A stretch of 45,983 nt of DNA. Source: Nitrospirota bacterium. Its GTDB lineage: Bacteria > Nitrospirota > Thermodesulfovibrionia > Thermodesulfovibrionales > Magnetobacteriaceae. The position numbers and the translations under genes are program-made. The notes under the pieces were generated by a model that was not told where the DNA came from, made no database searches, and saw only the letters and a program-made list of their open reading frames with translations. This document shows, piece after piece, positions 1 to 45,983 of the stretch. The stretch is from NCBI GenBank assembly GCA_015233015.1, contig JADFYO010000024.1:1-45983 (forward strand), written 5' to 3'. The first letter of the stretch is position 1. Every line of letters begins with the position of its first letter.

Positions 1-265
1 ATGCATATATCCCACAGTCAAACAACAAGGTTGGGTAGTTACCATAATTGTTTACCACTAATATCTGGCCTACCCCCTCATAAAGCTCTATGTTAAGTTT
101 CTTTAGCGACTTTGTCATGCTTTGAGTTGGTTCAATGTCAGTCCATACAAAAGTTAACGCGGTGTTTCCAAGCATATCCCCAACATCGTAGTTATCATAT
201 TCCCTTAGAGTATCGGTAAGGCAACTAATCCCAAATATCTTTATAGCATTCTTATCAAAAATCAT
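1..265 (-). CDS. Hypothetical protein, C-terminus cut by window edge
   Basis: An open frame on the minus strand runs off the left end of the window and gives 88 residues beginning MIFDKNAIKIFG. The ATG at 265 is preceded by a strong AAAGGAGG ribosome binding site seven bases or less away, so the start is well supported. No signal peptide, membrane segment or motif that I recognise is visible. A minus-strand TATAAT-like box lies at 300-305, a plausible distance upstream. Function unknown. Confidence 0.6.
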   Translation of the reverse strand, partial: MIFDKNAIKIFGISCLTDTLREYDNYDVGDMLGNTALTFVWTDIEPTQSMTKSLKKLNIELYEGVGQILVVNNYGNYPTLLFDCGIYA

Positions 266-384
266 TTTATCCTCCTTTGTATGTTTTTCTTCTTGTGTTA
301 TTATACATAAGCACAGTAACTATTAGAAATACTTCTGTTCTCTATCGTCAGTAACCTCCTTTACTTGTCAAGATACTGGCCGTT

Positions 385-456
385 TTATTCATATCCTTCT
401 TTCCACATAGTCACAAAGGTCATTTTCTGGTTAACGGGGTCGATCCTGTAAACCAT
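385..456 (-). CDS. Possible 23-residue small protein
   Basis: A minus-strand ATG at 456 opens a 23-codon frame (MVYRIDPVNQ...). An AGGAGGGG ribosome binding site lies inside the 3' end of the degraded gene just upstream. A tract further downstream on the minus strand contains TTGACA and another AGGAGG. It may be a genuine small protein or the last remnant of a degraded gene. The rest of 266-458 shows nothing else convincing. Confidence 0.25.
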   Translation of the reverse strand: MVYRIDPVNQKMTFVTMWKEGYE

Positions 457-458
457 CT

Positions 459-971
459 TTATAACCCCTCCTTTCGTGGTATTGAATACTTAACAGTTTC
501 AGACGTCTTTTTACCTTCTATCGGTTGAAATTCAAAGTTGCCGGATTTAGTCGCCTGTTTACGATACTCTTCTATGTTTTGATAGTCCTCCTTTTTCAGA
601 GACACGTTATGCTTGCCATCCACTACACGTTGTTCCTCACGAACTTTATATTTGTTACTCACCTTCTCGCCATGTGCCATTTTTTCTTTGGCGATTTCTA
701 TCTTGGCGTCAGAATGCCCAGCCATGGAGTGTTCAATTCTATCCTGCGACGCCTCTGTCTTATATCCGGTGATATCCGTTGAGGAGCCAGCCTTTGTTGC
801 TCTTCGTTAATAGGAGTTGCCTCGTCACCCTTTACATCTCCAGTATTAACCTTAATTGCTTCCTTTTCAGTATCAGACTTGGCTTTATACTTAAAGCGCC
901 ACTTCAGAAGCGGCCTCATCATCGTTTGTTTTTTTATCGGATATCTCTCCGAAGTAAGAGACTTGAATCAT
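459..971 (-). pseudogene. Frame-disrupted gene for a hydrophilic protein
   Basis: The outer segments of this minus-strand stretch share one reading frame (start MIQVSYFGEISDKK at 971; end VKYSIPRKEGL at 459). The middle (KYKAKSDTEKEA through INEEQQ, about 780-890) reads sensibly only in the +1 frame, with stop codons in the outer frame. Two compensating single-base shifts, near GCGCTTTAAG and near CAACAAAGG, would restore one protein of about 170 residues rich in Lys, Glu and Asp. The proposed ATG lies inside the arm of a dispersed inverted repeat, so the true 5' end may have been replaced. Family not recognised. Sequencing errors are the alternative explanation. Confidence 0.45.
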
Positions 972-1050
972 CCTGAGCCTGTCGAAGGATGCTCCTTTAT
1001 TTATCATTTCCCCATAAATCGGTAATCCTTCGACAGGCTCAGGATGATTC
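965..1050. repeat. Inverted repeat with perfect 26-bp arms
   Basis: Positions 965-990 and 1025-1050 are exact reverse complements (core CCTGAGCCTGTCGAAGGAT), separated by 34 bp. A fragment of the same core (GGCTCAGGATGATTAAAG) recurs near 11083-11100. This looks like a dispersed palindromic element of the REP or MITE type. One arm supplies the apparent start codon of the pseudogene at 459-971. Confidence 0.75.
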
Positions 1051-1099
1051 TTTTAGCAGGTGATGATTCTTTTAACAGGTGATGATTCTTTTAACAGGA
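1043..1099. repeat. Three tandem 19-bp direct repeats
   Basis: The unit GATGATTCTTTTARCAGGW occurs three times at 1043-1061, 1062-1080 and 1081-1099 with two variable positions. The first copy grows out of the right arm of the neighbouring inverted repeat. There are no spacers, so this is not a CRISPR; slippage is the likely origin. Confidence 0.75.
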
Positions 1100-1101
1100 T
1101 G

Positions 1102-1125
1102 ATTGTTATCACTGTGGATAACAAT
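1102..1125. other. Hairpin or operator upstream of sensor kinase
   Basis: ATTGTTATC and GATAACAAT form a perfect 9-bp stem with a 6-base loop. It lies about 60 bp upstream of the -35 box of the kinase gene at 1230, so it may be a regulator-binding palindrome. It could equally be part of the repeat cluster beside it. Confidence 0.4.
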
Positions 1126-1181
1126 ATGGTTGCAACTTCGTATTAGTCGTGTGTTTCCCCTGCCCTCGCCCTGACAGCATC

Positions 1182-1211
1182 TGGACAACCCGGACGGGAA
1201 TCGGCTATAAT
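1182..1211 (+). promoter_or_regulatory. Sigma-70-type promoter for kinase operon
   Basis: TGGACA at 1182-1187 and TATAAT at 1206-1211 are separated by 18 bp. The expected transcription start near 1218 is about 12 bases before the ATG at 1230, which has only a weak ribosome binding site, so the leader would be very short. Confidence 0.5.
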
Positions 1212-1229
1212 TTGTTTCGGTAGAATTAT

Positions 1230-3518
1230 ATGTACGTATCAATCAGAAATAAGATATTAATGGCGCATTTTGGGGTGGTTCTGTTCGTCGGGCTGGCAAT
1301 ATGGGGAAGCGGGTATTATTTTGTCTCGTCCTATGTTAACACCGGGCAAGCCAGGCATCTTGAGTTTATGGGCAATGCCCTTAAAGCCAGAGTACTCGAC
1401 GCCGTAGCCGAAAAAAAATCCAGACTGCAGAGGATCCTCGACGGCAGGGCGTTGGACGCCTTTACCGAGAAATACGATGTCCTCATCCTATCGCAGTATT
1501 TAACCAGGTTCTCAAAAGACTTCCCTGTTCTGAGTTATGTAAACTTAAACGGCGACGAGGTGAGGGCGGTAAACGGCATAATATACGAAGGTAAAAGCAA
1601 TATCGGGGACTCCGCCGTTTTCAAAGAAATTCAGGCCGGCCCGCATAAGATTATTGTCTCATACGAGCAAAACAACATAGACCTCGGCGTACCGGTAGTC
1701 ACATTCGCCATAGGAAAGTACAGCGTTTCGGGAGATAAGGCCATTGGATTGATAAAGGGCAGCGTACCACTTGCAGGCATCGCCGGAAGCCTGTCTGAAA
1801 CGGAGGGCGAAAACGCCGGGTTTGCCTTATTGCTTGACGACAGGAAAACAGTCATATATCCGGGAAACAAACCCGGGACAATGGGGAAATCAGTCGGAAA
1901 CTCAATCAGCTCCTCAAAAGGCCCAAATGTAAAACCGGCGCCGTTAAAAAAAGGCGTCACAAGGGGGTTAATCTTAGGCGTTGACAGTGTCTCTGCCCTT
2001 GTCCCGATTGAGGAGTTCAAATGGTCGGTGATGGTCGTTATACCCTTCGCGGAGTTTCATGCCGGGGCGGATAAGATAAAATATGCAACCGCAGGCGTAT
2101 TAATCCTGGTAGTAGCCGTCAGCGGGGTTATCTTTACCCTCATCACAAGGAACATAACCAATAATATAACCAATCTGCTTAAGAGATTTATCTCGTTTAC
2201 AGATATGATAGCCAAAGGGAATTATGATCAAATCACCCGCATTACATCGAAAGACGAGGTCGGCGTCCTGGCCTGCTCATTTAATCATATGCTAACAGAG
2301 CTGCAAAAAAGCAGGGACGACTTAACAGTAGCAGAAGAATATCCTGACAAAATCATCGATACCATCGCAAGCGCCGTGATGGTGTTAACGGAAGACGCCG
2401 AAATATTAAAAGTTAATAAGTCTGTTCAAAAGATGTTAGGCATGTCTGGGAAAGAACTGCTCGGCAAACGCATGGACGCAATATTTGAAAGCGATACGAT
2501 TGCCGAAATATTGTATAATGAAATAATGAAACATGGATATGTAAAAGATGTGGAGGTAGTACTGCTGGCAAAATATGGGATTAAAGTCCCCGTCATTTTC
2601 TCCGCGTCGGTTATTTATGGCAACGACGGCAACACAATAGAACAGATAGTGTGCTCGGCACAAAATATCACCCAGCTTAAGAGGATGCAAAAGGTACGCG
2701 ACATGCACCTGCAGGAGCTTGAGACGGCCAATAAATATCTCAAAGAGAGCCGCGCTCAATTAGTCCAGTCAGAAAAGCTGGCCTCTCTTGGGCAGATGCT
2801 GGCCGGCGTTGCCCATGAGGTAAACACGCCCGTTGGTATCGGCATAACCCTCTCTTCGACTATTGCCAAAGATACTGAAGCGGTAAAGGCTGCCTTCGAT
2901 GACGAGACCCTTCGTAAGGGGCGGCTGCGCGAATATATCGAGGATGTGGCAGATGGCAGTTCCCTCATATTCAGAAGCCTTTCACGTACTGCTGAGCTGA
3001 TTAAAAGTTTCAAGATAGTATCGGCCGACCAGATTACGCAGGAGAGACGGCGGTTCAGGTTAAGGGAATATATCGAGGAAGTACTGCTCAGCCTTCAGCC
3101 GAATATCAAGAGACGCCATCATAAGGTAGAACTCATATGCGATGAGGACGCGGAGCTGGACAGCTATCCGGGCGCGATTGCGCAGATTATATCAAACCTG
3201 CTGATGAATTCCCTTATGCACGCCTACGACACAGGCACCAAAGGCACTATAACGATTGCGCTCTGCGTTAACCAGGACGACATAGTTATCGAATACAAAG
3301 ACGACGGCAAGGGTATTCCCCAGGAAAATATCGCGAGGATATATGACCCTTTTTTTACGACAATGCGCGGGTCCGGAGGCACCGGCATGGGACTGCATAT
3401 TGTGCATAATATAGTAACGCAGACCCTCGGCGGGAATATCGAATGCCGGAGCGAGTTAAAAAAGGGAACGGCATTTATCATCAATTTCCCCGTTATGAAA
3501 GAGGAGGCCGCGGCGTGA
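1230..3518 (+). CDS. Membrane sensor histidine kinase (dCache-HAMP-PAS-HisKA-HATPase)
   Basis: A 762-residue membrane-bound histidine kinase. An N-terminal transmembrane segment (about 10-33) is followed by a periplasmic Cache-type sensor region (about 40-280), a second transmembrane segment (about 286-310), HAMP (about 310-365), a PAS domain (about 375-485) and a short coiled coil. The HisKA domain carries the phosphoacceptor His529 in LAGVAHEVNTP. The C-terminal ATPase has the N box (NLLMNSLMHAY), DDGKGI, and FFTTMRGSGGTGMGL lid motifs. The ligand is unknown. Its stop codon overlaps the GTG start of the next kinase gene, so the two are probably translationally coupled and work in one phosphorelay. 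Confidence 0.9.
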   Translation: MYVSIRNKILMAHFGVVLFVGLAIWGSGYYFVSSYVNTGQARHLEFMGNALKARVLDAVAEKKSRLQRILDGRALDAFTEKYDVLILSQYLTRFSKDFPVLSYVNLNGDEVRAVNGIIYEGKSNIGDSAVFKEIQAGPHKIIVSYEQNNIDLGVPVVTFAIGKYSVSGDKAIGLIKGSVPLAGIAGSLSETEGENAGFALLLDDRKTVIYPGNKPGTMGKSVGNSISSSKGPNVKPAPLKKGVTRGLILGVDSVSALVPIEEFKWSVMVVIPFAEFHAGADKIKYATAGVLILVVAVSGVIFTLITRNITNNITNLLKRFISFTDMIAKGNYDQITRITSKDEVGVLACSFNHMLTELQKSRDDLTVAEEYPDKIIDTIASAVMVLTEDAEILKVNKSVQKMLGMSGKELLGKRMDAIFESDTIAEILYNEIMKHGYVKDVEVVLLAKYGIKVPVIFSASVIYGNDGNTIEQIVCSAQNITQLKRMQKVRDMHLQELETANKYLKESRAQLVQSEKLASLGQMLAGVAHEVNTPVGIGITLSSTIAKDTEAVKAAFDDETLRKGRLREYIEDVADGSSLIFRSLSRTAELIKSFKIVSADQITQERRRFRLREYIEEVLLSLQPNIKRRHHKVELICDEDAELDSYPGAIAQIISNLLMNSLMHAYDTGTKGTITIALCVNQDDIVIEYKDDGKGIPQENIARIYDPFFTTMRGSGGTGMGLHIVHNIVTQTLGGNIECRSELKKGTAFIINFPVMKEEAAA

Positions 3519-6142
3519 TTGACTACAACACCGACACTTTCTTCTATCGGGAAGACGGCGAGGGCACAATACCCCCGATAACCGGAAAGTGGAAGATAAT
3601 GATAGTTGACGATGAACCAGAGGTTCACGAGATGACACGCCTGGCATTAAAACACTTTGTTTATGACGGCATGATCCCGGAATTTGTCAGTGCCTACTCA
3701 GGCAGCGAGGCAAAACGCCTGATTGCCGAAAACCCGGATACCGCAGTCATGCTATTGGATGTTGTCATGGAAGAGGACAACTCAGGGCTGCTCGTAACCA
3801 AATATATCAGAGAAGAATTGAAAAACCATCTCGTCCGGATTATTCTCAGGACAGGGCAGCCCGGCCAGGCGCCGAAACACGATGTCATCGTCAGGTACGA
3901 TATCAACGATTACAGGGAAAAGACCGAATTGACCAGCGACGAGTTTAATGTCGCAATACTTCTGGCCCTAAGGACGTATCGGGACATCATCACTATCGAG
4001 AATAGTAAAAAGGGACTTGAAGAGATAATAACTGTAAGCAGCAAGGCTCATTCGCAATTAACCACTCTGCTTGCATCCGTCAAAGATATGATAAGCATTA
4101 AAGACAATGACGGGAAATTCATTTTAATAAATAACGCCTTTAAGGAATTTACAGGACTGGATGAGCAGGAAATCATAGGCAGGACGTATGACGATTTCTT
4201 ACCTCCTCCGTTTGCGGCAAAAGAAAGAGAAAGCGACCGCGAGGTATCGGAGACATTAAAGGCAGTTCATGTTGAGCACAAGATAAGCGGCAGGGAAGGC
4301 GATACATATCTCGAGACGATCAAAAACCCGATATTTGTCGAGACTGGCGAGGTCTATGGCCTGGTCTCGGTATCGAGGGATATTACGGAACGAAAGAACC
4401 TCGAGATTGAGCTGCGTCAAAGCAGAGACGAATACCTTATCGGATTCCGCGCGATAGTAGAAAACAGTCATGACATGATAATCCGTATTGACAGCGATTA
4501 TATATGCCGCTATATAAACCCAAGCTGCGGCCTCTATATGATGCTTAAACCTGAAGAGTATATCGGGAAGCGAATAAATCGGCATTCTGAGCTGTGCTTC
4601 GATGAGGATTTGATTCAAGGCGTAACAGAACTGACACAGGCGACTATTTCCTCACGGGAAAAACAAGAAACAGAAATACATATCCGTCATAGTATTGGCT
4701 GTACCTGCCAATGCCATCTGTCACGGGGAAAACAGGAAACAGAAATACATAGCAGAGGTATCCACTGGTTTCATGCTGTAGCAGTACCGGAACTTGATGG
4801 TTCAAACAATGTAACTGCCGTAATAATCATAGCGCATGACATAACCGACCGTAAGAACATTGAAGCGGCAATGAGCAAAGACCTGCGCCTGTTGACAAAG
4901 GCCATTGAAACAACACAGGTAGGTTTTACGATTACGGACAGAGACGGCGTAATAATCTATACAAACGAGGCCGAGGCCGCTCAACACGGCTACACGGTTG
5001 AGGAGCTGACAGGAAACAACATCAAGATGCTGGCCCCTAAGGAATTAAGCAGGCCATTGACAGAGGAAGAGCTGCTGGCCTATCGGGTGAATTCAGATAA
5101 AAGCACAAAGCGATGGAAACGTGAAAGTATAAATTTGCGGAAAGATGGCACCACATTCCCTGTGCAGCTTACGTCCGACGTTGTAATAGACGACGATGGA
5201 ACGGTGGCCGCTATCGCCACAAGCTGTGAAGACATTACCGAAAGAAAACAGATGGAGAAGGAAATAAGACGGCACAGCGAGCACCTCGAAGCTGAGGTGC
5301 AGGCGCGTACCGCTGAATTATCAAGGACATTAACCGAGTTAAAGCAAAGTCAGGAGCAGTTGGTTCAATCGGCCAAGATGGCGTCTTTAGGGGTACTTAC
5401 GGCCGGAGTTGCCCATGAAATAAACAATCCCCTTGCCTTTGTCTCCGGTAACATAGGAAACCTCGAGAAGTTCGTCCAGAGGCTGTTTGGTCTGATTGAA
5501 AGATACAATAATGTTGAGGTGTCTGCCGGGGAAAAATCGGAAATCGAGAGATATAAACAGGAAATCAATTATAGTTATTTAGTGTCCAGGATTTCACCCC
5601 TTATCGTGAAAACGAAAGAGGGTGCCGACCGTATAAAGAAAATCGTGCGGGACCTCAGGAATTTCGCAAGGCTCGACGCCGCTGATTTGACTGATATGAA
5701 CATCAACGAATCGCTTGACACGACGCTGGAACTGCTCTATCACGAGTATAAGAACAGGATCGTTATAGTAAGGGAATACGGGGAAATCCCGGTGCTGCAA
5801 TGTTACGCGGCAAAGATAAATCAGGTATTTATGAACCTGCTGATAAACGCGTGTCAGGCGATAGAGGGCGAAGGGGAGGTCAAAGTAAGGACGTCCGTGG
5901 ATACTGAAAAGATAGAGATAGCGATAACCGACAATGGCAGGGGGATATTGCCGGAGATACAAGGCAAGATATTTGACCCGTTTTTTACGACGAAACCGGT
6001 AGGAGTGGGCACTGGGTTAGGGCTTTCGATTAGTTATAAAATTATCAAGGAACACAATGGCGATATACTAGTGGACAGCCTCGCTGGCAAAGGCACTACA
6101 TTTACAGTGAGACTCCCGCTGCCCTGCGCGAATTGCCTTTAG
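3515..6142 (+). CDS. Hybrid REC-PAS-PAS-PAS histidine kinase
   Basis: An 875-residue soluble kinase. I chose GTG 3515 because GAGGAGG lies seven bases upstream and the GTGA overlaps the previous stop; an in-frame ATG at 3443 lies inside the upstream gene and lacks this. The N-terminal receiver domain has acidic DDE and acceptor Asp82 (LLDVVME). Three PAS domains follow (about 190-300, 310-450, 460-570), then HisKA with His634 (TAGVAHEINNP) and an ATPase domain with NLLINACQAI, DNGRGI and GTGLGLS. It has no membrane segment, so it is cytosolic. The receiver probably takes phosphate from the kinase encoded just upstream. The second PAS carries an in-frame 23-residue duplication. No output DNA-binding gene is adjacent. 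Confidence 0.9.
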   Translation: MIDYNTDTFFYREDGEGTIPPITGKWKIMIVDDEPEVHEMTRLALKHFVYDGMIPEFVSAYSGSEAKRLIAENPDTAVMLLDVVMEEDNSGLLVTKYIREELKNHLVRIILRTGQPGQAPKHDVIVRYDINDYREKTELTSDEFNVAILLALRTYRDIITIENSKKGLEEIITVSSKAHSQLTTLLASVKDMISIKDNDGKFILINNAFKEFTGLDEQEIIGRTYDDFLPPPFAAKERESDREVSETLKAVHVEHKISGREGDTYLETIKNPIFVETGEVYGLVSVSRDITERKNLEIELRQSRDEYLIGFRAIVENSHDMIIRIDSDYICRYINPSCGLYMMLKPEEYIGKRINRHSELCFDEDLIQGVTELTQATISSREKQETEIHIRHSIGCTCQCHLSRGKQETEIHSRGIHWFHAVAVPELDGSNNVTAVIIIAHDITDRKNIEAAMSKDLRLLTKAIETTQVGFTITDRDGVIIYTNEAEAAQHGYTVEELTGNNIKMLAPKELSRPLTEEELLAYRVNSDKSTKRWKRESINLRKDGTTFPVQLTSDVVIDDDGTVAAIATSCEDITERKQMEKEIRRHSEHLEAEVQARTAELSRTLTELKQSQEQLVQSAKMASLGVLTAGVAHEINNPLAFVSGNIGNLEKFVQRLFGLIERYNNVEVSAGEKSEIERYKQEINYSYLVSRISPLIVKTKEGADRIKKIVRDLRNFARLDAADLTDMNINESLDTTLELLYHEYKNRIVIVREYGEIPVLQCYAAKINQVFMNLLINACQAIEGEGEVKVRTSVDTEKIEIAITDNGRGILPEIQGKIFDPFFTTKPVGVGTGLGLSISYKIIKEHNGDILVDSLAGKGTTFTVRLPLPCANCL
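4652..4750 (+). repeat. Direct repeat inside PAS2 coding sequence
   Basis: Two 30-bp copies at 4652-4681 and 4721-4750 match at 28 positions and are offset by 69 bp (23 codons). They encode S-R-(E/G)-KQETEIH twice. The offset keeps frame, so the copy adds 23 residues containing CTCQCH to the second PAS domain. Confidence 0.75.
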
Positions 6143-6175
6143 TTACAGGGCAAACGCACTATGTATTTTTTGTCT

Positions 6176-6200
6176 GTCATTCCTGCGAAAGCAGCAATCC
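6176..6200. repeat. Fragment of GTCATTCC-type dispersed hairpin
   Basis: GTCATTCCTGC-GAAA-GCAGCAATCC forms an 8-bp stem with one mismatch and a GAAA loop. It sits between two convergent genes and resembles the longer element at 21653-21733. It may serve as a bidirectional terminator here. Confidence 0.5.
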
Positions 6201-6206
6201 TGCCTT

Positions 6207-7022
6207 TTAGGATTTGTTGGTCTTTTCCTTGACTATATCGACAAGCGGGTCGAAGTATCTGGTGATTTGTTTGCCGACGGCATGGAGCATAGTCTTGGCT
6301 ACGGTCCTGGCCGCGCGCCTTCTTGGACGATCAGATATGGCGTCAATAATCATTAGTTCATCGACGAGGTCATCCTTACAGATACGCTTACTGCCTTCGA
6401 GGAAACTGACCGACGGGCACAGGCTAACCCATCCTATGAGCAGCGTTATGAACAGGGAATCAACCTCGGCGTCCTCTCCGTAGGCCGTGTGCATACTCTT
6501 TTCAAATATATGTCTTACCAGACCCGGCTCTTTAAATGCACCGTTGCCTTTTGATTTGAATATCTTTTCCTTGAATAATTTTTCTTTTTCTTCTTTATTG
6601 AACTTTTTAAGATGTTTCAGGGCGCTTTGATATTTGTCTTCTTCTTTAATAACGAGGTGGTGAAATTCGCATTGAGTACATTTTCTTATTTTGCTGGCAA
6701 AACTCATTTTGCCTTCTGCGTCCCCACAAGCGAAAGGAACCGCCCAGCAAGCCCTTCCGGCATTTGTTCCACCGTGCAGTCCATTGAAAGATGTGGCAAT
6801 GGTTACGGGACAGACGCCAAGCTCTTCAACCTTATCGCCGCCCGGCTCACGTCCGCATTTGTTGAATTCCCAGCAATTTACCTTTGTATCTCCGTGTGCT
6901 GCAGGGCGCGCCGGGGCAATCTTTATATCATCCTGCAAGACCGCCACCGCCTTATGACCATTGCCGCCGTTTCCCCCAACTTCATCTGCATCGCCGTACA
7001 TATCCTTATCCATTGTGTCCAT
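6207..7022 (-). CDS. Two-CW domain protein
   Basis: A 271-residue cytosolic protein. Residues about 50-125 carry a two-CW cysteine domain: CWEFNKCGREPGG, then ELGVCPV, GLHGGTNAGRACW, a further Cys, and CTQCEFH. The spacing suggests a metal or Fe-S site, although the function of the family is unclear. A Lys/Glu-rich linker leads into an alpha-helical C-terminal region I do not recognise. I chose ATG 7022 because GGAGGG lies seven bases upstream; an in-frame TTG at 7112 has no ribosome binding site. It is convergent with the kinase genes, and such domains often accompany signalling proteins. Confidence 0.75.
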   Translation of the reverse strand: MDTMDKDMYGDADEVGGNGGNGHKAVAVLQDDIKIAPARPAAHGDTKVNCWEFNKCGREPGGDKVEELGVCPVTIATSFNGLHGGTNAGRACWAVPFACGDAEGKMSFASKIRKCTQCEFHHLVIKEEDKYQSALKHLKKFNKEEKEKLFKEKIFKSKGNGAFKEPGLVRHIFEKSMHTAYGEDAEVDSLFITLLIGWVSLCPSVSFLEGSKRICKDDLVDELMIIDAISDRPRRRAARTVAKTMLHAVGKQITRYFDPLVDIVKEKTNKS

Positions 7023-7145
7023 TACAAGTCCCTCCGTTGCGGAGCCGTCCAAACACCCCTCAATATTAACATAGCACTTTCCCATGACATTTGTCAACGC
7101 TGCCTGAATCAAATATTATGAGATCAAAGAAAAAAACTTTTGCAC

Positions 7146-7175
7146 TTGACCAAATCGAATTAACAAGGTTATAGT
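7146..7175 (+). promoter_or_regulatory. Promoter of tRNA gene
   Basis: TTGACC at 7146-7151 and TATAGT at 7170-7175 are separated by 18 bp. Transcription would start about 45 bases before the mature tRNA 5' end. Confidence 0.5.
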
Positions 7176-7225
7176 ATTAAGTTATTTATATGAGGACTGA
7201 AGGAATATTTACGAATAGGAGATGG

Positions 7226-7301
7226 GGGCCCATAGCTCAGCTGGTAGAGCTACCGGCTCATAACCGGTTGGTCCCAGGTTCGAGTCCTGGTGGGCCCACC
7301 A
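7226..7301 (+). tRNA. tRNA with CAU anticodon (elongator Met or Ile2)
   Basis: A complete 76-base cloverleaf: 7-bp acceptor stem GGGCCCA/TGGGCCC, D stem GCTC/GAGC, anticodon stem ACCGG/CCGGT with loop CTCATAA (anticodon CAT at positions 34-36), T stem CCAGG/CCTGG with TTCGAGT loop, and an encoded CCA end. The first base pair is G-C, not the C1xA72 mismatch of initiator tRNA, so it is not fMet. Whether it is elongator Met or the lysidine-modified Ile2 tRNA cannot be settled by eye. Confidence 0.93.
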
Positions 7302-7302
7302 A

Positions 7303-7320
7303 GTCAGACATTGCTCTGAC
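7303..7320 (+). other. Small hairpin after tRNA
   Basis: GTCAGA and TCTGAC form a 6-bp stem two bases after the CCA end. There is no T tract, so it may be a processing signal; the tRNA is probably co-transcribed with the next gene. Confidence 0.35.
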
Positions 7321-7356
7321 AGCGCGCCCCATTATGACGGACCTGAAGGCGGCACG

Positions 7357-8070
7357 ATGCTAAAGGAGCTATCTCTCCTGAAGGAGATGCAGGCCCTCGA
7401 CACGAAAATAATACGTCTTAAAACGCTTATAGAAAATTCCCCCGTAGCAATAAACGAATGCAACCGTTCCTATAAGGACTCACAGGATGAAAGGCAGAAA
7501 AAGAATACCGATCTCGATAAGGCCCTTAAACAAAAACGCGACCTTGAGAGTTCCGCAGGGGAAAAGCTGGAAAAGATAAAAAAGCTTCGTTCAAAGTCGG
7601 CAGATATGAAGACGAACAAGGAATATCAGCTTCACCTGAAGGAAGTGGAGCAGCTCGAAAAGGAAATAAGATTAATAGAGGACCACATCCTTATCGTAAT
7701 GGAGCAGATAGAAGAACTCGAGAAGACATCGGCGGCAGCCAATAAAGAATTCGAAAAAGAGCAGAATAAGTACCATGAGGCGGTAGAGGTGGTAAAAAAA
7801 GACCAGACCGAGGGCGAAAAGGAACTCGATGCCCTTTTGAAGCAGCGTGCCGGGCTGGTTAAGCACATCCCAAACGAGGCGTACAATAAGTATATGCACA
7901 TCCTCGAGCGAAAAAATGGCCTTGCGGCAGTACCGGCGAAGGCCGAATTATGCCAGGGCTGCTTTTTAAACATGCCCCCTCAGCTGTTCGCGGAAGTGAT
8001 GAAAGGCGAGAAGATAAACACCTGCCCACAGTGTGGAAGGATATTATATTTCGAGCCGGAGACCCAGTAA
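7357..8070 (+). CDS. Zinc-ribbon coiled-coil protein (DUF164 / CT398-like)
   Basis: A 237-residue cytosolic protein. Residues 1-175 form a long antiparallel coiled coil rich in Lys and Glu. The C-terminus is a C4 zinc ribbon, CQGCFLNM...CPQCGRILYFEPE. This matches the DUF164 (CT398-like) family in length and domain order; members are linked to RNA or flagellar/type III secretion partners but have no firm function. AAGGCGG seven bases before the ATG supports the start. It lies 55 bases after the tRNA on the same strand. Confidence 0.85.
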   Translation: MLKELSLLKEMQALDTKIIRLKTLIENSPVAINECNRSYKDSQDERQKKNTDLDKALKQKRDLESSAGEKLEKIKKLRSKSADMKTNKEYQLHLKEVEQLEKEIRLIEDHILIVMEQIEELEKTSAAANKEFEKEQNKYHEAVEVVKKDQTEGEKELDALLKQRAGLVKHIPNEAYNKYMHILERKNGLAAVPAKAELCQGCFLNMPPQLFAEVMKGEKINTCPQCGRILYFEPETQ

Positions 8071-8092
8071 CGCGCCCCAAAAATGCGGTTTA

Positions 8093-8123
8093 AGTTTCAA
8101 CTAACGATGCTGAGTTTCAACTA
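8093..8123 (+). repeat. Two AGTTTCAACTA direct repeats
   Basis: AGTTTCAACTA occurs at 8093-8103 and 8113-8123, 20 bp apart (two helical turns), in the 95-bp gap before the sigma-54 activator gene. The phasing suggests an operator for control of that gene. Confidence 0.45.
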
Positions 8124-8165
8124 AATATGTTGTGATGAACTACACTTAGCCGGGGAACTTGTGTA

Positions 8166-9494
8166 TTGAATATCGTCGAATCCTGTGAGGCTATAAGAAA
8201 AAACCGCAACGACCTGTTATCAATTCTCAATCAGCTGAGAGTTGGCAGCATTATGCTCGATGAAAATGGAAATACACTGTTTGCGAGCAATCATGTCCTC
8301 AATATTTTCGGCATAACCGCCCATGAAGCGGCTGGTATGCCCATAGAGAAACTTCTTAGGACAAACCGCAGCGAGCTGTTGCAGCTCATATCCGGCAATA
8401 GAGCTAAAGAAGGTAGGTTTACGCTGGAAACAGACTCTCCCGGGGGAAGGCACTTTTGGCTGGAGATAGAAGCGGTCAAAGATCCTGAGGATGCGGGAAG
8501 AAAAATCTTGTTTTTATATGATGTCTCTGAGGTGTATGGGCTTAGAAATCTCCTTAAAGGCAAAGCCGGTTTTCAGGATATGATAGGAAAGAGCCAGGCC
8601 ATTGAAAAGGTGTTTGCCCAAATTAAAAGTATTGCCGGCTTCCCCTGGACGGTACTTATCGAAGGTGAAACCGGAACGGGAAAAGAACTGGCAGCCAGGG
8701 CTATTCATTCACTTGGGCACCGGAAAGATAAACCATTCATAGCCGTAAATTGTGCAGGGTTGACAGATTCTTTGCTTACGAGCCAATTATTCGGACATAC
8801 CAGGGGCGCTTTTACCGGAGCGGTATCCTCCCACAAGGGGGTTTTTGAAACCGCTGAAGGCGGCACGGTCTTTCTCGATGAGATTGGCGACATTTCTGTG
8901 AATGTGCAGGCAAACCTGCTGCGTTTTTTGGAGTCACATGAAATAACGGTGCTTGGGGAGTCCATATCGAAAACCGTTGACGTCAGGATAATTACTGCCA
9001 CAAACAAGAATCTTTCCGGGGAAGTGCAAAAGGGGGCTTTCAGGGCGGACCTACTGTATCGAATCAGGGTTGCCCGCATAGCGCTTCCACCGCTCAGGGC
9101 GCGACGGGAAGACATTCCCCTTTTGGCAAGCCACTTTTTGTCTGAGGCTGCGGCGTTTTCCGGTAAGACAATAACAGAGATCAGCACCGGTGCAATGGCG
9201 TTGTTATTGGCGTATTCATGGCCGGGAAATGTGAGGGAATTGCGCAGCACCGTAGATTTCGCCGTTATTCATGCCGATACCCCGGTTATTCGTCCAGCCG
9301 ACTTGCCTAGGGAAATCTCCGATTTCAAAGGGGAAACATCTCCTTTGCCGCTTGAGGGAATAAAAGACGAGCGCGAAGCATTTTCAGAGGCATTGCGCCA
9401 ATCTAACGGCAACCGTGCCCGTGCCGCTCGCATTCTGGGAATTAGCAGGGCTACCTTTTACCGCCGCCTTTCCCTTATTGAACGACAACAATGA
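8166..9494 (+). CDS. PAS-domain sigma-54-dependent transcriptional activator
   Basis: A 442-residue bacterial enhancer-binding protein. Residues about 12-125 form a PAS sensor domain in place of a receiver. The AAA+ domain follows, with Walker A GETGTGKE (167-174), the GAFTGA sigma-54 contact loop (214-219) and Walker B (TVFLDEIGD). The C-terminus is a Fis-type helix-turn-helix (GNRARAARILGISRATFYRRL). The start is TTG 8166; no ATG or GTG gives a complete PAS domain, and the ribosome binding site is weak. It lies directly before a palindrome cluster, a -24/-12 promoter and hsp20, so that gene is its likely target. With a PAS domain and no receiver it may sense redox state or a small ligand. 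Confidence 0.92.
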   Translation: MNIVESCEAIRKNRNDLLSILNQLRVGSIMLDENGNTLFASNHVLNIFGITAHEAAGMPIEKLLRTNRSELLQLISGNRAKEGRFTLETDSPGGRHFWLEIEAVKDPEDAGRKILFLYDVSEVYGLRNLLKGKAGFQDMIGKSQAIEKVFAQIKSIAGFPWTVLIEGETGTGKELAARAIHSLGHRKDKPFIAVNCAGLTDSLLTSQLFGHTRGAFTGAVSSHKGVFETAEGGTVFLDEIGDISVNVQANLLRFLESHEITVLGESISKTVDVRIITATNKNLSGEVQKGAFRADLLYRIRVARIALPPLRARREDIPLLASHFLSEAAAFSGKTITEISTGAMALLLAYSWPGNVRELRSTVDFAVIHADTPVIRPADLPREISDFKGETSPLPLEGIKDEREAFSEALRQSNGNRARAARILGISRATFYRRLSLIERQQ

Positions 9495-9544
9495 GACATA
9501 ATGTCTCACGTGAGACAGTCGTGACACACTTAATGCGTCTCATT
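9492..9544 (+). promoter_or_regulatory. Upstream activator sites for sigma-54 regulator
   Basis: The perfect palindrome TGAGACAT-A-ATGTCTCA (9492-9508) overlaps the regulator's own stop codon. A related dyad TGAGACA..TGACACA follows (9511-9528), then an inverted half-site GCGTCTCAT (9535-9543). The sites are 50-100 bp upstream of the -24/-12 promoter, the usual enhancer distance. The spacing suggests binding of a Fis-type dimer or hexamer. Confidence 0.7.
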
Positions 9545-9593
9545 TTGATGGTTGAGCCATATAAAAGGCTGATGGTTGAGGAAGTTCAGGCGC

Positions 9594-9609
9594 TGGCATA
9601 GTATTTGCT
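9594..9609 (+). promoter_or_regulatory. Sigma-54 (-24/-12) promoter of hsp20
   Basis: TGGCATAGTATTTGCT has GG and GC exactly 10 bp apart as sigma-54 RNA polymerase needs (consensus TGGCAC-N5-TTGCA). Transcription would start near 9620, leaving about an 80-base leader before hsp20. Two TGATGGTTGAG repeats (9546-9556, 9570-9580) lie between it and the activator sites. Confidence 0.8.
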
Positions 9610-9698
9610 CTATTTTATATATAGTTCGTGAGGTGGCAGCAGAGACGACAATAAACAGCGCCGAAGCCTTATGGCGCTTAAAAAAAGGAGGGATAGCG

Positions 9699-10145
9699 AT
9701 GTCAATACTAAAATGGTATCCGGCAGCTACAGTGTATGACAGACTACATGGCACAGCATTTGACGATCTGTTTCAGCATTTTCACCGCAGTTTGGCGGCA
9801 GGCAATGCGGACACCGGCGGCATTACGCCGAACATAGAGCTGCTTGAGAAGAAGGACAGCTTTGTTTTGAGAGTGGAGTTGCCAGGCGTCAAGAAGGAAG
9901 ATGTGGACATCAGCGTGAACCTGGGTGTTTTGAAGATCGCTGGCGAGGTAAAGGGCGACATAGAGGAGGGCAGTGAATGCCGCTGCTCGGAAAGGATGTA
10001 CGGAAAGTTCCTACGGACATTCGAACTTCCTTCGACAGTGGATGCAGACGCCATAGCCGCGGTACACGAGGATGGGATACTTGAGCTTTGTCTGCCCAAG
10101 AGGAAGGAAGCACTAGTAGAGGAAAAAAGGATTAAGATCGCGTAA
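9699..10145 (+). CDS. hsp20: Hsp20 small heat-shock protein
   Basis: A 148-residue alpha-crystallin-type chaperone that holds unfolding proteins in large oligomers in the cytosol. The core domain covers about residues 42-148 (TPNIELLEKKDSFVLRVELPG, ending PKRKEALVEEKRIKIA) and includes the conserved A-x-x-x-x-G-x-L type signature (AAVHEDGILELCLPK). I chose ATG 9699 because AAAGGAGGG precedes it; an upstream extension to 9576 would contain the sigma-54 promoter. Control by sigma-54 and the neighbouring activator is strongly indicated, unusual for this family, which is normally under sigma-32 or HrcA. Confidence 0.93.
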   Translation: MSILKWYPAATVYDRLHGTAFDDLFQHFHRSLAAGNADTGGITPNIELLEKKDSFVLRVELPGVKKEDVDISVNLGVLKIAGEVKGDIEEGSECRCSERMYGKFLRTFELPSTVDADAIAAVHEDGILELCLPKRKEALVEEKRIKIA

Positions 10146-10391
10146 CGATAACCATAATCTCTGAGGTTGGATGGGACGTGAAGCATTTTTTACTTTCCAC
10201 TCAGCTTCAGAGCTGCAAGGAGGGTTGGACAATGTGTGGTAAAAAGGATCTCAAATAGATGGATATGGCGGCATAGAAGTGTGTGTGCAATATGGAACGG
10301 AGGGTTATTAAACCCGTGGACGATTCGGATGATTACCGGTGTCTGTTATAAGTAAGGATTTGGAATTGATACCGGCAGTCATCCCAAACCC

Positions 10392-10416
10392 AGGGGGGAG
10401 GGTTCACCTCCCCTCT
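10392..10416. terminator. Hairpin between convergent hsp20 and YtxH genes
   Basis: AGGGGGGAGG and CCTCCCCTCT pair into a stem of about 10 bp with a GTTCA loop. No clear T tract follows on either strand, so it would be an imperfect bidirectional terminator. The rest of 10146-10447 holds only a few tiny frames with ribosome-binding-like sites (for example an 8-codon frame near 10232), none convincing. Confidence 0.4.
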
Positions 10417-10447
10417 AAGATAGTAACAAAAGGCACCTCCGCTAAAG

Positions 10448-10744
10448 CTAAACGGCGCCGTTGCCCTTTTCCTCTCTGCCACACGCGCATGTCTCGGCAA
10501 ACGCTGAGCGGGTTTCTTTGGCAAATTCCTTGCCTTTTTCTATGATTTCAGCAACCTTGCCCTTAGTCTCATCAGCGTAGTGCGTCGTATGCTCTTTGAT
10601 TTCCTCTGCGGTCTCTCTCAGCCGGCGTCTGGTCTGTTCGCCAGGGACCGGGGTCATAAGAATTGCTATTGCTACGCCAATTAACCCGCCAAGTAAAAAT
10701 GTGAGCAAAACAAAAACCGGACTGTGTGAGCAATGTTCTTTCAT
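10448..10744 (-). CDS. YtxH-like membrane-anchored stress protein
   Basis: A 98-residue protein with a single N-terminal membrane segment (about residues 9-31, FVLLTFLLGGLIGVAIAILM) followed by PVPGEQTRRRLRETAEEIKE and a charged amphipathic helix, the pattern of YtxH-domain proteins. The C-terminus ends with a small Cys pair (ETCACGREE). ATG 10744 has GAGGAGG six bases upstream; five codons further upstream lack support. It is convergent with hsp20; YtxH proteins are often stress-induced, which fits the neighbourhood. Confidence 0.75.
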   Translation of the reverse strand: MKEHCSHSPVFVLLTFLLGGLIGVAIAILMTPVPGEQTRRRLRETAEEIKEHTTHYADETKGKVAEIIEKGKEFAKETRSAFAETCACGREEKGNGAV

Positions 10745-10931
10745 AATAATCCTCCTCAATTAGCTATTTACTGCGTATCACGCGGTAGCTGCCGGTAAAC
10801 ATCACCCGCCCATTATCAATGTTATCACAGAAATATATATGAAAGCAACATGATATTGGGAAACGAGTAAAAACAGGCCATAACATATTGTATTTAAAAG
10901 ATTATTATCGCATCCCCCCTCTCGCGGTAAA

Positions 10932-10951
10932 CGCCGTGGAAACACACGGCG
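10932..10951. other. Stable GC hairpin in intergenic region
   Basis: CGCCGTG-GAAACA-CACGGCG forms a perfect 7-bp stem. It lies in the 460-bp gap 10745-11204, which otherwise holds AT-rich sequence, a fragment of the 965-1050 repeat near 11085 and a terminator at 11104. No gene was found in the gap. Confidence 0.35.
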
Positions 10952-11103
10952 CGCCGTAGTGAAAATGCGGCGAGCCTACTATTAAATAATATAACAGAGA
11001 ACCTCCTAATAACTTACAGCCGATAATTACTAAATAAGTTACAAGGTTACCACGATTTAACTAATACCAAGCTGCAACCATAAGGCTCAGGATGATTAAA
11101 GAC

Positions 11104-11124
11104 GAAGGGGGATAATCCCCCTTC
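11104..11124 (-). terminator. Terminator of large secreted protein gene
   Basis: GAAGGGGGAT-A-ATCCCCCTTC is a perfect 10-bp inverted repeat 80 bp beyond the stop codon of the minus-strand gene. On the minus strand it is followed by CGTCTTTAAT, a weak U-rich tail. Confidence 0.6.
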
Positions 11125-11204
11125 ACCCCTGTTCTCGCACGCGTCTTATCTTTTGAATTCCAGCTGCCGCCCGTTGGCGGCTTCGGTACTCTGCGGGTTT
11201 GTCT

Positions 11205-14186
11205 CTATTTCGGCCCTACGATTGACCATGTCGTATCAGTGACGGTTGGAAGCGTTGCAGTGCCGGATATCGTCACCCCATTCATCAGCCAAATCACTAC
11301 AGAGCCGGTTGTCGAATTGCTCCACACGATATCGGGGTGGCCGTCGCCGTTGTAATCTGAGATAGCGGTTATCCTCCACGACGTATCGGTAACCGCGGTG
11401 AGGGATTGGGCGGAGGCGTAGGTTGTGCCGTTCATAAACCATACTGCGTTGTTCCCTGAGGAGCTGTTTCTCCAGACGATATCGAGGCTGCCGTCTGAGT
11501 TGAAATCCCCCGTGCCAACGATTTGCCATGTCGTGTCGGCAACTGCGGGAAGCGATACGGCGCTCTTGAACGAGGTGCCCGTCATAAGCCATATGGCATT
11601 CGCCCCGGTCGATGAATTTCTCCACAGGATATCAGGGTGGCCGTCGCCGTCGAAATCCCCCGTACCAACGATTTGCCATGTCGTGTCAGAGACGCTTGGC
11701 ATGGACTGTGCGCTTGTAGGCACCCCTGCGGTTGTCACCCATATGGCATTAGAGCCGTAGAGCTTGTTTCTCCACAATATGGCGGGATAGTTGTTCGATG
11801 TGAAGTCGGCTGTGCCGGCAACTTCCCAGTTTGTGTCTGTTACGGGGGGCAGCCCCATAATGCCAGCGGGGGCAGTGCCGACCATTGTCCAGAGCAGAAG
11901 CCCACCGTTGTATGAATTTCTCCAAAGAATATCGGCGTAGCCGTTGCCGAGGAAGTCTCCCATTACCCTTGAAGATGTCGTTGCCGTAAAAGTTACGGTT
12001 ACGCTTTTAGACGACGACATTGCGACGGTACATTGGCTTCCGGCTGTGTTATCACAACCGCTCCAGCTGGTGAAGGAAGAGCCTGAGGCGGCCGCGGCAG
12101 TCAGCGTAACCCGTGTGGTATTGTCATATGAGGCCGTGCCTGTCTTTCCACTCCACGAAAGCGTCCCTGTAGAAGGCGTTACTGTGCCGGTGCCTGTGCC
12201 GCTCATTGTTACCGTTAACGTATTCTGGGCCGACGTCGTTGCCGTAAAAGTTACGATTACGCTTTTAGACGACGACATTGCGACGGTACATTGGCTGCCG
12301 CTTGTGTTATCACAACCGCTCCAGCTGGTGAAGGAAGAGCCTGAGGCGGCCGCGGCAGTCAGCGTAACCTGTGTGGTGTTGTCATATGAGGCCGTGCCTG
12401 TCTTTCCACTCCACGAAAGCGTTCCCGTAGAAGGCGTTACTGTGCCGGTGCCTGTGCCGCTCATAGTTACCGTTAACGTATTCTGGGCCGTCGATGCAGT
12501 GGCTGTGAAAGACCCCCACCATGTGCCCCAGTTGGTAGCACCCTTTGCGTATTCCTGAATAGTCCAGAAGGTTAAGTCATCCGAAGGGTCAACGGTTGTA
12601 GCGCTGTAATCTCCCCAGCGGTTGCTGGTGCCGCTATATGTAATGTAATATGGCGCCGCTCCCGCCACGAGCCTTCCCACGGTCTGCATAGTGCCGGTAG
12701 TGGCCGCGCTCAGCCTTGCCGTGTAATATCCACCGGCGTAAGTGGTGGTTGACGAGCCGGAAAAGCCGAGTGCGGCGTCCCCATTGCCGTTAACCGCTAT
12801 CGAGGGAAAGTAATAGAACATGGATGTGTCGCTCACCCTTCCTTCCTGGACGGGGCTTCCGGCCGATGCCAGCGTCAGCGACGCCGACGCGGGGTTTATT
12901 TGATACCATGACACTTCGGTCTTCGCGCCGGAGGCGTTAGTGACGGTGTGAGTTGCCCACACATAGCCGCCTCTGCATACGGCGTTCAATATCCTCGTGT
13001 CATTTGTTGCTATCTTTTGGGTTGAGCCGGGCTGTGGGGCGTCTGGTAAGTTATCGAGAGCAGGATAACTACTCACGAGAATATCCCCGAGCGGGGTCCA
13101 TGTGTTATTTGTGACAGTGAATAGTTTTAAATAGCTCGACGCCGCCGAGGCTTCAGTTTGGCGGACCGGTGAGTCCGTCTCATTGTGGTTGCCGCCGCCG
13201 GTGTAATCCTCGCCGGCGAAATAAATCTGCTGCCCGCTGCCAAAGGCAGCGCACGGCTGGAGAGTGAAATCTATGTTGTTATTGTTGACGAACTGCGTAT
13301 ATGTTATCGTTGAGGCGGTTGACTGGAGCTGTGTCTTGGGGATTGAATAAATCTTTACGTAATGAAATGACCCACTGTTGTCAAACATATTTACTGAGAC
13401 ATAGAGATTGGCCGAGTCCATGCCGACGCCTGGAAAGTCCGCCCAGTTTGACGTTTGAACGGTGCCGTTATCCAAATCGGCGCGAATTGCGTGAAGTGTC
13501 CATGTGCCGTTGGGGTCGCTTGTGGAGGATATTCCCACCAGAATATAAGAATTATTAGAAGATGAACCCTGGGAGAGTTCGACGGCGATGAAGCGTCCGA
13601 GGTACTGGTCATATATTACCTTTGGGTCGAAGACGCCGTCTGCCGGCTGTCCCGAACCGGTACCAAGCGAAGACCAAAAGGCGGTGTCGGTAATATGGCT
13701 TGTCATAGCGCCGGTGGTTTTATTGTAATAGGCAACACCGCCGTTTAAGATGCTCATGAGATAGGTAGGGCCGGCGGCACCCATCGTGTCCGGAGGAATA
13801 GCCTGGCTGGTATTGCCGTTGAGGTCCATGCCGGTAAAGCTGGCCAACAGGGATGGCGCATAGACCGAAGAATGGGGCGATGACTGAGGAGATGGCTGAG
13901 GTACGGGGGATTGGATTTCCGGCTTCAATTGGTCGGAAATTGGCGGGATGGTTGAAACACCGTTACCTTTGCGGCGCATCACAGGTCTAATCCTTTTTTC
14001 TGCTGCCCGCGCCGGAAGCAATGCCTCGTTTCTCTTCATTTGTTCGGTTGAGACAACGGCAGCCGGGGCGTCCTGCGTAACGATAACTCCCTGTACCGGT
14101 TCAGTTGAAACCTCCGCGAATGCCACGCCACATAAGACTATTGCCGACAATACTACCGCTATACTGTATTTGCATAATGTTTTCAA
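11205..14186 (-). CDS. Large secreted protein: propeller-like domain, two Gly/Ser/Thr repeats, FG-GAP/VCBS repeats
   Basis: A 993-residue exported protein. Residues 1-24 form a Sec signal peptide (cleavage after VAFA). A Pro/Gln/Ser linker (about 75-110) leads to a large domain (about 110-570) with no clear family. Two near-identical 86-residue units (TLTVTMSGTGTGTVTPS...) follow, of the bacterial-repeat type found in adhesins. Five C-terminal repeats of about 50 residues with D-x-(D/N)-x-D-G and DI(L/V)W-x-NS motifs are FG-GAP/VCBS-like and could form a calcium-binding propeller. The start is TTG 14186 with GGAGG seven bases upstream. A surface or extracellular role is likely. There is no LPXTG, autotransporter or sorting signal at the C-terminus. 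Confidence 0.75.
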   Translation of the reverse strand: MKTLCKYSIAVVLSAIVLCGVAFAEVSTEPVQGVIVTQDAPAAVVSTEQMKRNEALLPARAAEKRIRPVMRRKGNGVSTIPPISDQLKPEIQSPVPQPSPQSSPHSSVYAPSLLASFTGMDLNGNTSQAIPPDTMGAAGPTYLMSILNGGVAYYNKTTGAMTSHITDTAFWSSLGTGSGQPADGVFDPKVIYDQYLGRFIAVELSQGSSSNNSYILVGISSTSDPNGTWTLHAIRADLDNGTVQTSNWADFPGVGMDSANLYVSVNMFDNSGSFHYVKIYSIPKTQLQSTASTITYTQFVNNNNIDFTLQPCAAFGSGQQIYFAGEDYTGGGNHNETDSPVRQTEASAASSYLKLFTVTNNTWTPLGDILVSSYPALDNLPDAPQPGSTQKIATNDTRILNAVCRGGYVWATHTVTNASGAKTEVSWYQINPASASLTLASAGSPVQEGRVSDTSMFYYFPSIAVNGNGDAALGFSGSSTTTYAGGYYTARLSAATTGTMQTVGRLVAGAAPYYITYSGTSNRWGDYSATTVDPSDDLTFWTIQEYAKGATNWGTWWGSFTATASTAQNTLTVTMSGTGTGTVTPSTGTLSWSGKTGTASYDNTTQVTLTAAAASGSSFTSWSGCDNTSGSQCTVAMSSSKSVIVTFTATTSAQNTLTVTMSGTGTGTVTPSTGTLSWSGKTGTASYDNTTRVTLTAAAASGSSFTSWSGCDNTAGSQCTVAMSSSKSVTVTFTATTSSRVMGDFLGNGYADILWRNSYNGGLLLWTMVGTAPAGIMGLPPVTDTNWEVAGTADFTSNNYPAILWRNKLYGSNAIWVTTAGVPTSAQSMPSVSDTTWQIVGTGDFDGDGHPDILWRNSSTGANAIWLMTGTSFKSAVSLPAVADTTWQIVGTGDFNSDGSLDIVWRNSSSGNNAVWFMNGTTYASAQSLTAVTDTSWRITAISDYNGDGHPDIVWSNSTTGSVVIWLMNGVTISGTATLPTVTDTTWSIVGPK
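11977..12492 (-). repeat. 258-bp tandem duplication in coding sequence
   Basis: Units 11977-12234 and 12235-12492 are 258 bp (86 codons) each and differ at only a handful of positions. The near identity points to recent duplication or gene conversion, and copy number may vary between strains. Confidence 0.85.
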
Positions 14187-14209
14187 ATGCGTTCCTCCAT
14201 AGTAGTTTG

Positions 14210-14238
14210 ATATTAAACCCCGACAACCCCCTATACAA
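14210..14238 (-). promoter_or_regulatory. Promoter of large secreted protein gene
   Basis: On the minus strand TTGTAT (14238-14233) and TAATAT (14215-14210) are 17 bp apart, with transcription beginning about 20 bases before the TTG start. Confidence 0.45.
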
Positions 14239-14333
14239 TTCTAACACAGTCTCATATTATTTTGACATACTCTCCCACCACTTAGACACTTGGAATATGA
14301 AAAAGGTTTAGGATGGGCAGCCTCAGAGGTTAT

Positions 14334-16157
14334 TTAAGTGGTTCTGGTACTTTTTACCGTCACGGTGTCAGAAAAGAGTAAACGGCCAAGTTTCACGTAG
14401 TAGTTACCGATAGGCCGTGTTATCTTTTCTTTAAGAACTTCATTGTTTGTCTCGGAGAAGTCCTGCTTTAGTGTGAGGATTTCATCGACGGCAGCGGCAA
14501 GAAATTCTACTGACATTCTTTCGATTACATCTCTGAAACGGCGTGACTTAAATAACTTATTATGGGAATAGTCATCATCTATGACTTGCTCAATCTGGGT
14601 TATCTCGCGCAAAATCAATACTTCCAGCGTATAAATATCGTTTAATAATTTATCGTTTTGAAATATTTCGCCGTCATCTTTAATCTTTGGATATATTTTA
14701 CCGGCAATATATACAAGCGCCAGGTCAGCGTGACGCAAAAAAGCATCTCCGTTTTTGCATTGGTCCAAGTACATTATTACTTTGTTCTCAATAAATGTCA
14801 GCAGTTGAAAGCTGATTAACAGTTGCTTCAGGAGTTCTTTGTCATTGATGACAAAGACATCGTCGAAATATTTTTCGAAGATTTTGCTTTTACAAGACTT
14901 CGCCTCGTGGGGCATCTCTTTAAATAAAGAGATATACGACTGAAAGACACGCTCGTTATCAGCAATCTTAGCTTTATCGATTTTCTTGCCAAAGTACTCA
15001 TTTCGATGTGTTTCATAATAGAAGCCTTTTTCAAGAAAATAATCTTTTACTAATTTCTGAACAGGGGCGTTTGCCTTTAAATCACGTTCAAATATCGGAT
15101 TCTGACTGTTAGTGCCTACGGTAATTTTATCGATCAGCACTTCGTTGCGTGTCTCGTAAAGCCGTAACAACAGATGAACGTCCTGAAGCTGTTTATCGGG
15201 AAAGAGCCTTCTCTCAGTATATAAATCGTATAATGATTTTGTCGTTTGCGCGCCATTGATTATTTTCGGATTGGTAACTTCTATGATTTTATTGCCGAGG
15301 GCATCGTCGGTAAATGAGAATTGATCACACGCAATTGTCACGCCATTATTTAAAAACCAGAAATATTTAGAGTCTTTATCGGAAGAAGCGGTTTCCTTGA
15401 TCTTTCTGTTGATTCTGTTATTGCCGAGAAAATATCTTATATTTCTGCTTAGGATCTTATCCTGTCCGCATGATTTGTATATGTTTATTAATTCCTCTGC
15501 CGATATGGTAGCGACCATTCCTCTGACGTCTCCAAGTTTTTTATCGGTTCCGAGATATAGAATATCCTTATAAGTAACAATATTGATTTTATATGGTATT
15601 CTTTTTGAATTATCTATTGTCTGCAATATGTCATTGCCGTCGTAAAAGGAAACATGATAGTTTCCTTTAGTCTCAAGCATTTTTGCGCGTTCTTTTTCCT
15701 GCTCATCAGGTTTGTGTGTATTTACTACAAAATAAATATGTTTCTCAGGAGGTTTTACTCTGCCCTTGTCTTTAATTATGTCTCTTATTTCTTCAATCCT
15801 TGTCTTCATTATCTCAGACTGATTATCAACTTTATGACCCTGAAAAATTTCTTCAACCTTTGCAATAGTCAAATCGATTTCATTTTTCCCAATTCCTTTT
15901 GTCAGATTAGTTCGATACTTGGACTGGAATATATTGATAATTATATTATCTTCCGTCTCGTCAATATATATGGCGTCAATCCCGCCGTCACCGCTGCCAT
16001 CAGTGGAAGAAAAAATCGCTTCATTGATTGTTATGCCAAGCAGGGAGGTCATTGCGAAGATCAAAAACGCGTAGGAGTCATTTTTTCGCCTGTTCTCAGG
16101 CAGGCTGCCCCGAATGTTCTCTAAATTAGCTTCAATAACGGCCTGTAATATTGACAT
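14334..16157 (-). CDS. AIPR family abortive phage infection protein
   Basis: A 607-residue cytosolic protein of the AIPR family (abortive phage resistance). The N-terminus carries a nuclease-like core: SGDGGIDAIYID with Asp61 and NIFQSKY with Gln78 and Lys80, the D...QxK form of the PD-(D/E)xK fold. The family block NGVTIACDQFSF...NPKIINGAQTTKSLYDL and GTNSQNPIFERDLKAN follow in the middle. GAGGT eight bases before the ATG supports the start. It stands alone between unrelated genes, with its own promoter, so it is probably a single-gene defence unit. Confidence 0.88.
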   Translation of the reverse strand: MSILQAVIEANLENIRGSLPENRRKNDSYAFLIFAMTSLLGITINEAIFSSTDGSGDGGIDAIYIDETEDNIIINIFQSKYRTNLTKGIGKNEIDLTIAKVEEIFQGHKVDNQSEIMKTRIEEIRDIIKDKGRVKPPEKHIYFVVNTHKPDEQEKERAKMLETKGNYHVSFYDGNDILQTIDNSKRIPYKINIVTYKDILYLGTDKKLGDVRGMVATISAEELINIYKSCGQDKILSRNIRYFLGNNRINRKIKETASSDKDSKYFWFLNNGVTIACDQFSFTDDALGNKIIEVTNPKIINGAQTTKSLYDLYTERRLFPDKQLQDVHLLLRLYETRNEVLIDKITVGTNSQNPIFERDLKANAPVQKLVKDYFLEKGFYYETHRNEYFGKKIDKAKIADNERVFQSYISLFKEMPHEAKSCKSKIFEKYFDDVFVINDKELLKQLLISFQLLTFIENKVIMYLDQCKNGDAFLRHADLALVYIAGKIYPKIKDDGEIFQNDKLLNDIYTLEVLILREITQIEQVIDDDYSHNKLFKSRRFRDVIERMSVEFLAAAVDEILTLKQDFSETNNEVLKEKITRPIGNYYVKLGRLLFSDTVTVKSTRTT

Positions 16158-16177
16158 CTATTATTACCTCTTATGGT

Positions 16178-16206
16178 ATTATACCCTGTTCCCATCTAAA
16201 ACGCAA
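16178..16206 (-). promoter_or_regulatory. Promoter of AIPR gene
   Basis: On the minus strand TTGCGT (16206-16201) and TATAAT (16183-16178) are 17 bp apart, placing the start of transcription about 15 bases before the ATG at 16157. Confidence 0.6.
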
Positions 16207-16268
16207 CGCGCCGCCAAATGGGAAAGACGGCAGCAAAAGGGCATAGACTGTGGAGGTTAAGCGACGTT

Positions 16269-17345
16269 ATGGACGATAAACCAGTTGCAGGCAATAAGTT
16301 TTACATAATAACCCTGTTGCTGCTGCTTTTGCTGTTTGGGTTTCTCATGTTCAACGTCATCAGGCCCTTTCTTAACCCGATTGCGTGGGCAGTAGTGCTT
16401 GGGATTGTGTTTTATCCCGTTTATCAGTTTATAGGCAAGTTCCTGCGGTGGAAAAATGCCGCTTCTTTAATGACCGTTCTGATTATCGTGTTTATCATTA
16501 TCGGGCCTTTTTCCTACATACTTGTATTAATGGGAAAGGAACTCATCAGCCTCATTAAGTATGTGGAGGAGGGGGCACTCAGTCAATACACCGACGTATT
16601 ATCTCTTGCGCCGCTGAAGTGGCTCGATGACCGCATACACATTTATAAGTACATAGGGACGGAGGAAGTCAAAAAAAAGATTTTGGAGAATATAGCGAAT
16701 TTCGCCCAAAGCATTATGCCTCAGCTGACGATAGGCTTTAAAAATCTCCTCGGCGTCGTCATAGATTTCGTGCTGATGGTAATGACGCTTTATTTCTTCT
16801 TCCTCGACGGGCCGGCCTTTACGGAAAAGATAAGGGACTATCTGCCCTTTACCGACGCGCAAAAGGACAGGCTTGTCAGCCAGACAAAGGACATGGTGGT
16901 ATCTGCTATTTACGGCGGGATGGCCGTGGCGCTGTCTCAGGGCATAGCCGCCGGTCTGGTGTTCTATTTCCTTGACGTGCGGGCGCCGCTTCTCCTTGGG
17001 GCGGCAACTTATCTTATGTCCTTTATCCCCTTCGGGGCAGTTATTATATGGGGGGGGGTCGATATATTTCTGTTTCTGAGCGAGTCCTATTCCAAGGGGA
17101 TAATACTACTGTTGGCCGGCGTCTTAGGTATAAGCATGATAGACAACGTCCTGCGGCCTATGATAGTAAGCGGACGAACGAAGATCTCGTTTTTGCTGAT
17201 ATTTTTCACCGTCATCGGGGGACTTGGATATTTTGGCCTCATCGGCCTGATACTCGGCCCGCTTGTCGTGGTTATCTTTTTAACGTTATTCGATATTTTC
17301 AGGACAATCGATGGGGAAGACAGTAACGCCAGTCCTGAGAGATAA
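16269..17345 (+). CDS. AI-2E family (PerM/YdiK-like) membrane transporter
   Basis: About 358 residues with eight predicted membrane segments: a pair at the N-terminus (ITLLLLLLLFGFLMFNVI, WAVVLGIVFYPVYQF), one at about 60-85, a long cytosolic helical part, and a C-terminal bundle ending FGLIGLILGPLVVVIFLTLFDI. The GPLVV-like end is typical of the AI-2E transporter family, whose substrates vary. ATG 16269 has GGAGG 12 bases upstream; an in-frame ATG at 16218 lacks a site but would add 17 residues. Its 3' end overlaps the start of the next gene by 35 bases, so the two are co-transcribed. Confidence 0.85.
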   Translation: MDDKPVAGNKFYIITLLLLLLLFGFLMFNVIRPFLNPIAWAVVLGIVFYPVYQFIGKFLRWKNAASLMTVLIIVFIIIGPFSYILVLMGKELISLIKYVEEGALSQYTDVLSLAPLKWLDDRIHIYKYIGTEEVKKKILENIANFAQSIMPQLTIGFKNLLGVVIDFVLMVMTLYFFFLDGPAFTEKIRDYLPFTDAQKDRLVSQTKDMVVSAIYGGMAVALSQGIAAGLVFYFLDVRAPLLLGAATYLMSFIPFGAVIIWGGVDIFLFLSESYSKGIILLLAGVLGISMIDNVLRPMIVSGRTKISFLLIFFTVIGGLGYFGLIGLILGPLVVVIFLTLFDIFRTIDGEDSNASPER

Positions 17346-18900
17346 CCGCCGGCTCCTCATCGGGGTCATCACCGCCGCGTTCATGCTCATAATATGCTCG
17401 TGTGATACAAAAAGCGGTACGCCGGACGGCTATGTCTGCATCCGCTTAAACACAAATCCCACAACCCTTGACCCGGCCTCCATCGTTGACGTTCAGGGCG
17501 GCGCCATAGCGGCAAAGATTTACAACGGCCTCGTCAGGCTCGACGCCGATATGAACGTCGTCCCCGATATTGCCGAAAGTTGGCAGCTTAGCCCCGACGC
17601 CCTCAAATACACGTTTAAACTCAGGCGCGACGTCCAGTTTCATAACGGGAAGCCGCTTACCGCAGCCGACGTGGCCTATTCCCTTACGCGCATCCTCTCT
17701 CCTGAGACCAACTCCCCAAACGCCTGGGTGCTGAAAACCCTGGACGGCGCGGAGACCTTTCTGAGGGGTAAGAGCAATACCCTTGACGGCATCGCAGCCC
17801 CCGACAACTATACTATCGAGATAACCCTGAAGGAACAGTTTGAGCCGTTTTTAAAACTCCTCTCTATGCCGGCGGCATACATCGTCCCCTCCCCGATGCA
17901 GGAAAAGAGCGGCGGGATTGTTGGTACGGGACCGTTTATCGTCCAGAAATGGGAGCCGGACAGGGAGCTGATTTTGAGAAAGAACAACGGCTATTTCGAC
18001 AGCCCGGCTCACATTGAGGGGATTTATTATAAGATAATCCCCGAGGACCTTACCGCCGTGACGGAATTCATGCTTGGCAATATCGATGTCCTTGACGTTA
18101 CGGCGGCGTCTTATTCCATGTTTACGAAGGACGAAAAATACAAGGCAATGCTGCAAAGCGGCACAGCCCTGAACGTCTATTATCTTGGGTTTAACACATC
18201 GAGACCGCCGCTTTCTGACCCACTTCTGAGAAGGGCTATAGCCTACGCCATAGACAGGCGCAAGATCCTCGAGACATATTTTCAAAACAGGGGCAGCTTT
18301 GCCGTATCCCCCGTTCCCAACGGCCTGAAAAAATACACACTTAACGACAGCTACCCTTATGACAGGGAAAAGGCAAAGGCACTGCTCAGGGGATCCGGGT
18401 ACAAACCATCGACGAAATTGCATTTTTATGTTACCGCCGCTCAGGACGCCGTCGATATAGCCGAGATAATAGTATCCTATCTGAAAGACGCGGGTATAGA
18501 GGCGGAGATAAGAACCCTCGAGTGGAGCGCCTATAAGGCGGCGATAAATAACGGGGAAACGGACATGTTCTGGCTCGGCTGGCTGGCGGACTACCCCGAC
18601 ATCGAGAATTTCCTCTACCCGCTCTACCATTCGTCCAACTTTGGCGCGGGCGGCAACCGCACAAGATATAAAAACACTGAAGTCGATAAGTTAATCGAAA
18701 CAGGCAGAAAAACGGCCGACGAGGCAGAAAGAGAAGCCCTGTATAAAACAGCGGAGGAACAAATTCTAAGAGACGCCCCCGCAGTCTATTTCTGGCAGAA
18801 CAGGGGAGTTACCGCCGTAGCGCCCCGAATAAAGAACTTCCGCGTCTATCCCGTCTATAACATAGACAAGGGGAATCTAATGGAAATACAAACGCCGTAG
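17311..18900 (+). CDS. ABC transporter peptide-binding lipoprotein (SBP family 5)
   Basis: A 529-residue extracytoplasmic solute-binding protein. The N-terminus (AAFMLIICSCDT) has a lipobox-like sequence with Cys near residue 32-34, so it is probably a membrane-anchored lipoprotein. Family features include LNTNPTTLDPASIVD, VPDIAESW, YTFKLRRDVQFHNGKPLTAADVAYSL and, late, MFWLGWLADYPDIENFLYPL, typical of oligopeptide/dipeptide binding proteins (DppA/OppA). No permease or ATPase genes are adjacent, so the transporter must be encoded elsewhere. It overlaps the AI-2E-type gene by 35 bases. Confidence 0.9.
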   Translation: MGKTVTPVLRDNRRLLIGVITAAFMLIICSCDTKSGTPDGYVCIRLNTNPTTLDPASIVDVQGGAIAAKIYNGLVRLDADMNVVPDIAESWQLSPDALKYTFKLRRDVQFHNGKPLTAADVAYSLTRILSPETNSPNAWVLKTLDGAETFLRGKSNTLDGIAAPDNYTIEITLKEQFEPFLKLLSMPAAYIVPSPMQEKSGGIVGTGPFIVQKWEPDRELILRKNNGYFDSPAHIEGIYYKIIPEDLTAVTEFMLGNIDVLDVTAASYSMFTKDEKYKAMLQSGTALNVYYLGFNTSRPPLSDPLLRRAIAYAIDRRKILETYFQNRGSFAVSPVPNGLKKYTLNDSYPYDREKAKALLRGSGYKPSTKLHFYVTAAQDAVDIAEIIVSYLKDAGIEAEIRTLEWSAYKAAINNGETDMFWLGWLADYPDIENFLYPLYHSSNFGAGGNRTRYKNTEVDKLIETGRKTADEAEREALYKTAEEQILRDAPAVYFWQNRGVTAVAPRIKNFRVYPVYNIDKGNLMEIQTP

Positions 18901-18909
18901 TTTTTCTTG

Positions 18910-18938
18910 TTTACTATAACAGCGCTTGTTGTTATAAT
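18910..18938 (+). promoter_or_regulatory. Promoter of small secreted protein genes
   Basis: TTTACT (18910-18915) and TATAAT (18933-18938) are 17 bp apart. A second TATAAT-like box lies just downstream (18953-18958). Confidence 0.4.
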
Positions 18939-18985
18939 ACGTGCTGCCGGATATAATAATTATACTAAATTTTGGGGGGAAGGCA

Positions 18986-19279
18986 ATGAAGACAATAGCA
19001 GTGTCGGTTATGGTGTTGTCAATTGTATCAGTGTTATTAGTATCGGGGGCCTATGCCGACAGGTCGCTGCCCAGGCCGGGCGGCAAGGGATACGTCCAAT
19101 GCACGGAGGGGTATTTTATAGTGAATGAAAAAGGTGAAGTGCTGCAGTGTGTCCTCGCAGTGCCATTAATATACGATGTCTATGGAGGCACGGAAACCTG
19201 TCCCGAAAATAACGTAATAAGATTTAACGCTTCAGGGAAAGTCGAAGGCTGTGCATCCGTCAAGAAGAAAAAACGTTGA
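18986..19279 (+). CDS. Small secreted hypothetical protein with four cysteines
   Basis: A 97-residue protein with a Sec signal peptide (residues 1-23, cleavage after AYA). The mature part has four Cys (YVQCTEGYF, VLQCVLAV, TETCPEN, VEGCAS) that could form two disulfides in the periplasm. GGGGGAAGG before ATG 18986 marks the start. It is followed 29 bases later by the MORN protein, so the two probably share a transcript. No family recognised. Confidence 0.65.
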   Translation: MKTIAVSVMVLSIVSVLLVSGAYADRSLPRPGGKGYVQCTEGYFIVNEKGEVLQCVLAVPLIYDVYGGTETCPENNVIRFNASGKVEGCASVKKKKR

Positions 19280-19308
19280 GTGTCTGAATACAGGAGGTAT
19301 GTTTAACG

Positions 19309-19983
19309 ATGAAGAAGGCACATTTTGTAAAGATTATGGTTTTAAGCATAGGGTTTTGCCTTGCCGCGGCAGGGACGGCCATGTCTGACTGCATATCCGG
19401 AGATTGCATAAACGGCAAGGGCGTTTATATCTTCCCTGACGGCAGCAAGTACGAAGGACAATTCAATAATGGGAAAATGACAGATACCGCCACAGTCACA
19501 TGGCCTGACGGGAGCAGATATACCGGCGGCCTCAAGGACTCTAAAAAAGACGGCTACGGTACGTTTCTGTTTCCCGGCGGCAGAAAATATGAGGGACAAT
19601 ACAAGGACGACAAGATGGCCGGAAGCGGGATTTTCACCTGGCCGGACAACTCCAGATACGAGGGCAGCTTCGCAGATGGAAAATTTGTAAAAGGCGTCTT
19701 TACATGGCCTAACGGCGACAGATACGAAGGGCAATTCAAGGATGATAAGCCAGACGGTTTCGGCGCCATGTACCAGACCGACGGCATTACGTACTCCGGG
19801 GAGTTTAAAAACGGCAAGAAAGACGGAAACGGGACGTTAACCTATAAAGATGGCTCAACATATATGGGAAAGTTTAAGGACAATAAGAAAAACGGCCCTG
19901 GCCTTATGACCCATCCAAACGGCTTGACAGAAGAACTCTTGTGGGAAGACGACAGACTTGTAAAACAAAGCGTACAACAGTGA
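19309..19983 (+). CDS. Secreted MORN-repeat protein
   Basis: A 224-residue protein with a signal peptide (1-26) and about seven MORN repeats of 22-23 residues (patterns such as PDGSKYEGQFNNGKM and WPDNSRYEGSFADGKF) filling nearly the whole mature chain. MORN repeats form an elongated beta-hairpin rod often involved in lipid or protein contact. AGGAGG precedes the ATG by nine bases. A CISGDCINGKG cysteine pair sits at the mature N-terminus. Confidence 0.88.
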   Translation: MKKAHFVKIMVLSIGFCLAAAGTAMSDCISGDCINGKGVYIFPDGSKYEGQFNNGKMTDTATVTWPDGSRYTGGLKDSKKDGYGTFLFPGGRKYEGQYKDDKMAGSGIFTWPDNSRYEGSFADGKFVKGVFTWPNGDRYEGQFKDDKPDGFGAMYQTDGITYSGEFKNGKKDGNGTLTYKDGSTYMGKFKDNKKNGPGLMTHPNGLTEELLWEDDRLVKQSVQQ

Positions 19984-20035
19984 GGCGATACCCAGCCGTT
20001 GCTTGGGGTCTGACTCTGCCATGTCTGCCCCCCCT

Positions 20036-20053
20036 GCATTTTCTAAAAAATGC
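20036..20053 (+). promoter_or_regulatory. Palindrome abutting -35 box
   Basis: GCATTTT-CTAA-AAAATGC is a perfect 7-bp inverted repeat ending one base before the -35 TTGACA of the nuclease gene. It could be a repressor operator or a terminator for the MORN gene. Confidence 0.45.
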
Positions 20054-20082
20054 TTGACATTCTCTCATGGAAGTTCTAAAAT
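20054..20082 (+). promoter_or_regulatory. Strong promoter of nuclease/partner operon
   Basis: TTGACA (20054-20059) and TAAAAT (20077-20082) are 17 bp apart, the closest match to consensus in the window. The leader would be about 70 bases. Confidence 0.65.
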
Positions 20083-20157
20083 ACCGGAGGTTCGGTCCTT
20101 AAAAGATATAAAGATATTAAGGCTCACGCGGCCGGTTAAAAAAGAGGAGGATTGCTG

Positions 20158-21009
20158 GTGCTTTCAGCTAAGTATGTTGCAAGATTAATAAAAGTCCTCA
20201 ATGTTTCAAAGAAGCATCAGGCCGATTCATCGCTTTCTGGATTTGCAGCGGTAAAACCAATAATACATGAATATAAAAGTCAGGGAATAGATATTGCGAG
20301 CTTGTTAAATATTATCGATATTTCGGAAGAGCAGCAAGTGGCCGATTTATTAAATGAATTTAAAAAATTTAAACCCAAAATACAGACGTGCCGCTTGGAA
20401 GAGATAAGGCGGCGGCGTGAATATGCACCAGAGTGGAACGTATTCAAAGTATTAGGCGTGGAAAGTAAGGAGGCCGAGTTTCATACGCCTTTCCTGTTCG
20501 GGCTGCTCAATCCGGATGGTGTCCATGGTCAGGGCAGACTTTTCTTAGATAGTTTCCTCGGTAGGATAGGGGAGAAGATGCCGGAATTTCCTAAGGACAT
20601 TATCTCAGATCCAAACTGGTATGTTGAACGTGAAGTGGAGCACGTAGCTCTGAGAATCTGCAATAACCGGTTGAAAAAAGGTATTTATATCGAGAATAAG
20701 GTATATACGGAAACACGCAGAGGCCAGCTGAGTAAATATGTTAAGTTGTGGCAGCGCCAGTATGAAAATTCCGATAGGGACGGCGGTATATTTTATCTTA
20801 CAGTTCGCGGTGATGAACCGCCAGACGCCGCGTTTGACGACGCGGGTCAATTTACGCGCCAGGAAATTGAGCGCGAATTTGGGGAGATAAGGCTGTTGTC
20901 ATATAAACGTGATATAAGAAATTGGTTAGATGGGATGGTAGATAGCGTTAAACCTCCAAAGTTAAGGCAGTCAATCAACCAGTATATCGAAGTAATAAAC
21001 AACCTATAA
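20158..21009 (+). CDS. PD-(D/E)XK nuclease superfamily protein (PDDEXK_4-like)
   Basis: A 283-residue cytosolic protein. I chose GTG 20158, seven bases after GAGGAGG; the in-frame TTG at 20152 is only one base away from it. Family features: E-x-x-HTPFLFGLLNPDGVHGQGRLFLDSFL (about 107-134) and the core GIYIENKVYTETRRGQLSKY (about 175-194) with Glu179 and Lys181. The position where relatives have R-I-D is RICNN here, so the catalytic Asp may be missing or displaced. The following gene starts 18 bases later with its own strong site. The pair looks like a defence or toxin-type module. Confidence 0.75.
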   Translation: MLSAKYVARLIKVLNVSKKHQADSSLSGFAAVKPIIHEYKSQGIDIASLLNIIDISEEQQVADLLNEFKKFKPKIQTCRLEEIRRRREYAPEWNVFKVLGVESKEAEFHTPFLFGLLNPDGVHGQGRLFLDSFLGRIGEKMPEFPKDIISDPNWYVEREVEHVALRICNNRLKKGIYIENKVYTETRRGQLSKYVKLWQRQYENSDRDGGIFYLTVRGDEPPDAAFDDAGQFTRQEIEREFGEIRLLSYKRDIRNWLDGMVDSVKPPKLRQSINQYIEVINNL

Positions 21010-21027
21010 TATAAAGGAGGAATACAA

Positions 21028-21585
21028 ATGGATAATCCGCGTAAAAAAATGATTGAGGATTTGGCGACCTCAGACAATTATTTTGCTATAAGGGAATTAG
21101 TAAATCTATTTCCTGAAATATCCTTCGAACACCATAAGAGATTATTTCAGGAAGCATTCGATACCGAAAGGTTCAGCGACAACTACGGCATTTCAAAGAT
21201 TCCCAGTAGTGACCATTACAAGGCTCAGCGTATAGAGATTGTCAATCCATCATATCAGGGCGATAATTTCTTTCGTTTCGCTATTTGTGTTATGGGTGGT
21301 GTTGGGGGTAGTGCCGAGAACTGGTATTTTGGAATAATAGGGCCGTGGAATCTTTCGTCGCAATATAAGGAAATTCAGGAACTTAAGGACAATTGCACCA
21401 AGGTAGGGCTTAAACCTTCGGCTAGTTGGATGTATAAGTACTTTAAATCGCAGCGTACCGATGTCTTTGCCTCGCTAATGCAGGGTTCGGACGTAAAACC
21501 AATTGTGCTGTCAATGGTCAGAGAGTTTAATGATAAGGGACAGCAGCTGGTTGAGTTGGTTGACCAGATAAATGCCATTTTATAG
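21028..21585 (+). CDS. Hypothetical partner of PDDEXK_4-like protein
   Basis: A 185-residue soluble protein, ATG preceded by AAAGGAGG at nine bases. It has no signal peptide or membrane segment. A central block (FRFAICVMGGVGGSAENWYFGIIGPWNL) resembles, by my reading, the C-terminal part of full-length PDDEXK_4 proteins, and the C-terminus is a long helix. It may be the split-off C-terminal domain of the nuclease or an immunity-type partner. Convincing as a gene, unknown in function. Confidence 0.65.
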   Translation: MDNPRKKMIEDLATSDNYFAIRELVNLFPEISFEHHKRLFQEAFDTERFSDNYGISKIPSSDHYKAQRIEIVNPSYQGDNFFRFAICVMGGVGGSAENWYFGIIGPWNLSSQYKEIQELKDNCTKVGLKPSASWMYKYFKSQRTDVFASLMQGSDVKPIVLSMVREFNDKGQQLVELVDQINAIL

Positions 21586-21652
21586 AAAATAAAATATGTA
21601 GTGCGAGCTGCCAGTTCGTGTGTTGCATGCAGATGAGTAATAATAAAAGTAT

Positions 21653-21733
21653 GTCATTCCTATGGAAGCAGGAACCCAGTCTTTTGAGAGAATGGCGTAA
21701 GAACTGGATTCCCGCTTGCAGGCGGGAATAACG
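21653..21733. repeat. Dispersed hairpin element (GTCATTCC...GGGAATAAC)
   Basis: About 80 bp with imperfect inverted ends and an inner inverted pair (AACCCAGTCTTT against AAGAACTGGATT). A short relative sits at 6176-6200. This is the kind of palindromic repeat found many times per genome. The gap 21586-21886 holds nothing else I can support. Confidence 0.6.
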
Positions 21734-21886
21734 GAACCTGAAAATCTTCTTATACCTGATTGAGACCGTTTCATAAATACAATTTAAGGTCGAGCTTTCA
21801 TTCCCGGCGGCATTGGCAGCGTGGCAGCTCACTCTTATTACGTATAATTTTACCGTCGGCCATCTTGACGGAGATGTCCAAATCTC

Positions 21887-22597
21887 TTACGCAAACGCCG
21901 ATTTTATTTGCTCTATCTCATTATTAATAAGGCGCTCGGCAACGCCGGGAACGGCCTCCCAAACGACCTTCGCGACTTCTCCATTTATTGCGGGAGTATT
22001 ATCCTGCAACATGCCGGTTATCTCCTTGCCGGTTATCTCTCGTACTATTTTAAACATTTCGGCGGGAAGCGTTACCATGATTCCTTTTATCGTCGAAGCA
22101 ATTACCTGGTTGACTATGACCTCAAGATTTATTGTCCCAATTACTTCGCTAATCTTATTATCTATCGCGACCGAGACCATATTGTTTAAGCCGATGGACG
22201 CGTCTTTAAAGCTGACGTTAATATATTCGTTAACGGATTCCCTAAAAATGGGCAGAATAGTACCTTCGTCAATAATTTGCGCGACTTTTTGTTCGAGACT
22301 CCTATGCAAAAAATAAGAAACATCTGCTATTGTCAACAATACGTTCCCTGTATGTGCGGACAGTGCCGACGGTTCCCCCGGGTTTATAAGCGGCTTTTTA
22401 GAGACGCCGTTATCTTTTTCACCAGGAACTCCAGATAAACTATCAAGCACATTCTTAAGTTCGATCGTGGTTAGATCGTTGTCCAATAAATTCTGAATTT
22501 CACTGCTGTCCCCGGATGGAGCCTGTCCTTCTTCAAAGAATCCCGCACCCTCAACGGCATTGCGTCCTGCCAGTTTTTCCGTGTCGTCGTATCCCAT
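21887..22597 (-). CDS. Hypothetical protein with DUF2497-like C-terminus
   Basis: A 236-residue cytosolic protein. The first 80 residues are acidic and probably disordered. The rest is predicted helical, ending VVWEAVPGVAERLINNEIEQIK. This W-x-x-VP-x-(I/V)AE-x-(I/L)I-x-x-EI pattern is seen in PopZ/DUF2497-type and some response-regulator C-termini; I infer an oligomerisation or polar-localisation role with low certainty. ATG 22597 is preferred; an in-frame TTG at 22612 is possible, and neither has a good ribosome binding site. Confidence 0.55.
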   Translation of the reverse strand: MGYDDTEKLAGRNAVEGAGFFEEGQAPSGDSSEIQNLLDNDLTTIELKNVLDSLSGVPGEKDNGVSKKPLINPGEPSALSAHTGNVLLTIADVSYFLHRSLEQKVAQIIDEGTILPIFRESVNEYINVSFKDASIGLNNMVSVAIDNKISEVIGTINLEVIVNQVIASTIKGIMVTLPAEMFKIVREITGKEITGMLQDNTPAINGEVAKVVWEAVPGVAERLINNEIEQIKSAFA

Positions 22598-22857
22598 CAG
22601 TAACTCGCCCAACTACATCTGCCCATCGTTATTTCCAGCATAGTATCAATTCCACCACCTTTCGTATCGTGATGCTGTCGTCCTCTAATAACAGTCTCCT
22701 CCGCATTTTTACCTCTTCTTATCACCTTGTCAAAACAGCTTTAGAAGTTGAGACCAGATACGAAGGGCTTAGAATACAGTATTTTATGTTGTAGCATAAT
22801 CAGCCCGGAAACCGCAATAGAGAATCAACCTGGTTGTAAGTTTTGCGCAACAGCCCA

Positions 22858-22887
22858 TTGAAAAATTACCTGAATTTATGATATAAT
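22858..22887 (+). promoter_or_regulatory. Promoter of 68-residue gene
   Basis: TTGAAA (22858-22863) and TATAAT (22882-22887) are 18 bp apart. Transcription would begin about six bases before the ATG at 22900. Confidence 0.6.
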
Positions 22888-22899
22888 CTCCATTACTAT

Positions 22900-23106
22900 A
22901 TGCCAAACATTGGAACCATATATAAAATTCTATACTCCATGGGCAGGGTCGAGCTTACAGAACTCGCGGGTGGTCTTAGTGCCGAAACCTTATCCTCGGT
23001 TGCAAAGCTAAAGGTTGATCAGCTTTTATCTAAAGCAGATGAAATTGGGTGGACAAAAGAAGATTTACTTAAGGTAGTTAATAACATATTGAAGACTAAG
23101 GGTTAA
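22900..23106 (+). CDS. Small helical hypothetical protein (near-leaderless)
   Basis: A 68-residue soluble protein (MPNIGTIYKILYSMGRVEL...). It is mostly predicted helix with no Cys. The ATG is 12 bases after the -10 box and has no ribosome binding site, so translation may be leaderless or use the internal ATG at 22939. Codon use is normal for the window. No family recognised. 22613-22899 contains only its promoter. Confidence 0.5.
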   Translation: MPNIGTIYKILYSMGRVELTELAGGLSAETLSSVAKLKVDQLLSKADEIGWTKEDLLKVVNNILKTKG

Positions 23107-23242
23107 TGATATAAAAATCTAAAAATAATCGGAAAAGACAAGCTGATGAGTTTCTATCTGGAATATGAGAGATTAGTCTTTCCCTAGGGTTTTTATGCTG
23201 TACCAGGTAATGAAGGGAATAATTAAAGCAAGGAGACCTCTC

Positions 23243-23422
23243 ATGATTAGTAATATTTCAACATTATTTCAGGAACAGCTTGTCGCCCAATCTAATCAAT
23301 CGAATGCAAAACCTGCCAACTCGAATCCGCAGACGACACCCAGCTTCACTGTTAATATCGGCAACTCTGCATATACGGCGTTACAGGTATTGAAGGATAC
23401 CAATGATCAGTCTGCTAAATAA
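23243..23422 (+). CDS. Small hypothetical protein, 59 residues
   Basis: ATG 23243 has AAGGAGA about eight bases upstream. The product (MISNISTLFQEQLVAQS...) is Asn/Gln/Ser/Thr-rich and has no signal or membrane segment. It faces the small gene at 23566-23769 across a strong hairpin. The pair may be structural or secreted-surface small proteins; no function can be given. Confidence 0.5.
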   Translation: MISNISTLFQEQLVAQSNQSNAKPANSNPQTTPSFTVNIGNSAYTALQVLKDTNDQSAK

Positions 23423-23510
23423 TCAATGAGCGGAAGTGCCGATAAACTTTAGTGGCTTTGACGTACGATAGTATAACTGTCAGTTTTTTCATTGCGTCAG
23501 TATGTGTGTC

Positions 23511-23544
23511 CTCCGGGGACATCTTGTTTGATATGTCCCCGGAG
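23511..23544. terminator. Bidirectional hairpin between convergent small genes
   Basis: CTCCGGGGACAT and ATGTCCCCGGAG form a perfect 12-bp stem with a 10-base loop. It lies between two convergent genes; no long T tract follows. Confidence 0.6.
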
Positions 23545-23565
23545 ATGTACTGCGGGTAAAATCGC

Positions 23566-23769
23566 TTAGGAAGCGGACGGTGCTGCTGGTGTTGCCGAGG
23601 TTACGGTTACGCTTCCAACCTCGTGCGGCTCTGCGAATAATAACTCTAACCCGTTGACAAGAGACGTTATCCCGCCGGAATAGCTCTTAGGTACGCCGTA
23701 GCCGACCAGGCTCATTATCCCTAAGCCTATGTGCAGTACTCCTTCTGCTGAAATCCTGGTATTACCCAT
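23566..23769 (-). CDS. Small hypothetical protein with glycine-rich hydrophobic core
   Basis: A 67-residue protein, ATG preceded by GAGGAGG six bases away. Its middle (VLHIGLGIMSLVGYGVPKSYSGGI) is hydrophobic and Gly-rich, and it ends with a Ser/Ala/Pro tail. It could associate with membranes. No relative recognised. Confidence 0.55.
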   Translation of the reverse strand: MGNTRISAEGVLHIGLGIMSLVGYGVPKSYSGGITSLVNGLELLFAEPHEVGSVTVTSATPAAPSAS

Positions 23770-23814
23770 TTGCTGCCTCCTCGTGTGACTATTGATTGAA
23801 CCGCCGGGGGCGGT

Positions 23815-23845
23815 CTGACCAGCCGCTTGAAAAGCGGCTGGTCAG
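23815..23845. other. 14-bp perfect hairpin
   Basis: CTGACCAGCCGCTT-GAA-AAGCGGCTGGTCAG is a very stable stem, 46 bp upstream of the minus-strand gene start at 23769. It may be a leader structure or a terminator; the T tract is missing. Confidence 0.5.
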
Positions 23846-24067
23846 TTACTATTGTAATTGCCTATATATATGTATGAAATTCGCATGAATCCACTCTAAA
23901 GCCAATAAATACGCCGGTCTCCTATTCGCATGGGGTCCTGAAAATGTAATAATATGCGAAAATAGCTACAATATTGTACGATTGCTACAAAAATGTAGGT
24001 GGTTTGCCCGGCCCTGGGAAAGAAGTTAGAAATTTTAATAGCCCAATGTTGTGTAATTCTATTTGAT

Positions 24068-24097
24068 TTGCCATATCCGGCCAATATTTGATATAAT
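24068..24097 (+). promoter_or_regulatory. Promoter of yebC gene
   Basis: TTGCCA (24068-24073) and TATAAT (24092-24097) are 18 bp apart, about 40 bases upstream of the ATG at 24137. Confidence 0.6.
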
Positions 24098-24136
24098 ATC
24101 GTTATGTAAATACTATACGGCATCGGGGGAATTTTA

Positions 24137-24880
24137 ATGTCAGGCCATTCGAAATGGGCAAGTATCAAAAGAAAAAAGGCAGTCACCGACTCAAAAAGGG
24201 GTAAGGTCTTCTCCAGAATAGTAAAAGAAATGTCCGTCGCAGCCAGAATGGGCGGGGCAGACCCGGAAGGCAATCCTCGTCTGCGTACCGCCATAGACAA
24301 GGCCAAAGAAGTAAACATGCCCCTCGATAACATCAAAAGGGCAATTCAAAAAGGCGCAGGTGAGCTTGGCGGCGCTATGTACGAAGAAATCATATACGAG
24401 GGCTACGGCCCGGGCGGCGTTGCCGTCCTTATCGAGGCCATGACCGACAACAAGAACAGGACTGTCGCAGAAATCAGATATGCCCTCACTAAACACGGGG
24501 GAACCCTAGGCGAGGGCGGTTGCGTTGCATGGATGTTCTCAAAAAAAGGCTGCATCTTCATAGACAAACAGGCCGTCTCCGAAGACACGCTCATGACCGA
24601 GGCCCTCGAAGCCGGCGTGGATGATCTGAAAAATGACCCCGATGACGATATGTATGAGCTTATTACCGCTGCCGAGGATATGGCCGCCGTTAAGGCACAT
24701 TTAGAGAAAGCATCTATACCTGTTGCCTCGTCTGAGATTACTATGATCCCCGGCAACTACATCGAAGTCGATAACCCTACGGCACAAAAGATGATGCGCA
24801 TTATAGACGCACTCGACGACATGGAAGACGTCCAGAATGTCCACGTCAATTTCGAACTGCCCGATGAGGAGCTGTCATAG
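24137..24880 (+). CDS. yebC: YebC/PmpR family protein
   Basis: A 247-residue cytosolic protein of standard length, beginning [28 protein letters not shown], which is the family's N-terminal signature. Further family blocks are [40 protein letters not shown] and [15 protein letters not shown]. YebC proteins act as DNA-binding regulators or as translation factors that relieve ribosome stalling at proline runs. GGGGGAA precedes the ATG. The protease gene follows five bases after the stop, so they probably share a transcript. Confidence 0.96.
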
Positions 24881-24885
24881 GCAAA

Positions 24886-26010
24886 ATGAGGGAACACCAC
24901 CTCCCGCGCCGAAAGACAACACGAAGACCCTCACATGAGGTGGCTGTGAGGGGTTGTTGTTTATTAATTATTGCGTTATTCTTATTAATCGGCATAACCC
25001 CCGGCTTTGCCGCACCCCACATGACCCCCGAAGAGGAGACCTCAATCTCCATATACAAACAGGCAAGCCCCTCTGTAGTAAACATAACCACCACTACAAT
25101 GGTGCAGGATTTCTTCTCCGTTTACCCTCAAAAAGGCTCCGGCTCCGGTACGATTATCACCACTGACGGCTACGTCCTGACCAATTACCATGTCGTGGAG
25201 GACGCCGCGGAGATAGGCGTAACAATGATTGACGGCACCAAGTTCCCCGCGAAATTCATAGGAGCCGACCAGGACAACGACATTGCCGTGATAAAAATTA
25301 TCCCTGACAGGAATATCGCCTTTAAGGCCCTCGAAATGGGCGTCTCCGAATCCCTGCAAGTAGGCCAGCATGTCTATGCCATAGGAAACCCGTTCGGCCT
25401 GAACTCCACAATGACAAAGGGCATTGTAAGCGCCCTCGGCCGCCCTCTGACAACAGGCTCCGGCAAGGTAATAGACAATGTCATCCAAACAGACGCGGCC
25501 ATCAATCCCGGTAACTCCGGCGGCCCATTGATTGAAACCAGCGGCAGGATGATAGGAATAACAACCGCCATATTCACCCCCACGGGCGGCAGCGTAGGCA
25601 TCGGTTTTGCCATTCCGATAAGCGTTGCCAGGGCGCTTGTCCCTGATTTGATTAAACATGGAAAGGTCAGAAGGCCGTGGATTGGAATTGTGGGAGTTCC
25701 CCTCTGGGAAAAACTCTCGAAGGCGCTTGGCCTTCCCGTCAGCACAGGAGTGCTCGTCTCTCAGGTCGTCCAGGACAGCCCCGCCCACAAGGCCGGCATC
25801 AAAGGAGGCAGCAAACCCGTAGAAATCAGCGGCACGGTTATCTATCTCGGCGGCGATATAATTATTGAAGCCGGCGGGGTGAAGGTCAACTCCCTGCAAG
25901 ACTTGACTAAGGCGCTTAAAGATAAAAAACCGCGGGACATCGTTGCGGTAAAAATAATTCGCGGCTCACAAACGTTTGTCGTAAACTGTGTCGTGGAGTT
26001 GAAATCATAA
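24886..26010 (+). CDS. HtrA/DegP-like serine protease with PDZ domain
   Basis: A 374-residue envelope protease. An arginine-rich N-terminus is followed by a hydrophobic signal or anchor (CCLLIIALFLLIGITPGFA). The trypsin-like domain has the triad His102 (TNYHVV), Asp132 (DNDIAVI) and Ser211 (NPGNSGGP). A single C-terminal PDZ domain (about 270-374) carries IGIVGVPL-type and GG(D/V)II motifs. DegP itself has two PDZ domains; one PDZ resembles DegS and S1C-type proteases. It would degrade or process misfolded periplasmic proteins. The ATG has only a distant GAGGAG; the start could vary by a few codons. Confidence 0.93.
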   Translation: MREHHLPRRKTTRRPSHEVAVRGCCLLIIALFLLIGITPGFAAPHMTPEEETSISIYKQASPSVVNITTTTMVQDFFSVYPQKGSGSGTIITTDGYVLTNYHVVEDAAEIGVTMIDGTKFPAKFIGADQDNDIAVIKIIPDRNIAFKALEMGVSESLQVGQHVYAIGNPFGLNSTMTKGIVSALGRPLTTGSGKVIDNVIQTDAAINPGNSGGPLIETSGRMIGITTAIFTPTGGSVGIGFAIPISVARALVPDLIKHGKVRRPWIGIVGVPLWEKLSKALGLPVSTGVLVSQVVQDSPAHKAGIKGGSKPVEISGTVIYLGGDIIIEAGGVKVNSLQDLTKALKDKKPRDIVAVKIIRGSQTFVVNCVVELKS

Positions 26011-26065
26011 CTGAAACTCAATGAAAGACCGCAAGATATGTAATTATAACCGGAGGACATACCCG

Positions 26066-27463
26066 ATGACAACCTGTGCCGTCATACTTGCCGCCGGACT
26101 TGGCAAGAGAATGAAATCAGCAACACCCAAGGTCGTCCACAGCTTATTTAATAAGCCCATTGTTACATACCCGGTTGAGGCGGTTAAGGCCGTCGCGGGG
26201 GTGTCAAAGATCGTTTTGGTAATCGGAAGACACTCAGAAGAGAGGCTCAAAGACATATTTAAAGAAGACCCGATGGTGTCATTCGCATATCAGACCCACC
26301 TGCTTGGCACGGCAGACGCCCTGAAATCGGGGCTTGGCACCCTTGACGGCGGGCAGTTTGACTATACGCTGGTCATGACGGCAGACGCGCCCCTTATCAG
26401 AGGTGAAACGCTTCAGGGCCTTATCGACAGACATATCACGGGCGGCAATGCCGTTACGGTGCTGAGCTTCGTGTCCTCTAACCCATCGTCGTATGGCAGG
26501 GTTATGAGAAATCCCGGCGGCACAATTAAGTGTATCATAGAAAACCCTGACGCAAGCGATGAGGAAAGAAAGATAAACGAGGTAAACAGCGGCATATACG
26601 TCTTTAGTCGGGACGCCCTGCCCCTTTTAGATAAGATTGCGGTCAACGCCAAAAAAGGGGAATTCTACCTTACCGACATTGTCTCAATCGCCAATGAACA
26701 TGGGCTGAAAGTCGAGGCGCAGAAGATGCTCGATGAGGACGAATTCATCGGGATAAACTCCCGCGCCGAACTCCTCATGGCCCTCAACGCCATGAAGCTG
26801 CGAACTAACCGGCACTTGATGGCAGAAGGCGTTACGCTGATGGACGAAAACACAACGCTCATCTCCCCCGGCGTGGCAATAGGGCGCGATACGATTATCT
26901 ATCCGAATGTGATATTAGAGGGTAAAACGCAGATAGGCGAGGGCTGCGTCATATATTCAAACGTAAGAATAGTCAACTCCACGATTGAAGCTGACGTTGT
27001 GGTCAAGGATTCAACGCTGATAGAGGACTCTGCAGTGCAGTCGGGGGCGGCCGTCGGGCCGTTTGCCCACCTGAGGCCGGGTGCTGTGATAGGGAAAAAG
27101 GCAAAAGTCGGCAACTTCGTCGAGATAAAGAAATCCACGCTTGGTTACAACACAAAGGCATCACACCTGTCCTACATAGGGGATGCGTCGGTTGGGGATA
27201 ACGTAAATATCGGCGCCGGCACAATAACATGCAACTACGACGGGGTGAATAAGTTCAAGACGGTGATAGAGGACGGTGTATTCATAGGGAGCGATTCACA
27301 ACTGGTTGCCCCTGTAACAATAGGCAAGGGGGCCTTCGTAGGGGCAGGCTCCACGATAACGCAGGATGTCCCCTCTGACGCCCTCGCGCTAAGCCGCGTA
27401 AGGCAGCGCACAATTTTGGACTGGGTTAAGGCGAAGTTCTCCACAGAAAAACATAAAACATGA
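26066..27463 (+). CDS. glmU: Bifunctional UDP-GlcNAc pyrophosphorylase / GlcN-1-P acetyltransferase GlmU
   Basis: A 465-residue enzyme of normal length that acetylates glucosamine-1-phosphate and then makes UDP-GlcNAc for peptidoglycan and lipopolysaccharide. The N-terminal nucleotidyl domain starts CAVILAAGLGKRMKS; the C-terminal left-handed beta helix holds LRPGAVIGKKAKVGNFVEIKK, SHLSYIGDASVG and NIGAGTITCNYDG. CGGAGGACA before ATG 26066 fixes the start. glmS follows 19 bases downstream, giving the last-but-one and first committed steps of the same pathway in one operon. Confidence 0.97.
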   Translation: MTTCAVILAAGLGKRMKSATPKVVHSLFNKPIVTYPVEAVKAVAGVSKIVLVIGRHSEERLKDIFKEDPMVSFAYQTHLLGTADALKSGLGTLDGGQFDYTLVMTADAPLIRGETLQGLIDRHITGGNAVTVLSFVSSNPSSYGRVMRNPGGTIKCIIENPDASDEERKINEVNSGIYVFSRDALPLLDKIAVNAKKGEFYLTDIVSIANEHGLKVEAQKMLDEDEFIGINSRAELLMALNAMKLRTNRHLMAEGVTLMDENTTLISPGVAIGRDTIIYPNVILEGKTQIGEGCVIYSNVRIVNSTIEADVVVKDSTLIEDSAVQSGAAVGPFAHLRPGAVIGKKAKVGNFVEIKKSTLGYNTKASHLSYIGDASVGDNVNIGAGTITCNYDGVNKFKTVIEDGVFIGSDSQLVAPVTIGKGAFVGAGSTITQDVPSDALALSRVRQRTILDWVKAKFSTEKHKT

Positions 27464-27482
27464 CACCGGGGAGGTAACGGCT

Positions 27483-29315
27483 ATGTGTGGAATAGTGGGA
27501 TATGCAGGGAAAGGCAACTCGATAGAGATAGCGCTCGAAGGACTAAAGAAGCTCGAATACAGGGGGTATGACTCAGCCGGCGTTGCGTTCATAAGGGAAG
27601 ACGATGGCCTCATGGACATAGTCCGCTGTAAAGGCAAGATAAACGAACTGATAAGTAAGCCCGCCCTGCACGGCGTAAAAAGCAAGGTCGCCATAGGACA
27701 TACCAGATGGGCAACCCACGGCGGCCCCTCCGAAATCAACGCCCACCCGCACAGGGTGGACGACATAGCCATCGTACATAACGGCATAATAGAGAATTAT
27801 ATTGAGCTTAAGAAGTCGCTTATAAAAGACGGTGCAGTGTTTAAGTCCGAAACGGATACCGAGGTCATGTGCCACCTGATAGCGTCGTTCTATCGCAAGG
27901 GCGCAACGTTCGAAGACGCGGTACTACAGGCTATCAAACTCCTCAAAGGCTCCTATGCGGTAAACGTGATATGTGAAAAAGAACCGGGCAAGATAATCTG
28001 CGCCAAAAAGGACAGCCCGCTTGTCATTGGTCTGGGTGACGCGGAGTACTTCTGCGCCTCCGACGTACCGGCATTTTTGAGTTACACACGCGATGTCATC
28101 TTCATGGAGGACGGCGAGATGGCGGTTCTCACAAGTGACGGCGTAATAATACGCGACTCCGAAGGAGAGTTAGTACACAGGCAACCAACAAAAATAACAT
28201 GGAGCCCCTCGATGGCGGAAAAGGGCGGCTACAGGCACTTCATGCTGAAAGAGATATTCGAACAGCCCCGCGCCATTGCGGATACGATAACAGGCAGGGC
28301 CAACCTCAGTAGTGGAACTGTTAATTTGTTTGAATTCGGCCTCGATAAAGAGACACTTAAGACAACGAGGAAGATATTCATAGTTGCCTGCGGCACATCG
28401 TGGCACGCGGCACTGTGCGGCAAGTACATGATAGAAGAGGCGGCAGGGATACCTGTAGAGGTTGACATCGCCTCGGAGTTTCGCTACAGAAAGCCGATAA
28501 TAGGGAAAGACGACTTATTTATAGCTATCACTCAGTCCGGCGAGACGGCCGATACGCTTGCGGCCCTCAAAGAGGCCAAAAAGTGCGGCGCAAAGACGAT
28601 GACTATTTGTAACGTAGTAGGAAGCACCGCCTCGAGGGAATCCGACTATGTGTTTTACACACATTCGGGGCCTGAAATCGGCGTGGCCTCTACGAAGGCG
28701 TTCGTAACCCAGCTGGTGTCGCTATATTTGTTGTCCATAGCGCTGGGAAATAAAGACTTGACCAAGACGCCGAAATCACAGGACTCAATAAATGCGCTTC
28801 TTCATATCCCCGCCTTGTTAGAGACTGTCCTGATAGCAGACGGCGAGATAGAAAAACTGGCGCGGCAGTTGTCCAAAGCGACTGGTTTTTTATTTTTAGG
28901 CAGGGGAGTACTGTTTCCCATCGCCCTCGAAGGGGCGTTAAAACTAAAGGAAATCTCCTACATACACGCCGAGGGCTACCCCGCCGGGGAGATGAAACAC
29001 GGCCCGATTGCCCTGATAGACGAGGGACTGCCGGTTGTCGTACTCCTGTCGAAGGAGTCCCTATATGAAAAGGTCATATCGAACATACAGGAGGTAAAGT
29101 CACGGGGCGGCAAGACTGTGGTCATATCGAATGAGGATGACGACGGGGTCAGGGCGTTGTCCGATCATTTTATATTAGTGCCGCGTTCAAATAAATTCCT
29201 GGACGCGATTGTCATGGCGCTGCCGCTGCAGCTCCTTGCGTACCACATTGCGGTAATAAGGGGCTGCGATGTTGACCAGCCAAGAAATCTTGCCAAAAGC
29301 GTAACGGTGGAATAA
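27483..29315 (+). CDS. glmS: Glutamine-fructose-6-phosphate aminotransferase GlmS
   Basis: A 610-residue enzyme of normal length that makes glucosamine-6-phosphate from fructose-6-phosphate and glutamine. The N-terminal glutaminase begins MCGIVGYAG with catalytic Cys2. Two SIS sugar-binding domains follow (for example VACGTSWHAALCGKYMIEE and ITQSGETADTLAALKEAK), and the C-terminus ends PRNLAKSVTVE as usual. GGGGAGG precedes the ATG. No glmS ribozyme can be seen in the 19-base gap after glmU. Confidence 0.97.
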   Translation: MCGIVGYAGKGNSIEIALEGLKKLEYRGYDSAGVAFIREDDGLMDIVRCKGKINELISKPALHGVKSKVAIGHTRWATHGGPSEINAHPHRVDDIAIVHNGIIENYIELKKSLIKDGAVFKSETDTEVMCHLIASFYRKGATFEDAVLQAIKLLKGSYAVNVICEKEPGKIICAKKDSPLVIGLGDAEYFCASDVPAFLSYTRDVIFMEDGEMAVLTSDGVIIRDSEGELVHRQPTKITWSPSMAEKGGYRHFMLKEIFEQPRAIADTITGRANLSSGTVNLFEFGLDKETLKTTRKIFIVACGTSWHAALCGKYMIEEAAGIPVEVDIASEFRYRKPIIGKDDLFIAITQSGETADTLAALKEAKKCGAKTMTICNVVGSTASRESDYVFYTHSGPEIGVASTKAFVTQLVSLYLLSIALGNKDLTKTPKSQDSINALLHIPALLETVLIADGEIEKLARQLSKATGFLFLGRGVLFPIALEGALKLKEISYIHAEGYPAGEMKHGPIALIDEGLPVVVLLSKESLYEKVISNIQEVKSRGGKTVVISNEDDDGVRALSDHFILVPRSNKFLDAIVMALPLQLLAYHIAVIRGCDVDQPRNLAKSVTVE

Positions 29316-29366
29316 AAAAATATAAATAAAATACAGTGAAATCTGTTATTATAGGAGTCTAAGGAA

Positions 29367-31475
29367 ATGCCAGAGAATATCTCGTTAGACAAATTAAGTG
29401 AGGAGCAGGAAGCTGCCATAGACTATATGGACAGCCCGGTGCTTGTGTTGGCGGGGGCCGGGTGCGGCAAGACCCAGCTCATAACCCACAAATACGCCCA
29501 CCTCTACAACAAAGACAGGGAAAAGTACGGCTCTATGCTCGCAGTAACGCTCACAAATAAGGCAGCCGATGAGATGAGAGACAGGATTTCCTACGCAATA
29601 AGCAGCGACCCGGCGAACGGTACTAAGGGCATGTGGGTAGGGACTTTTTACTCGCAGTGCAACCGCATACTGTTAAAGGAGAAGGCCGCCATTGGGATTA
29701 CAGACAATTATGTAATATACGACAGCGAGGACCAGTGCAGGCTTATCCGCCATATTCTCACCGACATGAAACTCTACGAGGCCTTGTACAAGGGCGTTGC
29801 CAGCAAGATAAGTTACTTCAAGTCCTCTCTTTTGACCCCGGATGAGCTTCTCAGCACGTATAACAATTTCGATTTCGACGAAAAACTACTTAAAGTCTAT
29901 GTCCGCTATCAGGACGAGATGAAAAAGACAAACGCCCTGGACTACGAAGACCTGATATCATACACGATAAGGTTATTTGAAGAAAATCCGGGAATTCTGG
30001 ACAGGTACCGGCAGATTTTCTCCTACATACTGGTAGATGAATTTCAGGATACAACCTTTGCCCAGTACCAGTTCCTGAAACTCCTGGCCACCGGCAACAT
30101 CCTTGTGGCGGGCGACGACGACCAGAACATTTATAAATCCCGCGATTTCGAGGCGGACAATATATTGGCGAAGTTTGAAACCGATTTTGAGAATACAAAA
30201 CTCCTGAGGCTTGAACAGTCATTCAGATTTACGCAAAACATACTGAAAGTCTCCGGCAGCGTCATATCAAAGAACAAACAGAGAAAACAAAAAATCCTCT
30301 GGTCAGACAAGCAGTCCGGCGAAAAGGTATGCCACTACTGGTTCATGGCTGAAGAGGATGAGGCGAAGTATATTGCAAAGAACATAAAAGACCTGTATCT
30401 GAAGGGAAATTATGCGTACAGCGACATAGCGGTTCTATACCGGGTGAGCCTCCAGTCGAAGGTCATCGAGGATGCGCTGAGAAACGAGAGGATACCGTTT
30501 AAGATAATCGGCAGCTCCACGATTTACCACAAAAGGGAGACTAAGAACTTAATCTCATATCTGAGGTTGATATGGAATAAAGACGATAACGTCAGCATTC
30601 GCTGGATTATCAATCAACCAAACAGGGGGATTACCGCCAACGCGCTGAATAAAATAGAAATCGAGGCAAAAAAAGAAGGCATAAGCATATACAAGGCTAT
30701 CTTAAAGCTCTCTTGCGCTAAGGGATTTTCTACCTCTGTAAAGGAAAAACTCGTCAATTTCCTCGCGCTGCTGGACTTGCTCTCCGAAAATAAAGACATT
30801 ACCCTTTCCAATGCAATAAAATTAATAGGCACTCATACAAGCTACATAGAGGCCCTCGATGAGCAGGCCCTGAATGACATTTCAGAGATAATGTTCCGGT
30901 CGGGAAACCTGCCGTTAGGCGAATTCCTCGCAAACGTATCCCTTACCACCGCTAATGACGACGTAAGGAGTTCGAGCGCCGTATCGCTGACGACACTCTG
31001 TAACGTCAAGGGGATGGAGTTTCCCGTGGTGTTTATAAGCGGCCTCGAAGACGGCCTTATTCCATATTTTAAGGCTACGGAAACCAGTGAAGAGCTGGAT
31101 GAGGAGAGAAGGCTTTTTTATCTTGGAATGACCCGCGCCAAGGACATTTTATTTATGACGGGAGCCAGAAAACGCAGGTTATACGCGAAATTTCAGAACC
31201 AGGAACCCTCGCGTTTCCTGAAAGACATCCCCAAGGACTGCTGCCTGTGGATAGAGAAAAACGCGATACCAGCAAACGCGGCCTCGAAGATTCCGCTGCC
31301 TCAGCCGGTAGAATTCCCATATAACACGGGCTGCCGCGTAAAACACCCGAAATGGGGCATAGGCGTTATCAGGGATTGTTACGGCGAGAAAAACGACATC
31401 AAGGTAACGGTAAATTTCCCCGATGTAGGCGTAAAACGCCTCGCGCTGAAATACGCTAATCTGGAAAAAATATAA
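29367..31475 (+). CDS. UvrD/PcrA/Rep-family DNA helicase
   Basis: A 702-residue superfamily 1 helicase that unwinds DNA 3' to 5'. Motifs in order: Q motif (LSEEQEAAI), Walker A LAGAGCGKT (Cys in place of the common Ser), Ia TLTNKAADEM, II LVDEFQDT, III AGDDDQNIY, IV EQSFRFTQNIL, V CNVKGMEFPVVF and VI FYLGMTRAK. The C-terminal 50 residues (VKHPKWGIGVIRD...VNFPDVGVKRL) form the Tudor-like fold that in PcrA/UvrD contacts RNA polymerase. AAGGAA precedes the ATG. gatC follows 12 bases downstream. Confidence 0.94.
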   Translation: MPENISLDKLSEEQEAAIDYMDSPVLVLAGAGCGKTQLITHKYAHLYNKDREKYGSMLAVTLTNKAADEMRDRISYAISSDPANGTKGMWVGTFYSQCNRILLKEKAAIGITDNYVIYDSEDQCRLIRHILTDMKLYEALYKGVASKISYFKSSLLTPDELLSTYNNFDFDEKLLKVYVRYQDEMKKTNALDYEDLISYTIRLFEENPGILDRYRQIFSYILVDEFQDTTFAQYQFLKLLATGNILVAGDDDQNIYKSRDFEADNILAKFETDFENTKLLRLEQSFRFTQNILKVSGSVISKNKQRKQKILWSDKQSGEKVCHYWFMAEEDEAKYIAKNIKDLYLKGNYAYSDIAVLYRVSLQSKVIEDALRNERIPFKIIGSSTIYHKRETKNLISYLRLIWNKDDNVSIRWIINQPNRGITANALNKIEIEAKKEGISIYKAILKLSCAKGFSTSVKEKLVNFLALLDLLSENKDITLSNAIKLIGTHTSYIEALDEQALNDISEIMFRSGNLPLGEFLANVSLTTANDDVRSSSAVSLTTLCNVKGMEFPVVFISGLEDGLIPYFKATETSEELDEERRLFYLGMTRAKDILFMTGARKRRLYAKFQNQEPSRFLKDIPKDCCLWIEKNAIPANAASKIPLPQPVEFPYNTGCRVKHPKWGIGVIRDCYGEKNDIKVTVNFPDVGVKRLALKYANLEKI

Positions 31476-31487
31476 AGAGGGCAATCG

Positions 31488-31781
31488 ATGTCAGATAAGA
31501 TCACAGATAAAGACGCAGCGCACATAGCCGCGCTCTCCCGCCTGAAGTTAAGCGGCGAGGAGACCATGATGTTTCGTAAGCAGTTGAGCGATATTTTGTT
31601 ATACATCGAAAAACTCAATGAGCTTGACACCAAAGACATCGCCCCGACTTCGCACATCCTTCCTATGAAAAATGTCTATCGTGAAGACCACACAGAGCAA
31701 CCGCTTGACAGAGAAGCCGCCCTCTCAAACGCCCCCGACAAGACCGAACGTTTCTATAAAGTAGCCAAAATAATCGAATAA
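31488..31781 (+). CDS. gatC: Glu/Asp-tRNA amidotransferase subunit C (GatC)
   Basis: A 97-residue small subunit that stabilises the GatCAB complex which amidates misacylated Glu-tRNA(Gln) or Asp-tRNA(Asn). Family blocks are AHIAALSRLKLSGEE, FRKQLSDILLYIEKLNELDT and the C-terminal REAALSNAPDKTERFYKVAKIIE. GAGGG lies before the ATG. gatA and gatB are not in the window. Confidence 0.95.
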   Translation: MSDKITDKDAAHIAALSRLKLSGEETMMFRKQLSDILLYIEKLNELDTKDIAPTSHILPMKNVYREDHTEQPLDREAALSNAPDKTERFYKVAKIIE

Positions 31782-31839
31782 CGCGCGCGGAGGGCTTAGA
31801 AAGCATGCCAAAAGAGAAGCAATTCTGTGAAATAATTTG

Positions 31840-31868
31840 TTGACTTTAGTTTCTCAATGGTGTAGTAT
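31840..31868 (+). promoter_or_regulatory. Promoter of the HEIGH-protein unit
   Basis: TTGACT (31840-31845) and TAGTAT (31863-31868) are 17 bp apart. The leader before the small gene is about 35 bases and holds AAGGAGGG. Confidence 0.6.
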
Positions 31869-31908
31869 TACTGCTATTGCATCTTGATTGAAGGAGGGTT
31901 TATCTAAT

Positions 31909-32106
31909 ATGAACAGGGCAGGAGAACAGGATCGGGATATGGATTTATTTAATGACAGTTTCCTTAAGTCAGAGAATGAAAGAATCGACGCCAGAGGACC
32001 GAACTACCTGCATGGGAATCGGACACAAAGAAAGATTGATATATCTGAGACCCTTGAAAGTTTGAGGAACCAGGCTGACGCCGTTTCACGTATCTTCAAA
32101 GTTTAG
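31909..32106 (+). CDS. Small hydrophilic protein upstream of HEIGH protein
   Basis: A 65-residue, highly charged protein (MNRAGEQDRDMDLFND...). ATG 31909 has AAGGAGGG nine bases upstream. It has no Cys, signal or membrane segment and ends in a helix. It lies in the same frame as the next gene, separated by TAG, two codons, and TAA. It might be an independent partner, such as an antitoxin or regulator, or the N-terminal part of a longer ancestral protein. Confidence 0.55.
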   Translation: MNRAGEQDRDMDLFNDSFLKSENERIDARGPNYLHGNRTQRKIDISETLESLRNQADAVSRIFKV

Positions 32107-32121
32107 ATACCCAGATAAATA

Positions 32122-34650
32122 TTGAGCAATATTGGAGTCTCTTTGACGCATATCATAGGTGGTAAGGCAGTACGTGTAATATTGCTTAAAACTGCTGTCG
32201 GCTGGGAGCGCTATGTTTTCGACAAATACAAAGAGCACTTAGATAAAGATGATAATATAGAGGCATGGCAGTGTTACAAGATATTTGGTGATTACGATCT
32301 GTGTTTCATACTCGTAAGAAATAATCTTGACCATGATATGCTAACGTCGGGGACTATTGATGGCATAACTTACAGTACAGAGTTACTATGCTATACGTGG
32401 GATGACATTGATGGAATCGTTGATTTAACCTTGAAGGATCTTTCTGCGTTTCCATTGGTAGGCTTGATCATCCTTAAAATAGAACCTTATGTTTTGGCTG
32501 ATGCAGGACCTGGTAAAATAGAGCAAGAGTTTTTAAATCTGTTTGGCTCCAATAGAAACATGCCTGAGGTTATCCGTCTCGGAACCTTTGGGTGGAATGA
32601 GTTTATCATAGTTTATCCGATTAATAGCTTTATTCAGATATACTCGGAATTAATCCAAAAGGTATTGAATCACAAATATGGGGACTACCGTTCATGTTTT
32701 ATTAAATCCTTTTCGTTAGTTGGCGTTAATTATAATAATCTGTCTGATTCTGATATGGTTAATGAGCTAAATACTATTGACGTGTCAAACGTATATCCCT
32801 CTATTTTCGTTGCATGCAGACCATGTGACATGAAACGGTTATATAATAATCTTACTGATATATTGAATACAAAAAATGGAATTAGAGTAGAGAAGCAGGA
32901 ATCGCTTATATTTGGGGCAAATGATTTTATGTTAAAAATCAAAGAATGGAAATGTGGTGATTTAATTAATGCTCTATTATATTTCCGAAAGACCTATCGC
33001 AGTGCCATTTTCAAGACAAGTGTTCAGCTTTGCAGTTCCTATCTTCTCCCTGATGATATTGATGATGGTGTTGATCCTATAATCTTCTCACCTTATACAA
33101 TATCTATCAATTCCGATGGCGTCAATACCTTGAAAAAACTTAAGCAGCCACTGGACGAAACCATCATAAGCACTATTTATACGTTTAATCAATATTTGAG
33201 AAATGAACTGTTATTCGATTCCGTCGAAGATATGATTGATTATGTTGGACAATTAGCGGAGAAAGCCCGGCGTTTTGCAAACGGAGATGAAAATTCTACA
33301 AATAAAGAATATTTGAACTATCTTGAAAATATGCCGGAAACAATCAGGATGGGGTGTTATCAGAGGCTCGCCGGTTTTCTTTTACAGGAAGGATCTGAGG
33401 ATTTTTCTTCATATAAGGGTGGCAAACAACGGCTGCTAAAGGCATTGAAGGCGCTTTCCAAAGACATAATAGATGACGTATTAGAAAAGTTAGGAATCGG
33501 ACGAAAATGGAACGGCTTTGTTACGATAGGCCGCCATAATTACTATTCCCACTCATGGGATGTTTTAGCCATTCCAATTGATACGGCTTTTAGAGTAGAG
33601 AAATACTTTGGTATTTTTCATGAAATTGGACACCTCATCCTTCTTCTTCAAAGTAATGATAAAATAATTGATCTAGACGGAATAAGCAACGAGAAGGAAG
33701 AACGTCCCATGCTTGAAGATATGTTTTGTGACCTGTTTGCTTTTCTATGCGGCTTTCTTGGTATGTATGATCTTTATGTTGACACGATAATGCCATATGT
33801 GGCCAATATATTGAAAAAGCATTATAATAGGGAACATATTGAGAAATATGCCTTGAGATTGTTAGTGGTAATGTCCTTCCATATGATCAGAGACGATAAG
33901 CGTGACAAAATTGATAGCGCGGCAGAGTTGTTATTGGAAAAATATTTTGAAGAAATTAAGGATAAAAGAAATATACCTTTAAAGAGAAAAATAATTGACG
34001 ACTTTAAAAAAAGTAAGGAATTATTTTGTGATGTATTCATTGGTTCATTTCGAAAAATAGAGAATATATTAGAAAATACATTTAATAAGCAAAGAAAGTC
34101 TGTTTACCATAGTAAAGAATATAAACAACAATTTGATAAAATTCTATGCGGCAACACAGTCGATGATTTAAGATATCCTCATCTTGTCGTTCTTAGCATG
34201 ATAGAAAATAGTAGTAAATTATCGTTTAAAGCCGAAACCGCCGCCATAAGGTCATTTATCAATTATTATTATAACAATCAACTTGATAAAGCCTTACTTT
34301 TTTATTACGATACCGAACAACTTTCTGAAACGATACGACAATTACTCACAATAATAGTTCCTAATGTAAACGAAAGTGGCAATAACTACATAGAAACAGG
34401 CCGTGAACTCATTTCCGTCTCTATTCCCGGCCAAATTATACGGATTAATCCTAGCCCATACATTGATGATGCAATTGCAGAGGAGATAAAAAGTGCCAAA
34501 TATCAAATACGGCCGGATAAAAAAGACTATTTGAATCAATTATTAATTAGCTTGGGGGGAAACGCTCTATATGGTCTTGCATTTGATGGTGCTAAAGTAG
34601 AATTCGTTGTGAACTTTATCAAATCTTTAGGTAAGTATCTGACACAATGA
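32122..34650 (+). CDS. Large protein with HEIGH metallopeptidase motif
   Basis: An 842-residue cytosolic protein, markedly AT-rich against its neighbours. Residues about 10-280 seem to hold three ferredoxin-like units, each marked by a G-x-(Y/N)-(D/E)-(L/F) turn (near 56, 157 and 265). A helical middle follows. Near residue 497 lies YFGIFHEIGHLILLLQS: His500, Glu501 and His504 form a zincin motif, with a candidate third ligand (Glu532/Asp533) in LEDMFCDLFAF, as in ImmA/IrrE peptidases. The C-terminal third is charged and unassigned. The TTG at 32122 has no ribosome binding site; TTG 32143 has GGAG five bases before it and may be the real start. A defence or stress role is an inference. Confidence 0.7.
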   Translation: MSNIGVSLTHIIGGKAVRVILLKTAVGWERYVFDKYKEHLDKDDNIEAWQCYKIFGDYDLCFILVRNNLDHDMLTSGTIDGITYSTELLCYTWDDIDGIVDLTLKDLSAFPLVGLIILKIEPYVLADAGPGKIEQEFLNLFGSNRNMPEVIRLGTFGWNEFIIVYPINSFIQIYSELIQKVLNHKYGDYRSCFIKSFSLVGVNYNNLSDSDMVNELNTIDVSNVYPSIFVACRPCDMKRLYNNLTDILNTKNGIRVEKQESLIFGANDFMLKIKEWKCGDLINALLYFRKTYRSAIFKTSVQLCSSYLLPDDIDDGVDPIIFSPYTISINSDGVNTLKKLKQPLDETIISTIYTFNQYLRNELLFDSVEDMIDYVGQLAEKARRFANGDENSTNKEYLNYLENMPETIRMGCYQRLAGFLLQEGSEDFSSYKGGKQRLLKALKALSKDIIDDVLEKLGIGRKWNGFVTIGRHNYYSHSWDVLAIPIDTAFRVEKYFGIFHEIGHLILLLQSNDKIIDLDGISNEKEERPMLEDMFCDLFAFLCGFLGMYDLYVDTIMPYVANILKKHYNREHIEKYALRLLVVMSFHMIRDDKRDKIDSAAELLLEKYFEEIKDKRNIPLKRKIIDDFKKSKELFCDVFIGSFRKIENILENTFNKQRKSVYHSKEYKQQFDKILCGNTVDDLRYPHLVVLSMIENSSKLSFKAETAAIRSFINYYYNNQLDKALLFYYDTEQLSETIRQLLTIIVPNVNESGNNYIETGRELISVSIPGQIIRINPSPYIDDAIAEEIKSAKYQIRPDKKDYLNQLLISLGGNALYGLAFDGAKVEFVVNFIKSLGKYLTQ

Positions 34651-34715
34651 GTATGACGGCACCAATAGTGAAAATAGAAAATTGGGACGCGGCATTTGAA
34701 GCCAGTCACATTTGA
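34647..34715 (+). CDS. Possible 22-residue remnant coupled by ATGA
   Basis: The ATG overlaps the stop of the previous gene (ATGA) and gives MSMTAPIVKIENWDAAFEASHI before TGA. The overlap and protein-like sequence suggest the start of a third gene of the unit that has been truncated. 34716-34904 shows no other gene. Confidence 0.3.
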   Translation: MSMTAPIVKIENWDAAFEASHI

Positions 34716-34771
34716 TGTAACATTCCCGCCGTCCTGCGTACTTACTGGAGGGCATAGGGTACTGATGTTTT

Positions 34772-34832
34772 GCCCCATGAGGGGAAAAAACTCTTAAATC
34801 AATGTTGAAATACACATAGCCGCTCATGGGGC
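34772..34832. repeat. Spaced inverted repeat after HEIGH unit
   Basis: GCCCCATGAG (34772-34781) and CTCATGGGGC (34823-34832) are perfect inverted copies with a 41-base spacer. They lie between the end of the AT-rich unit and the convergent gene at 34905; it may be a terminator or a trace of the unit's boundary. Confidence 0.4.
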
Positions 34833-34904
34833 TATCCCTGTCAACCTCAAACGCGCCGATACTTTTTTATTTATCGACACTCGGCAACGAAACAAGCGTT
34901 TTTA

Positions 34905-35438
34905 TTAAGCAGCCTCCTTTTCGACTTTAAACGCGTTATAGAGAATATCCCCGGCCATCATATATGCACCGAGTGCCGTTGCATCCAGTATATCCGCATC
35001 TGTCCAACCCAATTTTCTTAACTGCGCTATATCGCCCTTTTCGACGGCGTGACCGTCAAAGACAGATTTCATCACGAAAAGAAGCATCGCCTTTTCCTTT
35101 TCACCGAGGGGCGCCATCTCCGGATTTTTCTTTGTGGCCTGTATGGCTTCGGCACTAAATCCCATATCGAGCAACAGTCTGGTGTTTATATCTACACAGT
35201 AGGCGCAGAATGTCTTCATCGATACGAGCATTCGTACCATTGCAATGAGGGCCTGACCAAGAGTTGGGTGATTCATGTAATAGCTGACACTCTGGAATTG
35301 GCGATCAAGCGTCTGAGGACTGGAACTCAACAATTTCATACCATTAGGAACGAATCCTAACGACTGCTTCAATGCCGCATAAACCTTGGCGACCGTACCT
35401 GCAGCCTCGTTGGTTTCAACTGTCTTGATTATCGACAT
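34905..35438 (-). CDS. Carboxymuconolactone decarboxylase / AhpD-like protein
   Basis: A 177-residue all-helical protein of the CMD/AhpD family. The peroxidase-type motif F-CAYC-VD (near residue 78-81) has the paired cysteines needed for alkylhydroperoxidase activity. Conserved surroundings are GFVPNGMKLLSSSP, NHPTLGQALIAMV and the second-half GWTDADILDATALGAYMMAG. GGAGGGC before the ATG supports the start. An antioxidant role is likely but the substrate is not known. Confidence 0.9.
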   Translation of the reverse strand: MSIIKTVETNEAAGTVAKVYAALKQSLGFVPNGMKLLSSSPQTLDRQFQSVSYYMNHPTLGQALIAMVRMLVSMKTFCAYCVDINTRLLLDMGFSAEAIQATKKNPEMAPLGEKEKAMLLFVMKSVFDGHAVEKGDIAQLRKLGWTDADILDATALGAYMMAGDILYNAFKVEKEAA

Positions 35439-35477
35439 AGGCTTGCCCTCCTGTATGATTTATTAATTGATTAAGAA

Positions 35478-35505
35478 GGGCTGGCTACATGTGAAACGCC
35501 AGCCC
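35478..35505 (-). other. Leader hairpin of AhpD-like gene
   Basis: GGGCTGGC and GCCAGCCC form an 8-bp stem with a 12-base loop 40 bp upstream of the minus-strand start at 35438. It is in the probable 5' leader, so it might regulate that gene. Confidence 0.4.
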
Positions 35506-35712
35506 CTTACGCAGTGCGACCGGTGCGACGCTCCAACGATACTAACTCCTCTCGCCCCAAATTCTACTACAATGGACATACAATAGAGGCGATGATTTAT
35601 ACTATCACTGTTTAGAGAGATCTGTCAAGAGTTATTTTGATATGAGGTGGGTGGACGGTGTATTTTCTTTGCAGAACTGAACATACGCATGAAATAATAG
35701 TTGTTATCACAT

Positions 35713-35767
35713 TTAACCTAAATATAATCAATTCGTCATACTCCTGTAACAGCCTATCGTTTAATAT
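35713..35767 (+). promoter_or_regulatory. Pentamer array plus -10 box (GH1 gene)
   Basis: TTAAC (35713), ATAAT (35724), GTCAT (35735) and GTAAC (35746) repeat at 11-bp steps. TAATAT at 35762-35767 begins 11 bp after the last unit. The last two units read CGTCAT-ACTC-CTGTAAC, close to the two halves of a PhoB box (CTGTCAT). No -35 box is needed in this architecture. The upstream part of the gap 35439-35773 holds no gene. Confidence 0.7.
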
Positions 35768-35773
35768 AGAGAA

Positions 35774-37048
35774 TTGCTGAAATCGGAAATAACGCCGGCA
35801 CAGTCAGAACCTTCGAAGGAAGCCTTTCTCTGGGGGGTTGCAACGTCTGCCTTTCAGCTTGAGGGTTCTCCTCATGCAGACTGGTCGTCATGGGACACAA
35901 TACTTAACGAAAAGCCTGAAATAACAAACCATTATGAACTCTACAGGAAAGACCTCACCCTGCTTAACGACCTTGGGGTAAACGCATACCGCTTCTCACT
36001 TGAATGGTCGAGGATACAGCCGCGTGAGCACATGTGGGATGAGCTGGCAATCGCTCATTATGTGGAAATCATAGATATCCTTGAAAAGTACGGAATAGAG
36101 CCTATGCTGACCCTGCATCACTTTACCCATCCCCTCTGGTTTATAAAGAAATATCCCTGGAACGAAGATGAATCTGTGGCAATATTTCTTGCCTATGTGA
36201 AGAAAATAGTTGCCGCGGTAAAAAACGTGAAATACTGGATAACCTTTAACGAACCCTATGTCCTTATCCTTGCGGGCTATTTTGAAGGGTGTATTCCACC
36301 GGCTATGACTAATGCGACGTTAGGGGTAAGGGCACTTGTGAATATTCTCAAGGCACACGCGGGGGCCTATGAGATAATACATGCCGCGTGTCCCGATGCA
36401 AAGGTCAGTGTGGCCCATAATATGGCCGCCCTTGCCCCCTGGAGTAAATGGAACCCAATGGATAAACTCCTCGCACGGTTTGCCAGACACTTCTATAATC
36501 AATCCCTGCTCGATGCCTTTGCCACAGGGTCGTTGAAAGTTAAATTCCCGTTTAAGGAAGAAATGACATTTCCCGTTCCTATAAAAGGAAAACTCGACTT
36601 CTTTGGCGTAAACTACTACACAAGGATACATATGAGGTTTAATCCATTTAAAAAGATGGGCGTTGAGATGAGGCACCTTGACATCGACGGCCACGGCCTT
36701 ACCGGCATGGGGTGGGAGATATATCCACGAGGTCTTGAAAAGGTACTGAAGGCCGCCGCGGCGTTAAACGTTCCTCTGATAATAACCGAAAACGGCATCG
36801 CCACAAAGGACAGCCACGAAAAGATTCGATATATAAAAAAACATATAGACAAAATAGAACACTGTAAAAAAAGGCACTGCCTGGATATAAGGGGCTATTT
36901 CTACTGGTCGCTTATTGACAACTACGAGTGGCTCAACGGCCTCGATGCCCGCTTCGGGCTGTATAGGGTCAATTTCGAGAGCCAGCAGCGTACGCCCACG
37001 GGTGCGGCGACATATTATTCGCATATCATAAAAAACAGAAAATTCTAA
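35774..37048 (+). CDS. Glycoside hydrolase family 1 (beta-glucosidase-like)
   Basis: A 424-residue retaining glycosidase. FLWGVATSAFQLEGSPHADWSSWD is the GH1 N-terminal block; acid/base Glu160 lies in TFNEP and nucleophile Glu339 in IITENGIA. The length is at the lower end for the family (430-480). There is no signal peptide, so it acts in the cytosol on beta-glycosides or phosphorylated ones. An in-frame stop at 35762 means the only candidate starts are TTG 35774 or CTG next to it, at about the predicted transcription start, so translation may be leaderless. Confidence 0.9.
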   Translation: MLKSEITPAQSEPSKEAFLWGVATSAFQLEGSPHADWSSWDTILNEKPEITNHYELYRKDLTLLNDLGVNAYRFSLEWSRIQPREHMWDELAIAHYVEIIDILEKYGIEPMLTLHHFTHPLWFIKKYPWNEDESVAIFLAYVKKIVAAVKNVKYWITFNEPYVLILAGYFEGCIPPAMTNATLGVRALVNILKAHAGAYEIIHAACPDAKVSVAHNMAALAPWSKWNPMDKLLARFARHFYNQSLLDAFATGSLKVKFPFKEEMTFPVPIKGKLDFFGVNYYTRIHMRFNPFKKMGVEMRHLDIDGHGLTGMGWEIYPRGLEKVLKAAAALNVPLIITENGIATKDSHEKIRYIKKHIDKIEHCKKRHCLDIRGYFYWSLIDNYEWLNGLDARFGLYRVNFESQQRTPTGAATYYSHIIKNRKF

Positions 37049-37072
37049 CCGGCCGCCGTTCCCGTTACACAT

Positions 37073-37147
37073 TTAACCGTATTGTAATGTTAACTTAATC
37101 AGGCGTAACAGACACGTCATCATACTGTAATATTCATTCCTTATAAT
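37073..37147 (+). promoter_or_regulatory. Six-unit pentamer array plus -10 box (PHP-GT operon)
   Basis: TTAAC 37073, GTAAT 37084, TTAAT 37095, GTAAC 37105, GTCAT 37116 and GTAAT 37127 have steps 11,11,10,11,11. TATAAT at 37142-37147 begins 10 bp after the last unit. The last pair reads CGTCAT-CATA-CTGTAAT, PhoB-box-like. The array lies in the 133-bp gap before the PHP gene. Confidence 0.75.
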
Positions 37148-37181
37148 ACATGCAATATGATTAGCAGTTATCGACACTGAC

Positions 37182-37874
37182 ATGCTGCTGTGTGATTTCC
37201 ATATTCACACAACTTATTCCGACGGCTCAGTGAAGCTGAGGAAGGCAATAGATATTTTCGGACAGGCAGGCTTCGATGCAATAGCAATTACCGACCATGT
37301 GGTAAACGGGGATAATTCCTTCGGCAAACTCGCACATCGCTTTAAGTATTCTGTAACTTCCCATAACTTCAGCCAATATATGTGCCATATAAAGGAAGAG
37401 GCACAGAGGGCTTATGACAAATATGGAATGCTTGTCATTTCCGGCATTGAAATAACGAAAAATCATCTTTCTATCGAGAACTCGGCACACATATTGATTC
37501 TCGATATCAAGGAGTTTATTCCCGCGTGTCTCAGCTATGAAGAGATATTCCTGAGGGCAAAGCAGCAAAACGCCCTGATTGTAGCCTGCCACCCACATTA
37601 CATGACAAGGACATTTGATAGGGACACGCTTTTTCTCTGGAATAACAGGGGAAAATACGCCCGTTATATCGACGCGTGGGAGATTGCCAACCGGGATGAT
37701 ATCTTCAACGTCGTAGGTCTGGAAAAGTATCCATACCTCGCAAACAGCGACTTCCATAAACCGAAACATCTTTTTTCGTGGAAGACGCTTCTGAACTGCG
37801 TCAACGACATAGATTCCATAAAACAATGTATCAGGCATAACAAGGGTGTCGCTGTGACACTATTCAGAAATTAG
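37182..37874 (+). CDS. PHP-domain metal-dependent phosphoesterase
   Basis: A 230-residue cytosolic protein with the PHP fold: motif I DFHIHTTYSDGS, motif II ITDHVVNGD, then GIEIT, ACHPHYM and NSDFHKP, each supplying His/Asp/Glu metal ligands. PHP enzymes hydrolyse phosphate esters with two or three metal ions; the substrate is unknown. The ATG has no strong ribosome binding site. The glycosyltransferase gene follows 11 bases later, so they form one operon behind the pentamer array. Confidence 0.88.
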   Translation: MLLCDFHIHTTYSDGSVKLRKAIDIFGQAGFDAIAITDHVVNGDNSFGKLAHRFKYSVTSHNFSQYMCHIKEEAQRAYDKYGMLVISGIEITKNHLSIENSAHILILDIKEFIPACLSYEEIFLRAKQQNALIVACHPHYMTRTFDRDTLFLWNNRGKYARYIDAWEIANRDDIFNVVGLEKYPYLANSDFHKPKHLFSWKTLLNCVNDIDSIKQCIRHNKGVAVTLFRN

Positions 37875-37885
37875 GAGGTAACGAT

Positions 37886-39076
37886 ATGCCGGTTTTTCTT
37901 GTACTGATAGTAGTTGTAATCGCACTGTATCTGCTTGAGATGCTTGCCGTCAGGTCTTATACGTCCGCCCCGGGGTCAGACATCGTTCCTCATGCCTGTC
38001 CCCCTGTTTCAATCCTTAAACCGCTCAAGGGGCTTGAGGATTGCTTATTCGATAATCTCGAGAGCTTCTGCAATCTGGATTATCCTGTATATGAGATTAT
38101 CTTCACGCTTCAGGACCAGAACGACCCTGCCTATAAAGTGGCGAGGAAAATAAAGGACAAATACCGCTCTAAAGATATTTCCATTATCGTCGAACCTTGT
38201 GACGAGGGGTTGAATCCCAAGGTGAATAATCTGATACCGGCGTATAAAATGGCCCAATACGGCCTTATACTTATAAGCGACAGCAATGTCCGCGTGGAAA
38301 AAGACTATTTGACGGCAATTTCCCGGCATATGGAAGACCCGAATGTCGGGCTTGTAAGCAATTTGATAAGGGGCATAAGCGCAAAGACGTTTGGGGCAGC
38401 CATGGAAAACCTCCACCTTAATTCCTTTGTCGCGGGCAGCGTATGCGTCTTAGATAAATATCTCGATATGCCGTGTGTCGTCGGGAAATCTATGCTCATG
38501 CGAAGCGTTGACCTCGAGGCCATTGGCGGCTTTACCAGCGTTAAGGACTTTCTTGCCGAGGACTATATAATCGGCCAGAGGATTCACGCACTTGGGAAAA
38601 AGGTCGTCCTGTCCAATCATCTCATTAATAATGTTAATGAATACTGGGGAATAGGGCGTTTTATTAACCGCCATACAAGATGGGGGAAGCTGAGGTGGCA
38701 AATCGGAGGCATTAAGTACCTCTCGGAGCTGTTTACTAATGCCGTGTTTATGGCCTTCATTGCGATGCTTATTATGCCGCTCTCTACTGCCACCGTATTG
38801 TTTGCCGCGGCGGTTAGTTCGCTTAAGATTGCTCACGACATATATATCGGAACGAGGCTTCGTTCCGGCCTTTCTCCATTGTTGTATTTGTTGTCCCCGG
38901 TCAAGGATATTATCATAGGGTTTATCTGGTTTGTGCCTATTGTCAGCAACACCGTCAACTGGAGGGGCAACAGATATATCATCGGCGAGCTTTCAGCCCT
39001 TTCGCCAATGCCGGAGACAGGGCTGTGGATATTGATATACAGACTGTTAAGGGCGCCCTTCGATGTGAGCCGTTAA
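37886..39076 (+). CDS. GT21-like membrane glycosyltransferase (ceramide glucosyltransferase/HpnI type)
   Basis: A 396-residue membrane enzyme. An N-terminal membrane segment (1-20) is followed by PVSILKPLKGLEDCLFDNLESF, the typical GT21 start, then D-x-D-like SDSNVR (about 130), LAEDYIIGQ (acid catalytic block) and RHTRWGKLRW, the (Q/R)xxRW motif. Two or three C-terminal membrane helices follow. GT21 enzymes put sugars on lipids such as ceramide, diacylglycerol or hopanoids. GGAGG seven bases before the ATG supports the start. Association with PHP and a Pho-type array suggests a phosphate-sparing glycolipid pathway. Confidence 0.87.
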   Translation: MPVFLVLIVVVIALYLLEMLAVRSYTSAPGSDIVPHACPPVSILKPLKGLEDCLFDNLESFCNLDYPVYEIIFTLQDQNDPAYKVARKIKDKYRSKDISIIVEPCDEGLNPKVNNLIPAYKMAQYGLILISDSNVRVEKDYLTAISRHMEDPNVGLVSNLIRGISAKTFGAAMENLHLNSFVAGSVCVLDKYLDMPCVVGKSMLMRSVDLEAIGGFTSVKDFLAEDYIIGQRIHALGKKVVLSNHLINNVNEYWGIGRFINRHTRWGKLRWQIGGIKYLSELFTNAVFMAFIAMLIMPLSTATVLFAAAVSSLKIAHDIYIGTRLRSGLSPLLYLLSPVKDIIIGFIWFVPIVSNTVNWRGNRYIIGELSALSPMPETGLWILIYRLLRAPFDVSR

Positions 39077-39081
39077 ACAAT

Positions 39082-39157
39082 GTAACGTAATTGTAATGAA
39101 ACTTTAACAATATGTAACAAATCCTTAATGATGTTGTAACATCACGTGAGTTATCAT
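39082..39157 (+). promoter_or_regulatory. Six-unit pentamer array plus -10 box (HMA2/P-ATPase cluster)
   Basis: GTAAC 39082, GTAAT 39093, TTAAC 39104, GTAAC 39114, TTAAT 39125 and GTAAC 39136 have steps 11,11,10,11,11, identical to the array at 37073. TATCAT at 39152-39157 begins 11 bp after the last unit. The predicted start of transcription near 39164 leaves a 35-base leader with AGGAGG before ATG 39199. Confidence 0.78.
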
Positions 39158-39198
39158 ACAATATGGCAGTAGATAAAACTCAGGAGGAGGGCAACCGG

Positions 39199-39570
39199 AT
39201 GGTAGTATATCTCCACAGCGTACCCGGCAGACTACGCATTAAGTCTTCTGTCTTAAAGAGGGACAATGGGAAAAGGGAGCAGGTTGTGATTTTTTTTCAG
39301 GGAGTTGAGGGCGTAAAGTCTGTCAATTCAAATCCTATAACGGGCAGCCTTGCGATAAGTTACTGCACTCACCTGATTGACGCGGAAATCATAATGGAGA
39401 TGCTCGAGAAAATAGGCGGCATTGATTTATCGAAAACAATATCCAATGACGAGTATATTCACAACGCCCTTTCAAAGGTTGGAGGTTTTGCCAGTAAGGT
39501 TCTCTTTGGCAGCGCTATGGATGTGGCCCTGGGGGACTCCGCCCTGTCATTTCTTTCAGTTCTCGTCTAA
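39199..39570 (+). CDS. HMA2-domain protein 1
   Basis: A 123-residue protein. I chose ATG 39199, eight bases after AGGAGGAGG; an ATG at 39163 would coincide with the predicted transcription start. The HMA2-type ferredoxin-like domain spans about residues 1-75, with HSVPGRLRIKS and NPITGSLAISY. It lacks the CxxC metal site of classical HMA domains. The C-terminal part is small and amphipathic (FGSAMDVALGDSALSFLSVLV). First gene of the HMA2-DUF5132-HMA2-ATPase cluster; may present or dock to the ATPase. Confidence 0.75.
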   Translation: MVVYLHSVPGRLRIKSSVLKRDNGKREQVVIFFQGVEGVKSVNSNPITGSLAISYCTHLIDAEIIMEMLEKIGGIDLSKTISNDEYIHNALSKVGGFASKVLFGSAMDVALGDSALSFLSVLV

Positions 39571-39627
39571 CAAACTGACAGTTGCAGGTTTACCGCATTA
39601 TTGCTATTAAAAAGATATGAATGATAG

Positions 39628-39659
39628 AATACATGTATCTGGCAGCAAAATACATGTAT
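39628..39659 (+). promoter_or_regulatory. Two ATACATGTAT palindromes 21 bp apart
   Basis: AATACATGTAT occurs at 39628-39638 and 39649-39659. Each contains a perfect 10-bp palindrome, and two helical turns separate them, which fits an operator for a dimeric repressor just before the GGAGGG of the DUF5132 gene. Confidence 0.5.
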
Positions 39660-39670
39660 GGAGGGAGTAA

Positions 39671-39934
39671 ATGGATCTATTTAAGGGAAACGCTTTATCC
39701 GGTCTGGCAATAGGAATTGGGGCGGCTGTGCTGTCGCCAGTGTTAATACCAATCCTGGCCTCTGTCGTAAAGCCGTTGACGAAGGCGGCCATAAAGGGCG
39801 GTATAATCGCCTATGGAAGAGGCATAGAGTTGGCTGCCGAAATCGGCGAAGTTGTAGAGGACCTCGTCGTTGAGGCAAAGGCGGAATTGGTTGAGGCCGT
39901 TGCCGACGCTGCCGTTTCCGATAAGGTGGGTTAG
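39671..39934 (+). CDS. DUF5132 family protein
   Basis: An 87-residue protein. Residues 9-30 form a hydrophobic segment (SGLAIGIGAAVLSPVLIPIL), then VVKPLTKAAIKGGIIAYGRGIELAAEIGEVVEDLVVEAKAEL matches the DUF5132 block. Members are found beside HMA2 and P-type ATPase genes, and their role is unknown. GGAGGG precedes the ATG. The next gene begins three bases after its stop. Confidence 0.8.
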   Translation: MDLFKGNALSGLAIGIGAAVLSPVLIPILASVVKPLTKAAIKGGIIAYGRGIELAAEIGEVVEDLVVEAKAELVEAVADAAVSDKVG

Positions 39935-39937
39935 GAT

Positions 39938-40411
39938 ATGGTTGAGTGTATCGTAAGTCATCAATCTCGGGGCAGACTTAGAATAAAGGCGTTGGCAGCC
40001 AAAGGCGACGCGGGGTATTTTGCGAATATTAAGAAGACACTTGCCGAAAATCCTAAGATAAGCGCCGTCGAAGTAAATCCCATCACCGCAAGTGTGTTAA
40101 TCCTGCATAATACGACTAACGAAGAGATTTTAAACTATGCCGGCGAACATGGACTGATACAAGCAGCCGTACCAGCCAATAATGCCCAAAAATCCGATGA
40201 CGTTGCGGCTAAAGTAGCCGAGTTGTTTAAGGCTGTCAACGGCGGCACTGTTGCCGCTACGGGCGGCGGTCTGGATTTGGCAAGGGTTTCCTTTCTCACG
40301 CTGGTGGGCTTCGGGCTATATCAGCTCAGCAGGGGGAATTTTGTAGTGCCGCCGTGGTACACCGCCTTCTGGTATGCTCACGGTATGTTTACCAAATATC
40401 TGACAAAGTAA
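39938..40411 (+). CDS. HMA2-domain membrane protein 2
   Basis: A 157-residue protein. The N-terminal HMA2 domain (HQSRGRLRIKA, NPITASVLILHN) is homologous to the one at 39199 and again lacks CxxC. A linker leads to one C-terminal membrane segment (LARVSFLTLVGFGLYQLSRG) and a tail with aromatic residues. It could anchor in the membrane next to the ATPase. AAGGTGG lies upstream in the previous gene. Confidence 0.75.
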   Translation: MVECIVSHQSRGRLRIKALAAKGDAGYFANIKKTLAENPKISAVEVNPITASVLILHNTTNEEILNYAGEHGLIQAAVPANNAQKSDDVAAKVAELFKAVNGGTVAATGGGLDLARVSFLTLVGFGLYQLSRGNFVVPPWYTAFWYAHGMFTKYLTK

Positions 40412-40545
40412 ATTTTGGTTTACTGGTGGATAAATGCCTTTGGGGGGTATTGTCGCTGATAAAACAGTATGGAATAATAACCATATAAATAATATATATT
40501 GTGCATGTAATCATTCGTATTATATTTATTTAGACTGGAGGAAGT

Positions 40546-43500
40546 ATGAATGCTGTAATGTCAGAAAATAGTGGGGAAGCCTCCGGTCAGGCCAATTTAA
40601 GTTGTCAGTCCGTAGCCCCGCTGCACGTCAGGGTAAAAGGCAGAGCGCGGTATAAAGTACCCATGCTTTATCGCTCTGATTCTTTGAAAGAGCACATCTT
40701 CGCAAATCTTACCAGAGAACCCGGCATTACCAGCGTTGCCATAAATACCCTTACGTCAACCGTTCTGGTTAACTATGATGACTATAACACTCCAGAGGCG
40801 GTCTCCTCCTATCTGCAGACCATAGTCAGCGATTATAAACAGCCCGCGAATGCCGGTGAGACTCATTATTTAAGGCCATTTAGCGTCAGAGATACTGTCA
40901 GAGGGCTTATTAAACATAAGACGACGCTAACGAGCACCGCCAAACCGCCACCAGCGTCAAAAACCATCGAAATCAAAAAACCTCCCACAGACAATTCCCT
41001 GAACAAAAACCAGGAAGTCATTCCGTGGCATAACACGAAAAAGGACCAGGTTATATCATTCTTTAGCACCTCGCCGTCAACGGGATTAAGCGGTAAGTTC
41101 GCGGCGGAGTTGTTACACGCATATGGGCGCAATATACTTCCCAGCTCGGCCGTGCGCTCGAAATGGGCGATGTTCTTTGGGCAGTTCACCTCGTTTCCAG
41201 TGCTCTTGTTGGGTGGGGCGGCGGTGTTGTCGGCTGCCACCGGCGGGATTGCCGATGGCATTGTAATATTAAGCGTGGTGTTGATTAACGCCGTAATAGG
41301 CTTTGTTACTGAGAGCTATGCCGAAAAGACCATTAATTCCCTTAAAAAGCTCGTCCGGCCTTATACATTTGTGTTAAGAGACGGGAAGGTAATAGAGATA
41401 AGCGTCGAGGAGGTAGTGCCGGGAGACATTCTTATGTTAAAGCCGGGCACTTATATCCCCGCCGACGCAAGGGTTATCGAGTCGCAGATGTTGAGCGTGG
41501 ATGAGTCCGCCCTGACGGGTGAGAGTATGCCGGTTATCAAGCAATCGAGGCATCTTAAAAACAAGGACATCCCGCTTGCCGACAGGATTAATATGATATA
41601 CATGGGGACACTGGTAACGGGGGGCCAGGCATTGGCTGTTGTGACGGCAACCGGCGCATACACCGAAATGGGGCAGATACAAACCCTTGTCGGCGAGGCC
41701 GTCCAGCCAGATACCCCTATGGAGATACAATTAGAGCGCATTGGCGATAAGCTCGTTCTTATATGTGCCGGTGTGTGCGGCCTCGTGTTTGTTACAGGCC
41801 TCGTGCGCGGTTTTGGACTATTAGAGATGGTGAAGTCCTCTATATCGCTTGCGGTTGCGGCAATACCGGAGGGGCTGCCGGCGATGGCAACGACGGTGCT
41901 GGCCATTGGCATAAACAAGATGAAGCAGCATAATGTACTTATCCGCCGCCTCGACGCGGTAGAAACCCTCGGCTCTGTTCAGACGATTTGCCTCGATAAG
42001 ACCGGCACGCTGACCTTAAACAGGATGACTGCGGTGTGCGTTGTGACAGTGACTAATAATATAACAATATTATCTGGACTTCTGTCCGGGGAAGACGGGC
42101 AGCGGCTGACCACCCTGTCCGCGGAGCTTGAGAGATTAATCCACGTAGTAACGCTCTGCAGCGAGACGTTAATAACTAAAGGGGAGACTGGCTATGTCCT
42201 CGATGGCTCCTCAACTGAAAACGCCCTCGTTCATATTGCTATAGGCACGGGGATGGATGTCATACAGATGAGGAAGAGTTTTCCCCTTTTAAAAGTAAAA
42301 CATCGTTCAGATGGCAGTAACTACATGATTACGGTACACAGATTTAGTGGAAACGGCGTTTTTGGAGACGCCGGAAGAAGGAGGCTTGTTGCCGTGAAAG
42401 GCTCACCGTCGGAGGTCATGGATTTATGCAAATTTTACCTGAAAGACGGCATTGAATATGAATTTATAAACGGCGAAAGGGTGCAGATTCAAAACGAAAA
42501 CGAGCAATTGGCAGGTAAATCTCTTAGGGTACTGGGTGTGGCGTATAAATTAGCCGGCGATGAGGACACCGAAGACCTGTCCTCAGGGCTGACATGGCTT
42601 GGGCTTGTAGGCATGACAGACCCGATAAAGTCTGAGGCAAAGGGGTTGATCGAGGCGTTTCACAAGGCAGGGATAGCCACAATAATGATAACAGGCGACC
42701 AGGTGCCGACGGCCTATTCAATAGGGAAGGAGCTAAATCTTGGCAGCGGCGATCATATTGAGATACTGGACTCGACCAGCCTGAATGAGTTAAGTCCTGA
42801 GGTATTAACGGCATTGTGTGAAAATATAAACGTCTTTGCCCGCGTAAGCCCTGCCCAAAAACTCCAGATAGTGCGCGCCCTTCAACGGGCGGGAAGGGTT
42901 ACGGCCATGACGGGCGACGGTATAAACGATGGCCCTGCGTTAAAGGCCGCCAATATTGGAATTGCTATGGGGCGCACCGGCACCGATGTATCGCGCGAAA
43001 TCGCCGATATTATACTGGAAGACGACAATCTCGAAACGATGATAATCGCGGTAAGCCATGGCCGGGCGATTTACGCCAATATCAGGAAGTCTGTCCACTA
43101 TCTTCTGTCAACAAATATGAGTGAGATAATGGTCATGCTTATTTCCATCGCGGCCGGGTTTGGACATCCTATCAGCGCTATGCAGCTCCTGTGGATAAAT
43201 CTTATCTCTGACATATTTCCCGGCATTGCCCTGTCTTTAGAGCAGCCGGAGCCGGACATCATGAGCCAGCCCCCCAGAAGTCCCGACGAAGATATAATCG
43301 GGGCGAAGGATTTCAGGCGTATAGCCTTTGAATCGCTGACGATGAGCGCCACATCGCTTGGGGCATATGCCTATGGCATTGCGAGGTACGGTGTTTCGCC
43401 GCGCGCGGGCAATATGGCATTTCTGAGCCTCTCGACCTCCCAGCTCCTGCACGCCATAAGCTGCCGCACGGACAAACACAGCATATTCGATAAGGAGACA

Positions 43501-43716
43501 CTGCCGCCAAATAAATATATGAACATTGCGCTGGGTGGCTCGTTTTTGTTACAATTGCTTGCCATGACAGTGCCGGGGCTTAGAAATCTGTTAAAGATAA
43601 CCCCGATTAATCTCATGGACGCCCTCGTAGCAGGTTCGGCGTCCGTCATTCCTCTGTTGATAAACGAGGCAACAAAAAGACCGGTAAGACATATTCCGGA
43701 GGTGAACACTCTATGA
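40546..43716 (+). CDS. P2-type cation-transporting ATPase with N-terminal HMA2 domain
   Basis: A 1056-residue P-type ATPase. Residues about 20-95 form an HMA2 domain (HVRVKGRARYKV, NTLTSTVLVNY) like those in the two upstream genes. The rest has the cation-ATPase N-domain, actuator TGE (LTGES), TM4 AAIPEGLPA, phosphorylation Asp484 in CLDKTGTLT, and hinge TGDGINDGPAL. PEGLP places it with calcium/magnesium/manganese-type (P2) pumps rather than CPC-type copper/zinc pumps. GGAGG lies four bases before the ATG. Its stop overlaps the MetK-like start (ATGA), so they are coupled. A weak pentamer-like promoter lies at about 40507-40526. Confidence 0.9.
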   Translation: MNAVMSENSGEASGQANLSCQSVAPLHVRVKGRARYKVPMLYRSDSLKEHIFANLTREPGITSVAINTLTSTVLVNYDDYNTPEAVSSYLQTIVSDYKQPANAGETHYLRPFSVRDTVRGLIKHKTTLTSTAKPPPASKTIEIKKPPTDNSLNKNQEVIPWHNTKKDQVISFFSTSPSTGLSGKFAAELLHAYGRNILPSSAVRSKWAMFFGQFTSFPVLLLGGAAVLSAATGGIADGIVILSVVLINAVIGFVTESYAEKTINSLKKLVRPYTFVLRDGKVIEISVEEVVPGDILMLKPGTYIPADARVIESQMLSVDESALTGESMPVIKQSRHLKNKDIPLADRINMIYMGTLVTGGQALAVVTATGAYTEMGQIQTLVGEAVQPDTPMEIQLERIGDKLVLICAGVCGLVFVTGLVRGFGLLEMVKSSISLAVAAIPEGLPAMATTVLAIGINKMKQHNVLIRRLDAVETLGSVQTICLDKTGTLTLNRMTAVCVVTVTNNITILSGLLSGEDGQRLTTLSAELERLIHVVTLCSETLITKGETGYVLDGSSTENALVHIAIGTGMDVIQMRKSFPLLKVKHRSDGSNYMITVHRFSGNGVFGDAGRRRLVAVKGSPSEVMDLCKFYLKDGIEYEFINGERVQIQNENEQLAGKSLRVLGVAYKLAGDEDTEDLSSGLTWLGLVGMTDPIKSEAKGLIEAFHKAGIATIMITGDQVPTAYSIGKELNLGSGDHIEILDSTSLNELSPEVLTALCENINVFARVSPAQKLQIVRALQRAGRVTAMTGDGINDGPALKAANIGIAMGRTGTDVSREIADIILEDDNLETMIIAVSHGRAIYANIRKSVHYLLSTNMSEIMVMLISIAAGFGHPISAMQLLWINLISDIFPGIALSLEQPEPDIMSQPPRSPDEDIIGAKDFRRIAFESLTMSATSLGAYAYGIARYGVSPRAGNMAFLSLSTSQLLHAISCRTDKHSIFDKETLPPNKYMNIALGGSFLLQLLAMTVPGLRNLLKITPINLMDALVAGSASVIPLLINEATKRPVRHIPEVNTL

Positions 43717-44912
43717 ATAATGACTTCATGCTCACATCGGAGTCCGTAACGGCAGGGCATCCCGATAAACTTTGCGACCAGATAAGCGACGCCATTGTTG
43801 ACCATTCTCTGCAGCAGGACCCTAATACGAGAATCACTGCCGAGTGCGCTGTGTCAACATCGATAGTGTTCATAGCGGCGATGTTTCAGTCTAAGGCGGT
43901 CATGGATTTTGCCAATATCGCAAGGAAGGTAATCCACCGGATTGGTTTTAACAAGAAGGCGTTTAACGACAAGACATGCAGCATCATCACAAGCCTCAGG
44001 GAGCTTAAACCCGATAGCTACGGCACATATGACGAGCACACTATGACAGACAGCGAAATGGACGAGATTGCGGTGAAAAACAACGCGACCATATTCGGGT
44101 TCGCCTGCGATCAGACGCCGTCGCTGATACCGCTTCCCATATGGCTGGCCCATAAGATTGCGGCCAAGCTGGCAGGGGCGCATCAGGCGCTGCCCTATCT
44201 TGCCCCCGACGGCAAGGTGCAGGTGGGCGTGGAGTATAAAAACCGCCACCCTTACAGGATACACAGCATAATCTTGCAGGCGTGTCAGGAGACCTCGGAC
44301 GTACCGGCAATTGAGAAACTTAGGGACGATGTCAGACAACTGGTGATAGACGCGGCGTTTGCAGACGAACACATAGGGCTGGATGATAAGACGCGTATCT
44401 TTATAAACCCCGACGGGGCGTTTGTTACAGGCGGCCCGGCGTCGCACTCCGGCCTCACAGGCAGAAAGAAGGCAATGGACACATATGGCGGTTATGCGAG
44501 AAACTCAGACGCCGCCCTAAGCGGCAAGGGGCCGCTCAGGATTGACCGCGTGGGGGCGTATATGGCCCGCTATGCGGCAAAAAACGTGGTAGCCGCCGGT
44601 CTTGCCCATGAGTGCGAAGTGCAGGTGAGTTACTCAATCGGACTTGCCAGACCGGTAAGCATTCAGGTAGATACATACGGGACGGGAAAGATAAAAGACC
44701 AGTGGATTGAAGATATAATAGAGAAGTTGTTCGACTTCAGGCTGCCGGCAATCTTAAAGAAACTCAATCTCAGATACCTGCCTAACAAGGCAAACGGGGG
44801 GATTTTTTATCAGAAACTTGCCGTGTATGGGCACTTTGGCCGTACTGACATGGAAGTTCCGTGGGAGCTTACCGATATGCGCGATAAAATCTTATCTCTC
44901 AGCGGTCAATGA
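43713..44912 (+). CDS. Divergent S-adenosylmethionine synthetase-like protein
   Basis: A 399-residue protein homologous to MetK over its whole length (TSESVTAGHPDK at the N-terminus, GLTGRK, DTYGG, AKNVVAAGLAHECEVQVSYSIGLARPVSIQVDTYGTG). The usual GAGDQG loop is KNNAT here (122-126), the usual GGGAFSGK loop is RNSDAALSGK (263-272), and the normally acidic residue in GP-x-GD-x-G is His245. It may belong to a distinct MetK subfamily with altered activity, or still make SAM. It is translationally coupled to the P-ATPase and TerC genes on both sides. Confidence 0.75.
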   Translation: MNNDFMLTSESVTAGHPDKLCDQISDAIVDHSLQQDPNTRITAECAVSTSIVFIAAMFQSKAVMDFANIARKVIHRIGFNKKAFNDKTCSIITSLRELKPDSYGTYDEHTMTDSEMDEIAVKNNATIFGFACDQTPSLIPLPIWLAHKIAAKLAGAHQALPYLAPDGKVQVGVEYKNRHPYRIHSIILQACQETSDVPAIEKLRDDVRQLVIDAAFADEHIGLDDKTRIFINPDGAFVTGGPASHSGLTGRKKAMDTYGGYARNSDAALSGKGPLRIDRVGAYMARYAAKNVVAAGLAHECEVQVSYSIGLARPVSIQVDTYGTGKIKDQWIEDIIEKLFDFRLPAILKKLNLRYLPNKANGGIFYQKLAVYGHFGRTDMEVPWELTDMRDKILSLSGQ

Positions 44913-45628
44913 CAATGGATTTGACCCTCTTTTATGTTTTTTTAAACGTAATCATAGTGAACCTCTCCCTATCGAGCGATAATGCTATCGTACTTGCGAT
45001 GGCGGTCAAGTCCCTGCATAAAAGAAGCAGAAAAAAGGGGTTGATTATAGGGGCGGCGTGTTCATTTATCATAAATATCATATTGATTTTCTATGTCTCG
45101 GAGCTGCTTCAATTAAAATATGTCAGGTCTATAGGCGGGATAATCATTACCGTGATAGCGCTAAGGCGCTGCATAGAGATATGCGTAGATGAGGCGGAGG
45201 GGGAGCAGTCCACCAGCATTTTTCATGCGATTAAGATAATACTTATCGCGAATTTGACCATGTCATTTGACAACGTGCTGGGGGTTGCGGCGGTGTCAAA
45301 GGGGAATCTATCTCTGTTGATTTTGGGCCTTGCGATAAGCATCCCTATCGTATTCCTTGCAAGCAACGCCTTAGCCGCCCTGCTGGACAGATACCCATTT
45401 ATAATCTATATATCTGCCGCCGTGCTAGGAAAAATAGGGGCAGAGCTGATTTTGACCGACCCCTTTATAGAAGCAATCTTTCAGCCGGATGTACAAGCGG
45501 CATGCGTAATAGAAGTAGTCTATGCCGCGTGCGTAGTAACGGCAGGGGTTTTGATGAGGAAGCGCAGGCTATTAACGTTATCTAAAGCCCAGCCGGAAAG
45601 CGTTGACAGTTCACTTGTGGACGTATAG
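44909..45628 (+). CDS. TerC family membrane protein
   Basis: A 239-residue integral membrane protein with about seven helices. The two family repeats are NLSLSSDNAIVLAMAV and NLTMSFDNVLGVAAVS, whose Asp residues line the transport path. TerC/Alx-type proteins export manganese or calcium and help metallate exported proteins. The ATG overlaps the previous stop (ATGA), so it is the last gene of the P-ATPase operon. It is convergent with the antitoxin gene, overlapping 18 bases. Confidence 0.88.
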   Translation: MTMDLTLFYVFLNVIIVNLSLSSDNAIVLAMAVKSLHKRSRKKGLIIGAACSFIINIILIFYVSELLQLKYVRSIGGIIITVIALRRCIEICVDEAEGEQSTSIFHAIKIILIANLTMSFDNVLGVAAVSKGNLSLLILGLAISIPIVFLASNALAALLDRYPFIIYISAAVLGKIGAELILTDPFIEAIFQPDVQAACVIEVVYAACVVTAGVLMRKRRLLTLSKAQPESVDSSLVDV

Positions 45629-45871
45629 GTCTTTCAGTAAATCATCAATGTTCTCAAATTTGGCTAAATCCTCGCCCCTGTCGGTTTTCATGAATGTTTC
45701 AAGAGTGGTTTTGTTGGGGATTTTTATGTCAAACGGCAAGCCTCTATGAAGGGCAACCTGACGGTAAAAGAGGTTAATTGCCTCTGAGTTGGACATTCCA
45801 AGTTCCTTAAAGATACCTTCGGCCTCTTTTTTTAGGGCAGGTTCTGTACGCGCCCTTATAATGGACCCCAA
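45611..45871 (-). CDS. RelB/DinJ-family antitoxin with IS-disrupted start
   Basis: An 86-residue ribbon-helix-helix antitoxin (IRARTEPALKKEAEGIFKELGMSNSEAINLFYRQVALHRGLPF), matching the RelB/DinJ core. The normal start codon is missing: the frame enters IS sequence at about 45862 and the only start is a TTG within the IS end. No toxin gene lies beyond it, where TerC ends, so this is an orphan antitoxin. The first residues (MGS) come from the insertion sequence. Confidence 0.75.
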   Translation of the reverse strand: MGSIIRARTEPALKKEAEGIFKELGMSNSEAINLFYRQVALHRGLPFDIKIPNKTTLETFMKTDRGEDLAKFENIDDLLKDLYVHK

Positions 45872-45983
45872 AAACTGGACAACATGTTAAGTTACAGAAA
45901 GAGAAGAAAGATGGAGGTCCAAGGATACTATGAAGACGAAATATGCGTCGGCATTTAAGGCAAAGGTAGCAATAGAAGCGATA
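45862..45983 (+). mobile_element. IS3-family insertion sequence, left end
   Basis: TGGACCCCAAAAACTGGACA begins at 45862, like the terminal inverted repeats of IS3-family elements, followed by the OrfA start. The other end lies outside the window. It lies within the 5' end of the antitoxin gene. Confidence 0.7.
45930..45983 (+). CDS. IS3-family transposase OrfA, truncated by window edge
   Basis: Only the first 18 codons are visible: MKTKYASAFKAKVAIEAI, the typical OrfA helix-turn-helix start ((F)KAKVA(L/I)EA). A GGAGG is 12 bases upstream and AAGGA nearer the ATG. Confidence 0.8.
   Translation, partial: MKTKYASAFKAKVAIEAI

Follow-up and report, generated by a model that had tools for sequence, protein, structure and literature searches.

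Two promoters in the stretch of DNA analysed here (the window, 45,983 nucleotides) each carry six direct repeats that very probably form an extended Pho box, a predicted operator of the regulator PhoB under phosphate starvation. The gene target of one of these arrays, which looks like a Pho-controlled lipid-remodelling module made of a GH1 glycosidase, a PHP phosphoesterase and a GT21 glycosyltransferase, is possibly new and is of more interest than the operator variant itself. The window is an entire contig (C66) of a 3.78-Mb genome (G000) that is 99% complete. Candidatus Magnetominusculus sp. LBB02, which corresponds to the genome G108 of the same genus, has a PHP protein 90% identical to the one encoded here, and on this basis the host is assigned to a species of Candidatus Magnetominusculus (Nitrospirota, order Thermodesulfovibrionales).

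Repeat arrays and genes of the window

The features concerned are given below, with -10 boxes assigned from the sequence.

35713..35750, + strand: predicted four-unit Pho box before the GH1 gene (TTAAC, ATAAT, GTCAT, GTAAC; steps 11,11,11)
35762..35767, + strand: probable -10 box TAATAT, 11 bp past the last unit of that box
35774..37048, + strand: GH1 family glycosidase gene (Pfam PF00232, E 1.6e-80)
37073..37131, + strand: predicted six-unit Pho box, steps 11,11,10,11,11; unit starts 37073/84/95/105/116/127
37142..37147, + strand: -10 box TATAAT, 10-bp gap from the last array unit
37182..37874, + strand: PHP-domain metallo-phosphoesterase gene (Pfam PF02811)
37886..39076, + strand: GT21 (ceramide-glucosyltransferase / HpnI-like) glycosyltransferase gene (Pfam PF13506, E 2e-47)
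39082..39140, + strand: predicted six-unit Pho box, steps 11,11,10,11,11; unit starts 39082/93/104/114/125/136
39152..39157, + strand: -10 box TATCAT, 11-bp gap from the last array unit
39163..39570, + strand: gene of an HMA_2 domain protein (Pfam PF19991, E 3e-12), heading the downstream cluster
39671..45628, + strand: remaining cluster genes (DUF5132, second HMA_2, type II P-type ATPase with HMA_2 domain, second MetK, TerC-family)

Both six-unit arrays follow the consensus (G/T)T(A/C)A(C/T), with 0 mismatches at 37073 and at 39082, and no third six-unit site with four or fewer mismatches was found on either strand of the window. A preliminary description of this DNA had reported six pentamers at steps of 11, 11, 10, 11 and 11 bp at two promoters, ending 10-11 bp before a -10 box. 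Both statements hold exactly, the distances being 10 bp to TATAAT and 11 bp to TATCAT; its count of two six-unit arrays is likewise correct, but it overlooked the third, four-unit box at 35713-35750. This box is matched by the R1 model described below (35712-35761, E 8.3e-7), and an orthologous box is present in a sister genome (G129). The notion that these are AT-rich repeats arisen by chance has next to no probability and is refuted by the controls. Two runs of at least six pentamers at 10- or 11-bp steps occur in the window, none on its other strand and none in 200 Markov-shuffled windows, in which runs reaching four pentamers had a mean of 0.01 per window (n=200). Furthermore, across 176 genomes of the order there are 11 occurrences of the strict six-unit pattern and none of its reversal.

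The PHP protein is a close homologue of TM0559 (E 9e-60 against PDB 2ANU), and its residues H7, H9, D14, H39, E90, H103, H137, D190 and H192, which in the PHP fold are the metal ligands, are invariant in 10 orthologues. The GT21 gene follows 11 bp downstream. Its product was not accepted as HpnI, the bacteriohopanetetrol glucosamine glycosyltransferase, since it scores 253 bits against the NCBIfam model (TIGR03472), under the 310-bit cut-off. The order of the genes HMA_2, DUF5132, HMA_2, type II P-ATPase, MetK and TerC, together with the ATPase-MetK and MetK-TerC overlaps, suggests that this cluster is cotranscribed. The second MetK (43713-44912), which overlaps both the P-ATPase and the TerC gene, is divergent, scoring 370 bits where the copy on C123 scores 592; MetK adjoins the ATPase in G002, G092 and G057 too.

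The motif at phosphate genes and its predicted regulator

A strict four-unit pattern gives 5 overlapping matches in the 3.78-Mb genome, at three places only, and its reversal gives none. Two of these places are the window arrays and the third, C76:33323-33360, is the promoter of a phoB-phoR-pstB-phoU operon. In addition, the promoter of the pstSCA operon (C90) reads TTTAACC GATAACA CTTAATA TGTAACA at steps of 11, 11 and 11 bp, followed after 11 bp by TATAAT. The gap to the -10 box is 10-11 bp at the window promoters, at pstS, at phoB and at most orthologues. The check proposed in the preliminary description, whether pst, phoU and phoB genes share the motif, thus has a positive answer, and this common motif with its common -10 geometry supports the cooperative binding by a PhoB/OmpR-family regulator that was predicted there.

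PstB and PhoU score above their NCBIfam cut-offs. The phoB gene product falls below the cut-offs of both the YycF and the PhoB (TIGR02154) models and scores slightly higher on the former, so that its identity rests on operon context. It shares its recognition helix, RTVDVHIRRLR, with E. coli PhoB residue for residue. OmpR-family members in general bind tandem direct repeats, and the genome encodes two further full-length ones, KdpE-like (C71) and BaeR-like (C138), either of which might prefer direct repeats and bind the arrays. We regard this as very improbable, because the motif precedes phoB-phoR-pstB-phoU and pstSCA both here and in sister genomes, and because both proteins differ in the recognition helix, the E. 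coli PhoB version being found only in the C76 regulator.

The proximal repeat of PhoB promoters substitutes for the -35 element. When phosphate is scarce, PhoB from the C76 operon would be phosphorylated and bind the 11-bp direct repeats head to tail, the units all facing nearly the same way around the helix. From the promoter-proximal unit, 10-11 bp before the -10 box, it would replace -35 recognition and recruit sigma-70 RNA polymerase. Such an arrangement is in keeping with the head-to-tail binding of 11-nt repeats by PhoB-type effector domains (PMC4415409) and with the E. coli Pho box, whose proximal repeat lies about 10 bp from the -10 box (PMC1906773).

The extent of the putative regulon was explored in seven genomes of the genus with R1, a sequence-only covariance model of four units plus a -10 box, trained on 19 PHP promoters of relatives and on pstS and phoB promoters; a position weight matrix was trained on some PHP, pstS and phoB boxes plus the two window arrays. 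In the window's genome, R1 matches with E < 0.01 lie at GH1, pstS, phoB, C90:2504, PHP and HMA2. They recur at those genes in sister genomes, together with a second pstS and an OlsF-like ornithine-lipid synthase gene. Matches at PHP, pstS and phoB are not independent, because model and matrix were partly trained on such boxes; those at HMA2, GH1, the EAL-domain gene and OlsF are independent, because the R1 training set held only pstS, phoB and PHP sites.

Several of these sites deserve separate mention. Some 450 bp ahead of an EAL-domain gene stands a box of four or five units (G000:C90:2504-2551, L203; also L182, L186 and L205), which four species of the genus have in common and which suggests that cyclic di-GMP breakdown is under phosphate control. 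In G037 and G108 there are two boxes at this place, pointing away from each other. The OlsF-like gene has a Pho box in sister species (L193, L199, L212, L215), with five units in G146 and G123. Its product scores 348 bits, under the curated cut-off, and the gene is broken into two frames in G108; no OlsF-like gene was found in the window's genome or in G037. Six-unit arrays with all-11 spacing precede a second pstS-pstC operon (G108:C100:853, L080; G129:C257, L198), and a six-unit-like array with steps of 11, 11, 10, 11 and 11 bp and one weak unit lies at a contig end (G146:C41:130-182, L200), so that the gene it would precede falls outside the contig. We did not count C94:5901 and C67:7659, which are loose-pattern matches without the full architecture, nor C7:3150-3192 (L036) in the window's genome. 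The latter has three or four pentamer-like units, is AT-rich and partly palindromic, has an E of 0.12, points away from the flanking genes and is probably unrelated to Pho boxes.

Conservation and a two-unit module in operator length

Arrays are kept in related genomes, at PHP loci across the order and at HMA2 promoters, as the preliminary description would have them. Upstream of PHP, the array was unequalled by any of 200 shuffles, which preserve base composition only, at 29 of the 30 loci of the order and at 60 of 68 non-Verrucomicrobia loci in named genomes; at seven further loci of the latter group it was equalled by one or two shuffles in 200. Four units at steps of 11, 11 and 11 bp are much the most frequent form at PHP loci (50 loci), and four-unit HMA2 promoters occur in other genera of the family (G141, G092, G002). 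GT21 lies downstream of PHP at nearly all of these PHP loci. GH1 lies upstream at many, and its synteny with PHP-GT21 extends to many Nitrospirota. Twelve more distant PHP homologues, from Verrucomicrobia and one other bacterium, have neither a GT21 nor a GH1 neighbour, and at the Verrucomicrobia homologues no array was detected either. One UBA665 assembly holds near-identical PHP genes on separate contigs (L110 and L166), one with Pho box and GT21 and the other without both.

The 11 strict six-unit arrays comprise ten in the genus (five at PHP, four at HMA2, one at the second pstS in G108) and one in G069. Compared with the four-unit PHP promoter of G002, the six-unit PHP promoters of the genus are longer by exactly 21 bp, which lie after unit 2 and before the penultimate unit. 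At the HMA2 promoter, a difference of 21 bp in that position separates G116 (four units) from G108, G123 and G000 (six), and G037 has a 22-bp version that gives steps of 11,11,11,11,11. At both promoters, therefore, the operator is lengthened or shortened in register by a module of two units, or nearly two turns of DNA. The matched spacing emphasized in the preliminary description is identical at the two window arrays, and sister species retain its 10-bp step at the PHP promoter; it is not invariant, as G037 shows, and the 10-bp step is best regarded as a trait of the 21-bp version and not as a requirement. The two extra units would add another PhoB dimer, and we propose that this would alter how tightly or how cooperatively PhoB binds the PHP-GT and HMA2/P-ATPase promoters.

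It could be argued that the last four units alone matter and that the additional two are a neutral tandem duplication without regulatory effect, given that four units are the usual state in relatives and that the HMA2 promoter of G116 has four. We consider this unlikely, as the six pentamers are intact in at least four species although the spacers diverge, and as six-unit arrays stand at three unrelated promoters of the genus (PHP, HMA2 and the second pstS). The shared spacing might alternatively reflect the copying of one promoter to the other, and not selection for geometry: the two operons are adjacent in the window's genome, and spacer identity is 0.46 in register against 0.34 in deranged registers. 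However, the operons are on different contigs in G108 and G123, and, although the module is equally placed in both promoters, the spacer similarity is weak and could reflect a base preference of PhoB; such copying is, in our judgement, distinctly unlikely.

Predicted targets and comparison with known systems

Membership of the GT21 family suggests that the glycosyltransferase acts on lipids, and the PHP-GT pair may serve glycolipid synthesis. Other bacteria induce ornithine lipids, which contain no phosphorus, when phosphate is low (PMC12186959); the OlsF-like gene behind a Pho box in sister species would fit phosphate-sparing lipid synthesis. The HMA2/P-ATPase cluster is linked to phosphate by its predicted promoter only. 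As a tentative synthesis, plausible though far from assured, we propose that the GH1, PHP and GT21 genes of Nitrospirota and some neighbouring phyla form a Pho-controlled module for lipid remodelling that has so far gone undescribed, with the PHP phosphoesterase standing in for PlcP, and that the PHP and HMA2/P-ATPase promoters of Ca. Magnetominusculus acquired two further PhoB units as a module of 21/22 bp by which the induction threshold is tuned.

These results provide a predicted Pho regulon and motif for an uncultured magnetotactic lineage and, via one conserved gene, for much of the Thermodesulfovibrionales. The conserved phosphoesterase-glycosyltransferase pair is a candidate phosphate-sparing lipid pathway that may swap membrane phospholipids for sugar lipids. 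The natural series of four-, five- and six-unit predicted PhoB operators, with four and six on orthologous promoters, is useful for testing how operator length sets the induction threshold.

PlcP-Agt operons swap phospholipids for glycolipids and, like the pair described here, place a phosphoesterase gene before a glycosyltransferase gene under Pho-box control (PMC4796936). The conserved PHP and GT21 genes behind a predicted Pho box share this make-up. However, PlcP is annotated as a phospholipase C, whereas the phosphoesterase here is not homologous to PlcP, has a PHP domain and is closest to TM0559; its partner is a GT21 enzyme, with GH1 upstream. Similarly, Sgt1 and Sgt2 of Caulobacter are PhoB-controlled lipid glycosyltransferases, ceramide glycosylation being PhoB-dependent there (PMC6445935), but they are GT4 and not GT21 enzymes.

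As for the operator, the arrays resemble the E. coli Pho box in their 11-nt direct repeats, placed about 10 bp upstream of a -10 box with no need for a -35 element (PMC4415409, PMC1906773). They differ in their core, TGTAAY/TTTAAC instead of CTGTCAT, and in having four to six units where the basic E. coli box has two. The preliminary description could name no described case of a six-unit run, yet one exists: the PhoP operator of Streptomyces coelicolor pitH2, with four core and two accessory 11-nt direct repeat units in a 64-nt footprint (PMC7866108). Because six 11-nt units are already described there, the six-unit operator is a variant of a known operator, with precedent. The two share six units in a row, and cooperative binding has been shown in Streptomyces (PMC7866108). 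Unlike the arrays here, in which all six units match the core, the Streptomyces operator has a GTTCACC core with poorly conserved accessory units, and the passage describing it mentions no 10-bp step (PMC7866108). The SphR boxes of cyanobacteria, made of at least three tandem CTTAACCT, have a nearly identical core and the same 11-bp period (PMC1906773) but are described as three units and belong to another phylum.
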